Assembly (NCBI GenBank): GCA_029063085.1
Contig: JAIDOW010000018.1
Location: 1-52,277, forward strand
Direction: 5' to 3'
DNA from: Lachnospiraceae bacterium
GTDB taxonomy: Bacteria; Bacillota; Clostridia; Lachnospirales; Lachnospiraceae
Length of the DNA stretch: 52,277 bases
The notes under the pieces: generated by a model
Told to the model about the DNA's origin: nothing
Database searches by the model: none
The model's input: only the letters and a program-made list of their open reading frames with translations
Shown here: one piece after another, positions 1 to 52,277 of the stretch
Numbering within the stretch: the stretch's first letter is position 1
Layout: each line of letters begins with the position of its first letter
Program-made: the position numbers and the translations under genes

Positions 1-2
1 GC

Positions 3-338
3 AAAAATGTGACGGTGCGAAACAGCATTGTCAAGGGAGAATATCTTGGGTGGTTTTCCGAGGGGCTTACCCTGATTAACTGCAAAATTATTGGAACGCA
101 GCCTCTATGTTACTGCAAGAATCTGAAACTGGTGAACTGCACGATGGAGAATACCGATCTGGCTTTTGAATATTCCGAGGTTGAGGCGGATATCCAGGGA
201 CATGTGGATTCCATCAAAAATCCGAAGTCAGGAAGGATTGTTGTGGATCGTGTCGGTGAAATCATTCAGGAGGATGCGGTTATGAAATGCGAGGGAGAGA
301 TTGTCATAAGGGGACAGACGGAACGGAAACTGGCATGA
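3..338 (+). CDS. DUF3737-like protein, 3' end only (5' end outside window)
   Basis: The frame is open to the left edge, so this is the last ~111 residues of a longer gene; the GTG at 9 is not a credible start because it has no ribosome binding site. The protein shows parallel beta-helix periodicity, with short strands such as LTLINCKIIG and LKLVNCTMEN. This matches the right-handed helix of DUF3737 proteins, which are usually about 280 residues and have no known reaction. The stop overlaps an ATG at 335, close to the next gene. Family assignment is by pattern recall only; another pentapeptide/beta-helix family is possible. Confidence 0.6.
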   Translation, partial: KNVTVRNSIVKGEYLGWFSEGLTLINCKIIGTQPLCYCKNLKLVNCTMENTDLAFEYSEVEADIQGHVDSIKNPKSGRIVVDRVGEIIQEDAVMKCEGEIVIRGQTERKLA

Positions 339-364
339 GGATAATTGGGGGGGAAGATAAAGTA

Positions 365-976
365 ATGGCGTTTATAAATTATATGATAAAAGGTATTCTA
401 ATCGGGCTGGCTTTTGGTGTGCCGGCGGGAGCCATTGGAGCGTTGACAATTCAGAGGGCACTGGAGAGAGGATTTAAGATGGGGCTGCTTACTGGGCTTG
501 GTTCTTCGGCAGCAGATATCATTTATGCCTCCGTGGGGATATTTGGCATCCGGTTTATCATGGAATTTCTGTCAGAATATCAATGGATCATCCGCATACT
601 GGGAGGAATCTTTATTGCAGTTTTTGGCATCTGTATTTTGAGGAAAAAGCCCCAGGCAATCGACGGGAAAGATGAAAACGGAGCACCTGTATTTTGTTTT
701 TTGTCTTCGTTTTTGGCGGCATTGTTAAACCCGGTGGCAGTTCTTTCGTTTCTGGCAGCATTTACCGCTTTTGAAATCGGAGGAAACCTGAGTGTGTGGC
801 AGGGCATGGGGCTGATTCTTGGAATACTGGTCGGAACTCTTTGCTGGTGGCTGTTGTTAAGTGGTATGGCGGCTTATTTCCGTCATCGGATAACAGGAGG
901 AATTTATCAGTGGCTGAGCCGCATACTGGGATGTTTTATGTTGATTTTTGGAGCCGTGATGTTGATACGGCATTGA
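365..976 (+). CDS. LysE/RhtB-family amino-acid exporter
   Basis: A 203-residue polytopic membrane protein, the usual length for LysE/RhtB exporters. It opens with a helix containing FGVPAGAIGALTIQRALERG, the family's N-terminal P-x-G-P-like region, and has about six hydrophobic segments. A second conserved patch, LNPVAVLSFLAAF, corresponds to the LNPKxxLFF motif. Members export amino acids or related small molecules by proton antiport across the cytoplasmic membrane; the substrate cannot be read here. The ATG at 365 was chosen because GGGGGGAAG lies about 9 bases upstream. An in-frame ATG at 335 overlapping the previous stop is possible but has a weaker site. An ABC transporter follows 55 bases downstream. 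Confidence 0.8.
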   Translation: MAFINYMIKGILIGLAFGVPAGAIGALTIQRALERGFKMGLLTGLGSSAADIIYASVGIFGIRFIMEFLSEYQWIIRILGGIFIAVFGICILRKKPQAIDGKDENGAPVFCFLSSFLAALLNPVAVLSFLAAFTAFEIGGNLSVWQGMGLILGILVGTLCWWLLLSGMAAYFRHRITGGIYQWLSRILGCFMLIFGAVMLIRH

Positions 977-1031
977 CCTTTGCAGATAAATTTAAGAAGT
1001 GCATTCAAAATTGGAAAGGCAGGGTATAAAA

Positions 1032-1799
1032 ATGAGAGAAACCGTATTAAAGGGACGCAGGCTGCAGAAAAGATATGGGAAAGCAGAGATTATCAAAGAG
1101 ATTGATATTGACATATACCGGGGAGATTTTACGGTAGTGATGGGAACATCCGGTTCCGGGAAATCCACACTCCTGCATCTGCTCAGTGGAATGGATACCG
1201 TGAGCGGTGGAGAGATTGGTTATGTTTCAGGTAAGTCTTCTGGTCTGGAGAGAAGTATCACAAATGCCACGGAAAAAGAAATGGCGAAACTTCGGGCAAA
1301 TGACTTTGGTTTTGTGTTTCAGAAAGCACATTTAGTCAGTAATCTGACACTGTCTGAAAATATACAGATGGCAGGATATATTAGCGATGCACTGTCTGAA
1401 AAAGAGGTGAAGATTAGAGCAGACCAGTATATACAAAGGATGGATCTGGCAGCTGCAAAGGACCGTCTGCCATCGGAGGCATCCGGTGGGGAGGCACAAA
1501 GGGCGGCAGTGGCAAGGGCAGTGATGGCAGAACCGGAGATTGTCTTTGCCGATGAGCCGACGGGCGCCCTGAACCGGGCGAATACGAAGGCAGTGCTAGA
1601 GTTATTTGCTGGAATCCATGCAGAGGGGCAGACGATTCTTATGGTTACCCATGACAGGGAGGCTGCCCTGTATGGAAACCGTATTTTATATCTGGAGGAT
1701 GGGCGGATTCGTGGAGAATTATGCCTTTCCCTATATCAGGATAAAGATTCCGGCCGGAAGAAAAAACTGGAACAATGGTTGGTGGAAATGAGGTGGTAA
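1032..1799 (+). CDS. ABC transporter ATP-binding protein (MacB/LolD/BceA type)
   Basis: A 255-residue ATPase of the class that powers FtsX-type permeases. Walker A is GTSGSGKST at residues 38-46, the Q-loop lies in FVFQKAHLV, the signature is degenerate (SGGEAQR from residue 151, preceded by Ala rather than Leu), Walker B is IVFADEPTGAL with D174-E175, and the H-loop is MVTHDRE. The SGSGKSTLLHLL and DEPTGAL sequences are typical of the MacB/LolD/BceA subfamily, which moves lipoproteins, peptides or antibiotics, or works by mechanotransmission, rather than importing nutrients. ATG 1032 follows GGAAAGGCAGGG. The permease starts 4 bases after the stop, so the two are almost certainly co-translated partners. 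Confidence 0.9.
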   Translation: MRETVLKGRRLQKRYGKAEIIKEIDIDIYRGDFTVVMGTSGSGKSTLLHLLSGMDTVSGGEIGYVSGKSSGLERSITNATEKEMAKLRANDFGFVFQKAHLVSNLTLSENIQMAGYISDALSEKEVKIRADQYIQRMDLAAAKDRLPSEASGGEAQRAAVARAVMAEPEIVFADEPTGALNRANTKAVLELFAGIHAEGQTILMVTHDREAALYGNRILYLEDGRIRGELCLSLYQDKDSGRKKKLEQWLVEMRW

Positions 1800-1802
1800 A
1801 AC

Positions 1803-4136
1803 TTGAAGTTTCGGTTATTGTGGAAGGCTGCCAGTAAAAACCAGAAAGGAACGATGGTTGGTATTCTGATTCTTGTATTTTTGGCGGCTGTCTTTGGATT
1901 TTCTTCGTTATATTTATACCAGAGCGGGCAGGAATCTGTGGCAGCGGAAATGGAGCGTCTTGGCTTTGGGGATTTTACGGCATGGGTCAGCGGTCAGCCA
2001 GAGGAGCTTGTTTCTGAGATAGAGAGTGTAGCAGATGTTGGAAAGGCGGTCAGCCAGCCGCTGATTTTTGCAGGCTACGAGATAAAGGGAGAGTATTCGG
2101 ACGATGAAGGGCAGTTACTTGTCTATGATGGGAATATTCCGTATCAGTTCCGGGACTGTCAGGGAGGACAGGTGTCGGTAGAGTCTGTAAAAAAGGGAGA
2201 GATTTATATTTCTCCGGCAATGAGGTCGGCATTTACGATTGACATTGGCGATACCATTCGGTTTGAGCTGACACGGAAAAACGAGTACAGGGATTTTACT
2301 GTGGCAGGATATTTTGAAGATGCTTTTATGGGTAGTTCCATGATTGATATGAAAAGCTTTCTAATCAGCCATGGGGATAGAGATGATATAGAAGAGGTGC
2401 TTCAGTCTGCCTCTGACGGGGATGTGTTGGCAAGGAGTGGCGCCATGCTCCATATATACGGGAACGGTTTAAGTGGAAGTTCTGACAGGGAATTGCAAAA
2501 AAGTGTTCTGGAATCCAGCTCTTTGCCGGAATATGTGGAATTTATGTATAGCAGAACAGCCATTTTGAGTTATATGCTGTTGCTGCAAAATATACTGGCG
2601 GGATTTTTGATTGCGTTTTCTTTCGTGTTATGGCTGGTCTGCCTGATTGTAATCCGTCACAGCCTTGTGGCTGCTATCGAGCAGGTCAGGCAGGACATTG
2701 CGGTATTAAAAGCAATGGGGATGCCAGGAAAAGAGGTCAGGAGAGTTTACCTGCTGCTTTATGGCGGGATGTTTGGAATTGGCATGCTATCTGGTATGTT
2801 TCTTGCTTTTTGGATGGCTGGATGGATGGCGAAAGTCATGATTTCTGCTACGGGTATGGTTATTCCGATTCGTATTCCGATTGCAGCTACGGTTTTTATT
2901 ATACTTTGTGTGCTGTTTTTCACTGCTTTGTTTTTATATCAGTGTACAAATCAGATTTTAAAGGTTACACCTGTGCAGATTTTTCAGAATCCAAAGAGTG
3001 GGAAAGCAGTATTTACAAAATTCCGAAAACGGTATCTGGGGCTGGATATTGCCATACGGGAGGTTTTGTCCGGGAAGATGAAGTATTTGGGGATTTTTGT
3101 GATTGCTGCCTTTCTGGTGTTTTTTCTGTCTGTCATCGGACGGATGGAAAACTGGCTGGGAACGGATGGAGAGGGATTGATGGACGCTTTCAGCGTAGCA
3201 GAGCATGATCTGGGTGTCCAGCCGTTCAATCAGTCTGTACCAATGGATGAGATAGAGAGGGCAATTAACTGGTATTCCCCGGTCAAAGAAAAATATGAGC
3301 TTGCCATGCAGAGTGTCACAGTAAATGGACAGGAATATACCGCAAATGTTTTGAATGATACCTCGTATTTCCATGTGCTTCGTGGTGAAGTCTGCAAGGG
3401 GCAGGAGATTTTAGTGACAGATACTGTGGCAGAGGAGTTAGGCGTTTCCATCGGGGATACGGTGCAGGTTGCCAGTGCGGGGAGGTGGGAGGATTACCGG
3501 ATATCCGGTATCTATCAATGTGCCAATGGCATGGGCAGCAATATTGGCATGGCACTGGAAGGGTATTCCCGAATTGGGGATATTACCGGGTACATTTGGT
3601 GTTACCATTATATTCTGGAGGATGGTGACCTGCGGGATACGGTAATGAAGTATCTGCAGGAGCATTACCAGGGAGTGGATGTCCACACAAACAGCTGGTC
3701 GGGACTGGATGGCATTGTATCTCTGATGCATCTGCTGATTGTGGTAATTTATGTTCTGGCGGCGGTATTTATACTGATTACAGTTTCCCTTGCCACTGGC
3801 AGGCTTCTGAGGTCGGAGGCAGGAAACATGGCAGTATATAAAAGTATGGGGATATCTGCTGGGAGTTTGAAGCGTTCTTTTGCACTGCGTTTTCTGCTTG
3901 TGGTTCTTGCCGGTTCACTGACAGGCACTGTAGTGGCAGGGATGGGGGCTGACAGAGTGATTGCGGGTATTTTTAAGAACTTTGGCATTGCAGAATTTTC
4001 TTCAGGCGCCAGTATGATGGGAACGCTGATTCCGTTTGTAATCATTCCAGCTTTGTTTTATGGAAGTGCATGGCTGTTCTCTGCGAAAATCTCGCAGATT
4101 AGCATAGTGAAACTGATAAATGAGAGTGAAGATTAA
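1803..4136 (+). CDS. FtsX-like ABC transporter permease
   Basis: A 777-residue permease with two FtsX/MacB-type halves. After an N-terminal helix comes an extracytoplasmic domain of about 220 residues, then three helices around residues 260-390. A fourth helix near residue 425 starts the second half, with another extracytoplasmic domain and three C-terminal helices. QDIAVLKAMGMPGKEVRRVY and GNMAVYKSMGISAGSLKRSF are the paired cytoplasmic coupling motifs. It should form a complex with the ATPase encoded just upstream. The start is TTG at 1803, with AGGTGG 6 bases before it. Two lipoprotein genes follow, suggesting an exporter or signalling complex with surface subunits. The substrate is unknown. 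Confidence 0.88.
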   Translation: MKFRLLWKAASKNQKGTMVGILILVFLAAVFGFSSLYLYQSGQESVAAEMERLGFGDFTAWVSGQPEELVSEIESVADVGKAVSQPLIFAGYEIKGEYSDDEGQLLVYDGNIPYQFRDCQGGQVSVESVKKGEIYISPAMRSAFTIDIGDTIRFELTRKNEYRDFTVAGYFEDAFMGSSMIDMKSFLISHGDRDDIEEVLQSASDGDVLARSGAMLHIYGNGLSGSSDRELQKSVLESSSLPEYVEFMYSRTAILSYMLLLQNILAGFLIAFSFVLWLVCLIVIRHSLVAAIEQVRQDIAVLKAMGMPGKEVRRVYLLLYGGMFGIGMLSGMFLAFWMAGWMAKVMISATGMVIPIRIPIAATVFIILCVLFFTALFLYQCTNQILKVTPVQIFQNPKSGKAVFTKFRKRYLGLDIAIREVLSGKMKYLGIFVIAAFLVFFLSVIGRMENWLGTDGEGLMDAFSVAEHDLGVQPFNQSVPMDEIERAINWYSPVKEKYELAMQSVTVNGQEYTANVLNDTSYFHVLRGEVCKGQEILVTDTVAEELGVSIGDTVQVASAGRWEDYRISGIYQCANGMGSNIGMALEGYSRIGDITGYIWCYHYILEDGDLRDTVMKYLQEHYQGVDVHTNSWSGLDGIVSLMHLLIVVIYVLAAVFILITVSLATGRLLRSEAGNMAVYKSMGISAGSLKRSFALRFLLVVLAGSLTGTVVAGMGADRVIAGIFKNFGIAEFSSGASMMGTLIPFVIIPALFYGSAWLFSAKISQISIVKLINESED

Positions 4137-4166
4137 AAATCATGAGAGAAATGGAGGAAAAAGAAA

Positions 4167-4808
4167 ATGAGTAGAATAGGTAAAAAGAGCAGATGGTTAG
4201 GGATTTTATTACTTCTTGTGAGTGTACTGGTTTTTGCCGGTTGCAGCCAGAAAGAAGAAAACAGGGAAGAACCGCCAGAGGAGGTGCTTCATCCACAGGA
4301 AAACAGTGTCGGAGACAGCACGGAAGGCAGTACGGATCGTATATCAGAAGCCTCTGGGCAGGGAAGTACGGAGCAGGAAGGCGGCACATTAGAGGGTGCA
4401 GTAGTGGTTAAAATTGGACTGGAAGATGATACGCAGTATCTTGTGGATATGTATGACAATAAACAGGTGCAGACAATGCTTGGATACCTGTCGGATTCAG
4501 AAATTCGGTTTCCTACTTACACCTATGAGGAGAGTGAAGGATATGTGGCACAGGATATCCGGGGAAATTATTCCAGGGACGACGAAGTGACGGTAAGTGA
4601 TATTCAAGCCGGTGAGTTATATCTGTTCAGTGATGGGCAGTTACGTTTGTATTTTAAGGATGTGAAAGGGGCAGATATTCAGGCAACACCTGTGGGACAT
4701 TTTACAGATTGTGATGACATTACGAAAAAGGTAGAGGATGCATATCAGGAGAACCGGGGTGACAGCTGGGGCGTGGAGGTGTATTTCCTTCTTACAAAGA
4801 AAGTTTAA
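4167..4808 (+). CDS. Lipoprotein with divergent cyclophilin-like domain
   Basis: A 213-residue lipoprotein: positively charged N-terminus, hydrophobic stretch and lipobox FAGC with Cys26, then an acidic Glu/Ser/Gly linker to about residue 80. The C-terminal ~125 residues begin VVVKIGLEDDTQYLVDMY and contain an AGELYLFSDGQLRLYF segment. They resemble the cyclophilin-like fold (PF18050 type) more clearly seen in the next gene, though this copy is divergent. It is probably anchored outside the cytoplasmic membrane. GGAGGAAAAAG lies before ATG 4167. The gene sits between an ABC permease and its paralogue, so it may be a surface subunit of that transporter; this is inference. Peptidyl-prolyl isomerase activity should not be assumed. 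Confidence 0.72.
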   Translation: MSRIGKKSRWLGILLLLVSVLVFAGCSQKEENREEPPEEVLHPQENSVGDSTEGSTDRISEASGQGSTEQEGGTLEGAVVVKIGLEDDTQYLVDMYDNKQVQTMLGYLSDSEIRFPTYTYEESEGYVAQDIRGNYSRDDEVTVSDIQAGELYLFSDGQLRLYFKDVKGADIQATPVGHFTDCDDITKKVEDAYQENRGDSWGVEVYFLLTKKV

Positions 4809-4820
4809 ATGAGGTGCGTT

Positions 4821-5375
4821 ATGAGACATGGAAAAAGAAAAATGTTAATGTGTATTTTGCTGGCAGTTATGCTTTGTGCCCTTTCTGCCTGTAGTAATCA
4901 GCCAGAAAGGACAGAGAATGAGGAGGAAACAGAGAGTGCTGCGTCAAGGGCTGAAACAGAAGAGAAAGTGCAGGGAACAGAGGAAAAGGAACGGGGAGCA
5001 GAACCGACAGAGAGTACAAGAGAGAATCAGATTAAGATTACAGTAGGGGATGCTGTTTTTACGGCAACACTGGAGGAAAACTCTTCCGCAGATGCTTTAA
5101 AGGAATTGCTTCAAGATGGACCACTTACCATTGATATGAGCGACTATGGCGATATGGAGAAGGTGGGGCCGATTGGAAAGAGCCTGCCGACAAACGATGA
5201 GGATATTACAACAGAGGCAGGTGATTTGATTCTCTATCAGGGTAATTCACTGGTAATATATTATGATACGAATTCGTGGAATTTTACCCGCTTAGGAAAA
5301 ATAGATGGCATAACAGGAAAAGAACTGTTAGAGGTATTTGGTAAGGGGAATGTAACGGTTACTTTTTCGCTATAG
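4821..5375 (+). CDS. Lipoprotein with cyclophilin-like domain
   Basis: A 184-residue lipoprotein with lipobox LSAC (Cys24) and a strongly Glu-rich linker. The C-terminal domain starts IKITVGDAVFTATLEENSSA and contains AGDLILYQGNSLVIYYD and FTRLGKIDG. This is the usual pattern of the cyclophilin-like domain of PF18050 type, found in secreted or lipid-anchored Firmicutes proteins. ATG 4821 was chosen because GAGGTG lies 4 bases upstream; ATG 4809, which directly abuts the previous stop, is an alternative adding four residues. The domain is similar in size and layout to the upstream lipoprotein, suggesting tandem duplication. No ligand or catalytic role can be assigned. Confidence 0.78.
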   Translation: MRHGKRKMLMCILLAVMLCALSACSNQPERTENEEETESAASRAETEEKVQGTEEKERGAEPTESTRENQIKITVGDAVFTATLEENSSADALKELLQDGPLTIDMSDYGDMEKVGPIGKSLPTNDEDITTEAGDLILYQGNSLVIYYDTNSWNFTRLGKIDGITGKELLEVFGKGNVTVTFSL

Positions 5376-5417
5376 GAATTGGGAAAATATAAAATAAAAT
5401 GTGCAGAGGTAAAGAGT

Positions 5418-6743
5418 ATGTTCACAAATAATGATTTAAAGAGAATGATTATTCCTCTGTTTCTGGAGCAGTTTCTGGTAATACTGGTAGGGTTAGCGGA
5501 TACTTTTGTGATTAGCTTTGCTGGCGAAGCTGCTGTATCCGGGGTATCGCTGGTAAATTCTTTTAACACCATATTTATTTTTCTGTTCACAGCACTGGCT
5601 TCAGGAGGCGCAGTGATTGTCAGCCAGTATATCGGTGGAAAAAAGCAGGAGCTGGCAGGTGAGGCAGCCAGCCAGCTTCTGATGGTTTCCATATTGTTTT
5701 CTGTGGGAATTATGACTGCTGTTTTAATTTCAGGATATCCGCTGATGCGGCTGCTGTTTGGACAGGTGGAAATGGATGTTATGGACGCCTGCATGGTTTA
5801 TCTGAGGATTTCAGCCTATTCGTATCCGGCACTGGCGGTATACAATGCAGGTGCGGCACTTTACCGCAGTATCGGTAAGACAAGTACAACAATGTATATT
5901 GCTGTCGTTTCCAATGTTATCAATGTAGTCGGGAATATCCTTGGGGTGTTTGTTCTCCGTGCAGGGGTGGCGGGAGTGGCATACCCATCTCTGGTTGCAA
6001 GATTTTTTTCTGCTGTGGCAGTGACGGTTCTCTGCTTTCGGAAAGCAAATGGCGTGTATTATCAGAAACAGTGGATTTGTTATTGGGATTCCGGGCATCT
6101 GAAACGGATTCTTGGAATTGCCGTGCCAAATGGCGTGGAGCAGGGGATTTTTCAATTAGTCAAAGTGGCGCTTAGCAGTGTTGTGGCGCTTTTCGGCACT
6201 TCACAGATTGCTGCAAATGGAATTGCCCAAAGTATCTGGTCTTTGGCAGCGCTGGTCTGCGTAACAATGGGACCGGTATTTATTACTGTGATTGGCCAAT
6301 GTATGGGAGGCGGGGATACAAAGCAGGCAGAATATTATTTTGGAAAACTGATGCAGCTTACGCTCTTGATTTCCATTATATGGAATATAGCCGTATTTGT
6401 CCTGACTCCCTTGATTATGCAGTTTTACGATGTGACAGAGGAAACAAAACGGGTGACGGTCTTGCTGGTGCTGATCCACAATATTTTTAACTGTATTGCT
6501 TTCCCTTTTGCAGATCCTCTAGGAAAGGGAATGAGGGCAGCCGGGGATGTAACGTTTACGATGCTTGTATCCCTTGCTACTACAATTGGTGCCAGGCTGG
6601 TATTTTCTGTCCTCTTTGGCATTGTGTTAGATATGGGAGTCATTGGCATTGCGTGGGCAATGTGTCTGGACTGGTGCATCCGTGCAGTGATATTTTATAT
6701 CCGGTTCAGAACAGGAAAATGGAAACAGTTTAAGTTGATTTAA
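5418..6743 (+). CDS. MATE-family efflux transporter
   Basis: A 441-residue protein with about 12 membrane segments, the standard MATE size. The N-terminus reads MFTNNDLKRMIIPLFLEQFL, followed by LVGLADTFVISFAGEAAVSG, the characteristic first-helix region, and ALASGGAVIVSQYIGG; the second half repeats the pattern at GTSQIAANGIAQSIWSL. MATE proteins are Na+- or H+-coupled exporters of cationic drugs and metabolites. An upstream TTG at 5379 extends the frame by 13 residues, but ATG 5418 has AGAGGT 7 bases before it and a normal N-terminus. It follows the lipoprotein gene by 42 bases and probably ends the export operon. Confidence 0.9.
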   Translation: MFTNNDLKRMIIPLFLEQFLVILVGLADTFVISFAGEAAVSGVSLVNSFNTIFIFLFTALASGGAVIVSQYIGGKKQELAGEAASQLLMVSILFSVGIMTAVLISGYPLMRLLFGQVEMDVMDACMVYLRISAYSYPALAVYNAGAALYRSIGKTSTTMYIAVVSNVINVVGNILGVFVLRAGVAGVAYPSLVARFFSAVAVTVLCFRKANGVYYQKQWICYWDSGHLKRILGIAVPNGVEQGIFQLVKVALSSVVALFGTSQIAANGIAQSIWSLAALVCVTMGPVFITVIGQCMGGGDTKQAEYYFGKLMQLTLLISIIWNIAVFVLTPLIMQFYDVTEETKRVTVLLVLIHNIFNCIAFPFADPLGKGMRAAGDVTFTMLVSLATTIGARLVFSVLFGIVLDMGVIGIAWAMCLDWCIRAVIFYIRFRTGKWKQFKLI

Positions 6744-6781
6744 TGGGAACTTGAGATGTTGAAGGCGGTGTGGAGGTATTC

Positions 6782-7490
6782 ATGAAAAAAGTAGAAATAT
6801 TTCTGACATTTTGGTATTGGCATTTGCTCTTTCTGCACGTGGTCTTGTAAGGATAAGGTACAAACCTACACATACGATGAAGTGAACCGGTTAATTTTAC
6901 AAAAATCCGTTGACAAGAACGGCACAGTCATAGCACAATATGCATATACCCTTGGGAAGAATGGGGAGTGGACGAAGGTCACAGAAAGCGGAGCCTGCGG
7001 GGAGGCTGAAACTGCATATGATTATGACAAAGCGAACCGTCTGGTAAAGGAGACTATCCGGACAGATGCTGGAAAGACAGTATATGAGTACCGTTATGAT
7101 AAGGTCGGAAACCGTATCGGCAAAGAAACGGATGGGGTCAAAACCAGCTATACTTATGACAGCCGGAACCGCCTCACAACCGAAAAGACCGGAAATAGTG
7201 AGATTGTCTATCATTATGATGCCAATGGCAATCTGGTAAAACAGTCCGGCGGGGCAGACACCATTTATACCTATGATGTCTATAATCGTCTGACAGCATA
7301 CCAGCAGGGAGAAAAGAAGGAAAGCTATTCCTACGATGCATAGGGTGTGAGAAGGAGTAAGACAACCGGAGCGGACAGCATTTACTTTGTATCCGATACC
7401 AGAAGGGGCCTTTATCTCTATGACGGACATGGTGATGTACGTGCATTATTAAGTGAAAAAGGGAAAATCACAGATAAGTACCGTTATTGA
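6782..7490 (+). pseudogene. Decayed RHS/YD-repeat gene fused to a broken lipoprotein start
   Basis: From about 6852 the frame reads successive YD repeats, such as TYTYDEVNRLILQ, AYDYDKANRLVKE, YEYRYDKVGNRIG, TYDSRNRLTTEK and HYDANGNLVKQ. TAG at 7341 interrupts the frame after SYSYDA. The same frame then resumes with GVRRSKTTGADSIYF and DGHGDVRALLSEKG before TGA at 7488. The toxin-bearing C-terminus and most of the N-terminal repeat shell are missing. At the 5' end GGAGG precedes ATG 6782 (MKKVEIFL), but that frame stops at 6848; a shifted frame gives a hydrophobic ILVLAFALSA stretch resembling a lipoprotein signal. The remnant is probably not expressed as a functional polymorphic toxin. Confidence 0.82.
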
Positions 7491-7554
7491 AGTTGTTCTT
7501 AGTGGTGTACATACCGCAATACAGTTTCCCATCAATCAATTAGGAAGGCTTTCC

Positions 7555-7689
7555 ATGAGCAATAAACATAAAAAGCCAACCATCAGTTTCCGGGTATCTG
7601 ATGCTGAACGAAAACAAATTGAAGCTTACCAAAGGATGCAGACGAAGGGGAATCCAGAGCAGAAAGACTGTGGAAATGTACCCTTGTAA
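7555..7689 (+). pseudogene. Truncated MobC/ribbon-helix-helix-like N-terminus
   Basis: A 44-codon frame beginning MSNKHKKPTISFRVSDAERK with AGGAAGG upstream. The 'sFRvsdaERkqIEa' pattern resembles the N-terminus of small MobC-like or relaxosome ribbon-helix-helix proteins found on clostridial integrative elements. Those proteins continue for 50-80 more residues. Here similarity stops after QIEA, and the remaining sequence is unrelated and runs into a terminator stem. An in-frame upstream extension to 7453 has no good start. This looks like the stump of a mobile-element gene next to the RHS remnant. The family call is tentative because only about 25 residues are informative. Confidence 0.45.
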
Positions 7690-7727
7690 GTGGCGTGGAT
7701 ATGTCATTTACAGGGGTTTTTTATTTT
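7680..7727 (+). terminator. Strong Rho-independent terminator
   Basis: ACCCTTGTAAGTG (7680-7692) pairs with CATTTACAGGGGT (7705-7717) around a 12-base loop, giving 13 pairs with two G-T wobbles. TTTTTT and ATTTT follow. It closes the accessory region and insulates the bactofilin-pyrH operon. The left arm contains the stop codon of the MobC-like stump. Confidence 0.85.
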
Positions 7728-7855
7728 AAATATTGCATGAAACCGTATAATAGCAGGCAGATTATGGCTACAATAGAGATTACAAAAGAAAATAAGTCGG
7801 AAAAATATCGGATTCATTTTTTGGTAAAAATGTCATTTTCTTTTAATGTAAACTG

Positions 7856-7864
7856 TGTTATAAT
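7856..7864 (+). promoter_or_regulatory. Extended -10 promoter for the bactofilin-pyrH operon
   Basis: TGTTATAAT is a consensus extended -10 element; the -35 region (TTTTCT at 7836-7841) is poor, as is common with the TGn extension. It lies about 60 bases upstream of the first gene. A small hairpin, GATTCC/GGAATC (7883-7902), lies in the leader. The same TGTGTTATAAT string occurs before the chemoreceptor gene. Confidence 0.6.
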
Positions 7865-7923
7865 TGATACTAATCGTGTAAAGATTCCCAGAAATAGGAA
7901 TCCTATATGAAAGGATATGGAAT

Positions 7924-8151
7924 ATGCCAGCTAATAAAAAGAAAAAAGAAACACATAATGCAAAGGAATCCAGACGAAAAAGAATAAACTGGATGAAGAA
8001 CATGATTGTGGCTGGAGCAGTTATTCTGCTATTCACATCGGTTATTCTGAATTTCCTGTTATTTTTTAAGGTACTGCGTTTAGAGGGACAAATTGATAAA
8101 TTGTGTTCACAGGACAGCATAGTGATAACACAGGATATCCGATATTTATAA
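7924..8151 (+). CDS. Small single-helix membrane protein, unrecognised
   Basis: A 75-residue protein with a very basic N-terminus (MPANKKKKETHNAKESRRKR), one strong membrane helix at about residues 28-49 (MIVAGAVILLFTSVILNFLL), and a short tail with FKVLRLEGQIDKL that may begin a coiled coil. The layout resembles FtsL/DivIC-type or septum-associated small proteins, but no family motif is visible. AAGGATATGG precedes ATG 7924. It lies 15 bases upstream of the bactofilin start, and the two are probably one transcript. A role with the bactofilin in cell-envelope organisation is only inferred from position. Confidence 0.65.
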   Translation: MPANKKKKETHNAKESRRKRINWMKNMIVAGAVILLFTSVILNFLLFFKVLRLEGQIDKLCSQDSIVITQDIRYL

Positions 8152-8166
8152 AAATTGGAGGATGAG

Positions 8167-10140
8167 ATGAGTTTTTTTAAGGATTTTAAAGCAGATTTTA
8201 CCCAGGCAATGAATGAACTCATGCCGGACGGGAATGAAATGTATGATGAAGATGAGATAATTGAAGAAAGTCCGGAAAAGGAAAATAAAAAGGAAGACAC
8301 TCCGGCAAAACCCAAAGCATCAAAGCAAAAGGATGTAAAACAAAAACAGGAAAAGAAAACGGATAAACCTAAAAAGGAAAAAGTGCAGCAGGTAAAGTCT
8401 AAAAAATCAGAATCTGTTGCAATGAAGGAAGATTCCGATATTGCACCTGAGGATATGTTAGATCAGATAGATGATCTTTTAGAAGACGAATTATACAGTG
8501 ATGATGAAAGAACACAGATGCTTTTGGATGATGATGTGGAAGTTAATACGATGGATATGTCGGTAGAAGAGCTTTTGAGTCAGCTTTCGGAAAAACAGGA
8601 TGCAGAAAAAGAGGCTGTGACAGAGGAAGTTCTGGAAGAAGAGGAGTTTGAGGAATCAGACGATATAGAAGATGATGTAGAGGAAGAATCGGAAGATTTA
8701 TCCATTAATGATCTTTTGAGTCAGTTGGATAGTTCTATTTCAAAGGAAAAAGATGAAGAAGATGAGATTGATGAGGAGAAACCGGAGGAGATTGTAGAAT
8801 CAGAAGAGATGATAGAACCGGAAGAAACCATTGAAACAGAAGAAACCATTGAAATAGAAGAAACCACAGGACCAGTAGTGGCGGATGCGGGATTACAGGC
8901 ATTGCTGGATAGTCTTGGTGCGAAAGGCGGACAGCTTGATGAATCCATGGAAGATGAGATGTTCATAGAGGAAATCGATGAAACGGATGATATGGATTTT
9001 GAATCGGAGGAATCAGAAACTGTATCAGACATAGAGGAAATGACAGAATCCGAAGAGGTGATAGATACAGAGGAAGAACCAGAAGAAAATTTCATAGAAC
9101 CGGAGACAGAGGAACCTGAAGATGAGGAGCATGCGTTGGAGAAGAAACTGCTGGAACTGACCGAAAAAGAAACTATGCAGGATTCAGGAATTGCGGCAGT
9201 TTTAAAGGATGCAGATTTAGAGACTGAAATGGAGGAAGCAGAACAGGACACAGAAAGTTTGGAAGAGATAGGACAGCCGGAAGAGATTTTGGAAGAAAAC
9301 GAACCTGAAGCAGAAGATGATAATGGGGAAGAAACAGAATCGGAATCCATCGAGGAGGAAGAAGAATTATCTGAACCAGATATGGATGTGGAAGAATCGG
9401 CTGAGGAACAGCTTGAAAAAGAAATGGAAGAGAGTTTAGATGAGACAGAAATCACTGAACCTGAGCAGATTGAAGAAGCTGTAGAAAATCCGGAAGAAGA
9501 TTCTGTTATGATAGAAGAAGATGAGATACTACAAGAAATGGAACCGGAAGAGGTTTTGGAAGAGACTATAGAAAAGATAGAAGAGTCGGAGGAGAATGAC
9601 ATGAGCGAAGAAAAAAGTATTATTTCAATGAATGCAGCAGAGGAAGAAAAAACGGATAAAATAGTAGAGGAATCAGGATTTAATGTTGAAGATGCTGATG
9701 CAGAAACTACTTTAATTACAAAGGGAACGAAGATTACAGGTGATCTGGAAACGGAAGGTTCCATCGATATCATCGGAACAGTTGAAGGAAGTATAATATG
9801 TAAAGGTAAGGTAGTTGCCGGAGGTAACGTGATCGGTAATATTACTTCGGGAGAATTATATGCAAATAATGCAAAGATTCAGGGTGATATCAAATCTTAC
9901 GGAAGCGTTAAAGTTGGTGTGGGTTCTGTAATTGTTGGCAATATTGTCGGTGAATCTGCTGTAATTGCAGGGGCTGTTAATGGCGATATTGATGTGAAGG
10001 GGCCGGTTATCGTAGATTCTACAGCAGTTATTATGGGTAACATCAAATCACGGTCTGTACAGATCAATAACGGTGCAGTTATTGAAGGCTTCTGTTCACA
10101 AAGTTATTCTGATATTGATGTAAAGAGCTTTTTTGCATAG
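8167..10140 (+). CDS. Bactofilin with very long acidic N-terminal region
   Basis: A 657-residue protein. The last ~140 residues (from about 513) form a bactofilin beta-helix: TTLITKGTKITGDLETEGSI, GTVEGSIICKGKVVAGG, GNITSGELYANNAKIQGDI and GNIVGESAVIAGAVNGDIDV. Bactofilins self-assemble into non-nucleotide filaments that scaffold cell shape or envelope enzymes. They are usually 120-200 residues. Here a ~510-residue tail precedes the domain: a basic Lys-rich stretch (about 37-80), then a Glu/Asp-rich low-complexity region. Short repeated motifs punctuate it: EELLSQL (134-140), NDLLSQL (181-187) and QALLDSL (244-250). ATG 8167 has GGAGG 5 bases upstream, better than the TTG at 8155. It is followed 9 bases later by pyrH. 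Confidence 0.85.
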   Translation: MSFFKDFKADFTQAMNELMPDGNEMYDEDEIIEESPEKENKKEDTPAKPKASKQKDVKQKQEKKTDKPKKEKVQQVKSKKSESVAMKEDSDIAPEDMLDQIDDLLEDELYSDDERTQMLLDDDVEVNTMDMSVEELLSQLSEKQDAEKEAVTEEVLEEEEFEESDDIEDDVEEESEDLSINDLLSQLDSSISKEKDEEDEIDEEKPEEIVESEEMIEPEETIETEETIEIEETTGPVVADAGLQALLDSLGAKGGQLDESMEDEMFIEEIDETDDMDFESEESETVSDIEEMTESEEVIDTEEEPEENFIEPETEEPEDEEHALEKKLLELTEKETMQDSGIAAVLKDADLETEMEEAEQDTESLEEIGQPEEILEENEPEAEDDNGEETESESIEEEEELSEPDMDVEESAEEQLEKEMEESLDETEITEPEQIEEAVENPEEDSVMIEEDEILQEMEPEEVLEETIEKIEESEENDMSEEKSIISMNAAEEEKTDKIVEESGFNVEDADAETTLITKGTKITGDLETEGSIDIIGTVEGSIICKGKVVAGGNVIGNITSGELYANNAKIQGDIKSYGSVKVGVGSVIVGNIVGESAVIAGAVNGDIDVKGPVIVDSTAVIMGNIKSRSVQINNGAVIEGFCSQSYSDIDVKSFFA

Positions 10141-10149
10141 GAGATACTT

Positions 10150-10851
10150 ATGAAGACAAATCGTATTTTATTAAAGCTAAGCGGAGAAGCGTTAGCCGGA
10201 GAAAAGCATCAGGGATTTGATGAAACAACTGTTTTGGATGTTGCCAGACAGGTAAAATGTGCGGTAGATGAAGGGAAACAGGTAGCGGTTGTTATAGGTG
10301 GAGGTAATTTCTGGAGGGGAAGGACTTCTGAAAATATGGACAGGGTAAAGGCAGACCAGATTGGAATGCTGGCGACAGTTATGAATTGTGTTTATGCTGC
10401 TGATATGTTCCGTACTGTTGGATTAAAGACCAGAATAATGTCACCGTTTATTTGTGGGAATGTAACAGAGCTGTTTTATAAGGATGCAGCTATTGAGGCT
10501 TTAGAAAACTCAGAAGTGGTATTTTTTGCAGGTGGAACAGGACATCCCTATTTCTCAACGGATATGTCAACTGTTTTGATGGCAATCGAGATAGAGGCAG
10601 ATGTCATTCTTTCCGGTAAGGCAATTGATGGTGTCTATGACAGTGATCCAAAAACAAATCCAGATGCTAAGAAATATGATACCATGCAGATGAAAGAGAT
10701 TGTAGATAAGCAGTTAGGTGTAGTAGATCTGGCTTCGGCTGTTTTGGCTATGGAGAATCATATGCCAATGATGCTGTTTGGATTAAATGAAGAAGACAGC
10801 ATTCTGAAGGCTATGACAGGGAAATCAAACGGAACTTATATAGAAGTGTAG
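10150..10851 (+). CDS. pyrH: UMP kinase (uridylate kinase)
   Basis: A 233-residue member of the amino-acid-kinase fold, phosphorylating UMP to UDP with ATP in pyrimidine nucleotide synthesis. Family signatures are clear: RILLKLSGEALAG at the N-terminus, VVIGGGNFWRG (phosphate loop), DQIGMLATVMN, FFAGGTGHPYFSTD and AIDGVYDSDPKTNPDAKKYD. Bacterial UMP kinases are hexameric, activated by GTP and inhibited by UTP. The gene begins 9 bases after the bactofilin stop with AGGAGATACTT before its ATG, so it is cotranscribed. frr follows, as in nearly all Firmicutes, but rpsB-tsf, which usually precede pyrH, are replaced here by the bactofilin pair. Confidence 0.97.
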   Translation: MKTNRILLKLSGEALAGEKHQGFDETTVLDVARQVKCAVDEGKQVAVVIGGGNFWRGRTSENMDRVKADQIGMLATVMNCVYAADMFRTVGLKTRIMSPFICGNVTELFYKDAAIEALENSEVVFFAGGTGHPYFSTDMSTVLMAIEIEADVILSGKAIDGVYDSDPKTNPDAKKYDTMQMKEIVDKQLGVVDLASAVLAMENHMPMMLFGLNEEDSILKAMTGKSNGTYIEV

Positions 10852-10929
10852 GGATTTGTTCTGTTTGAAAATTTGAGAACATATTTGTAAGAGGGTTATT
10901 TATAAACATATTTTTAGGAGGAATCATTT

Positions 10930-11475
10930 ATGTTAGAGCAGTTTGAAGAAAAGATGGCAAAGTCGTTAGAAAGTTTGGAGAATGAATATTCCAATATTCG
11001 TGCAGGTCGTGCAAATCCTAATATTTTAAATAAGATCAAAGTAGAATATTATGGGGTGCCAACTCCGTTGCAGCAGGTGGGGAATGTCAGCGTTCCGGAA
11101 GCGAGAACGATTGTAATTACACCGTGGGAGGCGTCTTTATTAAAAGAGATTGAAAAAGCCATTATCTGTTCTGATATAGGGCTTACGCCTAATAATGATG
11201 GTAAATCCATTATCTTAAATTTTCCGGAACTTACTGAAGAGCGCCGTAAAGATCTGGTAAAGGATATTAAGAAAAAAGGTGAAAATACAAAAGTTGCTGT
11301 TCGTAATGTCCGCCGTGATGCAAATGATTATTTCAAGAAGCAGTTTAAGGCAAATGAGATTTCGGAAGATGAACAAAAAGATTATGAGAATAAGGTGCAA
11401 AAGCTTACAGACAAATATATAGAAAAGATTGATTCTACTATTGAGAATAAGTCAAATGAAATTATGACTGTTTAA
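10930..11475 (+). CDS. frr: Ribosome recycling factor
   Basis: A 181-residue protein, close to the family's usual ~185. It works with EF-G to split post-termination ribosomes. Conserved features include SLENEYSNIRAGRANPNILN, VEYYGVPTPLQQVGNVSVPE, TPWEASLLKEIEKAI, GLTPNNDGKSIILNFPELTE and VRNVRRDAND. These give the three-helix-bundle and small beta-domain layout. The TTTAGGAGGAATC ribosome site sits before ATG 10930. The 78-base gap after pyrH contains no obvious terminator, so it is likely part of the same operon. Confidence 0.97.
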   Translation: MLEQFEEKMAKSLESLENEYSNIRAGRANPNILNKIKVEYYGVPTPLQQVGNVSVPEARTIVITPWEASLLKEIEKAIICSDIGLTPNNDGKSIILNFPELTEERRKDLVKDIKKKGENTKVAVRNVRRDANDYFKKQFKANEISEDEQKDYENKVQKLTDKYIEKIDSTIENKSNEIMTV

Positions 11476-11489
11476 TTCGGAGGCAGATT

Positions 11490-12224
11490 TTGGAGAGTAT
11501 TTTAAAAGCGATTAAGGAAGAAAATCTGGATGTACCAAAGCATATTGCAATTATTTTAGATGGTAATGGGAGATGGGCAAAAAAACGTAATATGCCTAGA
11601 AATTATGGGCATGTGCAGGGTTCCAAGACTGTGGAACAGATTATTGAAGATGGCTATAATATGGGAATAGAATATATTACGGTATATGCTTTTTCTACAG
11701 AGAATTGGAGGCGTTCGGCAGAAGAAGTAGATGCGTTAATGAAGTTACTGGCAAAATATCTGATTGACTGTATTGAACGGTCTACCAAAAATAACATGAA
11801 GGTCAGGGTGATTGGAGATAAATCAGGATTAGATACAAAGCTGGTTACAAGAATCAATGAATTGGAAGAAACAACAAAAGATGCGACAGGGCTAAAGTTT
11901 ACCATTGCCATTAATTATGGTGGACGGGATGAGATTAAACGTGCTGTCCAGAAGATTGCCAAAGAAGTAGCGGCTCATACATTGGATCCTGAAAATATAA
12001 CCGAGGAACTGATAAGCAGTAAGCTGGATACGGCTGGTTTACCAGATCCGGATTTATTGATACGAACAAGCGGAGAGGAAAGACTTTCTAATTTCCTGCC
12101 ATGGCAGCTGGCTTATACAGAATTTTATTTTACCGATGTATTATGGCCTGACTTTAAAAAGGAAGATTTGCTTGGTGCAATCAGATATTATAATGGAAGG
12201 GAACGTCGTTTTGGCGGGGTATAG
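11490..12224 (+). CDS. uppS: Isoprenyl transferase (undecaprenyl diphosphate synthase)
   Basis: A 244-residue cis-prenyltransferase that extends farnesyl diphosphate to undecaprenyl diphosphate, the lipid carrier for peptidoglycan and other wall polymers. Visible motifs: HIAIILDGNGRWAKKRN with the catalytic Asp, GHVQGSKTVEQI, YAFSTENWRRS, INYGGRDEI and RTSGEERLSNFLPWQ with the substrate-binding Arg residues, then TEFYFTDVLWPDF. The start is TTG 11490, with CGGAGG 6 bases before it; no ATG fits the conserved N-terminus. It starts 14 bases after frr and is followed directly by cdsA. Confidence 0.96.
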   Translation: MESILKAIKEENLDVPKHIAIILDGNGRWAKKRNMPRNYGHVQGSKTVEQIIEDGYNMGIEYITVYAFSTENWRRSAEEVDALMKLLAKYLIDCIERSTKNNMKVRVIGDKSGLDTKLVTRINELEETTKDATGLKFTIAINYGGRDEIKRAVQKIAKEVAAHTLDPENITEELISSKLDTAGLPDPDLLIRTSGEERLSNFLPWQLAYTEFYFTDVLWPDFKKEDLLGAIRYYNGRERRFGGV

Positions 12225-12232
12225 TAATTAAT

Positions 12233-13027
12233 ATGAAGGATCGATTGATTGGTGGTTTTTTTGTAGCGGTAATCACTCTTATTACGTTGCTTGCCGGAGG
12301 AGCTGTTTCAGCGGTAATTCTTACAATAATATCATTATTTGGTGTCTGGGAATTTTTAAAAGTATATTCTCTGGAAAAAACACCCTTTGCCATAGTGGAT
12401 TATATAGGAACTTTATTGTTTTATCCATTGATTTATTGGGGGCGGGATATTTTTTTGTTTCCGTTAGTAATATTTCTTCTTATGATATCGTTAGCAATAT
12501 ATGTATTTTTATTTCCCAAATATAAGGATACGGATATTATAAGGGCATTTTTTGGATTTGTTTATGTAACGGTACTGTTATCTTTTGTATTCAGGATCCG
12601 GTCTTTGGAATCCGGTCTGCTGCTTTCTTTCTTTATCCTGATATCCAGCTGGGGAAATGACGTATTTGCTTATCTGGTGGGCAGTGCCATTGGAAAGCAT
12701 AAATTTTCACCCAAGGTCAGTCCTAATAAAAGTGTGGAAGGCTTTGTTGGTGGAATTCTTGGAGCAGGTATGATTGGATTTTTATTTGGAAGCATTTTTT
12801 CCGGGGATATTCAATTTTCAGGATTGTATTGTGCGATTATAGCTGCATTGGGGGCTGTTCCGGCAGTGGTTGGAGATTTGGCCGCATCTGCCATCAAAAG
12901 AGATAACAAAATTAAGGATTATAGTCATTTAATTCCCGGACATGGAGGGATATTAGACCGTTTTGACAGTGTATTTTTTACAGCACCAATTACTTATTAT
13001 TTGGTAGAGCTGTTTAATCTTTTGTGA
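12233..13027 (+). CDS. cdsA: Phosphatidate cytidylyltransferase (CDP-diacylglycerol synthase)
   Basis: A 264-residue integral membrane enzyme that makes CDP-diacylglycerol from phosphatidic acid and CTP, the branch point for phospholipids. About seven or eight hydrophobic segments are visible, and the C-terminal family signature SAIKRDNKIKDYSHLIPGHG followed by GILDRFDS is intact. SWGNDVFAYLVGSAIGKHK and SPNKSVEGFVGG are further conserved blocks. ATG 12233 lies 8 bases after uppS with only a weak G-rich site, so translation may be coupled. A hairpin separates it from dxr. Confidence 0.95.
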   Translation: MKDRLIGGFFVAVITLITLLAGGAVSAVILTIISLFGVWEFLKVYSLEKTPFAIVDYIGTLLFYPLIYWGRDIFLFPLVIFLLMISLAIYVFLFPKYKDTDIIRAFFGFVYVTVLLSFVFRIRSLESGLLLSFFILISSWGNDVFAYLVGSAIGKHKFSPKVSPNKSVEGFVGGILGAGMIGFLFGSIFSGDIQFSGLYCAIIAALGAVPAVVGDLAASAIKRDNKIKDYSHLIPGHGGILDRFDSVFFTAPITYYLVELFNLL

Positions 13028-13052
13028 TAGATTCAAATTGTATATTTAGGAA

Positions 13053-13074
13053 TATGTCAGCTTCGGCTGGCATA
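13053..13074 (+). other. UUCG-tetraloop hairpin between cdsA and dxr
   Basis: TATGTCAGC (13053-13061) and GGCTGGCATA-side bases (13066-13074) form a 9-pair stem with one T-G wobble, closed by the very stable TTCG loop. No T-run follows, so it is more likely an RNA-processing or stability element in the operon transcript than a terminator. Confidence 0.6.
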
Positions 13075-13105
13075 AATTCTTTCGAACAGGTTTTAGGAGG
13101 ATATT

Positions 13106-14260
13106 ATGAAAAAGGTAGCCATATTAGGTTCTACAGGGTCGATCGGTATACAGACGCTGGATGTTATCAGGAATCATGATGATTTGAAACTGGCAGCGGT
13201 CTCGGCAGGCAGCAATATTGATCTTTTGGAAGAACAGATCAGGGAATTTCATCCACGGATAGCGGCAGTATGGAGTGAATCAAAAGCGAAAGAGCTTAGA
13301 GCCTCAATTGCAGATGTCGTACCTGCATGTAAGGTTGTTTCCGGCATGGATGGACTTTTAGAGATGGCGGCAATGGAGGAGTCGGATATATTGGTTACGG
13401 CTGTTGTGGGAATGATAGGAATTAAGCCAACCATTGCAGCAATTCATGCAGGGAAGGATATTGCCCTGGCGAATAAAGAAACTTTGGTAACTGCCGGTCA
13501 TATCATTATACCACTGGCAGCAGAAAAAAAGGTATCCATTTTGCCAGTAGACAGTGAACACTCTGCTATTTTCCAATGTCTGAACGGAGAACACAGTAAT
13601 CAGATTCATAAGATTTTATTGACGGCTTCCGGTGGACCATTCCGGGGAAAGACCATGAAGGATTTGGAAACGGTTACCTTGGAAATGGCATTGCAGCATC
13701 CTAACTGGTCTATGGGGAAAAAAATCACAATTGATTCGGCTACAATGGTAAATAAAGGATTAGAGGTAATAGAGGCAAAATGGTTATTCGGCATAGAACC
13801 TTCACAGATTGAAGTTGTGGTACAGCCACAGAGTATCATACATTCTATGGTAGAATTTGAAGATGGTGCAGTAATGGCACAGCTTGGAACACCTGATATG
13901 AGGCTGCCCATTCAGTATGCACTTTATTATCCGAACAGAGTCTTTTTAGATGGCACACGGCTTGATTTTTCAAAACTTAGCGAAATCACCTTTCAAAAAC
14001 CGGACTTAGATACTTTTTTGGGGTTAAAATATGCTTATGAGGCAATTGAAACCGGAGGGAGTATGCCGACGGTATTAAATGCGGCTAATGAGCTTGCCGT
14101 TGCAAAATTTTTGCATAAGAAGGTACGTTTTTTGGAAATCTATGAAATGATAAGGCTGTGCATGGATCGTCATACATTAATTGAAAATCCGACAGTAGAA
14201 GAAATTTTAGAAACAGAAAAATGGGTATATGAAACAATTGAGAGCAGGTGGATATCATGA
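13106..14260 (+). CDS. dxr: 1-deoxy-D-xylulose 5-phosphate reductoisomerase
   Basis: A 384-residue NADPH-dependent enzyme converting DXP to methylerythritol phosphate, the first committed step of the MEP isoprenoid pathway. It begins with the Rossmann motif ILGSTGSIGIQTLDVI. Other landmarks are IALANKETLVTAG, LPVDSEHSAIFQCL (metal-binding Asp/Glu), LTASGGPFRG (flexible catalytic loop start), HPNWSMGKKITIDSATMVNK and NAANELAVAKFL. Length is typical. TTTTAGGAGGATATT precedes ATG 13106. The stop overlaps the rseP start (ATGA), indicating translational coupling. ispG of the same pathway is two genes downstream. Confidence 0.97.
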   Translation: MKKVAILGSTGSIGIQTLDVIRNHDDLKLAAVSAGSNIDLLEEQIREFHPRIAAVWSESKAKELRASIADVVPACKVVSGMDGLLEMAAMEESDILVTAVVGMIGIKPTIAAIHAGKDIALANKETLVTAGHIIIPLAAEKKVSILPVDSEHSAIFQCLNGEHSNQIHKILLTASGGPFRGKTMKDLETVTLEMALQHPNWSMGKKITIDSATMVNKGLEVIEAKWLFGIEPSQIEVVVQPQSIIHSMVEFEDGAVMAQLGTPDMRLPIQYALYYPNRVFLDGTRLDFSKLSEITFQKPDLDTFLGLKYAYEAIETGGSMPTVLNAANELAVAKFLHKKVRFLEIYEMIRLCMDRHTLIENPTVEEILETEKWVYETIESRWIS

Positions 14261-15318
14261 ATACATTTATTAATGTGATTATTGCGCTTTTGGTATTTGG
14301 AGCGATTATATTCTTTCACGAATTTGGACATTTTTTACTGGCAAAGAAGAACGGAATTTATGTAAATGAATTTGCGGTAGGAATGGGTCCTACACTATTT
14401 TCCTTTACAAAAAAGGAGACAAAGTATTCCCTTAAACTGATTCCCATGGGCGGATATTGTATGATGCTTGGAGAAGAGGAAGAAGTTGCAGATGAACATT
14501 CTTTTAGTGCCAAATCTGTATGGGCGAGATTATCAGTTGTGCTGGCAGGTCCGATTTTTAACTTTATACTGGCTTTTATATTGTCGGTTGTACTGATTGC
14601 GGTTTGCGGATATGATGCACCGGTAATCGGAAAATTTTCCGAAAACAGTCCTGCAAAAGAAGCCGGATTAATGGAAGGCGATATGATTACCGATTATAAC
14701 GGTCATAGAATCTACAATTTCAGGGAAGTTTTGGTATATATGCAATTCAACCAGAGCGGAAAGGATATTAGTCTGACGGTAGACCGGGATGGGGAAGAAT
14801 TGGATTTTACTTTTTCTCCGGAAAAAACGGAAAACGGTTATCTTATGGGAATATATAGTAATGGCAGAACGAAGGATGGTGTATGGAACACTCTAAAATA
14901 TAGCATATTGGAGCTTCGTTATCAGATTAAGACAACTATCCTGAGTCTTGAATATTTAATCGGTGGAAAGCTTGGATTAAAAAATTTATCCGGTCCGGTA
15001 GGGATTGTATCCATGATGAGTGATACTATTAACGAGGCAAAGGACAGTGCCAATGGTGATGCCTCGGTCGCAGTCATCAATGTTATACTTAACATAGTGA
15101 ATTTTTGTATTTTGTTAAGTGCTAACCTTGGTGTGATGAATCTTTTACCAATACCGGCTTTAGATGGGGGCAGAACAGTATTTCTTTTATTTGAAGCTAT
15201 TTTTAGAAAGAAGATTCCTACAGACAAGGAAGCTTTTGTAAATACGATCGGATTTATGCTTTTGATTGGTCTGATGATTGTTGTTATGTTCCAGGATGTA
15301 TTGAAAATTATGCATTAA
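14257..15318 (+). CDS. rseP: RseP/RasP-type site-2 membrane metalloprotease
   Basis: A 353-residue M50 intramembrane zinc protease that cuts membrane helices of anti-sigma factors and signal-peptide remnants. The zinc site HEFGH is at residues 21-25 in the first helix, the PDZ domain is in the middle (APVIGKFSENSPAKEAGLME onward), and the third zinc ligand lies in the C-terminal NLLPIPALDGGR. ATG 14257 overlaps the dxr stop by four bases and has AGGTGG 6 bases upstream, so it is preferred over the in-frame GTG at 14248. Its place between dxr and ispG is ordinary for clostridial operons. Confidence 0.95.
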   Translation: MNTFINVIIALLVFGAIIFFHEFGHFLLAKKNGIYVNEFAVGMGPTLFSFTKKETKYSLKLIPMGGYCMMLGEEEEVADEHSFSAKSVWARLSVVLAGPIFNFILAFILSVVLIAVCGYDAPVIGKFSENSPAKEAGLMEGDMITDYNGHRIYNFREVLVYMQFNQSGKDISLTVDRDGEELDFTFSPEKTENGYLMGIYSNGRTKDGVWNTLKYSILELRYQIKTTILSLEYLIGGKLGLKNLSGPVGIVSMMSDTINEAKDSANGDASVAVINVILNIVNFCILLSANLGVMNLLPIPALDGGRTVFLLFEAIFRKKIPTDKEAFVNTIGFMLLIGLMIVVMFQDVLKIMH

Positions 15319-15361
15319 ATATGTTTTTGATATTTCCGAAAGAAGACGGGAGTGAGATGTT

Positions 15362-16417
15362 TTGAGAGATAATACAAAAGTGATTCAAATTTGTGATAAA
15401 AAGATTGGCGGAGGAAATCCAATCCTGATCCAGTCTATGACAAATACCAGAACAGAAGATGTAGAGGCTACTATCGAGCAGATTTTAAGACTGGAAAAAG
15501 CCGGTTGTGATATTATTCGTTCGACTGCTAATAATGAGGAAGCAGCAAAGGCTTTTTCGGAGATTAAAAAGTATATTCATATTCCGATTGTTGCAGATAT
15601 CCATTTTGATTACAGACTTGCAATTATGGCAATGGAACACGGTGCTGATAAGATTCGTATCAATCCTGGTAATATTGGTGGAACAGATAAGATTAAAGCA
15701 GTTGTAGAGGCTGCAAAAGCATATCATGTACCGATACGTGTAGGCGTAAACAGCGGTTCCCTGGAAAAAGAATTAGTAGCCAGATATCATGGAGTTACCG
15801 CAGAGGGAATTGTAGAAAGTGCATTAGATAAAGTACGTATTCTGGAAGAGTTTGGATTTGATGATATAGTGATCAGCATTAAGTCTTCCGATGTACTGAT
15901 GTGCGTGAAGGCACATGAATTAATTGCCGAAAAAACGGTTTATCCATTGCATGTGGGAATTACAGAAGCCGGAACCCTGACAAGGGGAAATATAAAATCT
16001 GCAATCGGATTAGGATTGATTTTACATCAGGGAATCGGAGACACAATACGGGTTTCCTTAACGGGAGATCCGGTAAATGAGATTATTTCTGCAAAGCTGA
16101 TTCTTAAGACATTAGGACTTCGGACGGGAGGGATTGAAGTGGTTTCCTGCCCAACCTGTGGAAGAACCTCAATTGATTTAATAGGACTGGCAAATCAGGT
16201 GGAAAATCTGGCAGCGGATTATGAACACCTGAATATTAAGATTGCAGTTATGGGGTGTGTGGTGAATGGTCCAGGAGAGGCAAGGGAAGCAGATCTTGGA
16301 GTTGCAGGCGGTAATGGAGAGGGACTTTTAATTAAAAAAGGTGAGATCGTAAAAAAAGTATCTGAGGAAAATCTATTATCGGTATTGGAGGAAGAGTTGA
16401 AAAACTGGAAGGATTAA
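15362..16417 (+). CDS. ispG: (E)-4-hydroxy-3-methylbut-2-enyl-diphosphate synthase
   Basis: A 351-residue iron-sulfur enzyme (GcpE) of the MEP pathway, reducing methylerythritol cyclodiphosphate to HMBPP. The N-terminal TIM-barrel half has PILIQSMTNTRTEDVEATI, VADIHFDYRLAIMA and KIRINPGNIGG. The C-terminal half carries the [4Fe-4S] ligands in CPTCGRTSIDL and VMGCVVNGPGEAREAD with the conserved Glu. Length fits the bacterial form without the plant insertion. The start is TTG 15362, with GGGAGTGAG upstream. It precedes polC by 9 bases, the position taken by proS in Bacillus. Confidence 0.96.
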   Translation: MRDNTKVIQICDKKIGGGNPILIQSMTNTRTEDVEATIEQILRLEKAGCDIIRSTANNEEAAKAFSEIKKYIHIPIVADIHFDYRLAIMAMEHGADKIRINPGNIGGTDKIKAVVEAAKAYHVPIRVGVNSGSLEKELVARYHGVTAEGIVESALDKVRILEEFGFDDIVISIKSSDVLMCVKAHELIAEKTVYPLHVGITEAGTLTRGNIKSAIGLGLILHQGIGDTIRVSLTGDPVNEIISAKLILKTLGLRTGGIEVVSCPTCGRTSIDLIGLANQVENLAADYEHLNIKIAVMGCVVNGPGEAREADLGVAGGNGEGLLIKKGEIVKKVSEENLLSVLEEELKNWKD

Positions 16418-16426
16418 GGACGAATA

Positions 16427-19400
16427 ATGACTGAAGAAAAGCATTTTTTTAAAGTGTTTCCGGGATTTGAATGTCCTGAAGATATGAGGGAATTATTTGA
16501 ACAGGTTTTTGTATCGGAAGCTGTTCTTGTAAAATCTGAAAAGACATTAAAAATACATATTAAAAGTAAAATACTGATTTCCAAGCAGGATATTTATGAA
16601 ATAGAAGATATGCTGAGTGACTTTGTGTTCCAGGGAAATATGCGTGTCAAATTATTGGAACATTATGATTTATCCGGTCAGTATAATATAAGCAGGCTGA
16701 CGGAAATCTATAAAGACAGCTTGCTTTTTGAACTTCAGGCTGAATCTTCTGTATTGTACCGTCTGGTAAAAAATGCAGAATGGTTTATTGATGGTAATAT
16801 AATTACGCTGACATTGGATGATACCTTTCTAGCCAAAACCCGTTCTGTAGATATTAAAAAATATTTGGAAAAGGTGTATAAAGAGCGATTTGATTATGAC
16901 ATTCGTGTAGGATTTGATTTTACAGAGGAACAAAAGGATTCCATCAGGAGAGCAAATGAACATAAACTCCATCTGGAAGTACATCAGATCATGGAACAGG
17001 TTGAAAAGAATGCGCAGGAGCAGGAAACCGTATCTTCTAAGGAGGGAACAAATGCTTCTTCAGGAGCACAGACAGACACAAAGGACAAAATTTCTGTTCC
17101 TGATAAAGAGAACAGGCAGACAAAACCTGCTGCCGATAGAACAAAACCAAAGGAAGGCAACTGGAACAGGTCGGCTTATGGTCGGACGAAAATTGCAGAT
17201 CCAGAGGTTATTTATGGGCGTAATGTAGAGGGAAATGAGACTGTGATATCTGAGATTACAGAAGGTGTCGGTGATATTGTTGTAAGAGGGCAGGTTTTCA
17301 ATATGGAGGAACGGGAACTTCGGAATGGTGAAAAGCTGCTGATTACCTTTGCTGTCACTGATTTTACGGACTCTATTTCTGGAAAGATTTTTGTTTCTAA
17401 AGAAGACTGGCAAATATTAAAAGAAGATTTTAAAGAAAAGAAATTCTATAAAATAAAAGGTATACCTTCCTATGATACGTATGTGAGGGAGATTACACTT
17501 AACTCTATAACCGGTATTAAACCGATTCCTGATTTTACTACTAAGCGTCAGGACAACTCTCTGGAAAAGCGGGTTGAACTGCATATGCATACTGTGTACA
17601 GTGATAATGACAGTGTGGTAGATGTGGGAGAGATCATTTCCCGTGCAAAGGAATGGGGGCATCCGGCGATTGCTATCACTGATCATGGCGTGGCACAGGC
17701 ATTTCCTGTGGCAAACCACTGTATTAAAAAGGATGATCCGTTCAAGATCATATACGGTGTGGAAGGGTATTTTGTAGATGATTTAAAGGGCTTTGTACAA
17801 AAATCAAGGGGACAGTCATTAGACAGCAGTTATACAGTATTTGATATTGAGACCACCGGTTTAAGTCCGAAATTTTGCAAGATAATAGAGATTGGTGCGG
17901 TAAAGATTGAAAATGGAGAGATTACGGATACATTTTCTCATTTTGTAAATCCGGAAATGCCGATTCCTTACAACATTACCAAACTCACTTCCATTACGGA
18001 TGATATGGTGATGGAAGCCCCCACAATAGAGAATATTCTTCCTATGTTTCTGGAATTTGCAGGCGACAGTGTGCTGGTTGCCCATAATGCAGGATTTGAT
18101 ACAAGCTTTATCAAAAAATTTGCAAAGGATATGGGACTTAAGATAGAAAATACAGTCGTAGATACCATGACACTGGGACATATCCTGTGTCCGGAGTTAG
18201 GTAAATTTACATTAGATCGTCTTTGTAAACATCTCGGCATTAAATTATTAAATCACCACCGTGCAGTGGATGATGCACAGGCTACAGCTGAACTTTTTAA
18301 GCGTTTTCTACCTATGATGAAGGAAAAAGGGATATCCAATTTAGATGATTTGAATTCTTTGGGAGAAACTTCACCGGATTCCATTAAAAAATCAAAACGT
18401 TACCATGGCATTATTCTGGCAAAAAATGAGATTGGACGGGTAAACTTAAACCGTCTGATTTCCATTTCCCATGTGGAGTATTTTAATATGCGCCCGGTCA
18501 TGCCTAAGAGCCTGATTAATAAATACAGAGAAGGCTTGATCCTTGGTTCTGCCTGTGAGGCAGGAGAACTTTTTCACGCTGTGCTAGAGGGAGCGGAAGA
18601 AGAAGAGATTGACCGTATTGTGCGGTTTTATGATTATTTAGAGATTCAGCCTGTTGGCAATAATGCGTTTATGAAGGCAGAAGAGAGATATCCAAATGTG
18701 AATACGGATGAAGATTTGCAGAATCTGAACCGTGTGATCGTAGAACTTGGAGAAACATATCATAAACCTGTTGTGGCAACCTGTGACGTACATTTTCTGG
18801 ACCCGGAGGACAGTCTGTATAGAGCCGTATTAATGGCATCTAAAGGATTTAAGGATGCGGACAATCAGGCACCGTTATTTTTCCGTACCACAGAAGAAAT
18901 GCTCGCCGAATTTGAGTATCTGGGAAGTGACAAGGCAAAGGAGATCGTTATTGACAATACGCTGATGATTTCCGACATGATAGAAAAAATATATCCGGTC
19001 AGCCCTGATAAATGTCCTCCTGTTATCGAGAATTCTGACGAAACATTGCGGAGTATCTGTTATGATAAGGCGCATGAGATATATGGACCCAATCTGCCGA
19101 AGCAGGTTACCGACCGTTTGGAAAAAGAATTAACATCTATTATCGGCAACGGATATGCGGTTATGTATATTATCGCCCAGAAGCTGGTGTGGGATTCCAA
19201 TGATCATGGATATCTGGTAGGCTCCCGTGGCTCCGTAGGCTCTTCGTTTGTTGCAACGATGGCCGGAATAACAGAGGTAAATCCATTAGCGGCCCACTAT
19301 ATTTGTCCTGAATGTTATTATGTGGATTTTGATTCGGAACTGGTGAAAAGCTATTCAGGAAGTTCCGGCTGTGATATGCCGGATATGGTATGTCCGAAAT

Positions 19401-20908
19401 GTGGCACCATGATGAAAAAAGAGGGACATGATATCCCGTTTGAAACGTTTCTTGGGTTTTATGGAGATAAGGAGCCGGATATCGATCTGAATTTTTCAGG
19501 TGAGTATCAGGCCAGTGCACATGCCTATACTGAGGAATTATTTGGAAAAGGACACGCATTTCGTGCAGGTACGATAGGAACCATTGCCCAGAAAACGGCA
19601 GAACAGCTTGTGTACAAATATTATCAGGAACGTGAAATCATAAAGCGTAAATGTGAGCTCAGCCGGATTGCCAATGGATGTGTTGGAGTTAAGAGAACCA
19701 CCGGCCAGCATCCAGGTGGTATGGTAGTTGTTCCCAGTGACAGGGAAATTTATGAATTTACAGCAATCCAGAAACCGGCAAATGACACAAAAACCAATAT
19801 TATAACTACCCATTTTGAGTACCATTCCATTGATGCAAACCTGTTAAAGTTGGATATTCTCGGGCATGATGATCCTACGATCATCCGGCGGTTAGAGGAT
19901 TTGACAGGAATTGATGCAAAGACGATCGCATTGGATGATAAACAGGTTATGTCTATTTTTCACGATCCGTCGGCTCTTGGAATTTCATCAAAGGATATTG
20001 GGGAAACTCCCACCGGTTCTCTTGGGGTGCCGGAATTTGGCACGGATTTCGTAATTCAGATGCTGGTGGATACAAAACCAAAGAATTTTTCGGATCTGGT
20101 ACGTATCTCAGGTCTTTCCCACGGTACAGATGTATGGCTTGGCAACGCGCAGACTCTGATTGAGGAAGGAAAGACGGAGCTCTCAGGAGCCATCTGCTGT
20201 CGTGATGATATTATGGTTTATCTGATTCATATGGGGCTGGAACCGGGACTTGCTTTTAAGATTATGGAGAGCGTCCGTAAAGGAAAAGGTCTTCAGCCGC
20301 AGATGGAAGAGGAAATGCTGAAATACAAAGTTCCCGACTGGTATATCTGGTCCTGCAAGAAAATCAAGTATATGTTCCCTAAGGCACATGCGGCGGCTTA
20401 TGTTATGATGGCATGGAGAATAGCATATTTTAAAGTAAATTATCCGCTGGCATATTATACAGCATATTTCAGTATCCGTGCCAAAGCGTTTAATTACGAA
20501 ACGATGTGCAGGGGAAAAGAACATTTGGAGCATGAAATGAATGCCATTAAGAAAAAGTCTAAAGAAGAGCGGACCGGTGCAGAAGAAGATGCGTTAAAAG
20601 ATATGCGTCTGGTACAGGAAATGTACGCAAGAGGGTATGAATTTATGCCGATTGACATATATCGTGCAGATGATATAAACTGTCAGATTATTGATGGAAA
20701 AATCATGCCTTCCTTTAATTCGGTAGAAGGTGTTGCCGGCAAGGCGGCAGCTCAGATTAAGGAAGCGGCAAAACAGGGACCGTTTATCTCAAAGGAGGAT
20801 TTAAGAATCCGGGCGAAGATTGGCAAGTCAACGATTGAGAAAATGACGAATCTGGGCTTGCTGGATGGAATGCCGGAGTCCAGTCAGTTAAGCATTTTTG
20901 ATTTATAA
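16427..20908 (+). CDS. polC: DNA polymerase III PolC-type, alpha subunit
   Basis: A 1493-residue replicative polymerase of low-GC Gram-positives, with built-in proofreading. Order: N-terminal domains (about 1-240), OB fold (about 275-360), PHP domain starting with HMHTVYSDNDS (His386), and an inserted DEDDh exonuclease beginning FDIETTG (D473, E475) and ending with HHRAVDDAQATAEL. The C-family polymerase core follows, with GSRGSVGSSFVATMAGITEV, a Cys-rich zinc-binding patch (CPECYYVDFD, VCPKCGTMM) and DIDLNFSGEYQ catalytic aspartates. The protein ends in SSQLSIFDL, a beta-clamp-binding motif. ATG 16427 follows AAGGATTAAGGA. It is the last gene of the operon. Confidence 0.98.
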   Translation: MTEEKHFFKVFPGFECPEDMRELFEQVFVSEAVLVKSEKTLKIHIKSKILISKQDIYEIEDMLSDFVFQGNMRVKLLEHYDLSGQYNISRLTEIYKDSLLFELQAESSVLYRLVKNAEWFIDGNIITLTLDDTFLAKTRSVDIKKYLEKVYKERFDYDIRVGFDFTEEQKDSIRRANEHKLHLEVHQIMEQVEKNAQEQETVSSKEGTNASSGAQTDTKDKISVPDKENRQTKPAADRTKPKEGNWNRSAYGRTKIADPEVIYGRNVEGNETVISEITEGVGDIVVRGQVFNMEERELRNGEKLLITFAVTDFTDSISGKIFVSKEDWQILKEDFKEKKFYKIKGIPSYDTYVREITLNSITGIKPIPDFTTKRQDNSLEKRVELHMHTVYSDNDSVVDVGEIISRAKEWGHPAIAITDHGVAQAFPVANHCIKKDDPFKIIYGVEGYFVDDLKGFVQKSRGQSLDSSYTVFDIETTGLSPKFCKIIEIGAVKIENGEITDTFSHFVNPEMPIPYNITKLTSITDDMVMEAPTIENILPMFLEFAGDSVLVAHNAGFDTSFIKKFAKDMGLKIENTVVDTMTLGHILCPELGKFTLDRLCKHLGIKLLNHHRAVDDAQATAELFKRFLPMMKEKGISNLDDLNSLGETSPDSIKKSKRYHGIILAKNEIGRVNLNRLISISHVEYFNMRPVMPKSLINKYREGLILGSACEAGELFHAVLEGAEEEEIDRIVRFYDYLEIQPVGNNAFMKAEERYPNVNTDEDLQNLNRVIVELGETYHKPVVATCDVHFLDPEDSLYRAVLMASKGFKDADNQAPLFFRTTEEMLAEFEYLGSDKAKEIVIDNTLMISDMIEKIYPVSPDKCPPVIENSDETLRSICYDKAHEIYGPNLPKQVTDRLEKELTSIIGNGYAVMYIIAQKLVWDSNDHGYLVGSRGSVGSSFVATMAGITEVNPLAAHYICPECYYVDFDSELVKSYSGSSGCDMPDMVCPKCGTMMKKEGHDIPFETFLGFYGDKEPDIDLNFSGEYQASAHAYTEELFGKGHAFRAGTIGTIAQKTAEQLVYKYYQEREIIKRKCELSRIANGCVGVKRTTGQHPGGMVVVPSDREIYEFTAIQKPANDTKTNIITTHFEYHSIDANLLKLDILGHDDPTIIRRLEDLTGIDAKTIALDDKQVMSIFHDPSALGISSKDIGETPTGSLGVPEFGTDFVIQMLVDTKPKNFSDLVRISGLSHGTDVWLGNAQTLIEEGKTELSGAICCRDDIMVYLIHMGLEPGLAFKIMESVRKGKGLQPQMEEEMLKYKVPDWYIWSCKKIKYMFPKAHAAAYVMMAWRIAYFKVNYPLAYYTAYFSIRAKAFNYETMCRGKEHLEHEMNAIKKKSKEERTGAEEDALKDMRLVQEMYARGYEFMPIDIYRADDINCQIIDGKIMPSFNSVEGVAGKAAAQIKEAAKQGPFISKEDLRIRAKIGKSTIEKMTNLGLLDGMPESSQLSIFDL

Positions 20909-20932
20909 AATATCAAAAACAAAATTTTTTTT
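20895..20932 (+). terminator. Probable A/T-rich terminator after polC
   Basis: TTTTTGAT (20895-20902) can pair with ATCAAAAA (20912-20919), and the stretch after CAAAA is a run of eight T. The stem has few G-C pairs, so efficiency is uncertain. It sits right after the polC stop and before the tRNA promoter. Confidence 0.5.
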
Positions 20933-20941
20933 AAAAAATGC

Positions 20942-20970
20942 TTGCATTTTGTTCTAACATTTGCTATACT
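20942..20970 (+). promoter_or_regulatory. Promoter of tRNA-Glu
   Basis: TTGCAT (20942-20947) and TATACT (20965-20970) are separated by 17 bases, with the tRNA starting 20 bases after the -10 element. This is a good vegetative sigma-A promoter. Confidence 0.75.
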
Positions 20971-20990
20971 AAGCAAGTCGTCAAGGACAA

Positions 20991-21062
20991 GGCCAATTGG
21001 TCAAGCGGTTAAGACGCCGCCCTCTCACGGCGGAAACAGGGGTTCGATTCCCCTATTGGCTG
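20991..21062 (+). tRNA. tRNA-Glu (anticodon CUC)
   Basis: A 72-base cloverleaf. The acceptor GGCCAAT pairs with ATTGGCT (first pair G-T), the D arm is GTC/GAC, and the anticodon stem CCGCC/GGCGG encloses loop CTCTCAC, giving anticodon CUC for GAG codons. The T arm is AGGGG-TTCGATT-CCCCT and the discriminator is G, as expected for Glu. The CCA end is not encoded. It stands alone with its own promoter and terminator after polC. Confidence 0.95.
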
Positions 21063-21071
21063 TTATTTAAG

Positions 21072-21109
21072 AACCAGTGTTTACAGGATTTGTATGCACT
21101 GGTTTTTTT
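21072..21109 (+). terminator. Terminator of tRNA-Glu
   Basis: AACCAGTG (21072-21079) pairs perfectly with CACTGGTT (21097-21104), followed by a seven-T run. It begins ten bases after the tRNA. Confidence 0.88.
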
Positions 21110-21156
21110 GTGCGGAATAAGTAAAATGCCTGTATTCTAATTTAGTGACACCTGCG

Positions 21157-21193
21157 AACGATGAGAAACTCACAAAGCGTGTTTTTCATCGTT
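21157..21193. repeat. Inverted repeat in the gap after tRNA-Glu
   Basis: AACGATGAGAAAC (21157-21169) and GTTTTTCATCGTT (21181-21193) form a 13-pair dyad with one G-T pair around an 11-base loop. No T-run follows in either direction. The rest of the roughly 300-base gap before the next gene shows only A+T-rich sequence and a possible promoter near 21318. Confidence 0.6.
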
Positions 21194-21317
21194 ACGTGTA
21201 TTCCTGATGATTAACTTGATGTTTTATTCTGTTGTAAAAAATATGTTTCAATAAATAATATACTTAGATATTTTAATAAATGGAATCTTCAGAAAAGCAT
21301 ATATAGATTTTTTTAGT

Positions 21318-21346
21318 TTGACATGGATACCTTTTTGTGATACCAT
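21318..21346 (+). promoter_or_regulatory. Possible promoter for the 21419 gene
   Basis: TTGACA (21318-21323) is a perfect -35 element; 17 bases later comes TACCAT, a -10 with two mismatches. It lies about 70 bases before the start codon. Confidence 0.5.
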
Positions 21347-21418
21347 ACGAAATAGTGTTTGTAGTTGAAGTGTTTATAAAATTACAAAATCCAATATAAA
21401 AAGTAAGGAGTAAAGGGA

Positions 21419-21868
21419 ATGAGAGACAGGGGAAAGATTAAAATTATATGCAGGGTATTAACATTATTTGTATATATTTTAACAATATTTCTGATATTTA
21501 TGGAGGCATCTGTATTACCAGAATTGGATATTACGATATTACCAGACTTAAAGGAATCGTATTTGTTTATTATTACAATATGTACAATACCACTTATAAT
21601 TATGATGATCATTGCTTTGATTATAAAGTACAAATTTGAAGAGGAAAGTAAAGTTAATCCATATAGAATCGTTGATGTTTTGACCAGATTAGTGAGTACA
21701 ATGCCAATCACATTAATAGCATCATATTATCTGTTTGATTATTTTAACTTGGATATAATTCCTAATATTGCAATGGGGATTATCATATTTATAATATTGG
21801 ATTATACGTTTAAATTTACTTTACAGGAAACAATGAGTGTTTCATTTATAACCAGTGATAGTTTGTAA
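21419..21868 (+). CDS. Four-helix membrane protein, unrecognised
   Basis: A 149-residue, strongly hydrophobic protein with about four membrane helices: residues ~9-30 (VLTLFVYILTIFLIFMEA), ~46-67, ~90-105 and ~113-130. Charged connecting segments are short, for example KYKFEEESKVNPYR. No catalytic or transport motif is recognisable. AAGGAGTAAAGGG precedes ATG 21419. It is followed 23 bases later by another unrecognised membrane-anchored protein, so the two probably act together. Codon use is more A/T-rich than in the polC operon, consistent with an accessory gene. Confidence 0.65.
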   Translation: MRDRGKIKIICRVLTLFVYILTIFLIFMEASVLPELDITILPDLKESYLFIITICTIPLIIMMIIALIIKYKFEEESKVNPYRIVDVLTRLVSTMPITLIASYYLFDYFNLDIIPNIAMGIIIFIILDYTFKFTLQETMSVSFITSDSL

Positions 21869-21891
21869 TAGTAAAATAAAAGGGGAAGAAT

Positions 21892-22512
21892 ATGAAAATA
21901 ATTATAAGAAATTTATTAATTGTTATTGTTATCTGTCTGATGTTCTTTTTCTTTTTACCACTATTTAATCCGGAAGGAAAACAAGAAGAAAAAAAGGAAA
22001 ATTTAGAATTATATGATAAAAAACTGATAAATCCTATAGAAGATTCCAATCATATTGCCATTTTGGGAATAACGATGCCTTTTCCGCTTAAAATCTCGGA
22101 ACTGCCGGCAGAATTCCATATAGAAGATATGTATTATGATGAGATGACAGACGGTATTGATGCAGGGGATTATTTTCATTGTAATTTATTAAATGAGGAG
22201 AATGAAGAAATTGCTTATATCAGGGTTACAAATCTGAAACAAAATAAAGCGGTTTCTCCAGACGAAATGACAATAACATATATTGAAGCTTCTGCATTCC
22301 GGCATGATGATAAAGAGTATGCAGTTCCCTTTGAAATATATGGAGGAGTTGGGATTGGTGATGATTATCAGGAGGTTAAGAATGTGTTTTCAGATGCTGA
22401 GATAGATGAGAAAGAGGAGTATGCAATTGTGGTGTTTCAGTTGGGGAGCAAAATGGTCACATTGGAATTTTTAAATCAGAAAGTACATAAAATGTCGGTA
22501 AAAACTTACTAA
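21892..22512 (+). CDS. Membrane-anchored extracytoplasmic protein, unrecognised
   Basis: A 206-residue protein with one N-terminal hydrophobic helix (about residues 5-25, [19 protein letters not shown]) and no lipobox, so it is either an uncleaved signal anchor or a secreted protein. The remaining ~180 residues are acidic and look globular, with beta-strand alternation such as [20 protein letters not shown] and [19 protein letters not shown]. No family is recognised. AGGGGAAGAAT precedes ATG 21892. It probably forms a pair with the four-helix protein just upstream. Confidence 0.62.
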
Positions 22513-22555
22513 AGCTAAGTGTTATATACAATGAATGGAGTTTTGGAACAAAATG

Positions 22556-22564
22556 TGTTATAAT
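22556..22564 (+). promoter_or_regulatory. Extended -10 promoter for the chemoreceptor gene
   Basis: TGTTATAAT is a consensus extended -10 element, about 100 bases before the start codon. The leader holds GGCAACGGC and GGACAAAGGC blocks that could fold, but I cannot match it to a known riboswitch. Confidence 0.5.
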
Positions 22565-22667
22565 GGCAACGGCTTTATTTCTATGGACAAAGGCTGAGTA
22601 TCGTGTTTACGGCAAAGGATTTAACTTGTATGTGAACAGTTATTTATTAAATGAAATGGGGGAGAAG

Positions 22668-24740
22668 ATGAAAAATTCATTGAGAGTAAGGATTACCGTT
22701 ACAGTATCGGTAACCGTTTTGTTGGCGTGTTTCATAATGGGTGTCAATTGTATTATGGCATCCAGAGAGGTAACCAGAGAGGATTCCAGACAGACCCTGG
22801 CATTGATTAATGAGACCAGGCTGGGTGAGTTAAATAGTACGATTGAGAAGATTGAACAATCTGTAGATGCCCTTAGTAATATTACGATTTCTAATATTGC
22901 TGATTTTGATAAATTTAAAAAAGATGATAAGTACGTGGATGAATGTACCAAATCATTGGAGGTTACCACCAATAATCTTGCGTTAAATACAAAAGGTGCG
23001 TTATGTGCGTACATCCGGTATAATCCCGAGTTTACGAATCCGACTTCCGGTATTTTCTTATCCAAATCAGGAGATGATTTTGATTTTTTAGTACCTACGG
23101 ATTTTAGTATTTATGATCCATCGGATCTGGCACATGTAGGCTGGTATTATATACCCGTGCAGGCAGGAAAACCAATATGGATGGATCCATATTTAAATGA
23201 AAATATCAACGTATACATGATCTCTTATGTTGTTCCGATTTTTATAGAGGATATATCGGTAGGGATTGTAGGAATGGATGTTGATTTTTCAGAGATACAG
23301 AATCTGGTATCCGAGACCAAAGTTTATGAAACGGGATATGCATATCTGCTAAATGCAGAAGGAATGATCTTGTCACATAAGGATTATGAGACAGGAACCA
23401 GTTTAGAAGAAGTTATGCCCGAGGATTATAAAATAATCACTAATACAGAGAATGAAGGAAAAGTAGTTACGTCAGGTGATAATAGTATTATTTATAAGAC
23501 GCTTAACAATGGAATGAAACTGATAGTATCCGTACCGGAAAAAGAACTTATGGATAGTACAAATTCTTTAACGATAAAAATTGTCAGGATGGCAGTTTAT
23601 GCACTGATTCTTTCTGTCATATTTGCTTTTTTTATAAGTGCTACTATTTCCAAGCCGATCAAAAAATTGACAAAAGTGATTCAATTGACCGCAGATCTGG
23701 ATTTTGTTACACAGATTGACAGTGCACAATTAATGAAGCATAAGGATGAAACCGGTGAAATGGCACAGGCAATTATTCGGATGAGGAATCATTTGGAAGA
23801 AATGGTGCGGAACATAGATAATTCCTGTGGAGAATTAAATTCAAGTATATCTTATCTGCAAAATACATCTGAGGATGTTGCCAGAATTGCGGAGTCAAAT
23901 TCGGATTATACCAGGGAGTTGGCAGCAGGGGTGGAAACATCGGAAACTGCTGTGGACAGGGTACAAAGCAATCTGGAAGCGATCAATGACAATGCCTGCT
24001 CTATTGAACAGTTATCAAAGGCAGGAAAACAGCTTTCTGCTGAGATCATGAAAAGAGCGGCAACACTTAGAGATTCCACTACAAACGCTTCTGACAAGAC
24101 AAAAGCCATGTATCATAGTGTAAAGCAGGAAGCCGAGGCAGCACTTATAAAATCAAAGGCAGTGGAGCAAATTAACGCATTAACAAATGCAATTGATGAT
24201 ATATCTTCCCAGACCAGCCTGTTAGCATTAAACGCATCCATTGAGGCAGCGAGAGCAGGGGAGGCGGGAAAAGGATTTGCCGTGGTTGCAACTGAGATCA
24301 GTAATCTGGCACAACAGACCAGTGATACGGTATCTAATATTAATAAGATTGTAAATGAAGTAAATGATGCAGTATCGGATATGGCAAAGTGTCTGGATGC
24401 CTCTATCGAATTTATGGGAGAAAATGTATTAGAAGACTATGAGGAATTTGGTAAAGTAAGTGAACAGTATCAAAAAGATGCTGCAATTGTAGAAGACAAT
24501 ATGTTAAATGTGAATCGGGCTATTGTAAATTTGTCTGGGAACATATCGGAAATCAAAGATTCTGTAGAAGGAATCGGTGCAGCTGTAAGTGATGCCAGCG
24601 TTAGTATCAATGAAATTGCGGGAAGTACCACCGATATGACGGAAAAAACCGGTCAGAATATAGATGCTGTAGATAACAGTATGGAGAATATTAAAATGCT
24701 GAATCAGATTGTTGAACAGTTCAGGATTAGTGAAATATAG
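22668..24740 (+). CDS. Methyl-accepting chemotaxis protein (dCache-type sensor)
   Basis: A 690-residue transmembrane chemoreceptor. TM1 is at about residues 9-27. The extracellular dCache sensor spans about 40-300, with [20 protein letters not shown] and [20 protein letters not shown] being typical of Cache ligand pockets. TM2 lies at about 305-325, then HAMP ([19 protein letters not shown]) and the cytoplasmic signalling domain with the conserved hairpin [20 protein letters not shown]. Such receptors control CheA from amino acid or small-ligand binding. ATG 22668 follows GGGGGAGAAG; the frame is open to 22563, but that extension has no ribosome site. No che genes are nearby. Confidence 0.92.
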
Positions 24741-24754
24741 CATTCAGAAAATGT

Positions 24755-24783
24755 TTGACAAAATTGGCAGTCTTTACTATACT
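24755..24783 (+). promoter_or_regulatory. Promoter of the tyrS T-box transcript
   Basis: TTGACA (24755-24760) and TATACT (24778-24783) are separated by 17 bases, near-perfect sigma-A spacing and sequence. Transcription should start near 24790, giving a leader of about 500 bases. Confidence 0.85.
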
Positions 24784-24789
24784 ATACAC

Positions 24790-25126
24790 ATTAAAGCGAT
24801 GATAAGAATAAGTAGTAATGAGCAGACCCATACAGAAAAGTGCCGGTTGATGAGAGGACTATGGAAGACTTGTTATGAATACCTCTTTGAGCTGCATACC
24901 GAACGGAGTGAAGAATCTCTTATAGGTGAGAAAGGTTCCAAGTAGGCTATGCCGATTGATATTCGTTAACATATCCGGTATGAATCTGACAATACAGGTG
25001 TCTGGCATATTTTTGTTAATGTATTTGTTATATTGTATACCAGTAAAGGCAGCAGGTGTGAATCTGTTGTGAATTTAGGTGGTAACACGGGTAGTCTCGT
25101 CCTATTTATAGGACGGGACTTTATTT
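24790..25126 (+). promoter_or_regulatory. Tyrosine T-box riboswitch with terminator
   Basis: The leader has the T-box parts in order: the AGTA/AATGAG motif of stem I (near 24810-24822), and a specifier loop holding TAC (24880-24882, Tyr) followed by TCTTTGAGCTGC. The T-box sequence AATTTAGGTGGTAACACGGG is at 25072-25091. The terminator stem AGTCTCGTCCTA/TAGGACGGGACT (25093-25104 with 25109-25120) runs into a T-rich tract. Uncharged tRNA-Tyr should pair with the specifier and the T-box bulge and allow read-through into tyrS. The TGGTAACACGG core has A where TGGTACCACGG is usual. Confidence 0.9.
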
Positions 25127-25165
25127 ATATCATAGAAACTGCTTTGCATTTCCTATGATATAAAT
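25123..25165. repeat. Long perfect hairpin between T-box terminator and tyrS
   Basis: ATTTATATCATAG (25123-25135) and CTATGATATAAAT (25153-25165) are exact reverse complements, with the loop containing CTGCTTTGCA. The ~130 bases that follow, up to the tyrS start, contain more short inverted repeats (CTTGG...CCAAG) and a second GCAAAGC core. No coding frame is visible in this stretch. Confidence 0.7.
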
Positions 25166-25296
25166 AATAATTATGTACACTCGTGCAAGAAGATAATGTC
25201 ACTGCGTGACCGTACTTGGTGCAGCAAAGCAGCCAAGGTCGCCGTTTCACTGCGGTCCGCACTAAACGGAGTATTATTAAGAAGAGGAGAGAAAAA

Positions 25297-26523
25297 ATGA
25301 CAATTTATGATGAATTAGTTGCAAGGGGTTTAATTGCCCAGGTGACGGATGAGGAAGAAATCAAAGAATTAATTAATGAGGGAAAGGCTGTATTTTATAT
25401 TGGGTTTGACCCTACCGCTGATAGTCTGCATGTAGGTCATTTTATGGCATTATGTCTGATGAAACGCCTTCAGATGGCAGGAAATAAACCTATCGCATTG
25501 ATTGGCGGTGGTACCGCGATGATTGGTGATCCTTCTGGGCGTACGGATATGAGGCAGATGATGACAAAGGAAACTATCCAGCATAATTGTGACTGTTTTA
25601 AGGAACAGATGAGCAAATTTATTGATTTTTCAGAAGGAAAGGCAATGATGGTAAATAATGCAGACTGGCTGCTGGATCTTAATTATGTTGAGGTGCTTCG
25701 TGAGGTAGGTTCCCATTTTTCCGTTAATAATATGCTTCGGGCAGAATGCTATAAACAGAGAATGGAAAAAGGATTAAGTTTTCTGGAGTTTAACTACATG
25801 ATCATGCAGAGCTATGATTTTTACGCATTGTATCAGAAATATGGCTGTAATATGCAGTTTGGTGGTGATGACCAGTGGAGCAATATGCTTGGGGGAACAG
25901 AGCTGATCAGACGTAAGCTTGGAAAAGATGCATATGCCATGACGATTACGTTACTTCTTAATTCTGAGGGAAAGAAAATGGGGAAAACGCAATCCGGAGC
26001 AGTATGGCTTGATCCTAATAAGACATCGCCGTTTGATTTTTACCAGTATTGGAGAAATGTTGATGATGCTGATGTTTTGAAATGCCTGAGAATGCTTACA
26101 TTTTTACCATTAGAGCAGATTGATGAGATGGACCAATGGGAGGGCAGCCAGTTAAATCAGGCAAAAGAGATTCTAGCTTTTGAGCTTACCAAGCTTGTTC
26201 ATGGCGAAGAAGAGGCATCTAAGGCACAGGAGGCAGCAAAAGCTTTGTTTGCCGGTGGTGGCAATACAGAGAATATGCCAACGACAGTTCTTAACGATAC
26301 AGATTTTAACGAGGAAGGAAAGCTTGGCATTCTTGATCTGATGGTAAAGGCAGAGCTTGTAGCTTCTAAGGCAGAGGCCAGAAGAGGCATTCAGCAGGGT
26401 GGTGTGACCGTAAATGGAGAGAAGATAAATGATCCATTTACTGCATACGAAAAAGGTGATTTTGCCACAGAGTTCGTAATAAAGAAAGGGAAAAAGAATT
26501 TTAGAAAGATTGTATCAGAATAA
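25297..26523 (+). CDS. tyrS: Tyrosyl-tRNA synthetase
   Basis: A 408-residue class I aminoacyl-tRNA synthetase. The HIGH motif appears as SLHVGHF, the KMSKS loop as KKMGKTQSG, and tyrosine-pocket residues sit in [10 protein letters not shown] and YMIMQSYDF followed by QFGGDDQW. The C-terminal S4-like RNA-binding domain is present ([20 protein letters not shown]). The size matches bacterial TyrRS. ATG 25297 has GAGGAGAG upstream; an in-frame extension to 25216 lacks a ribosome site and the family N-terminus. Expression is controlled by the tyrosine T-box upstream. Confidence 0.98.
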
Positions 26524-26621
26524 AGAATTTTTAATAAAGAATTATATGTCCAATAAGCAGATTTAAATAATGCAACAGTATTCATGATTTAATTCACTTA
26601 TATGTTAGGAGGTGGATGATT

Positions 26622-26735
26622 ATGAAGAAAGTGATAAAATTTATAGCAGGCAGTATGATAATGTTGTTACTGACTGCGTGTGGAAACGTCAAGAAAGATT
26701 TTCAATTTTTTCATTATTTGCAGGAAATTTACTAA
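26622..26735 (+). CDS. Very short lipoprotein (37 residues)
   Basis: A 37-codon frame with an excellent TTAGGAGGTGG site 6 bases before ATG 26622. The sequence MKKVIKFIAGSMIMLLLTAC followed by Gly is a textbook lipoprotein signal with a lipobox Cys20. It leaves a mature peptide of only 18 residues ending QFFHYLQEIY. It may be a genuine lipid-anchored peptide, or the 5' stump of a longer lipoprotein cut by deletion; a strong hairpin follows 7 bases after the stop. No function is assigned. Confidence 0.5.
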   Translation: MKKVIKFIAGSMIMLLLTACGNVKKDFQFFHYLQEIY

Positions 26736-26741
26736 AATTAT

Positions 26742-26772
26742 ACAGCACCAGTCTGTTGCTGACTGGTGCTGT
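26742..26772 (-). terminator. Perfect 12-bp hairpin between convergent genes
   Basis: ACAGCACCAGTC (26742-26753) and GACTGGTGCTGT (26761-26772) pair completely around a 7-base loop. On the minus strand it is followed by ATAATTTTAG, so it most likely ends the minus-strand spore-like gene; on the plus strand the following T content is poor. Confidence 0.7.
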
Positions 26773-26786
26773 ATGCATATACAAGC

Positions 26787-28055
26787 TTATACAAGCTCTG
26801 CTATTTTGCTGACACCAACATAAATCTGGGAAATTTTATACCAGGTAGGATAGTCAACGATTCCGTTAGCAGGCAGATTGAAGATAGACTGAAATTGTGA
26901 AACAGCAGCCTTTGTACCTTCTCCAAAGATACCGTCTACGGCGATTGTCGGAATAGATGGATAATTTCTTGCAATCCGGTTAAGCTGTTCCTGGATCATT
27001 CTGACTTTGTCACCGGTGGAACCCACGGACAGGTCATAACCCGGCCATGATGCCGGAATACCGGCTATTTGTTCGGCCGAATTGATATACATATCATCAC
27101 CATAGTAATTTCTTATAATTTCGATTGCACTATATCCCTGGTCACCAAGATATTTGGAACCCCATTGGCTCATCCAGTTTGGACAGGTAACACGTTTTCC
27201 GTCGCAATACTGGGTTAAGATTGGCTGTGAGACATTCGGGCGGGACAGATAGTTTGCAAATATAGTATCTACCACTTGAGAGATATTTTCATATACGGTC
27301 TTCTGATAAATCCATTTGTGGTCAAAAGCAGTAGAACTGGTAATGGTAAAATCATAACCTTTTCCACGGTACCACTCCGTATAAACTCTGTTAAGCGTAA
27401 AGGAAATAATTGCTAGTACGTTTGCAGTGATGGAAGCTTCCGGCCACGTGGCATATATTTCACAGGAGGCTACATTTTTAATGTAATCTTTGTATGGAAC
27501 ATAATAATCCGTTGCTGTGGTATCTGTTGGAGAACCATCATGTACGATGATATATTCAGGAACAACAACTCTGCTAAGTACGATTTCGCCACGCTCATCC
27601 ATGGGTTTGATTTCTGCCTCTGCAATTTTAGGAGGATAGAATTCCCATAGAGTGTGTCCCCCGATTACGGTAGGATTATAGAGCTGTTCACTTGTTGCAG
27701 AAGGGGTCAGACGGATGTTTTGCAGACCAATTTCTCCGGAAAGAATCTGTATACCGGTTATTATGGAGTCCTCATATCCTTCTGCCGATATTTTAAGGTT
27801 ATATTCACTGTATGGCTGATTGTCTGAAGGCTCTAAAGAAAATTCCAGTGGTGGTGCAGCCAGCTCGATGTTGGGAGTTCTGCCGTCATTATCTGTTTCT
27901 AACTGTTCAATTGTCTGGTTAGGATTTCCTGTACTTGCAATTTCAATTTTTGCGTTACGTACAGGTATTTCATTATTATCAGAAACTGCATTAATCTGTA
28001 AATAGCCGCGGTCAATATTTTCCTGGGTTGCTCTTAAATGTTTTTTCAATTTCAT
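26787..28055 (-). CDS. SpoIID-like / peptidoglycan-binding-domain protein
   Basis: A 422-residue protein without a signal peptide. The N-terminal ~120 residues look like carboxypeptidase-regulatory-type beta domains (LQINAVSDNNEIPVRNAKIE). The middle resembles SpoIID/amidase-enhancer proteins: YVPYKDYIKNVASCEIYATW, then WMSQWGSKYLGDQGYSAIEI with RNYYGDD, close to the SpoIID C-terminal pattern. The C-terminus (about 345-415) is a PG-binding type 1 domain (VRMIQEQLNRIARNYP, VDGIFGEGTKAAVSQFQSIF). Similar clostridial proteins are linked to spores, but its enzymatic role is not certain. GAAAGGG lies 8 bases before the ATG. It is convergent with tyrS and divergent from the LacI-type regulator. Confidence 0.8.
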   Translation of the reverse strand: MKLKKHLRATQENIDRGYLQINAVSDNNEIPVRNAKIEIASTGNPNQTIEQLETDNDGRTPNIELAAPPLEFSLEPSDNQPYSEYNLKISAEGYEDSIITGIQILSGEIGLQNIRLTPSATSEQLYNPTVIGGHTLWEFYPPKIAEAEIKPMDERGEIVLSRVVVPEYIIVHDGSPTDTTATDYYVPYKDYIKNVASCEIYATWPEASITANVLAIISFTLNRVYTEWYRGKGYDFTITSSTAFDHKWIYQKTVYENISQVVDTIFANYLSRPNVSQPILTQYCDGKRVTCPNWMSQWGSKYLGDQGYSAIEIIRNYYGDDMYINSAEQIAGIPASWPGYDLSVGSTGDKVRMIQEQLNRIARNYPSIPTIAVDGIFGEGTKAAVSQFQSIFNLPANGIVDYPTWYKISQIYVGVSKIAELV

Positions 28056-28100
28056 AATAGAAACCCTTTCCTTGCAAAATGCAAAAAAGCATATTTTTAT

Positions 28101-28127
28101 TATGATATGTAAAGGATATGAGATTGT
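28101..28127 (-). promoter_or_regulatory. Possible mother-cell sigma-K/E-type promoter
   Basis: On the minus strand AC (28127-28126), a 16-base spacer and CATATCATA (28109-28101) fit the loose AC-N16-CATAnnnTA pattern. It lies about 45 bases upstream of the SpoIID-like gene. A match in A+T-rich DNA can easily be chance. Confidence 0.3.
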
Positions 28128-28142
28128 GACTTAAAATGTGAC

Positions 28143-28171
28143 TTGAAATCGTTCCCATATTCCGATATAAT
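28143..28171 (+). promoter_or_regulatory. Promoter with a long leader upstream of the LacI-type gene
   Basis: TTGAAA (28143-28148) and TATAAT (28166-28171) are exactly 17 bases apart. The nearest downstream start codon is at 28461, so a transcript from here would have a ~280-base leader or would include a separate small RNA. Confidence 0.65.
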
Positions 28172-28460
28172 GAACGATAAGCGTGAACGCAGTTTCTGTC
28201 AAAAGCGTGGCGAATGCTTGCAGGTGCATACGTTCCTAGGAGAAGATATGTGAGTGCAACGAACACTGGTTCCTGAAACCTTGGTGAGCACAGTGGGCAT
28301 AGTTTGAAGGTATGCAAAGCTGAAACGGAGGTTTCGAAGTGTGTTCATGCAATGAATATAGTATGGAGTAATATCGGGAGCAACGAACATTGAGGAACCA
28401 AAGCTTCCAAGTGCATTTGTGTAAAGTTTAGTCAGAAACAGTAAATAATCGGAGGCATTT
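28172..28460 (+). other. Structured non-coding stretch with repeated GCAACGAACA core
   Basis: There is no convincing coding frame in about 290 bases. GCAACGAACACTG (28257-28269) recurs as GCAACGAACATTG (28380-28392). Local hairpins include GAAAC-GGAG-GTTTC (28322-28335) and GGTT...AACC (28269-28280). Base composition is more balanced than in the flanks. It may be a structured leader, a small RNA or old repeat debris. Confidence 0.45.
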
Positions 28461-29444
28461 ATGAATATAAATGAAATTGCTGCACTTGCAGGGGTTTCCA
28501 GAGCCACAGTATCCAGATACCTGAACAATGGATATGTCAGTGCAGAAAAAAAAGAACAGATAAAAAAAGTAATAGAAGAAACAGGTTATCAGCCTTCTGC
28601 ACAGGCACAGATGCTTCGTACAAAAAAGACTGGCTTTATCGGAGTTATTTTACCAAAGATTAATTCAGACTCCATCAGCAGGATGGTGCAGGGAATCAGC
28701 AGCATACTGGGTGAAAAGGGGTATCAGTTATTGCTTGCAGATACTCATAATGATGTAAAAGAAGAGATTCGTTATCTCAAACAGTTAAGGCAGAATCATG
28801 TAGACGGCATTATACTGATTGGAACTGTATTTACGAAAGAACATTATAAAGTAATGAAAGACATTACCATACCGATTGTTGTACTGTCACAGTGTGTAAA
28901 GGAGTATTCCTGTGTATATTATGATGATTATGGAGCAGCCAAAGAGTTGACAAAGAGGGCATTGCAGTCTGGAAAGAATCCTGCATTTATCGGAGCAATT
29001 TCCGAGGATGAAGCGGTTGGACAGGAACGGTTATATGGTTTTTTAGATGCCAATTTCGAACAGGATCGTACAATAAAGGAAGAATATTGCACAAATGGAC
29101 TCTTCACAATAGAAAACGGATATGAAAGTGCTAAAAAATTATTAGAAATGGATCCTATGATTGATACACTGATTTGTGCTACTGATAAAATCGCTATGGG
29201 TGCCATGATGTATTTAAAAGATTGTAAAAAACGGATTCCTGAGGATGTACAGCTGGCGGGTTTTGGTGATAATCTGGTAGCAAAGGTCTGCGATCCGAAG
29301 CTGACATCTGTACATTTTTATTATCAGACAAGTGGAGAAGAAGCAGCAAAAATGCTGGTAAATATGATTGAAGATTCCCAGCAGGTTCGCAAGGAAATCA
29401 AAATGGGTTATCAAATAGTAAAAGCCGGAACCTTGAGAGAATAG
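28461..29444 (+). CDS. LacI-family transcriptional regulator
   Basis: A 327-residue regulator with an N-terminal helix-turn-helix, MNINEIAALAGVSRATVSRY, hinge region YQPSAQAQMLRTKKTG and a periplasmic-binding-protein-like sensor (IGVILPKINSDSISRMVQGI; IDTLICATDKIAMGAMMYLK; VQLAGFGDN). Layout and length are typical of ScrR/RbsR-like repressors, which release DNA on binding a sugar or related effector. No sugar-use genes are adjacent, so the target is unknown; it may regulate itself or distant genes. A palindrome TAACGCGTTA about 1 kb downstream is a candidate operator. ATCGGAGGCATTT precedes ATG 28461. Confidence 0.92.
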   Translation: MNINEIAALAGVSRATVSRYLNNGYVSAEKKEQIKKVIEETGYQPSAQAQMLRTKKTGFIGVILPKINSDSISRMVQGISSILGEKGYQLLLADTHNDVKEEIRYLKQLRQNHVDGIILIGTVFTKEHYKVMKDITIPIVVLSQCVKEYSCVYYDDYGAAKELTKRALQSGKNPAFIGAISEDEAVGQERLYGFLDANFEQDRTIKEEYCTNGLFTIENGYESAKKLLEMDPMIDTLICATDKIAMGAMMYLKDCKKRIPEDVQLAGFGDNLVAKVCDPKLTSVHFYYQTSGEEAAKMLVNMIEDSQQVRKEIKMGYQIVKAGTLRE

Positions 29445-29459
29445 GATTCCGGCTTATTT
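29422..29459 (+). terminator. Terminator overlapping the end of the LacI-type gene
   Basis: AAGCCGGAA (29422-29430) pairs with TTCCGGCTT (29447-29455), followed by ATTTTG. The stop codon lies in the loop. The site also separates it from the convergent focA-like gene. Confidence 0.72.
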
Positions 29460-29473
29460 TGTATTTGAAAAGA

Positions 29474-30304
29474 TTAATTCTTATCCCATCTTACATTGAT
29501 AAAATAGAGCATAAGACCGATAAAGAAGCCCCCTAAAATATTACCAATAGTAACAGGTATGAGGTTACCGAATACGCCGCCCACGTGCAGGTGTTCGAGC
29601 TGTGCGGCTGTGATTCCGTAGAGTTCTTCTGCCTTTGCAGTATAGGACGGATTTGTTGCTGCCATGATACCGATTGGAATATAGTACATATTAGCAACAA
29701 CGTGTTCGAAACCATTGATGACAAAGGCACAGATGGGAAACCATGTAGCCATAATCTTACCGGCAGCATCCTTTGCGGCAGCACCTTTTAAGATCGCCAT
29801 ACACACAAGAAAATTACAAAGGATACCGGATGTAATTCCTTTTAGAGGTGTAATGGTCGCTTTGTCAAGAGCTACCTTAATTGTATAGGCTCCGACGGCT
29901 CCATCCCCTATATTCAGATTGCCGCTGTAAAAAATGAGGACATCCATAATCAGGGAACCTAAAAGATTGGCAAAAAATACCACCAGCAGGTTACGGAGGA
30001 AAAGGGATATCCTGATACGCTTGTCCAGTGCAGCCATAACCATCAGGCAGTTACCGGTAAACAGTTCGCCACCCACTAATACGATCATTAAAAGACCCAG
30101 TGGAAAAATGCAGCCTGCCAGTGTTCTTGCCAGCCCCACATTTGTAATGTTGTGGACAGCAGTGTTGCTGGTTACACCTCCCACAGCGATGAACATTCCG
30201 GCCAGAACCCCCATGGCAATCATTTTCGATAGTTTTAAGTTTGCCTTGTTGACAGCTCCGTTTATGTTTAAATCAATAATCTCCTTTGGTGAATTCATTT
30301 CCAT
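29474..30304 (-). CDS. FocA/NirC-family formate/nitrite channel
   Basis: A 276-residue membrane protein of the formate-nitrite transporter family, a pentameric anion channel with six helices per subunit. Family signatures: MGVLAGMFIAVGGVTSNTAV, PLGLLMIVLVGGELFTGN (TM3 region), GILCNFLVCMAILKGAAAKD and GFEHVVANMYYIPIGIMAAT (the conserved FEHxxANM block), then GNLIPVTIGNILGGFFIG. Fermenting Clostridia use such channels for formate export or uptake; nitrite or hydrosulfide remain possible. ATG 30304 was chosen over the TTG at 30310 because GGGGGA lies 9 bases upstream of it and only about 3 from the TTG. It is divergent from an OFA-type transporter. Confidence 0.9.
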   Translation of the reverse strand: MEMNSPKEIIDLNINGAVNKANLKLSKMIAMGVLAGMFIAVGGVTSNTAVHNITNVGLARTLAGCIFPLGLLMIVLVGGELFTGNCLMVMAALDKRIRISLFLRNLLVVFFANLLGSLIMDVLIFYSGNLNIGDGAVGAYTIKVALDKATITPLKGITSGILCNFLVCMAILKGAAAKDAAGKIMATWFPICAFVINGFEHVVANMYYIPIGIMAATNPSYTAKAEELYGITAAQLEHLHVGGVFGNLIPVTIGNILGGFFIGLMLYFINVRWDKN

Positions 30305-30400
30305 ATACAATGTCCCCCTTTTGATTTATAATTACTAATGTTATTTGATATTGCTGAAAATGGATAGAAAAAGACTTCAAAGTTGTTAAATTCAGGTATG

Positions 30401-30419
30401 TTATCTGGTATTCAGATAA
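30401..30419. promoter_or_regulatory. Candidate operator: 7-bp dyad upstream of the FocA-like gene
   Basis: TTATCTG (30401-30407), five bases, then CAGATAA (30413-30419): an exact 19-base dyad typical of a dimeric repressor site. It sits about 100 bases upstream of the focA-like start in the divergent gap. Confidence 0.4.
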
Positions 30420-30450
30420 AATTTTGAACAAAGAGAAATCCTTATATATA

Positions 30451-30470
30451 GTTTAAACGATAACGCGTTA
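30451..30470. promoter_or_regulatory. Adjacent palindromes GTTTAAAC and TAACGCGTTA
   Basis: Two perfect palindromes, GTTTAAAC (30451-30458) and TAACGCGTTA (30461-30470), lie 2 bases apart between the divergent genes. The AACGCGTT centre resembles LacI-family operators. They are upstream of the OFA-gene promoter at 30530. Confidence 0.4.
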
Positions 30471-30529
30471 GAAAGCAACCAATATTTCAATAATTTTTGG
30501 ACTGCCTGAAAACTTTTCTGATATATTAC

Positions 30530-30558
30530 TTGAAAGTTAAAAATCATAGGTGTATAAT
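30530..30558 (+). promoter_or_regulatory. Promoter of the OFA-type MFS gene
   Basis: TTGAAA (30530-30535) and TATAAT (30553-30558) with a 17-base spacer, about 75 bases before the start codon. No matching strong promoter was found for the divergent focA-like gene. Confidence 0.75.
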
Positions 30559-30633
30559 ATATGCGTTTGGTTTCTGAGAACATAAACAGAGAATTTTTGT
30601 GTAAAACAAGAAATACGGAGGGATGAATGAATT

Positions 30634-32007
30634 ATGAGCAAAAGTGAAAAGAAATCAGGAGGATGGCGTACAAATAAATGGTTCCGTGCGGCAATCCCGG
30701 CATTATTACTGCACTGTAGTATAGGTACAGTATACTGCTGGTCAATTTTTAGTCAGGAGATTGCAGATTATATAGGTTTTTCTAAAGGTGCAACGGAATG
30801 GGCATTTAGTTTTGCAATCTTTTTCTTAGGAATGTCGGCAGCATTTTTAGGTAATGTTGTTGAGAAGGATATTCATAAATCCTCTCTGATCGCAGCAATT
30901 TGTTTTGCTCTTGGTATGGCAGGTACAGGCTTCTTTATTTATTATGGTGGTGTACATCAGGGAAGTATGCTTGCATTGATTGGTATTTATGTTTGTTATG
31001 GTTTTATTATGGGTATTGGTCTGGGAACCGGATATTTATCCCCCGTTAAAACACTGATGCTTTGGTTTGAAGATAGAAAGGGTCTTGCTACAGGTCTTGC
31101 TGTTGCAGGTTTTGGGGCGGCAAAGGCGATTGCAAGTCCTATTATGCAGGCAATGCTGGACAATTTAGGCGAGGGCGGTATTTACAAAATGTTCATGATT
31201 CTGGCATGTGTATATTTTGTGATGATGTTTGTTGGTCATTTATTATTAAAGAAGCCGGAAGGCTGGCATGAACCGCAGACAAAAGAAAAAAGCCAGGGTG
31301 TTATGGCTGTCATTAAGTCCAAACCGATTGCAAACTATATTGGAATCTGGTTAATGTTCTATATTAATATTACATGTGGCCTTGCTTTGATCTCCCAGGA
31401 AAAGATGATTGTAAAATGTATCGGTCTTGCGAGTGCAGTAGGAATTATTTCTACGGTATCTGCGGTGTTTAATGCCGGTGGACGTCTTGGATTTTCTGCA
31501 TGGGCAGATACAATGAAGGATAGAAACACTATTTATAAGCTGATTTTTATTCTTTCCATTGCATTTACAGCAATCATACTTTTGACCAGTGGAATCGAAA
31601 AAGGAGAGGGCAATATGGTTCTGACAGCATTGGTGTTGTGCTTAATCTTTGTAGTAAATGCAGGATATGGCGGTGGTTTCTCCAATGTACCGACGCTCCT
31701 TTCCGATCATTATGGAATGAGCAATATCAGTGCGATTCATGGAATTACTTTGTCAGCATGGGCATTTGCAGGTCTTACCGGTAACCAGATGGCTACGTGG
31801 ATTGTAAATAATTTTGGTGAAGTGAAAGAAATCTCACATGAACTTGCTGATGGTACAGTGGAAATTCTTACTGTTAATCCAACAGGATATCAGCATGTAT
31901 TATATGCAACCATTGTACTGTATATTATTGCACTGATTGTTTGTCTGGTAATGGTTAAGCCAACAGACAAGGCATTAGAAGCAAAGAAACAAAAGGCAGG
32001 AAATTAA
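30634..32007 (+). CDS. MFS transporter, OFA (oxalate/formate antiporter-like) family
   Basis: A 457-residue major facilitator protein with 12 predicted helices. The N-terminal half has LHCSIGTVYCWSIFSQEIAD, matching the G-x-x-YxWS-F pattern of OFA proteins. LGTGYLSPVKTLMLWFEDRK and GLATGLAVAGFGAAKAIASP are further OFA blocks, followed by LLKKPEGWHEP at the central loop. OFA members exchange or take up small carboxylates such as oxalate, formate, lactate or pyruvate; the substrate here is unknown. GGAGGGATG precedes ATG 30634. The divergent formate-channel-like gene makes a monocarboxylate substrate plausible. Confidence 0.85.
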   Translation: MSKSEKKSGGWRTNKWFRAAIPALLLHCSIGTVYCWSIFSQEIADYIGFSKGATEWAFSFAIFFLGMSAAFLGNVVEKDIHKSSLIAAICFALGMAGTGFFIYYGGVHQGSMLALIGIYVCYGFIMGIGLGTGYLSPVKTLMLWFEDRKGLATGLAVAGFGAAKAIASPIMQAMLDNLGEGGIYKMFMILACVYFVMMFVGHLLLKKPEGWHEPQTKEKSQGVMAVIKSKPIANYIGIWLMFYINITCGLALISQEKMIVKCIGLASAVGIISTVSAVFNAGGRLGFSAWADTMKDRNTIYKLIFILSIAFTAIILLTSGIEKGEGNMVLTALVLCLIFVVNAGYGGGFSNVPTLLSDHYGMSNISAIHGITLSAWAFAGLTGNQMATWIVNNFGEVKEISHELADGTVEILTVNPTGYQHVLYATIVLYIIALIVCLVMVKPTDKALEAKKQKAGN

Positions 32008-32034
32008 ATTTTAATAAATAACTTAAAGAATCTG

Positions 32035-32060
32035 AACCACCGGTTTAACCGGTGGTTTTT
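32035..32060 (+). terminator. Terminator of the OFA-type gene
   Basis: AACCACCGG (32035-32043) and CCGGTGGTT (32049-32057) pair perfectly around TTTAA, followed directly by T residues. This is a strong intrinsic terminator. Confidence 0.9.
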
Positions 32061-32149
32061 GTAAAATTAAGATACAAATAAACGCATCTATCTGTGTACA
32101 TTTGTGAGAGATGCGTTGTTTTGATATAATGATTGTTATGAAATTGCGA

Positions 32150-32737
32150 TTACAGTAATTCTCTTTTCTTTATATCATATTCTTCCTGGGTAATTGCCCC
32201 CATATCAAGTAATTCCTTGTATTTTTTTAGTATGTCTAAGTTGTCAGCTTTGTCAGAATCCAACTGTTCTGGGGATTCGGGGTTTACCCATTTCTCCCCG
32301 GCAACTGTTTTTGCGTCATTTTCTGATTTTTTCATACCACAGGTACATATCACTTTATGTATGGTATTTTCTGTTCCGCAATTAACGCAAATCCATTTTT
32401 CCAGATCTTTTCTATCTGTATATAAGAAAGTTTGTTTCGGTGTTCCACATGTACAAGTGGTTACATAATTTGCATTTGCTTTTTTACACTTAGGACACTG
32501 CCATAGTTTACCAGAATTGATGTCTTTTTCTCTTGATATTCTGGAAAGTGATGTTTCCGATCCGGAATAGACAGGTTTTTCATATGGTGCCTTGGTTGCA
32601 GCAACGAGAAATGCAAAGATTCCAAATAAGAATCCCCACAGGTACCATGGACCAGGATCATATCCTTTATTGTCCATAACCTTTGCACAGACAATTGACC
32701 AAATAATACCATATGCAATTAAATAAAATAGTTCCAT
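32150..32737 (-). CDS. Two-helix zinc-ribbon membrane protein with C-terminal SHOCT motif
   Basis: A 195-residue protein. Two hydrophobic helices (about residues 3-20 and 30-48) are joined by MDNKGYDPGPWYLWG. They are followed by two cytoplasmic zinc-ribbon-like blocks, CPKCKKANANYVTTCTCG and CVNCGTENTIHKVICTCG. The C-terminus, ILKKYKELLDMGAITQEEYD then IKKRELL, is a clear SHOCT motif, which often mediates oligomerisation. Such proteins are common in Firmicutes and have no defined function. It is transcribed away from plsX from its own promoter. Confidence 0.78.
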   Translation of the reverse strand: MELFYLIAYGIIWSIVCAKVMDNKGYDPGPWYLWGFLFGIFAFLVAATKAPYEKPVYSGSETSLSRISREKDINSGKLWQCPKCKKANANYVTTCTCGTPKQTFLYTDRKDLEKWICVNCGTENTIHKVICTCGMKKSENDAKTVAGEKWVNPESPEQLDSDKADNLDILKKYKELLDMGAITQEEYDIKKRELL

Positions 32738-32773
32738 ATAAAATCTCCTTTCTGAATAAAAAATACAGATTTG

Positions 32774-32802
32774 ATTATAAATTTATGTAAATGTAATGTC
32801 AA
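32774..32802 (-). promoter_or_regulatory. Promoter of the zinc-ribbon gene
   Basis: On the minus strand, TTGACA (32802-32797), a 17-base spacer and TATAAT (32779-32774): a perfect consensus sigma-A promoter, about 37 bases upstream of the start codon. Confidence 0.85.
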
Positions 32803-32850
32803 TATATACTAATTTTGTGGTTTGATTTAAGAATCCTTTTTGGTTTCTGT

Positions 32851-32879
32851 TTGTCAAAGAAGGCATTTTATGGTATAGT
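32851..32879 (+). promoter_or_regulatory. Promoter of the plsX-rnc-smc-ftsY cluster
   Basis: TTGTCA (32851-32856) and TATAGT (32874-32879) are separated by 17 bases, about 50 bases upstream of plsX. Confidence 0.75.
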
Positions 32880-32929
32880 AAATAGGTTGTATTGTGCTTA
32901 AAAGCAAATACGGAAACGGAGGGCAGATG

Positions 32930-33937
32930 ATGTCAGAATTAACTAAAGTGGTATTAGATGCAATGGGGGGAGACCATTCACCGGGAGAAATGGTTCTTGG
33001 AGCTGTAAACGCAGTAAAAGAGAAAAAAGATTTATTTGTATATATAGTAGGACCGGAAGAGAAAATTAAGATTGAACTTGCAAAATATGAATATCCAAAG
33101 GAACAGATAGAAATCGTACATGCACAGGATGAAATTACCTGTCATGATACACCAGTCAATGCGATCCGCTCCAAAAAAGAGTCTTCTATGGTAGTAGGAT
33201 TGCATATGGTCAAGGAAGGAAAAGCGGATGGTATTGTATCTGCGGGGAACTCCGGTGCACTTTTAGTCGGCGGGCAGGTGCTGGTGGGAAAAATGAAAGG
33301 GATTGAGCGTGCACCGTTAGCACCCATTGTTCCGACTGTAAACGGTGTGTCTTTGTTGATCGACTGTGGTGCTAATGTAGATGCAAAACCGAGCAATCTG
33401 GTACAGTTTGCACAAATGGGTTCCATTTATATGGAGCATGTAGTGGGTATTAAGAATCCAAGGGTCGGTATTGTCAATATCGGTGCTGAGGAGGAGAAGG
33501 GAAATGCATTGGTAAAAGAAACATTTCCTATGTTAAAAGCCTGCGATAATATTAATTTTATTGGGAGTGTTGAGGCAAGGGATTTCCCTTATGGAGCAGC
33601 AGATGTCGTGGTGACGGAAGCATTTGTTGGCAATGTCATGTTAAAGCTTACAGAAGGACTGGCATCAGGACTGATCAAGAAGGTCAAGGAAGGAATGACG
33701 GCTACACCGGTTGCTACTATTGGGGCGGCTTTAGTAAAAAAACAAATCAAGAATACCTTAAAGGCGTTTGATGCCACAGAATACGGGGGAGCGCCACTTT
33801 TGGGTCTTAATGGGCTGGTTGTAAAGATTCATGGGAATGCTACAAATAAAGAAGTAAAAAATGCATTATTTCAGGTAGGAACTTTTAAAAAGCAGAAGAT
33901 AAATGAGAAGATTAAACAATATCTTTTAGGCGAATAG
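32930..33937 (+). CDS. plsX: Phosphate acyltransferase PlsX
   Basis: A 335-residue enzyme that converts acyl-ACP to acyl-phosphate for PlsY, the first step of phospholipid synthesis in most Gram-positives. Signature blocks: KVVLDAMGGDHSPGEMVLGA at the N-terminus, VSAGNSGALLVGGQVLVGKM, LLIDCGANVDAKPSNLVQFA, VGIVNIGAEEEKGN and GAPLLGLNGLVVKIHGNA. ATG 32930 is preferred because GGAGGG lies 6 bases upstream; ATG 32927 is only 3 bases from it. rpmF usually precedes plsX and acpP usually follows; neither is present here. Confidence 0.96.
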   Translation: MSELTKVVLDAMGGDHSPGEMVLGAVNAVKEKKDLFVYIVGPEEKIKIELAKYEYPKEQIEIVHAQDEITCHDTPVNAIRSKKESSMVVGLHMVKEGKADGIVSAGNSGALLVGGQVLVGKMKGIERAPLAPIVPTVNGVSLLIDCGANVDAKPSNLVQFAQMGSIYMEHVVGIKNPRVGIVNIGAEEEKGNALVKETFPMLKACDNINFIGSVEARDFPYGAADVVVTEAFVGNVMLKLTEGLASGLIKKVKEGMTATPVATIGAALVKKQIKNTLKAFDATEYGGAPLLGLNGLVVKIHGNATNKEVKNALFQVGTFKKQKINEKIKQYLLGE

Positions 33938-34012
33938 CAGGGAAAAGGTATTATACGACCGGACTATGCAGGAAAACAGTGATATAGAGCATAAATTATT
34001 TGGAGATTAACA

Positions 34013-34711
34013 ATGTTAAATTATGATGAAAAAGCCATTGAACAAAATATTCAATACGAATTTAAGAATAAAGCACTGATCAGACAGGCACTCAGTCATA
34101 GTTCTTTTATTAATGAAATGAAGCGGAAGGACATGGCAAGCTATGAAAGACTGGAGTTTTTAGGAGATGCGGTATTGGAACTCATCACCAGTGAGTTTTT
34201 ATTTGAACAGTATAAAGAGCTGCCGGAAGGAAAATTAACGAGGCTGAGGGCATCCATTGTATGTGAATATACATTGTCAAGTGTCTCAAAGATGCTTCAT
34301 TTTGGGGATTATGTATTGCTTTCCAAAGGGGAAGAGCTGACGGGTGGTAGAAGAAGAAACTCCATACTCTGTGATTTGTTTGAGGCAGTGCTAGGTGCTA
34401 TTTATTTAGACGGTGGAATGGAACCAGCAAAGAAATATGTATACACCTTTCTGCTTACAGATATTGAACACAAATCCCTGTTCTATGACGCAAAGACAAC
34501 CTTACAGGAAATGGTACAAAAAGACGGAAAAGGGGTTGTAACCTATGAACTGCTAGAGGAAAAGGGACCGGATCATGATAAAAGTTTTGTGACGGAGGTT
34601 TTTATTGATGGAGTGAGTTTTGCTGTAGGTGAGGGAACTTCTAAAAAAAATGCCCAACAGATGGCCGCATATCAGGCAATCTTAAAATTAAAAGAACAGA
34701 ATGTTCAGTAA
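34013..34711 (+). CDS. rnc: Ribonuclease III
   Basis: A 232-residue double-strand-specific endoribonuclease that processes rRNA and other structured RNAs. The catalytic signature ERLEFLGDAVLELITSEFLF and the acidic DLFEAVLGAIYLDGG (metal-binding Glu) are intact. The C-terminal dsRNA-binding domain is recognisable from TTLQEMVQKDGKGVVTYELL through KKNAQQMAAYQAILKL. Length is normal. TTGGAGATTAAC precedes ATG 34013. It is separated by 75 bases from plsX and precedes smc, the typical Firmicutes arrangement. Confidence 0.97.
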   Translation: MLNYDEKAIEQNIQYEFKNKALIRQALSHSSFINEMKRKDMASYERLEFLGDAVLELITSEFLFEQYKELPEGKLTRLRASIVCEYTLSSVSKMLHFGDYVLLSKGEELTGGRRRNSILCDLFEAVLGAIYLDGGMEPAKKYVYTFLLTDIEHKSLFYDAKTTLQEMVQKDGKGVVTYELLEEKGPDHDKSFVTEVFIDGVSFAVGEGTSKKNAQQMAAYQAILKLKEQNVQ

Positions 34712-34757
34712 AGGAACAAAGGAAACAGCTGTTTTGACGGCTGAACGGTGAGAATTT

Positions 34758-37700
34758 ATGTATTTAAAAAGTATTGAGGTGTATGGATTCAAATCCTTTG
34801 CCAATCGGATTATATTTGAATTTAACAAAGGAATTACAGGGATTGTAGGACCCAACGGAAGCGGAAAGAGTAACGTTGGTGATGCAGTCCGCTGGGTATT
34901 AGGAGAACAGAGTGCCAAGCAGCTTCGTGGAGCCAAGATGGAGGATGTTATCTTTGCAGGAACAGAGCTTCGGAAGCCTCATGGCTCTGCTTATGTTGCG
35001 ATTACGTTAGATAACAGTGACCATTCCCTTCCGACTTCTTATGAAGAGGTGACGGTGGCAAGACGTGTTTACCGCTCCGGTGAAAGTGAATATCTGATTA
35101 ACGGTACAGTCAGCCGTCTGAAAGATGTGCATTCCCTGTTTTTTGATACAGGTATCGGTAAAGAGGGATATTCCATTATCGGACAGGGGCAGGTGGAACG
35201 GATCTTGTCTGGCAAGCCGGAGGAACGCCGTGAACTTTTTGATGAAGCAGCAGGTATTGTAAAATATAAGAAAAATAAAGCGGCTACAGAAAAATCCTTA
35301 GCTTCAGAAAGGGAAAATCTAAGCCGTGTTAATGATATTTTATCAGAGCTCGAAAAACAGGTTGGTCCCCTTGAGAAACAGTCTGAGGTTGCTAAGAAAT
35401 ATTTATTATATAAGGGTGAACTGAAACGCTTTGATGTCAATGTGTTTTTACTGGAAAATGAACGGATAGATACTCTGCTAAAAGAAAATGAAGAAAAGCT
35501 GCATATTGTGAACGATGACAGTGAGCGGTTAAAATCAGAATTTGAACAGATTAAGAATGAATATGAACGTATTGAGAATGATTTGGAACAGCATAGCCAG
35601 TCTATTGATGATAATAAGAATAAAATACATGAATTAAAGCTTAAGAACGAACGGAATGAGGGAGAGGTCAATGTATTAAACCAGCAGATTTCTAATGCAA
35701 AGTCTACTGATGTACATATGAGTGAGCAGATTGACAGAATTAATCAGTCTTTAGCTTCCCAGGAAAAAGAAAAGCATGAATTTCAGGAAAAGAAGGCTGT
35801 TTTGGATGAAAAAATGGACAACGCAGATGATGTGGTAGAAGAGGCAAGGGCTGTCAGTGAAGGTATTGAGGAAGAGATTGATAAATTAGAAGAAGAGATT
35901 GAAAAAAGCAAGGCAGATATTATTGAATATCTGAACGATGGAGCAAATCTGAAGGCAAAGGTTGGCAGATATGATGCAATGTTAGAGAACATTAATTATC
36001 GGAAAACCCAGCTGAATCAGCGTTTTTTACAGTTTAAGTCTGATGAGTTAAAAGATAAGGAGGAATATGACAAGCATAATACCTCCCTGACTGAAATTGA
36101 GAATACGGTCTCAGAGCTTCTTGCCAAGCTGGAGGTAACAGATGCAGGCCTTGACAAAAATACTATAGCTACTAATGAAAACAAGCAGCGGTTATTTGAG
36201 GTCAACAACGAATACAGCAGTGTAAAGTCCAAATTAGAAGCACTTCGAAATATTACTGAACGGTATGACGGATATGGTAATTCCATTAAACGTGTTATGG
36301 AGCAAAAGGAAAATAATCCGGGAATTATTGGTGTTGTTGCAGATATCATTCAGGTAAATAAGGAATACGAGATTGCCGTGGAAACAGCGCTTGGCGGAAG
36401 TATCCAGAATATTGTCACAGACAATGAAAATACCGCAAAGCGTCTGATTCAGTATCTGAAAAAGAATCGTTTTGGACGGGCAACCTTTTTACCTCTTACT
36501 ACAATCGGTGGGAAATACAGTGAGTTTACCAATAAAGAAGCCCTGAAGGAACCAGGTGTGATCGGTCTTGCGAAAGATCTGGTAAAGGTACATGACAAAT
36601 ATAGTACAGTTACCAATCATTTATTAGGGCGGATTCTTGTGGTCGATACCATTGATCATGCAATTGCTGTAAATAAGAAATTTCATCAGAGCCTTCGGAT
36701 TGTAACCAAGGAAGGGGAATTACTGACTCCGGGTGGTGCCATGACAGGTGGTGCCTTCAGAAATTCTTCGAACCTTCTAGGGCGTAAGAGAGAGTTAGAA
36801 GAACTTTCTAAGGAGCTTTCTGAGATTAATAATGAGATTGCAAATGCCACAAAGGAGGAAACGGAGCTCCGCACGGTAAGAGAAGAGTTAAAGACAACAA
36901 AGGAAGATTTGAACCTTCAGTTACAGGAGCTTTATTTGCAGAAGAATACGGTGACCATGAATATTGAACAGGTTTCCAAAAATCTGGCAGAAACCGCCAA
37001 TGCATTTGCATCTGTGAATAAAGAGAGCAAGGAGCTGGAATCCCAGATTGAAGAAATCAATCAGAATAAAAATGAACTCTATGATAACCATAAGCAGGCA
37101 GAGGCTGCAAAAAAGGCATTAGAGGAGAGAATCGAAGGCTTAGAGGAACAGGCAGCGTTCAAAAAAGAGGAATTAAAGAAGTCCAATGAAAGAGTTTCCG
37201 AGCTGATGTTGGAATTCAACACCATGAAACAGCAGGATGATTTTCTGATTGAGAATTTAAGACGTATCCGTACGGAAGAAAATAAGTTAAAAGAAGAATT
37301 GGAGCTTTATCGTTCCCAGATGAGTGATTCCGGTAAAGCAATTGAAACGCTGGTTGCCCAAATTAATCAATTTAAGGCATTAATTGAAACGGATAAAAAA
37401 GAGATTGCGTTATTAGAGGATACTCTTGCCAGGGATATTTCAGATAAAGAGGAATTAAATAAAAAGCATAAGGAATTTTTTGCAAAACGTGAATCTTTAA
37501 ATGAGGAGATTACAAAGCTTGATAAATCTGCGTTTAAGCTATCTGCCCAGGTGGAAAAAATCAGTGAGCAGGCAGATCATTTAAGCAAGTATATGTGGGA
37601 AGAATATGAGCTTACCTATCAGTCAGCAGTAGAATTAAAGGATAGTTCGTTAAATGATCTGGACAGCTTAAAGAGAGAGGTTTCGGCCGTTAAGGCAAAG

Positions 37701-38321
37701 ATCAAGGCATTAGGTGATGTTAATGTCAATGCTATCGAGGATTATAAGCTGGTATCTGAACGGTATGAATTCTTAAAAGGTCAGCATGACGATATCATAA
37801 AAGCAGAAAACAATCTGTTACAGATTATTGCAGAGCTGGATACTGCTATGCGTACCCAGTTTGAGGAGAAGTTTAACGAGATACAGATAATGTTTGATAA
37901 GGTATTCCGGGAATTGTTTGGTGGAGGAAAGGCAACCCTGGAGCTGGTAGATGATGAGGACATCCTTGAGGCAGGAATTAAGATCATTGCACAGCCGCCA
38001 GGAAAGAAGCTGCAAAATATGATGCAGTTATCCGGTGGAGAAAAGGCGTTATCTGCCATTGCCCTCCTGTTTGCAATCCAGAGCTTAAAGCCATCTCCGT
38101 TTTGTCTGTTGGATGAGATTGAGGCAGCATTGGACGACTCTAATGTAACCAGATATGCGAAGTATCTGAACAAACTGACCAAGGATACCCAGTTTATTGT
38201 TATTACCCATAGAAAAGGTACCATGGAGGCGGCAGATGTGTTGTATGGTATTACGATGCAGGAAAAGGGTGTGTCGACACTGGTATCTGTTAATCTGATT
38301 GAGAATGAACTGGACGATTAG
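34758..38321 (+). CDS. smc: Chromosome segregation ATPase SMC
   Basis: A 1187-residue condensin core protein that acts with ScpA and ScpB to organise the chromosome. Walker A is GPNGSGKSN near residues 32-40, followed by the Q-loop region. Long coiled coils run to about 490 and again from about 670 to 1020. The hinge lies between them, with GIIGVVADIIQVNKEYEIAV, RFGRATFLPL and LLTPGGAMTGG. The C-terminal signature LSGGEKALSAIALLFAIQSL and Walker B FCLLDEIEAALDD complete the ATPase head. The Walker B segment reads DEIEAALDDSNV, a mild variant of the common DEVDAALDEANV. ATG 34758 has GGTGAGAATTT upstream. It is cotranscribed with rnc and ftsY. Confidence 0.98.
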   Translation: MYLKSIEVYGFKSFANRIIFEFNKGITGIVGPNGSGKSNVGDAVRWVLGEQSAKQLRGAKMEDVIFAGTELRKPHGSAYVAITLDNSDHSLPTSYEEVTVARRVYRSGESEYLINGTVSRLKDVHSLFFDTGIGKEGYSIIGQGQVERILSGKPEERRELFDEAAGIVKYKKNKAATEKSLASERENLSRVNDILSELEKQVGPLEKQSEVAKKYLLYKGELKRFDVNVFLLENERIDTLLKENEEKLHIVNDDSERLKSEFEQIKNEYERIENDLEQHSQSIDDNKNKIHELKLKNERNEGEVNVLNQQISNAKSTDVHMSEQIDRINQSLASQEKEKHEFQEKKAVLDEKMDNADDVVEEARAVSEGIEEEIDKLEEEIEKSKADIIEYLNDGANLKAKVGRYDAMLENINYRKTQLNQRFLQFKSDELKDKEEYDKHNTSLTEIENTVSELLAKLEVTDAGLDKNTIATNENKQRLFEVNNEYSSVKSKLEALRNITERYDGYGNSIKRVMEQKENNPGIIGVVADIIQVNKEYEIAVETALGGSIQNIVTDNENTAKRLIQYLKKNRFGRATFLPLTTIGGKYSEFTNKEALKEPGVIGLAKDLVKVHDKYSTVTNHLLGRILVVDTIDHAIAVNKKFHQSLRIVTKEGELLTPGGAMTGGAFRNSSNLLGRKRELEELSKELSEINNEIANATKEETELRTVREELKTTKEDLNLQLQELYLQKNTVTMNIEQVSKNLAETANAFASVNKESKELESQIEEINQNKNELYDNHKQAEAAKKALEERIEGLEEQAAFKKEELKKSNERVSELMLEFNTMKQQDDFLIENLRRIRTEENKLKEELELYRSQMSDSGKAIETLVAQINQFKALIETDKKEIALLEDTLARDISDKEELNKKHKEFFAKRESLNEEITKLDKSAFKLSAQVEKISEQADHLSKYMWEEYELTYQSAVELKDSSLNDLDSLKREVSAVKAKIKALGDVNVNAIEDYKLVSERYEFLKGQHDDIIKAENNLLQIIAELDTAMRTQFEEKFNEIQIMFDKVFRELFGGGKATLELVDDEDILEAGIKIIAQPPGKKLQNMMQLSGGEKALSAIALLFAIQSLKPSPFCLLDEIEAALDDSNVTRYAKYLNKLTKDTQFIVITHRKGTMEAADVLYGITMQEKGVSTLVSVNLIENELDD

Positions 38322-38352
38322 TACTGTGTTCGTTTGATAAAGGAGGACAAGA

Positions 38353-39369
38353 ATGGAAATAATACGGCGAAGAAAAAGAGAACAAATAGTGGGATATATA
38401 ATTTTTTTTTCAATCGGTGCTGTTATTTTTCTGATATTTTGTCTGGCACCTTTTGCAGCAAAGTCTTATCAAACATGGGATAATCTGGATTTTAATTCAG
38501 ATTTATCCTATGTTTATGTAACAGAAATAGAACCGGATATAGAGGGACCTTATTATACAACAAAAGATGATAATGGATTGGATGAGGAGTTTTATTATGT
38601 TGCAGTGGATGAATCCCATGTTATGTCGCTGATATTTCTGGAATATGATGTTGTGGAACTGGCACAAAAATACAGCAGGGCAAAGCAGGATTTCAAAGAG
38701 GGGAATATTTCCAAGAAAGAACTGGATACCTATAGATTTACAGTGATCGGCAGAATACAAAAAGCAAATGAATATGATAGGCATGAGGATTTGCGTGCGT
38801 ATCTGTCTCATCAGGAGTCGGCAGATTCTGATCAAATAGAAATTCTTCCCTATAGTATGCAGGTAATTACCAAAGCATCACGGAATATGTATCTATGTGG
38901 CATGGGTGGTTTTGTTCTTTTCTGTATGGCGGCAATTGCCGGCTGCATATTATGGACAGGCTCTTCTTTGGGAGAGCGTATGATCGTAAAATACAGAAAG
39001 GGGCAGGGTGATACACAATCTTTAAGGGAAAAGATTAATTCCTTTTTTCGATTAGAGGAATTTGTACCGAATTTATGGCTGAATAAAGAGTTTATAGGTG
39101 GAATATATAATACAATTACAGTTTTTGGTGAAACAAAACAGATAGCATGGGTATATCCGATTATTTTTCAATATGAGCATTCAGTGGGTGGTATCAAGGT
39201 TTATTTTAAAAACGGACGTAATTATGATTTGCGGTTGCAGAATGAAGTGGATGTGGAAACAGTATTACAATATTTAAGAGCGTATTGCCCGTGGATTGTC
39301 ACGGAATATTCAGATGATTTACAGGAAAAGTATAAAAAAGGGAGTATCCTTTTTAAGATAGAAGAATGA
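38353..39369 (+). CDS. Two-helix membrane protein between smc and ftsY, unrecognised
   Basis: A 338-residue protein. TM1 lies at about residues 14-36 (GYIIFFSIGAVIFLIFCLAP), followed by a ~140-residue extracytoplasmic domain with YVYVTEIEPDIEGPYYT. TM2 is at about 180-201 (MGGFVLFCMAAIAGCILW) and a ~130-residue C-terminal cytoplasmic domain follows. That domain contains ITVFGETKQIAWVYPIIFQY and VGGIKVYFKNGRNYDLRL, resembling a small beta-rich YcxB/PH-like fold. I recognise no family with certainty. AAAGGAGGACAAGA precedes ATG 38353. It is inserted between smc and ftsY with short gaps, so it is probably cotranscribed with them. Confidence 0.7.
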   Translation: MEIIRRRKREQIVGYIIFFSIGAVIFLIFCLAPFAAKSYQTWDNLDFNSDLSYVYVTEIEPDIEGPYYTTKDDNGLDEEFYYVAVDESHVMSLIFLEYDVVELAQKYSRAKQDFKEGNISKKELDTYRFTVIGRIQKANEYDRHEDLRAYLSHQESADSDQIEILPYSMQVITKASRNMYLCGMGGFVLFCMAAIAGCILWTGSSLGERMIVKYRKGQGDTQSLREKINSFFRLEEFVPNLWLNKEFIGGIYNTITVFGETKQIAWVYPIIFQYEHSVGGIKVYFKNGRNYDLRLQNEVDVETVLQYLRAYCPWIVTEYSDDLQEKYKKGSILFKIEE

Positions 39370-39403
39370 TAAGGGATGGTAAAAAATAAAGGAGATGATG
39401 CAG

Positions 39404-40564
39404 ATGTTTGATTTTTTCAAGAAAAATAAGCAGGAAGAAACAGAACTACAGAATGATTCTGAACAAAAAGAAGAAGATAGGCAGGAGGAAACTCCGGCTA
39501 ATGAGAATGTTTTCGGTGTAGAAGAAATATCACATTCGGAAAAATTGCCAGAAACAGAGGTGTCTGATGAAACATTAGAAGACAAGGAACCTTTGGAAAA
39601 AGAAAAAGGCTTTTTCTCCCGGTTAAAAGCAGGTCTTGCCAAAACCCGGAACAGTATCAATGAGAGCTTTGATAATCTGTTTAAAGGATTTTCTTCCATT
39701 GATGAGGATTTCTATGATGAGCTGGAGGAAACCCTGATCATGGCGGATTTGGGACTGGATACTACCGAGCGGATTATTGAGAACTTAAAAGAGCTGGTAA
39801 AGAAGAATCATATCAAAGAAGTGGAAGCCTGCCGGGAACTGGTGATCAATATTATCAAGGAACAGATGCTGGTAGATGATTCTGCCTATGATTTTGAGGA
39901 ACAAAAAACTGTAATGCTGATTATCGGAGTGAATGGGGTGGGAAAAACTACCTCCATCGGAAAACTGGCAGCACAGTACAAAAACCGGGGAAAACGTGTT
40001 ATGATGTGTGCAGCAGATACATTCCGGGCGGCTGCCATTGACCAGTTAAAGACCTGGGCAAACCGTGCCGGGGTAGAGATCATTTCCCAGCAGGAGGGCT
40101 CTGATCCGGCTGCCGTTACCTTTGATGCGGTAAAAGCGGCAGCGGCAAGGGATGTGGATATTCTGCTTGTGGATACAGCGGGAAGGCTTCATAATAAGAA
40201 AAACCTGATGGACGAGCTTTCTAAAATGAAGCGGATCATTGAAAAAGAATACAGTGCTGCCCATCTGGAAACCTTAATTGTACTGGACGGTTCTACAGGC
40301 CAGAATGCATTAGAACAGGCAAGACAGTTTTCTACGGTTACCCAGATAGATGGCATCATTTTGACAAAGCTTGACGGAACTGCCAAGGGCGGGATTGCTA
40401 TTGCCATTCAGTCAGAATTAAATGTTCCGGTAAAATATATTGGTGTCGGTGAACAGATCAATGATTTACAGAAATTTAATCCGGAATCCTATGTAAATGC
40501 GCTATTTGCAGATATGGATACCAGATCAGATATAGAAATCCTTATTTCGGATGAGGAAGAGTAA
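39404..40564 (+). CDS. ftsY: Signal recognition particle receptor FtsY
   Basis: A 386-residue SRP receptor GTPase that docks ribosome-SRP complexes at the membrane. It has an acidic N-terminal A domain (about 1-70, rich in Glu), an N domain ([20 protein letters not shown]) and a G domain. G-domain motifs: [17 protein letters not shown] (G1), [33 protein letters not shown] (G3), [12 protein letters not shown] (G4) and [20 protein letters not shown] 39404 has GGAG 9 bases upstream; ATGs at 39395 and 39398 are too close to the ribosome site. The usual ylxM-ffh genes do not follow. Confidence 0.97.
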
Positions 40565-40590
40565 AGGGAAATCAAAAGGAGGAAATGTAA

Positions 40591-41808
40591 ATGTTGACAA
40601 TGGAAAAATTTGAAGAGGCTTATAACACTGTACAAAAAGTAGTAAACCAGACAAAATTGATTTACAGTGACTTTTTCAGTGAACAGAGCGGCAACAAAGT
40701 ATATCTGAAGCCGGAGAATCTTCAGGTGACAGGTGCATATAAGATTCGTGGTGCTTATTATAAGATTTCGACTTTAAATGATGAAGAAAGAAGCAGGGGA
40801 CTGATTACGGCGTCTGCCGGAAATCATGCACAGGGAGTAGCATTTGCGGCAAAGGCATACGGAGTTAAGGCTACCATTGTCATGCCAACCACAACACCAC
40901 TGATTAAAGTAAACCGTACAAAATCTTACGGTGCAGAGGTCATCCTTTATGGTGATGTCTATGATGAGTCCTGCCAGTATGCATTAGAGCTTGCAGAAGA
41001 TAAAGGGCTTACTTTTATTCATCCATTTGACGATCTGGATGTTGCCTGTGGACAGGGGTCCATTGCCATGGAAATCATTAAGGAATTACCTACTGTTGAT
41101 TATATTTTGGTGCCGATCGGCGGCGGTGGACTGGCAACAGGTGTGTCTACCCTTGCTAAAATGCTCAATCCAAGTATCAAGGTAATCGGTGTAGAGCCTG
41201 CTGGAGCTGCCTGTATGAAGGAATCCCTGAAAAATGGAAAGGTAACAACTTTGTCGGTGATTGATACCATTGCAGACGGTACAGCGGTAAAGACGCCGGG
41301 AAGCAATATTTTTCCTTATATCCAGGAAAACATTGACGAGATTATTACGGTAGATGACAGTGAGTTGATTGTCGCATTTTTAGATATGCTGGAAAATCAT
41401 AAAATGTTAGTGGAAAATTCAGGTCTGTTAACGGCTGCCGCAGTTAAAAAATTACCATTTAAGGATAAAAAAGTAGTCAGTATCTTAAGCGGTGGTAATA
41501 TGGATGTGATTACTTTTGCATCTGTAGTCCAGCATGGTCTGATTGCCAGAAGCAGAATTTTTAATGTATCTGTATTGCTGCCGGATAAGCCGGGAGAGCT
41601 TATGAATGTCAGCTCAATCATTGCGGAAATGCAGGGAAATATCATCAAGTTAGAGCATAACCAGTTTGTCAGTCTGAACAGGAATGCCGCAGTGGAACTG
41701 ATTATCACAATAGAGGCATTTGGTCCTGAACATAAGGAACAGATTATTCATGTTTTATCAGAGAAGGGATACAGACCAATTGAAAAGAAACCGAAAAGTA
41801 TCTATTAA
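40591..41808 (+). CDS. ilvA: Threonine ammonia-lyase with ACT domain
   Basis: A 405-residue PLP enzyme of fold type II that deaminates threonine to 2-oxobutyrate. The PLP lysine lies in LQVTGAYKIRGAYYK, followed by TASAGNHAQGVAFAAKAYG and the glycine-rich phosphate loop VPIGGGGLATGVSTLAKM. A C-terminal ACT-type regulatory domain begins near VLLPDKPGELMNVSSIIAEM. The ~400-residue size with a single ACT domain fits the short, TdcB/IlvA2-like form rather than the 500-residue E. coli IlvA. It may serve isoleucine synthesis or threonine catabolism. AAAGGAGG lies 6 bases before ATG 40591. Its end overlaps the next gene. Confidence 0.92.
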   Translation: MLTMEKFEEAYNTVQKVVNQTKLIYSDFFSEQSGNKVYLKPENLQVTGAYKIRGAYYKISTLNDEERSRGLITASAGNHAQGVAFAAKAYGVKATIVMPTTTPLIKVNRTKSYGAEVILYGDVYDESCQYALELAEDKGLTFIHPFDDLDVACGQGSIAMEIIKELPTVDYILVPIGGGGLATGVSTLAKMLNPSIKVIGVEPAGAACMKESLKNGKVTTLSVIDTIADGTAVKTPGSNIFPYIQENIDEIITVDDSELIVAFLDMLENHKMLVENSGLLTAAAVKKLPFKDKKVVSILSGGNMDVITFASVVQHGLIARSRIFNVSVLLPDKPGELMNVSSIIAEMQGNIIKLEHNQFVSLNRNAAVELIITIEAFGPEHKEQIIHVLSEKGYRPIEKKPKSIY

Positions 41809-43285
41809 CGACAAGTTCATAGCGGAATGTATGGAGGGTGAATCTATTTATCAGGTATTAACGGATAGTGGGTTCACTTTCCTTGGTCATTGCGGAGGAA
41901 AAGGAATCTGCGGGAAATGTTTTGTCGGGGTAAAACCTTTGTGTGGAGTTTTCCAAAAGACCGACAGGATTGCAGGGGAGGAAGACGTCATCAATCGTGC
42001 TCCTGACAGCAAAGAGGAAACGGTTCTTGCCTGTCAATATGATATACAGAAGGACATTGCTGTATATACAGGGAATTTGTGGCAGGATATCGGGAATAAT
42101 AAGATGACGGATGCACATAACGGGACTCCGGTAGAGAGCCGGATTACGGATATAGGAAAAAAGACAGATCGGCAGACAGATAATAGAATGGCAGAAGATA
42201 TAAAAAATGTGGGGGTGGCAGTTGATCTGGGTTCCACCACTATTGTGGTAAGCTGTATGGATTTAGATAAAAAGGAAGAAATCACTACATTTTCTTTTAC
42301 CAATCCGCAATATACCCATGGTGCAGATGTCATTTCCCGAATCCGGTTCTGTATGGAGAATAAGAAAAATCTTTTGATGCTGGGACAGATTGTGGAAAAG
42401 GCATTAAATGAAAAGCTTATTGAAAAGCTTGGAACGGCATATTCTCATATAGAAAAAGTGGTATATAGCGGAAATACAACAATGCTTCATATTTTACGCG
42501 GGTTTTCCGTGGAAGGTCTCTCCCGGTCGCCATTTTTGCCGGTCAGTACAGATTACGAGGAAACCGGTAAAAATGCGGTAAAAATAATTTATCCTCCGGG
42601 ATTTTCTGCTTTTGTCGGTGCAGATATCTTAACCGGTGCCGAGGTATTGGGAATCGGGAGAAGGGAAGCATACGACTTGCTGGTGGATCTGGGTACAAAT
42701 GGAGAGATTCTTTTGATAAACAAGGACTGCGGCATAGCTGCGGCAACCGCATGTGGACCGGTATTTGACTCTGCGGTAAAAGGAGCTGCCTATGGCAGTG
42801 AGAGTATCAAAGCGATTGCAAACTGTGTAAAAAGACGTTTGGTGGACAAAACGGGAAAAATTGCCGGACCGTATTTCGAAAAGGGGATTACAATAGATAA
42901 GGGGTTTGTCATTTCTCAGGAGAATATAAGGAACTTCCAGCTTGCAAAAGGTGCCATTTATGCCGGAATACAGTGCCTGTTAAGAGAAGCCGGTATCACT
43001 GCGGATTGTATTGCAAATGTTTATATCAGCGGCGGTCTTGGATTTTATATGGATATCCGGGATGCATTCACCGTCAAGATGCTGCCGGAGGAGTTTCGCA
43101 ACAGGATAATGATCAGCGGCAATACTTCTTTGGAGGGAGCAAAGAAGCTGGTAGCAGCGGATAGCCGGGAGAGCAGAGTTATCCTTTCCGAATATGAGGC
43201 GATCAAAGGGCGTACCAGAAGTCTGGAACTGGCGGATCTCGATGGTTTTCAGGAAATTTATATGCAGTCACTTGATTTTGGGTAA
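41780..43285 (+). CDS. RACo-like 2Fe-2S ASKHA ATPase (DUF4445 family)
   Basis: A 501-residue protein. The N-terminal ferredoxin-like domain has Cys38, Cys44, Cys47 and Cys85 in GHCGGKGICGKCFVG and LACQYD, the ligand pattern of a plant-type [2Fe-2S] cluster. After a linker rich in charged residues, an ASKHA ATPase domain begins GVAVDLGSTTIVVSCMDLD, with DLGTNGEILLINKDCGIAAA and IYISGGLG-like VYISGGLGFYMDI near the end. Relatives such as RACo reductively reactivate corrinoid proteins using ATP. The TTG start at 41780 was chosen because the family homology begins there and AAGGG lies upstream. It overlaps ilvA by 29 bases. No corrinoid or methyltransferase genes are nearby. Confidence 0.82.
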   Translation: MKRNRKVSINDKFIAECMEGESIYQVLTDSGFTFLGHCGGKGICGKCFVGVKPLCGVFQKTDRIAGEEDVINRAPDSKEETVLACQYDIQKDIAVYTGNLWQDIGNNKMTDAHNGTPVESRITDIGKKTDRQTDNRMAEDIKNVGVAVDLGSTTIVVSCMDLDKKEEITTFSFTNPQYTHGADVISRIRFCMENKKNLLMLGQIVEKALNEKLIEKLGTAYSHIEKVVYSGNTTMLHILRGFSVEGLSRSPFLPVSTDYEETGKNAVKIIYPPGFSAFVGADILTGAEVLGIGRREAYDLLVDLGTNGEILLINKDCGIAAATACGPVFDSAVKGAAYGSESIKAIANCVKRRLVDKTGKIAGPYFEKGITIDKGFVISQENIRNFQLAKGAIYAGIQCLLREAGITADCIANVYISGGLGFYMDIRDAFTVKMLPEEFRNRIMISGNTSLEGAKKLVAADSRESRVILSEYEAIKGRTRSLELADLDGFQEIYMQSLDFG

Positions 43286-43469
43286 TGTAAAGTAGATTAT
43301 GAAATCTGTGAGACAAAAATTGCCTGCATTAGAATCTGCTCACTCAAGGTATCACGTGCATGAAAATTGCTTTGCGATGGTATGTGAGTAGATAATCAAT
43401 TGCTTTGCAATTGGTTATAATAAGCAGACCAGTGGGCAAGCAGGCAGTCAATTTTGAAAGGAGTTTCAA
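43286..43469. repeat. Intergenic hairpins with GCTTTGC cores
   Basis: ATAATCAATTGC (43392-43403) and GCAATTGGTTAT (43407-43418) form a 12-pair stem around TTT. Just upstream, AATTGCTTTGCGAT (43365-43378) can form a smaller copy inside a larger CTCAC/GTGAG dyad (43339-43343 with 43384-43388). The same core appears upstream of tyrS. No coding frame is seen. Confidence 0.55.
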
Positions 43470-45278
43470 ATGAATATACCGAGACAGTTTTATGGAGTAA
43501 ATCATTTATCAAAGCTATTGAGTAATTTTCAGGATTCCGATCTGTCGGAGTGTCCGAAGCTGGAATTTCATGAAATAGAAGATATCCGGGAGATTCCGCT
43601 GGAAAAAAAGGATGCAGCGGCACTTGGCATAAGTGCAGGAGAACTGTCAGGGTTACTTCGAAAGCTTACCTCTGACAGGCTATGTGCACTTGACGGGCTT
43701 GCTGTTGCAAGAGGAGAAAACCTTCTTTTTGCCGGTTATCGTCCGCCTTACAGCAAAGATCTTCCCCATATTACTAATTCTACCTGTAAAACAGTGACCG
43801 CTATAGGTATCATGTATGCGGTTTCGGAAGGTCTGTTAAAAGAAGAAGACAGTGTCTTATCTTTTTTTCCGGAATATGAAACGATGATGACTCCGAAATA
43901 TTTAAGGCAGATGACGGTAAAGCATCTGCTCACCATGACTTCCGGTACAAAGTGCAATGAAACTACTACGGTTGTGGAAACAGACTGGGTAAAAGCATTT
44001 CTTCTTACAGACTGTCAGTGTGAGCCTGGAACAAAATTTATTTACAACAGTATGAATACCTATATGCTGGCGGCAATCCTTACCAGGGTGACAGGAAAAA
44101 GCGTTATGGAATATCTGAAAAAACGTTTTTTTGCCCCTCTTGGAATCAGTCATATCAAATGGGAGTTGTGTCCTATGGGAATAGAACGGGGAGGCTGGGG
44201 GCTTCACATTTCTTTGGAGGGAATGCTGAAAATAGGTATGTTTCTTGCAAATGATGGTGCATTTCGTGGGAAACAGCTTATTCCCTCTTCTTATATCCGC
44301 AGAATGAAGGAAGAGAAGGTATCCCAGGATGCGGATGCGTTTGCCGTGGGATACGGATATCAGCTTTGGTATCTGCCAAAAGGACTTTATATGTTAAGCG
44401 GCATGTATGGTCAGCACGTGATCATTGATGAGAAAAACGGTCTTATAGTGGCAACGAATGCTCATAGTGATAAAATGTTTCCAGACTCCATATTAGTGAG
44501 AAATATCGTAGAATGTATGACTAATCACAGGCTTTACAGACCGGAACATGCAGTGAAGGAAAGGCTTTCCTATCATAAGCTGATACAGGAGTTTCAGGCA
44601 TTCTGTAACGGGTGGCCGCTGCCAAAGGCTTCCGGGGAACTGCCGTTTCCCCTGTATTCTGTGAAGCAGGAAAAAATCAGAGCAGTAAAAGCGGAAAAAG
44701 TACGGAATCTGTTATCTCTTTTTGACGGAAAAAGACTTCATATCGACCAGGCATCTATTAAACTGTTTCCCTATATGCTTCAGGGTATGTATCAGTGTCC
44801 GCCGTTCGTGGTTACAGATATTGCATTTAAGAAACAGGAAAACAGTCTGAAGCTTTGTTTTTACAAAGAGCGGAATAAAAAGGAAGAGACAAAAAGAGAA
44901 CGGTTGATCATGGAAGCTGGCTATGGGGAATATCTGCATCAGATCATTACAATCGGTAAAGACAAAAAAGAGCTTGCGGTAAAGACATATATGGCAGCAG
45001 ACGAGGACGAAAATCCGGTTGTTATGCTGGATATTGTATTTCCTTCTACAGGCTTCAGCCGCCTGATCAAATTCTTTTTATTAGGTGACCGTATCGGAAT
45101 CGAATGTCAGGAATATCCGGATATGCGGGCGATCGTGGAACAGGTGCTGTTCGGAGAGGCTGTGATTGCAGGCAATACCATTGACTTGACGGATAAACTG
45201 CCGGAAAGCATACGGGTATTTATGGAGCATAAGGTAGAACCCAGGGTAAACGGATATTTTGCGAAGCATCGGACATAG
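43470..45278 (+). CDS. Beta-lactamase-fold serine hydrolase, cytoplasmic
   Basis: A 602-residue protein. The serine-hydrolase/class C beta-lactamase domain covers about residues 55-370. The catalytic STCK tetrad is at 104-107, in HITNSTCKTVTAIGIMYAVS. The Y-x-N-like motif is YNS at 192-194, and conserved VKHLLTMTSG follows the active site. The C-terminal ~230 residues (from about 375) are of unknown fold, with PLYSVKQEKIRAVKAEKVRN and repeated beta-rich segments. There is no signal peptide or lipobox, so it should act inside the cell, probably as an esterase or peptidase rather than a drug-resistance enzyme. AAAGGAG lies before ATG 43470. Confidence 0.82.
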   Translation: MNIPRQFYGVNHLSKLLSNFQDSDLSECPKLEFHEIEDIREIPLEKKDAAALGISAGELSGLLRKLTSDRLCALDGLAVARGENLLFAGYRPPYSKDLPHITNSTCKTVTAIGIMYAVSEGLLKEEDSVLSFFPEYETMMTPKYLRQMTVKHLLTMTSGTKCNETTTVVETDWVKAFLLTDCQCEPGTKFIYNSMNTYMLAAILTRVTGKSVMEYLKKRFFAPLGISHIKWELCPMGIERGGWGLHISLEGMLKIGMFLANDGAFRGKQLIPSSYIRRMKEEKVSQDADAFAVGYGYQLWYLPKGLYMLSGMYGQHVIIDEKNGLIVATNAHSDKMFPDSILVRNIVECMTNHRLYRPEHAVKERLSYHKLIQEFQAFCNGWPLPKASGELPFPLYSVKQEKIRAVKAEKVRNLLSLFDGKRLHIDQASIKLFPYMLQGMYQCPPFVVTDIAFKKQENSLKLCFYKERNKKEETKRERLIMEAGYGEYLHQIITIGKDKKELAVKTYMAADEDENPVVMLDIVFPSTGFSRLIKFFLLGDRIGIECQEYPDMRAIVEQVLFGEAVIAGNTIDLTDKLPESIRVFMEHKVEPRVNGYFAKHRT

Positions 45279-45382
45279 AAAGAATAAAAGAATTTGTCAG
45301 GTCATATGGATTGGACCGTACAGAGTTTAAACATAATTATAAGGGGAATCTTTGGAATGATCAGGAGGTAAACAAAGGATGA
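45233..45382 (+). pseudogene. Coding-like remnant ending in an ATGA overlap
   Basis: A frame different from that of the hydrolase reads through its 3' end and gap: DIERIKEFVRSYGLDRTEFK, HNYKGNLWNDQEVNKG, then TGA at 45380-45382 overlapping the next ATG (45379) by the classic ATGA. There is no usable start codon upstream. The good amphipathic composition and coupled stop suggest the 3' stump of a former gene that was translationally coupled to the membrane protein. Identity is unknown. Confidence 0.4.
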
Positions 45383-46320
45383 AAAAACAATATAGAATGT
45401 TTTTTATAGTATCGTTTACTATTTTAGTTATCATGTCGTTGTATCCTATTTATATGGGTGTTGCTGCATTTATTGCATATTTCCAAAATGGCTTTATCAA
45501 TTCAGAGGAATATCCAAAGTATATCATTCCCTATACTCCCATGTGTATTGCTGTTATTGTGTCAGCACTTCTTTTGCCGGTATTATATCGATTGTCAAAA
45601 CGTTTTGCTGTTCTGTTTGATTCCGTTATCGGGATTAGCTTGTTTTTCGCAGGGGAACTGTTTTTTGAACAGATAAAGGTGGCAGAAGATTACCAGAAGT
45701 TACCCCTTGATTCATGGCAGTATAGCCTCTGTGTTGCTACACCGGAAGTATTGCAGTCTATTGGAGAACCCATTTATGCGGACAATAATCCTGCCTACAA
45801 GATACACTTTTATCTGATTGCCATCGTTATCATTTTAAGTATAATCGGGATTTTATACGGATTTACAAGGATGTATAAGGAAGGCTCGGTGAAAAACAGG
45901 AAGGCTTTAATTGCACAGACCATATGCACGGTATTGTTTATCAGTCTGTGTATATTTGCCTGTTTCACCGCCTTTTACAGGAACGGAACCCGTTATATTT
46001 CACCGCTTTCTGCTTTTTTAACTGGCACATTCTTTATTGTATTTGGTGTGACTTTCGGCAGCTGTTTTTCCTGCTGGATGTATGGGAAAAAGCCTTTTTT
46101 GAGCTTTTTTCTTCCTGTCATTGTTTCTGCGGCTACCACCATCATTATGTACATTGGAGAATTTTTGCTGATGGATGGGGCGCTGTTCGTGTTTGGCAGG
46201 GGTATATTTTTTGAACCGTTGGGAAGGATGCCTTTTTCTCTTTGTGATATAGCGATTGTGCTGGTTACGGCAGGAATATCCTGTGTATTAAACAGATTCA
46301 TCGCTCAGGCTCGTAAATAG
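45379..46320 (+). CDS. Polytopic membrane protein, unrecognised
   Basis: A 313-residue integral membrane protein with about eight hydrophobic helices: residues ~7-37, 51-70, 76-95, 145-163, 177-197, 207-228, 236-258 and 280-305. The largest polar loop (about 98-140) contains EDYQKLPLDSWQYSLCVATP, so it probably faces outside. No transporter or enzyme motif is visible. TCAGGAGGTAAAC lies upstream of ATG 45379, and the gene overlaps the coding remnant described just before it. The downstream nucleotidyltransferase gene is separated by 115 bases. Confidence 0.62.
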   Translation: MKKQYRMFFIVSFTILVIMSLYPIYMGVAAFIAYFQNGFINSEEYPKYIIPYTPMCIAVIVSALLLPVLYRLSKRFAVLFDSVIGISLFFAGELFFEQIKVAEDYQKLPLDSWQYSLCVATPEVLQSIGEPIYADNNPAYKIHFYLIAIVIILSIIGILYGFTRMYKEGSVKNRKALIAQTICTVLFISLCIFACFTAFYRNGTRYISPLSAFLTGTFFIVFGVTFGSCFSCWMYGKKPFLSFFLPVIVSAATTIIMYIGEFLLMDGALFVFGRGIFFEPLGRMPFSLCDIAIVLVTAGISCVLNRFIAQARK

Positions 46321-46435
46321 CAGCATGAAACGAGTAGATGTTACATATTGACAAAACTTATCCTTCTATAATAAAGAATAGGAATATAGAAGAGATTTGT
46401 TTCTGACAACAGAAAAGCTGATTGGAGATGGGTTT

Positions 46436-47308
46436 ATGCGTAACGAAGAGACAATGCACAAGTTGTTTTTGGATATTGCAAATGAGGATGACAGGATTTT
46501 AGCAGTTTATATGAATGGGTCAAGGACAAATGAAAATGTGCCAAAGGATATTTTTCAGGACTATGATATTGTGTTTGTAGTAAAGGAAACAAAGAGTTTC
46601 ATAGAGGAGAAGGACTGGATTCATAAATTCGGAAATATCCTGTATATGCAGTATCCGGACGAACATCCCGATTTTCCAAGTGATAGAGAGAATTTTTATG
46701 GATGGTTAATGCAGTTTGATGACGGGAACAGGATTGACCTTCATGTAGAATCTGCTGCACATGCCCAAAAGCATATCTGTGATGACAGCCTTTGCAGGAT
46801 TCTGTTGGATAAGGAAAATGTCTTGCCAGAGATACCGGAATCTTCAGATGTGGATTATCATGTGAAGAAACCAACCGAGGCACAGTTCAGAGCCTCGGCA
46901 AATGAATTCTGGTGGTGCAGTAATAATCTGGCAAAGGGTCTGTGGCGGGAAGAAATCCTTTATGTTCAGGATATGGCAAATTTTGTTGTACGTAAGGAAT
47001 TGGAGAGGATGCTGTCGTGGAAAGCCGGTATAATGACAAACTTTACTGTAAGTGTGGGAAAGTCAGCAAAGTATCTGTACAAATGGCTTAGTAAGGAAGA
47101 ATATCAGGATTATCTGAATACCTATTTTGGCGGAACTGTAGAGGAAGCGTGGAAGGGTGTGCTTTGCATGTGTGATTTATTTGATTCTACAGCCCGGTAT
47201 GTGGCAGAAGAATTAAAATATGTCTATGATTTTGAGGAAGAAAAAGCGGCGGCAGCGTTTTTGAGACATGTAAAGACTTTGCCAAAGGATGCAGAGGGAA
47301 TATATTAA
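46436..47308 (+). CDS. ANT(6)/AadK-like aminoglycoside 6-nucleotidyltransferase
   Basis: A 290-residue protein with the nucleotidyltransferase motif MNGSRTNENVPKDIFQDYDI, where GSR and the DYD acidic pair bind nucleotide and metal. Further family blocks are DRENFYGWLMQFDDGNRIDL, KPTEAQFRASANEFWWCSNN and YLYKWLSKEEYQDYLNTYFG. Length matches AadE/AadK streptomycin 6-adenylyltransferases. Chromosomal homologues are common in Clostridia and Bacilli, and many confer only low or no resistance, so activity should not be assumed. ATG 46436 has GGAG 8 bases upstream. No mobile element lies next to it. Confidence 0.88.
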   Translation: MRNEETMHKLFLDIANEDDRILAVYMNGSRTNENVPKDIFQDYDIVFVVKETKSFIEEKDWIHKFGNILYMQYPDEHPDFPSDRENFYGWLMQFDDGNRIDLHVESAAHAQKHICDDSLCRILLDKENVLPEIPESSDVDYHVKKPTEAQFRASANEFWWCSNNLAKGLWREEILYVQDMANFVVRKELERMLSWKAGIMTNFTVSVGKSAKYLYKWLSKEEYQDYLNTYFGGTVEEAWKGVLCMCDLFDSTARYVAEELKYVYDFEEEKAAAAFLRHVKTLPKDAEGIY

Positions 47309-47660
47309 AAAGATGAATATTTTATCGGATTTATTTTGTATAGCCGGACGGTTGCAGGTTTGGTCAAAAAAAGGGGTGGTTTTATCACGGGAGTTGCAGA
47401 ACTTTTTCAGGACAGTCCGACGCATCAAATGTATTTGGAAGGTTCATGGTAGGGAACCTTTGGTACAAACATGGAAACATAACAGGAGGGGATGATATGA
47501 GAGACAGCGACAGGAGGGGCGCCTTTAAGATGGCTTTTTTGTTTTGCGTACTGTAGATATCCATAAAAAGATAATACATTATCGTGCACAACCATATCTT
47601 GTTGCTATATAAATAATATAGTACAATAAATCTAATTATACATGAATGGAGAGATAAAAT
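47309..47660 (+). other. 352-base gap with a short coding-like remnant
   Basis: Directly after the ANT(6)-like stop, the same frame stays open to TAG 47450, reading KDEYFIGFILYSRTVAGLVK and FITGVAELFQDSPTHQMYLE. It has no start codon and no recognised family. The rest contains a GC-rich patch followed by TTTTTTG (near 47517-47545), which is not a clean terminator, and the speD promoter. Confidence 0.4.
47599..47627 (+). promoter_or_regulatory. Promoter of the SpeD-DUF4178-DUF350-SpeE module
   Basis: TTGTTG (47599-47604) and TACAAT (47622-47627) with a 17-base spacer, about 33 bases before the speD-like start. AATGGAGAG serves as ribosome site. Confidence 0.65.
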
Positions 47661-48005
47661 ATGGCAAATCAGCTATTGGTTGATCTATATGTCTGTGATG
47701 AAGAGATTTTAAATGATATGGAAAGGATTAAAGAAATTGCACACAGAGTAATTGCAGAGATTCATTCGGAGATTGTGGAAGAATGTGTGCATCAGTTTGA
47801 ACCGATAGGCGTTACCTATATTGCAGTGATCACAACTTCCCATTTTTCCATACATACCTGGCCGGAGCATGGATATGCAGCAGTAGATATCTTTTCCTGT
47901 AATGAGGTACTGCCGGATGTAGTGGCAGAGAAGCTTAAAGCTGCATTTAACGCAAAGACATCTGTTACCAGAAAATATGAACGGGATATAGAGGGGAGGG
48001 ATTAG
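47661..48005 (+). CDS. S-adenosylmethionine-decarboxylase-family protein (SpeD-like)
   Basis: A 114-residue class 1b AdoMetDC-type proenzyme. The core is TTSHFSIHTWPEHGYAAVDI followed by FSC. By alignment with the Thermotoga enzyme (Ser63, His68, Cys83), the pyruvoyl-forming residue would be Ser60, with His65 and Cys80 as the processing and catalytic partners; all three are present with the same spacing. The residue before the scissile serine is Thr59, where the family usually has Glu. Canonical members decarboxylate AdoMet to supply aminopropyl groups; some SpeD homologues have become ornithine or arginine decarboxylases. The substrate is therefore open. The gene leads a four-gene module. 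Confidence 0.85.
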   Translation: MANQLLVDLYVCDEEILNDMERIKEIAHRVIAEIHSEIVEECVHQFEPIGVTYIAVITTSHFSIHTWPEHGYAAVDIFSCNEVLPDVVAEKLKAAFNAKTSVTRKYERDIEGRD

Positions 48006-48007
48006 AC

Positions 48008-49108
48008 TTGGAATATTCAGTTGGTGATACGCTTTTAGTAGGTGGCAGAGTCTATCATATTATCGGAAAGATTCATTATAAAAATTTAAGTGATAACTGC
48101 TGCTGGTTTGAATATCGAATGGAATCAAAGGAGACTCCTCAGTATGAGAAATGGCTGAGCTATGATTCCGTTTATAAAGAATATTCCATATCTGAGGTGG
48201 TATCAAATGTTTCAACGGCAGGCTATCACGAGGTGGACAGCGGCGAGGAAGAGGTCATTGGCGTATGGGGAAGCGTCGATGTAGCGGTTGGTGACAGGGC
48301 AAGGTTTAGGGAATATGAGGATTCTACCGAGGAAAAAATTATATCAACAGAATTCTGGGATGATTATGGAGAGGAAACCTCAGTAGGATATTATCTTGAT
48401 CTGGATGAAATCCGTATCTATGATGGAAATGAATCATACGCTTCATCTTTTAAACAAGGAGATATTGATAAGAATCAGATTAGAAAGACTGTAATCAATG
48501 TTGCAGTCTGGGCAGTGTTAATTATGTATGTTTTATGGAAGGAAGGACTGGATTCCGATATATTGTTTCAATCCCATTCCATTGCAAAATATTTAAAAAA
48601 GTCGGCAAAATACACCTATGTAACCTCAATTACAGGAAATCTGAAGCAGGATGCGGACGTATATAAGACGACAGTGAATTTAGATACGGCAGTAAAAGAT
48701 ATTATTAACGGAATTGAAGGAGATACACAGGATGTGCAACAGAATACGGAGGATGGGGATAACAGTGTGGCAATTTTGACGGATAAAGAGTACTGCCTTG
48801 TATATGTATCGGAAGAAAATGAAACCATGATTCAAATCTCCTCGCGAAAATATGCTTATACAAATGACAATAGTCTGTATCATGCAGGACACCATACGCA
48901 TAGATATTACCGCAGATATTACTATTCCAGAGGATATCATTCTGATGCGGGAAGCTATGGGAAATACACCTCTCCATATGCTTCTTTTGATGATGCGACA
49001 GTGAACAGTAATTATAACGATGCTTATAGCAGCTATTCGTCCAGTGTAAGGCAGGCAAGTGTTGGTTCACGTACTTCGTCCGGGGGCGGGTTAAGCAGTG
49101 GCAAATAA
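48008..49108 (+). CDS. DUF4178 membrane protein with Tyr/Ser/Gly-rich tail
   Basis: A 366-residue protein. The N-terminal ~160 residues match DUF4178: YSVGDTLLVGGRVYHIIGKI, a CCWFEYRMES strand and a second copy-like VAVGDRARFREYEDSTEEKI. One membrane helix is at about 160-178 (TVINVAVWAVLIMYVLW), followed by a ~120-residue domain. The tail is low-complexity, HTHRYYRRYYYSRGYHSDAG, ending SSGGGLSSGK. The TTG start at 48008 has AGGGGAGGGA upstream and lies 2 bases after speD. DUF4178, DUF350 and spermidine-synthase-like genes are neighbours in many bacteria, in envelope-linked clusters of unknown chemistry. Confidence 0.78.
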   Translation: MEYSVGDTLLVGGRVYHIIGKIHYKNLSDNCCWFEYRMESKETPQYEKWLSYDSVYKEYSISEVVSNVSTAGYHEVDSGEEEVIGVWGSVDVAVGDRARFREYEDSTEEKIISTEFWDDYGEETSVGYYLDLDEIRIYDGNESYASSFKQGDIDKNQIRKTVINVAVWAVLIMYVLWKEGLDSDILFQSHSIAKYLKKSAKYTYVTSITGNLKQDADVYKTTVNLDTAVKDIINGIEGDTQDVQQNTEDGDNSVAILTDKEYCLVYVSEENETMIQISSRKYAYTNDNSLYHAGHHTHRYYRRYYYSRGYHSDAGSYGKYTSPYASFDDATVNSNYNDAYSSYSSSVRQASVGSRTSSGGGLSSGK

Positions 49109-49144
49109 GCAGGTGTTTTAGTTTTAGCATTGTGGCAAACAATT

Positions 49145-49162
49145 AACAGTGGAAGCACTGTT
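49145..49162 (+). other. Small hairpin between DUF4178 and DUF350 genes
   Basis: AACAGTG (49145-49151) and CACTGTT (49156-49162) pair around GAAG, followed by a T-rich stretch (GTTGATTTGTCTTT). It may be a weak attenuator or a processing site in the 147-base gap; a TATAAT at 49224-49229 lacks a good -35. Confidence 0.4.
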
Positions 49163-49255
49163 GTTGATTTGTCTTTATTGTACAACAGATGTCATCGAAA
49201 ACAGAGTTTCTCAATTATTTAGATATAATAAAATGAACGAAGAGGAGAATGGAAT

Positions 49256-49687
49256 ATGGAGATTTTATATGATTTGATGAATGTGGGAATTTATTCGTTA
49301 CTGGGTATTATACTGATGCTGCTGGGTAATTTTTTGATTGACCTGATTGTGCCCTGTCATTTTCCGACAGAGATAAAAAAGGGAAACACTGCGGTTGGCT
49401 GGTTAAGTGCAGGCTCCTTTATCGGAATTGGTATCATTCTAAAGTCAGCGATTATAACACCAGTGTCTGAGGTGGCTGAGGAATCTCTGGTGCAGGGAGT
49501 AATCAGCAGTACGCTATATTTTGTAATTGGTATCGTCTGCTTTATCGTGGGATATCTGCTTGTAAGTCTCTTTAATAAAAAATATAATCTGAATGAAGAG
49601 ATTGGCAATGGAAATACAGCAGCTGGTATCGTGGTATTTGGTATCTTCGTCGGTCTGGCGATTGTGATTAGTGGAGTGATTTATTAG
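49256..49687 (+). CDS. DUF350 integral membrane protein
   Basis: A 143-residue protein with four helices in two similar halves. Each half has a hydrophobic helix followed by a GN-rich turn: KKGNTAVGWLSAGSFIGIGI and IGNGNTAAGIVVFGIFVGLA. This internal duplication and the GNxAxG motifs are the hallmark of DUF350, a family of unknown function often linked to SpeE-like and DUF4178 genes. GAAGAGGAGAATGGAAT precedes ATG 49256. Its stop is immediately followed by the next start codon, so translation is coupled to the spermidine-synthase-like gene. Confidence 0.85.
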   Translation: MEILYDLMNVGIYSLLGIILMLLGNFLIDLIVPCHFPTEIKKGNTAVGWLSAGSFIGIGIILKSAIITPVSEVAEESLVQGVISSTLYFVIGIVCFIVGYLLVSLFNKKYNLNEEIGNGNTAAGIVVFGIFVGLAIVISGVIY

Positions 49688-51187
49688 ATGAAAAATTACA
49701 GACTTTTGATGCTGACCACCCTGATTATTTCAGGGTGTTCTATTTGTTATGAATTGATTATAAGTGCAGTAAGCTCCTATCTGGTGGGCGATTCTACATT
49801 GCAGTATTCTATTACGATTGGACTTTATATGTCTGCAATGGGACTGGGGTCTTTTCTGTCAAAATATATGAAGAGGAACCTGTTTAACTGGTTTGTTATC
49901 ATTGAAATTGGTGTAGGGATGATTGGCGGAATCAGTGCTCTTTTGTTGTTTTTGGCAAACCTGTATCTTGAGACATATCAGATTGTCATGTATTTTGAAA
50001 TTATCATCATTGGAACGTTTGTGGGAGTGGAGATTCCCCTGCTGACAAGGATTATTGAGGAGGATGAGGAAAATTTAAGGGTAACCCTTTCTTCTATTTT
50101 CAGCTTTGACTATATAGGTGGTCTGGTTGGTTCTATTGCATTTCCATTGTTTCTGCTGCCGCAGCTTGGATATTTTGCTACTGCGTTTTTGACAGGATTT
50201 ATGAATATCGTGGCAGCGATGCTGATTATTTATAAATATAAGGAACGGATTCAAAGGGTGAGATGGTTTAAGCTTTTAACAGCCGCTTTGTTTGTTATAA
50301 TGCTTCTTGGAATGCTATTTTCAGAAAATATTTCTACATATGTTGAAGGGGGGCTTTATCGGGATCATGTGATTTTATCCAAACAGACAAAATATCAGAA
50401 AATTGTTATGACAAAGCACAGGGATGATCTGCGATTATATATTGACGGAAATGTGCAGTTTAGTTCTCTGGATGAATACCGTTATCACGAAGCACTGGTA
50501 CATATTCCTATGTCAAAGGCGGTAAAAAAGGATAAGGTTCTGGTTCTTGGAGGAGGAGACGGAATGGCTGTCAGAGAGCTTTTAAAATACAAAAAGACAC
50601 AAATTACGCTGGTAGATTTGGATGAAGATATGATTAAGCTTTGTAAGGAGAATGCGAATATCACTGCATTAAATGAACATTCTTTAGACAGTGACCGGCT
50701 TACCATTGTGAATCAGGATGCTTATAAATATCTCGAGGAAAACAAGGAACAATATGATGTTATTTTAGTGGATTTGCCAGATCCAAATAATGAATCCCTA
50801 AATAAGCTGTATACCAATATTTTTTACCGCTTATGTAAAAATGCCTTGACAGAGGATGGAATTTTAACAGTTCAGTCCACAAGCCCTTACTATGCAGCGA
50901 AAGCATTCTGGTGCATTCATGAAACATTAAAGAGTGAAGGTTTTTATGTTATGCCATACCATTTACAGGTGCCGGCTTTTGGAGACTGGGGATTTAACAT
51001 GGCATCTAAGAAAGAACTGGATGACCGTTTTGATATTATGGCAGATACCAAATATCTGAGTAATGATAATGTGAATTTCCTGTTTTCTTTTGGAAAGGAT
51101 GAAAAGTCAGAGCATGTAGAAATTAACAAATTGTCAAAGCCAAAACTGATTCAATATTATTTAGAGGCAGTCAAGAAGTGGGAATAA
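49688..51187 (+). CDS. Membrane-anchored spermidine-synthase-like protein
   Basis: A 499-residue protein. The N-terminal ~215 residues form about seven helices (MLTTLIISGCSICYELIISA; GLYMSAMGLGSFLSKYM). The C-terminal half is a Rossmann methyltransferase-fold aminopropyltransferase domain: LRLYIDGNVQFSSLDEYRYH, EALVHIPM, VLVLGGGDGMAVRELLKY (GGGDG at 288-292), ITLVDLDEDMI and VDLPDPNNESLNKLY in place of the DSTDP-type catalytic loop. Soluble SpeE transfers aminopropyl from decarboxylated AdoMet to putrescine; the membrane-fused group is less well understood and might modify a membrane-bound acceptor. The start directly abuts the DUF350 stop. Confidence 0.85.
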   Translation: MKNYRLLMLTTLIISGCSICYELIISAVSSYLVGDSTLQYSITIGLYMSAMGLGSFLSKYMKRNLFNWFVIIEIGVGMIGGISALLLFLANLYLETYQIVMYFEIIIIGTFVGVEIPLLTRIIEEDEENLRVTLSSIFSFDYIGGLVGSIAFPLFLLPQLGYFATAFLTGFMNIVAAMLIIYKYKERIQRVRWFKLLTAALFVIMLLGMLFSENISTYVEGGLYRDHVILSKQTKYQKIVMTKHRDDLRLYIDGNVQFSSLDEYRYHEALVHIPMSKAVKKDKVLVLGGGDGMAVRELLKYKKTQITLVDLDEDMIKLCKENANITALNEHSLDSDRLTIVNQDAYKYLEENKEQYDVILVDLPDPNNESLNKLYTNIFYRLCKNALTEDGILTVQSTSPYYAAKAFWCIHETLKSEGFYVMPYHLQVPAFGDWGFNMASKKELDDRFDIMADTKYLSNDNVNFLFSFGKDEKSEHVEINKLSKPKLIQYYLEAVKKWE

Positions 51188-51253
51188 CAAGAGATATCTT
51201 ATTTCTCATTTGACGAATATCATTAAAAACTATTTTAAGCAGGAGATAAGTTC

Positions 51254-52183
51254 ATGATTTTAAGTGCAAGCAGGAGAACGGACATTCCCAACTATTATTC
51301 GGAATGGTTTTATAATAGAATGAAAGAAGGATTTGTTTATGTCCGCAATCCAGTCAATACGCATCAGATCAGTAAAATCGATTTATCACCAGAGGTAGTA
51401 GACTGCATCGTTTTCTGGACTAAGAATCCTGAGCCGATGATGGAACGCCTGTCGGAGCTTTCGTCATATCCATATTATTTTCAGTTTACTCTGACAGGAT
51501 ATGGCAAAGACATAGAGCTGAATATTCCCCATAAAAGAGATATCATGATAAATATATTTCAAAAGCTATCGGATAAAATCGGAAGCAGGAATGTGATATG
51601 GAGATATGACCCTATTTTATTTAACAATACTTATACACCGGAATATCATTTAAAAGCATTTGGGCAGATTGCATCTGCACTAAAGGGTTTTACGGAAAAA
51701 TGTGTGATCAGTTTTGTGGATTCCTATGCCAAGATTAAGAAAAATATGAAGCAGCTGAATGTATATGAGCTGGAACATGAAAAACTTATAGCATTTTCAA
51801 GAGAAATTGCCAGAATTGCGAAGTCAAATGGCATAACGGTGGCAAGTTGCGCGGAAATGATTGATTTATCGATGTGCGGGATTGCACATAACTGCTGTAT
51901 TGACAAGCAGTTCATTGAGGAGATAATTGGATGCACAATTAAAGCAGGCAAGGATAAGAATCAGAGGGAGTGTTGCGGATGTATAGAAAGCATAGATATC
52001 GGTACTTACAATACCTGTAAAAATGGATGCAGATATTGTTATGCAAATGCAGGTACAGACAGTATCCTTAGGAACAACAGGCTATATGATTCTGCTTCTC
52101 CACTTCTATGCGGAAACGTGGGGGAAGATGATAAAATCAGTATCCGGAAAATAAAATCTATAAAAGAAATGAAAGAAAGATAA
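51254..52183 (+). CDS. DUF1848 protein with C-terminal iron-sulfur-like cysteines
   Basis: A 309-residue protein that begins MILSASRRTDIPNYYSEWFY, the near-invariant DUF1848 start, followed by VDCIVFWTKNPEPMMERL and YYFQFTLTGYGKDIE. The C-terminal part is cysteine-rich: RECCGCIESIDIGTYNTCKN and GCRYCYANAG, a CxxC and CxxxCxxC pattern resembling radical-SAM iron-sulfur sites, though placed at the C-terminus. DUF1848 proteins are distant relatives of the spore-photoproduct-lyase fold; their reaction is not established. ATG 51254 follows AGCAGGAGATAAGTTC. It lies 66 bases after the SpeE-like gene, possibly in the same transcript. Confidence 0.85.
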   Translation: MILSASRRTDIPNYYSEWFYNRMKEGFVYVRNPVNTHQISKIDLSPEVVDCIVFWTKNPEPMMERLSELSSYPYYFQFTLTGYGKDIELNIPHKRDIMINIFQKLSDKIGSRNVIWRYDPILFNNTYTPEYHLKAFGQIASALKGFTEKCVISFVDSYAKIKKNMKQLNVYELEHEKLIAFSREIARIAKSNGITVASCAEMIDLSMCGIAHNCCIDKQFIEEIIGCTIKAGKDKNQRECCGCIESIDIGTYNTCKNGCRYCYANAGTDSILRNNRLYDSASPLLCGNVGEDDKISIRKIKSIKEMKER

Positions 52184-52212
52184 TTCGAAATTATTAGAAA
52201 AAGGAGATATTT

Positions 52213-52277
52213 ATGAAGGCAGCAGTTGTTTTTCCTGGAATTGGATATCATACGGATAAACCACTATTGTATTATGG
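52213..52277 (+). CDS. Start of an alpha/beta-hydrolase-like gene, cut by the window end
   Basis: AAAAAGGAGATATTT precedes ATG 52213, and the first 21 codons read MKAAVVFPGIGYHTDKPLLY and so on to the right edge. The VVFPGIGY motif fits the first strand and oxyanion loop of small alpha/beta hydrolases seen in Lachnospiraceae. Only the N-terminus is available, so the call is tentative. Confidence 0.5.
   Translation, partial: MKAAVVFPGIGYHTDKPLLYY

Follow-up and report, generated by a model that had tools for sequence, protein, structure and literature searches.

A membrane spermidine-synthase fusion and its lysine-ended partner in a Lachnospiraceae bacterium: a candidate protein-aminopropylating unit

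Introduction

Gene clusters that combine AdoMetDC, a membrane–SpdSyn fusion and DUF350 were reportedly described by Li and coworkers in 2019. The fusion is said not to complement a speE deletion, spermidine is said to be absent from such bacteria, and an acceptor other than putrescine was reportedly proposed, with none named. In E. coli, the protein YjfM, the sequence of which ends in ...GHWGG, adjoins DUF350, PspA and a peptide-spermidine ligase, the last of these being YjfC according to its RefSeq product name (Pederick et al., 2023). The GHWGG end would suit a ligase acting on a C-terminal carboxylate. Furthermore, the section of Ravi et al. (2024; PMC11237479) on PspA/CesT-Tir group 2 lists a 7-TM spermidine-synthase fusion, DUF350, DUF4178 and a lipoprotein, and raises a possible 'aminopropylation of other substrates'.

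The unit analyzed here lies in a window of 52 277 nucleotides, which is the whole stretch of DNA under study. It shares with the module of Li and coworkers the joint presence of SpeD, the membrane SpdSyn fusion and DUF350, to which it adds the fusion that constitutes ORF2 and a lysine rule at the C-terminus of the partner protein. As far as the cited section on PspA/CesT-Tir group 2 goes, the spermidine-synthase fusion, DUF350 and, through a chain of homologs, DUF4178 are held in common; unlike that group, the window unit contains SpeD, has neither PspA nor CesT/Tir beside it and carries its DUF4178 part fused to a DUF4247-like membrane-anchored domain. The E. coli yjfIJKLMC genes resemble it in combining DUF350, a Gly/Ser-tailed and apparently anchored protein and a polyamine enzyme. 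However, an ATP-grasp-type ligase and the Gly-Gly end of YjfM occur there, whereas an aminopropyltransferase and a C-terminal lysine occur here. A gene set of this kind has therefore already been described, and the Gly-Lys end of ORF2 seems to be the new part.

In this study, the domains, conservation and C-terminal residues of the unit were compared across related and distant loci. We tentatively favor the reading that the unit is a protein-modifying system in which SpeE-TM would aminopropylate Lys366 of ORF2 at the membrane's outer face.

Results

Arrangement of the unit

The features of the unit are listed in Table 1. A preliminary description of this DNA had claimed four genes in one direction, joined tightly and driven by a single strong promoter. 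All four are indeed plus-strand ORFs, and the tight junctions hold between speD and ORF2 (2 bases) and between DUF350 and SpeE (0 bases), but 147 bases with a terminator-like hairpin separate ORF2 from DUF350. Terminator-like sites number seven in 47300–51300, against 2.0 expected. The strong promoter was not borne out: a consensus scan gave no consensus site upstream of speD, and promoter-like sites in 47300–51300 were in no excess (17 versus 16.1 in shuffles). The neighbors of the unit in Pfam searches are an ANT(6)-like gene, a gene for a 313-amino-acid protein without a match over the cut-off, and DUF1848. No PspA or CesT/Tir match was found in the adjoining genes, so that a PspA-type operon was rejected, and none of the seven genes between 45379 and 52183 has an ATP-grasp match.

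Table 1. Positions in the window of the four genes and of features within and between them.
Feature	Position	Strand	Remarks
speD	47661..48005	+	class 1b AdoMet decarboxylase proenzyme, 114 aa
ORF2	48008..49108	+	366 aa, TTG start; proposed acceptor protein
ORF2 residues 1–137, all-beta DUF4178-like domain	48008..48418	+	model and profile matches
ORF2 residues 155–181, single TM helix	48470..48550	+	hydropathy; helix in model
ORF2 residues 355–366, disordered tail RTSSGGGLSSGK	49070..49105	+	last residue Lys366, proposed acceptor
Terminator-like hairpin, ORF2–DUF350 gap	49144..49163	.	found on both strands
DUF350 protein	49256..49687	+	143 aa, Pfam match
SpeE-TM	49688..51187	+	499 aa; TM part ~7–212, spermidine-synthase-like catalytic domain ~226–499

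SpeD, DUF350 and the polyamine genes of the genome

The small pyruvoyl-enzyme precursor named in the preliminary description was recovered as AdoMet_dc in Pfam (119.9 bits) and as the NCBIfam equivalog SAM_DCase_Bsu (TIGR03330; 102.9 bits, cut-off 75.65). Its motif S60-H61-x-S63-x-H65-T-W-P-E, in which Ser60 is the expected pyruvoyl precursor, is preserved in all 47 SpeD proteins of related loci, and S60, H65, C80, P48 and P68 are invariant in eight of eight sequences. Genuine AdoMetDC, in contrast to the neofunctionalised SpeDA and SpeDC (PMC10407285), is recognized by its processing Ser, His and Cys together with a diagnostic Pro. An ornithine/arginine decarboxylase is not favored for gene 1, because the equivalog is matched and the motif is retained. 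The DUF350 gene was likewise as described (Pfam, 105.7 bits); its protein has four hydrophobic segments and two GNxAxG half-repeats.

In the genome, SpeD is matched by gene 1 alone, no soluble SpeE is matched, and an intact GGGDG motif occurs in no SpeE but gene 4. The genome also encodes an OKR-type decarboxylase that could supply a diamine, so that free spermidine may be formed.

Domains of ORF2

On the evidence of profile matches and a structural model, ORF2 is built of two domains, the first DUF4178-like and the second DUF4247-like, with a single TM helix between them and a disordered tail at the C-terminus, and is thus more than the membrane-only DUF that had been supposed. ORF2 has no direct Pfam or NCBIfam match, and DUF4178 is matched by no protein of its own genome. 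The earlier DUF4178 label holds for about the first 137 residues (pLDDT 91–97 in the model) through intermediates: complete, stand-alone proteins are matched by the ORF2 profile (2e-6 to 2e-18), Pfam assigns four of them to DUF4178 (98–123 bits), and the L047 paralog matches DUF4178 at 36 bits. The second domain is a tentative assignment. PF14042 (DUF4247) is not matched by ORF2 itself, and the ORF2 profile reaches the DUF4247 proteins L107 and L108 (8e-6 and 7e-5) and the 220-amino-acid protein of L095 (4e-18), which matches PF14042 below the cut-off only.

A moderate charge bias surrounds the TM helix. Among 63 sequences, Lys/Arg are more frequent before than after it in 41, equal in 11 and fewer in 11, and the net charge before it is higher in 32, equal in 18 and lower in 13.

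Conservation of the gene set

A comparison of neighborhoods, as the preliminary description had advised, showed the order ORF2–DUF350–SpeE in all 62 related loci, with SpeD part of the locus in 47. When the neighbors of these loci were clustered, a zinc-ribbon-like protein (26 loci) formed the sole cluster beside more than nine; annotation is given for this cluster only. Elsewhere in Bacillota, PspA accompanies SpeE-TM in at least one locus (L151).

Family, catalytic residues and topology of SpeE-TM

Gene 4 matches NF002956, named 'polyamine aminopropyltransferase', at 617.9 bits (cut-off 472), with residues 5–498 of 499 aligned to profile positions 20–521 of 522. Across 62 further genomes of the phylum, no NF002956 match at E <= 1e-50 begins before profile position 193. 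The soluble spermidine and thermospermine synthases (PDB entries 1iy9, 1inl and 6bq2) resemble SpeE-TM in the catalytic domain, by sequence, and in the catalytic residues: the catalytic positions of soluble SpeE are retained in 27–29 of 29 SpeE-TM sequences. To these, SpeE-TM adds the TM domain; R265 and F258, present in 29/29, differ from the usual residue of soluble SpeE, and P364, F431 and Y375 frequently differ as well but also occur in 3, 4 and 5 of 20 soluble enzymes, respectively.

The 'about seven helices' of the preliminary description depend on a weak segment at residues 40–58; an automatic hydropathy scan of 62 sequences gave six, and the loop charges of 29 sequences favor the seventh. 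Under the seven-segment model, Lys/Arg are more frequent in the predicted inner than in the outer loops in all 29. Counting this weak segment, the second in order, would probably put the catalytic domain on the outer face, whereas six segments with the N-terminus inside would place it in the cytoplasm. Several Cys retained in the catalytic domain count against the outer placement, which would in addition require decarboxylated AdoMet outside; a carrier for it is only speculative.

The lysine-ended tail of ORF2

All 63 non-duplicated ORF2 proteins end in Gly-Lys (the raw set of 73 ORFs, 72 of them GK-ended, includes nine loci twice and the fragment L021). The 63 are encoded by 59 distinct DNA tails in which synonymous codons vary. 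In the model, the pLDDT drops to 52 in the last block. Lysine is avoided next to the end: the Lys:Arg ratio over the 20 residues that precede the final one is 9:129 in ORF2 and 2:29 in 14 DUF4247-type proteins, against 1193:807 and 130:138, respectively, outside the last 30 residues. The identity of the terminal residue as lysine therefore matters. The conserved end might alternatively serve for docking, sorting or processing; however, we infer from the avoidance of lysine beside the end residue that a docking motif would not be predicted to require a terminal lysine.

Partners of other SpeE-TM enzymes

The tail rule spans different partner proteins, the SpeE-TM enzymes of which are 36–56% identical to that of the window. 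Whole genomes were sampled by the SpeE-TM enzyme within the phylum of the window only. In Bacillota outside the ORF2 family, a DUF4247 protein with a GK end was found in 11/11 loci, two of which (G858 and G859) were read after the tail hypothesis had been framed, and L095–L097 gave a GK-ended partner in a further three of three. Thirteen plasmid records matched the SpeE protein; ten were read and nine counted, with H5, H9 and H12 left out. The match on a Rhodovulum plasmid (H13) was dropped, as it is 234 amino acids long and aligns with the catalytic part alone. The partner in Ensifer is a 78-amino-acid TM peptide ending in GGGPESGK, and that in Alteromonas is a larger protein ending in GPSSGK. 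At two Burkholderia loci the partners are small, carry a lipobox-like FSC and end in SHK; Novosphingobium partners end in SHK or THK, that of Gemmatirosa in HGK and that of Tritonibacter in RVK. Filters that require a K end selected five of the nine partners on plasmids (Gemmatirosa, two Burkholderia, N. resinovorum and THN1), and the start codons of these five were placed by eye.

In a set of SpeE-TM loci from other Bacillota, Proteobacteria and Gemmatimonadota, an automatic filter found a Lys-ended partner in 16/20, with the partner of the remaining four assigned by eye, versus 1/20 soluble-SpeE loci, where the candidate is on the strand opposite SpeE. Any GK-ended neighbor occurs at 13/20 SpeE-TM versus 2/20 soluble-SpeE loci (14/169 versus 2/141 neighboring ORFs). 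K-ended neighbors occur at similar frequency (29/169 versus 24/141); a terminal lysine alone is thus common, a small protein with a K end is, taken singly, weak evidence, and only the GK end and the automatic filter separate the two sets. Among DUF4247 proteins for which the stretch read contains no SpeE (31 of 43 matches, L100 included), a GK end occurs in 0/31 and a K end in 1/31, with Arg at the ends, and these proteins amount to one evolutionary contrast because all come from one bacterial family.

Discussion

The side chain of lysine is an aminobutyl amine and is chemically like putrescine. As the tail of the partner closes on one lysine, the enzyme may modify that residue rather than make free spermidine. 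In the mechanism that we propose, SpeD would produce decarboxylated AdoMet in the cytoplasm, as is known for its family, and SpeE-TM, with its catalytic domain outward as the charge distribution suggests, would aminopropylate the partner's C-terminal lysine, here Lys366 of ORF2, at its epsilon-amine. The flexible Gly/Ser tail would let this lysine reach the deep acceptor pocket, and the reaction would yield a protein that terminates in N6-(3-aminopropyl)lysine, or in a longer polyamine if it were repeated. More speculatively, DUF350, the TM domain of SpeE or both may carry decarboxylated AdoMet across the membrane or keep the complex assembled. Once capped with a polyamine, the tail would function at the surface of the membrane or in the cell wall and, in other bacteria, within PspA-linked envelope-stress operons.

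It is unlikely, in our estimation, that SpeE-TM is an ordinary membrane-anchored spermidine synthase with ORF2 and DUF350 sensing, binding or exporting spermidine. The NCBIfam family name, the preserved catalytic residues, the OKR-type decarboxylase and the position of these genes as the only SpeD and the only GGGDG-bearing SpeE of the genome all agree with such a synthase; the TM fusion, its strict linkage to ORF2 and DUF350, and the deviating R265 and F258 do not, and the lysine tail rule would be left unexplained. The failed complementation and missing spermidine reportedly described in 2019 also speak against it. Modification of the lysine by a cytoplasmic catalytic domain, prior to insertion of the partner, is decidedly improbable given the N-in charge pattern in 29/29 sequences under the seven-segment model. 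It would nevertheless place the enzyme where decarboxylated AdoMet is produced, it agrees with the six segments of the automatic scan, and it has a parallel in E. coli, where the ATP-using ligase should be cytoplasmic and an anchor-like segment of YjfM is seen by eye.

The tail might instead have a docking or regulatory role, for instance as a motif that SpeE-TM or DUF350 recognizes, and the acceptor might be a different molecule, for example a lipid amine or a component of the wall. Disordered, conserved C-terminal motifs are often recognition elements, the preliminary description had looked to a membrane component, and the cited part of Ravi et al. (2024; PMC11237479), which also bears out its remark that such neighborhoods are known in other bacteria, suggests polyamine monitoring or aminopropylation of other substrates. 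This arrangement appears improbable to us, as lysine is fixed at the end yet avoided beside it, and no neighbor cluster except the zinc-ribbon-like protein stands beside more than nine of the 62 loci, which also leaves a lipid acceptor unsupported, the rarer clusters being unannotated. The part of the earlier idea of membrane-linked aminopropylation that agrees with the evidence is an acceptor other than free putrescine, tied to the membrane. The acceptor that it overlooked is, judging from the sequences, likely to be the conserved C-terminal lysine of the co-encoded partner.

More doubtfully, the membrane SpeE enzymes of several phyla may all be outer-face modifiers of a C-terminal lysine on dedicated partners that are anchored in the membrane and flexible at the tail, and DUF350 operons may form a tail-capping superfamily. 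Its caps would be aminopropyl-lysine with SpeE-TM, a spermidine amide on a C-terminal Gly with YjfC/YgiC and an encoded Arg-rich end in Paenibacillaceae-type operons without SpeE.

The substrate of the membrane spermidine-synthase fusions has reportedly been open since at least 2019, and the cited part of Ravi et al. (2024; PMC11237479) still speaks of 'other substrates' for them. A fixed C-terminal lysine on a co-encoded partner offers a single candidate site that can be tested decisively. If the proposal is true, the polyamine pathway would be the source of a new protein modification, broadly akin to hypusine and the aminopropylated lysines known from diatom silaffins, and polyamine genes would be tied to bacterial envelope stress.

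Organization and spread of the unit

Two genes of the unit, speD and SpeE-TM, were named by both Pfam and NCBIfam and a third, DUF350, by Pfam; SpeE-TM is a full-length match to the membrane aminopropyltransferase NF002956, and ORF2 was without a match in the Pfam and NCBIfam searches. The successive junctions measure 2, 147 and 0 bases, a terminator-like hairpin lies inside the 147-base gap between ORF2 and DUF350, and a consensus scan upstream of speD found no promoter. Pfam searches of the neighbouring genes found no PspA adjoining the unit. The ANT(6)-like gene scores 266.5 bits against NCBIfam ANT_6, below the cut-off of 420.

Coordinates of the features and residues discussed
Feature	Sequence	Position	Strand	Remark
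Four-gene unit	Window	47661-51187	+	speD (114 aa), ORF2 (366 aa, TTG start), DUF350 (143 aa), SpeE-TM (499 aa)
ANT(6)-like aminoglycoside nucleotidyltransferase gene	Window	46436-47305		Directly upstream of unit; Pfam 373.8 bits
Kept catalytic positions	SpeE-TM	Q237, D262-E263, Y266-H267-E268, GGGDG, D312, D344, D362, D365, Q396		
Tandem ORF2 paralogue	L047 (Clostridium paraputrificum)	4978-5997		Direct DUF4178 match, 36 bits
Second membrane SpdSyn-like fusion	L085 (own genome, C97)	625-2226		533 aa; GMGTG replaces GGGDG
Zinc-ribbon-like protein	L053 (example)	5264-5596		~110 aa
Decayed unit copy	L021 (other family of same order)	722-1984		ORF2 broken by stops

When named bacterial and archaeal genomes were searched with an alignment of ORF2, 62 loci emerged, which by their record titles belong mostly to Lachnospiraceae, Ruminococcus, Clostridium and other Clostridia, frequently of gut or rumen origin. 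The order ORF2-DUF350-SpeE-TM is kept in all 62 (in locus L036 the contig end truncates SpeE). SpeD is present in 47 of the 62, 5' of ORF2 in all but L057, and three of the 15 loci without it (L023, L042 and L043) have fewer than 800 bases of sequence 5' of ORF2. Counting the window's own genome each time, ORF2 is patchy among relatives (10 of 144 genomes), a close SpeE-TM (E <= 1e-60) is rare in the class (5 of 391 genomes), and near-full-length membrane-family matches above cut-off occur in 13 of 398 genomes of the phylum. In the 62 other phylum genomes that match at E <= 1e-50 the catalytic part alone is covered, and the membrane SpeE family stands apart from the other matches in these 398 genomes.

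Several variants were observed in passing. The zinc-ribbon-like protein, all of whose Pfam matches fall below cut-off, lies just 5' of the module in 26/62 loci and is absent at the window; in an alphaproteobacterial DUF4178 protein (L113) the N-terminal end weakly matches a zinc ribbon. Directly 3' of the module, loci L013 and L023 carry another SpeE-TM-like gene, which is distantly related (23% identity) and truncated by the contig end, and one genome (G016) holds two diverged whole-module copies on separate contigs (L012, L017). The last ORF2 piece of the decayed copy retains the end GGGTSFGK.

ORF2 and its C-terminal tail

In an AlphaFold model of ORF2 from 63 sequences (mean pLDDT 88.8, pTM 0.53), residues 1-137 form an all-beta domain and 155-181 a TM helix; an alpha/beta domain follows at 192-354, and the tail beyond it is disordered. 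The ORF2 profile matches stand-alone proteins, four of which are DUF4178 by Pfam (98-123 bits); through these and the tandem paralogue, the N-terminal domain is assigned by sequence as DUF4178-like, and the C-terminal domain appears related to DUF4247 proteins. Because DUF4178-like and DUF4247 proteins are encoded by separate genes near DUF350 and SpeE-TM in other Bacillota, ORF2 looks like a fusion of the two. At one of these other Bacillota loci (L151), PspA was confirmed by Pfam.

All 63 non-duplicated ORF2 sequences end in Gly-Lys. Their DNA tails take 59 different forms and use all four Gly codons, and seven loci keep this end on a tail shortened by three residues (SRSSSSGGGK); the tandem paralogue is the sole one of 73 ORF2-like ORFs without it. 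Lysine is avoided in the 20 residues before the end (9 K versus 129 R), whereas outside the last 30 residues K outnumbers R (1193 versus 807). As the tail is disordered, with lysine last and arginine at its other basic positions, it looks like a candidate chemical acceptor.

Partners of SpeE-TM and controls

The lysine idea preceded the collection of further SpeE-TM loci, for which the enzyme was the query. Outside the ORF2 family, a Pfam DUF4247 protein ending in GK was found in 11/11 Bacillota loci, nine of which had already been met through DUF4247 (G858 and G859 were newly found); three more loci (L095-L097) encode a DUF4247-type protein with a GK end. In nine plasmid loci the type of partner varies, yet all end in Lys, five of the nine having been chosen by filters that demanded a K end. 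In Ensifer the partner is a TM peptide of 78 aa (GGGPESGK), and in Alteromonas a protein with an annotated length of 510 aa (GPSSGK); Burkholderia (two), Novosphingobium (three), Gemmatirosa and Tritonibacter have small, anchored proteins with a Lys end. The 48-aa partner of Novosphingobium ES2-1 is annotated independently in its record, and both Burkholderia partners are encoded on the strand opposite SpeE. DUF350 was detected in 17/20 SpeE-TM loci.

An automatic filter (K end, at least five G/S in the last 14 residues and a hydrophobic segment) was positive in 16/20 SpeE-TM loci versus 1/20 soluble-SpeE loci (Fisher p 2e-6, relatedness of loci ignored); the four missed were the three Novosphingobium loci and Gemmatirosa. 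However, K-ended ORFs of any kind are equally frequent in SpeE-TM (29/169) and control (24/141) loci, which counts against the rule; GK ends alone separate the two sets (14/169, one of the 14 not a partner, versus 2/141).

A further contrast, which as a single clade counts once, is provided by another family of the phylum (f129), probably Paenibacillaceae. No SpeE was found in the fetched stretches of ~3.4 kb around its DUF4247 proteins (L099, L100 and L181-L209; 31 of 43 matches read), and the neighbours at L099 are DUF4178 and DUF350 by Pfam. The tails are Arg-rich, of RRR type (GK 0/31, K 1/31), as if a fixed cationic substitute stood in place of a modified lysine. In Escherichia coli, the relative YjfM, which adjoins DUF350, PspA and YjfC, ends in Gly-Gly, in contrast to the Lys of SpeE-TM partners; YgiC/YjfC are reported to be peptide-spermidine ligases (Pederick et al., 2023). 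Since the SpeE-less f129 proteins end in Arg and YjfM, with YjfC, in Gly-Gly, the C-terminal residue of the partner seems to track the enzyme of the operon.

Enzyme, topology and free spermidine

With catalytic and acceptor-side positions assigned as is usual for the family, between 27 and 29 of the 29 SpeE-TM sequences retain each catalytic position of soluble SpeE. R265 and F258 are present in 29/29; among 20 soluble enzymes, Ile occupies the former position in 16 and Thr (9), Ser (6) or Val (4) the latter. P364, F431 and Y375 are fixed in SpeE-TM and occur in 3, 4 and 5 of the 20 soluble enzymes, respectively. An automatic scan gave six TM segments; a weak further one at 40-58 would make seven. 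If there are seven, the catalytic domain would lie outside, because the predicted inner loops are then richer in positive charge in 29/29 SpeE-TM; with six, it would lie inside. The same rule places the ORF2 C-terminal domain outside in 41/63 sequences (11 ties), and the Burkholderia partner has a lipobox-like sequence, so that its tail would be outside.

The window's genome, 96% complete, has a single SpeD match and, at that completeness, no soluble SpeE match; no saccharopine-dehydrogenase-type match in it lies above cut-off. Of its two PLP decarboxylases, one is LysA-like by eye and the other is encoded next to an adenylation protein, also by eye; a single OKR-type decarboxylase adjoins a thymidylate kinase-like gene. 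Given this SpeD, SpeE and decarboxylase content, free spermidine synthesis is possible but not indicated. The second SpdSyn-like fusion, similar in TM layout by eye, is probably not an aminopropyltransferase.

Relation to known clusters

Li et al. in 2019 reportedly described numerous homologues of AdoMetDC that are accompanied by MFS-SpdSyn fusions and by DUF350, and are said to have found speE not complemented and to have proposed another acceptor. An operon of a 7-TM spermidine synthase, DUF350, DUF4178, PspA and a lipoprotein is listed in a later article (Ravi et al., 2024; PMC11237479). The kind of cluster is thus already known; its fused form without adjoining PspA is new. No mention of a C-terminal lysine was found in the passages and listings consulted, which came from open-licence papers and were retrieved without that phrase as a term. 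Within the reach of these searches, the rule of a C-terminal lysine is a new, testable lead to the acceptor.
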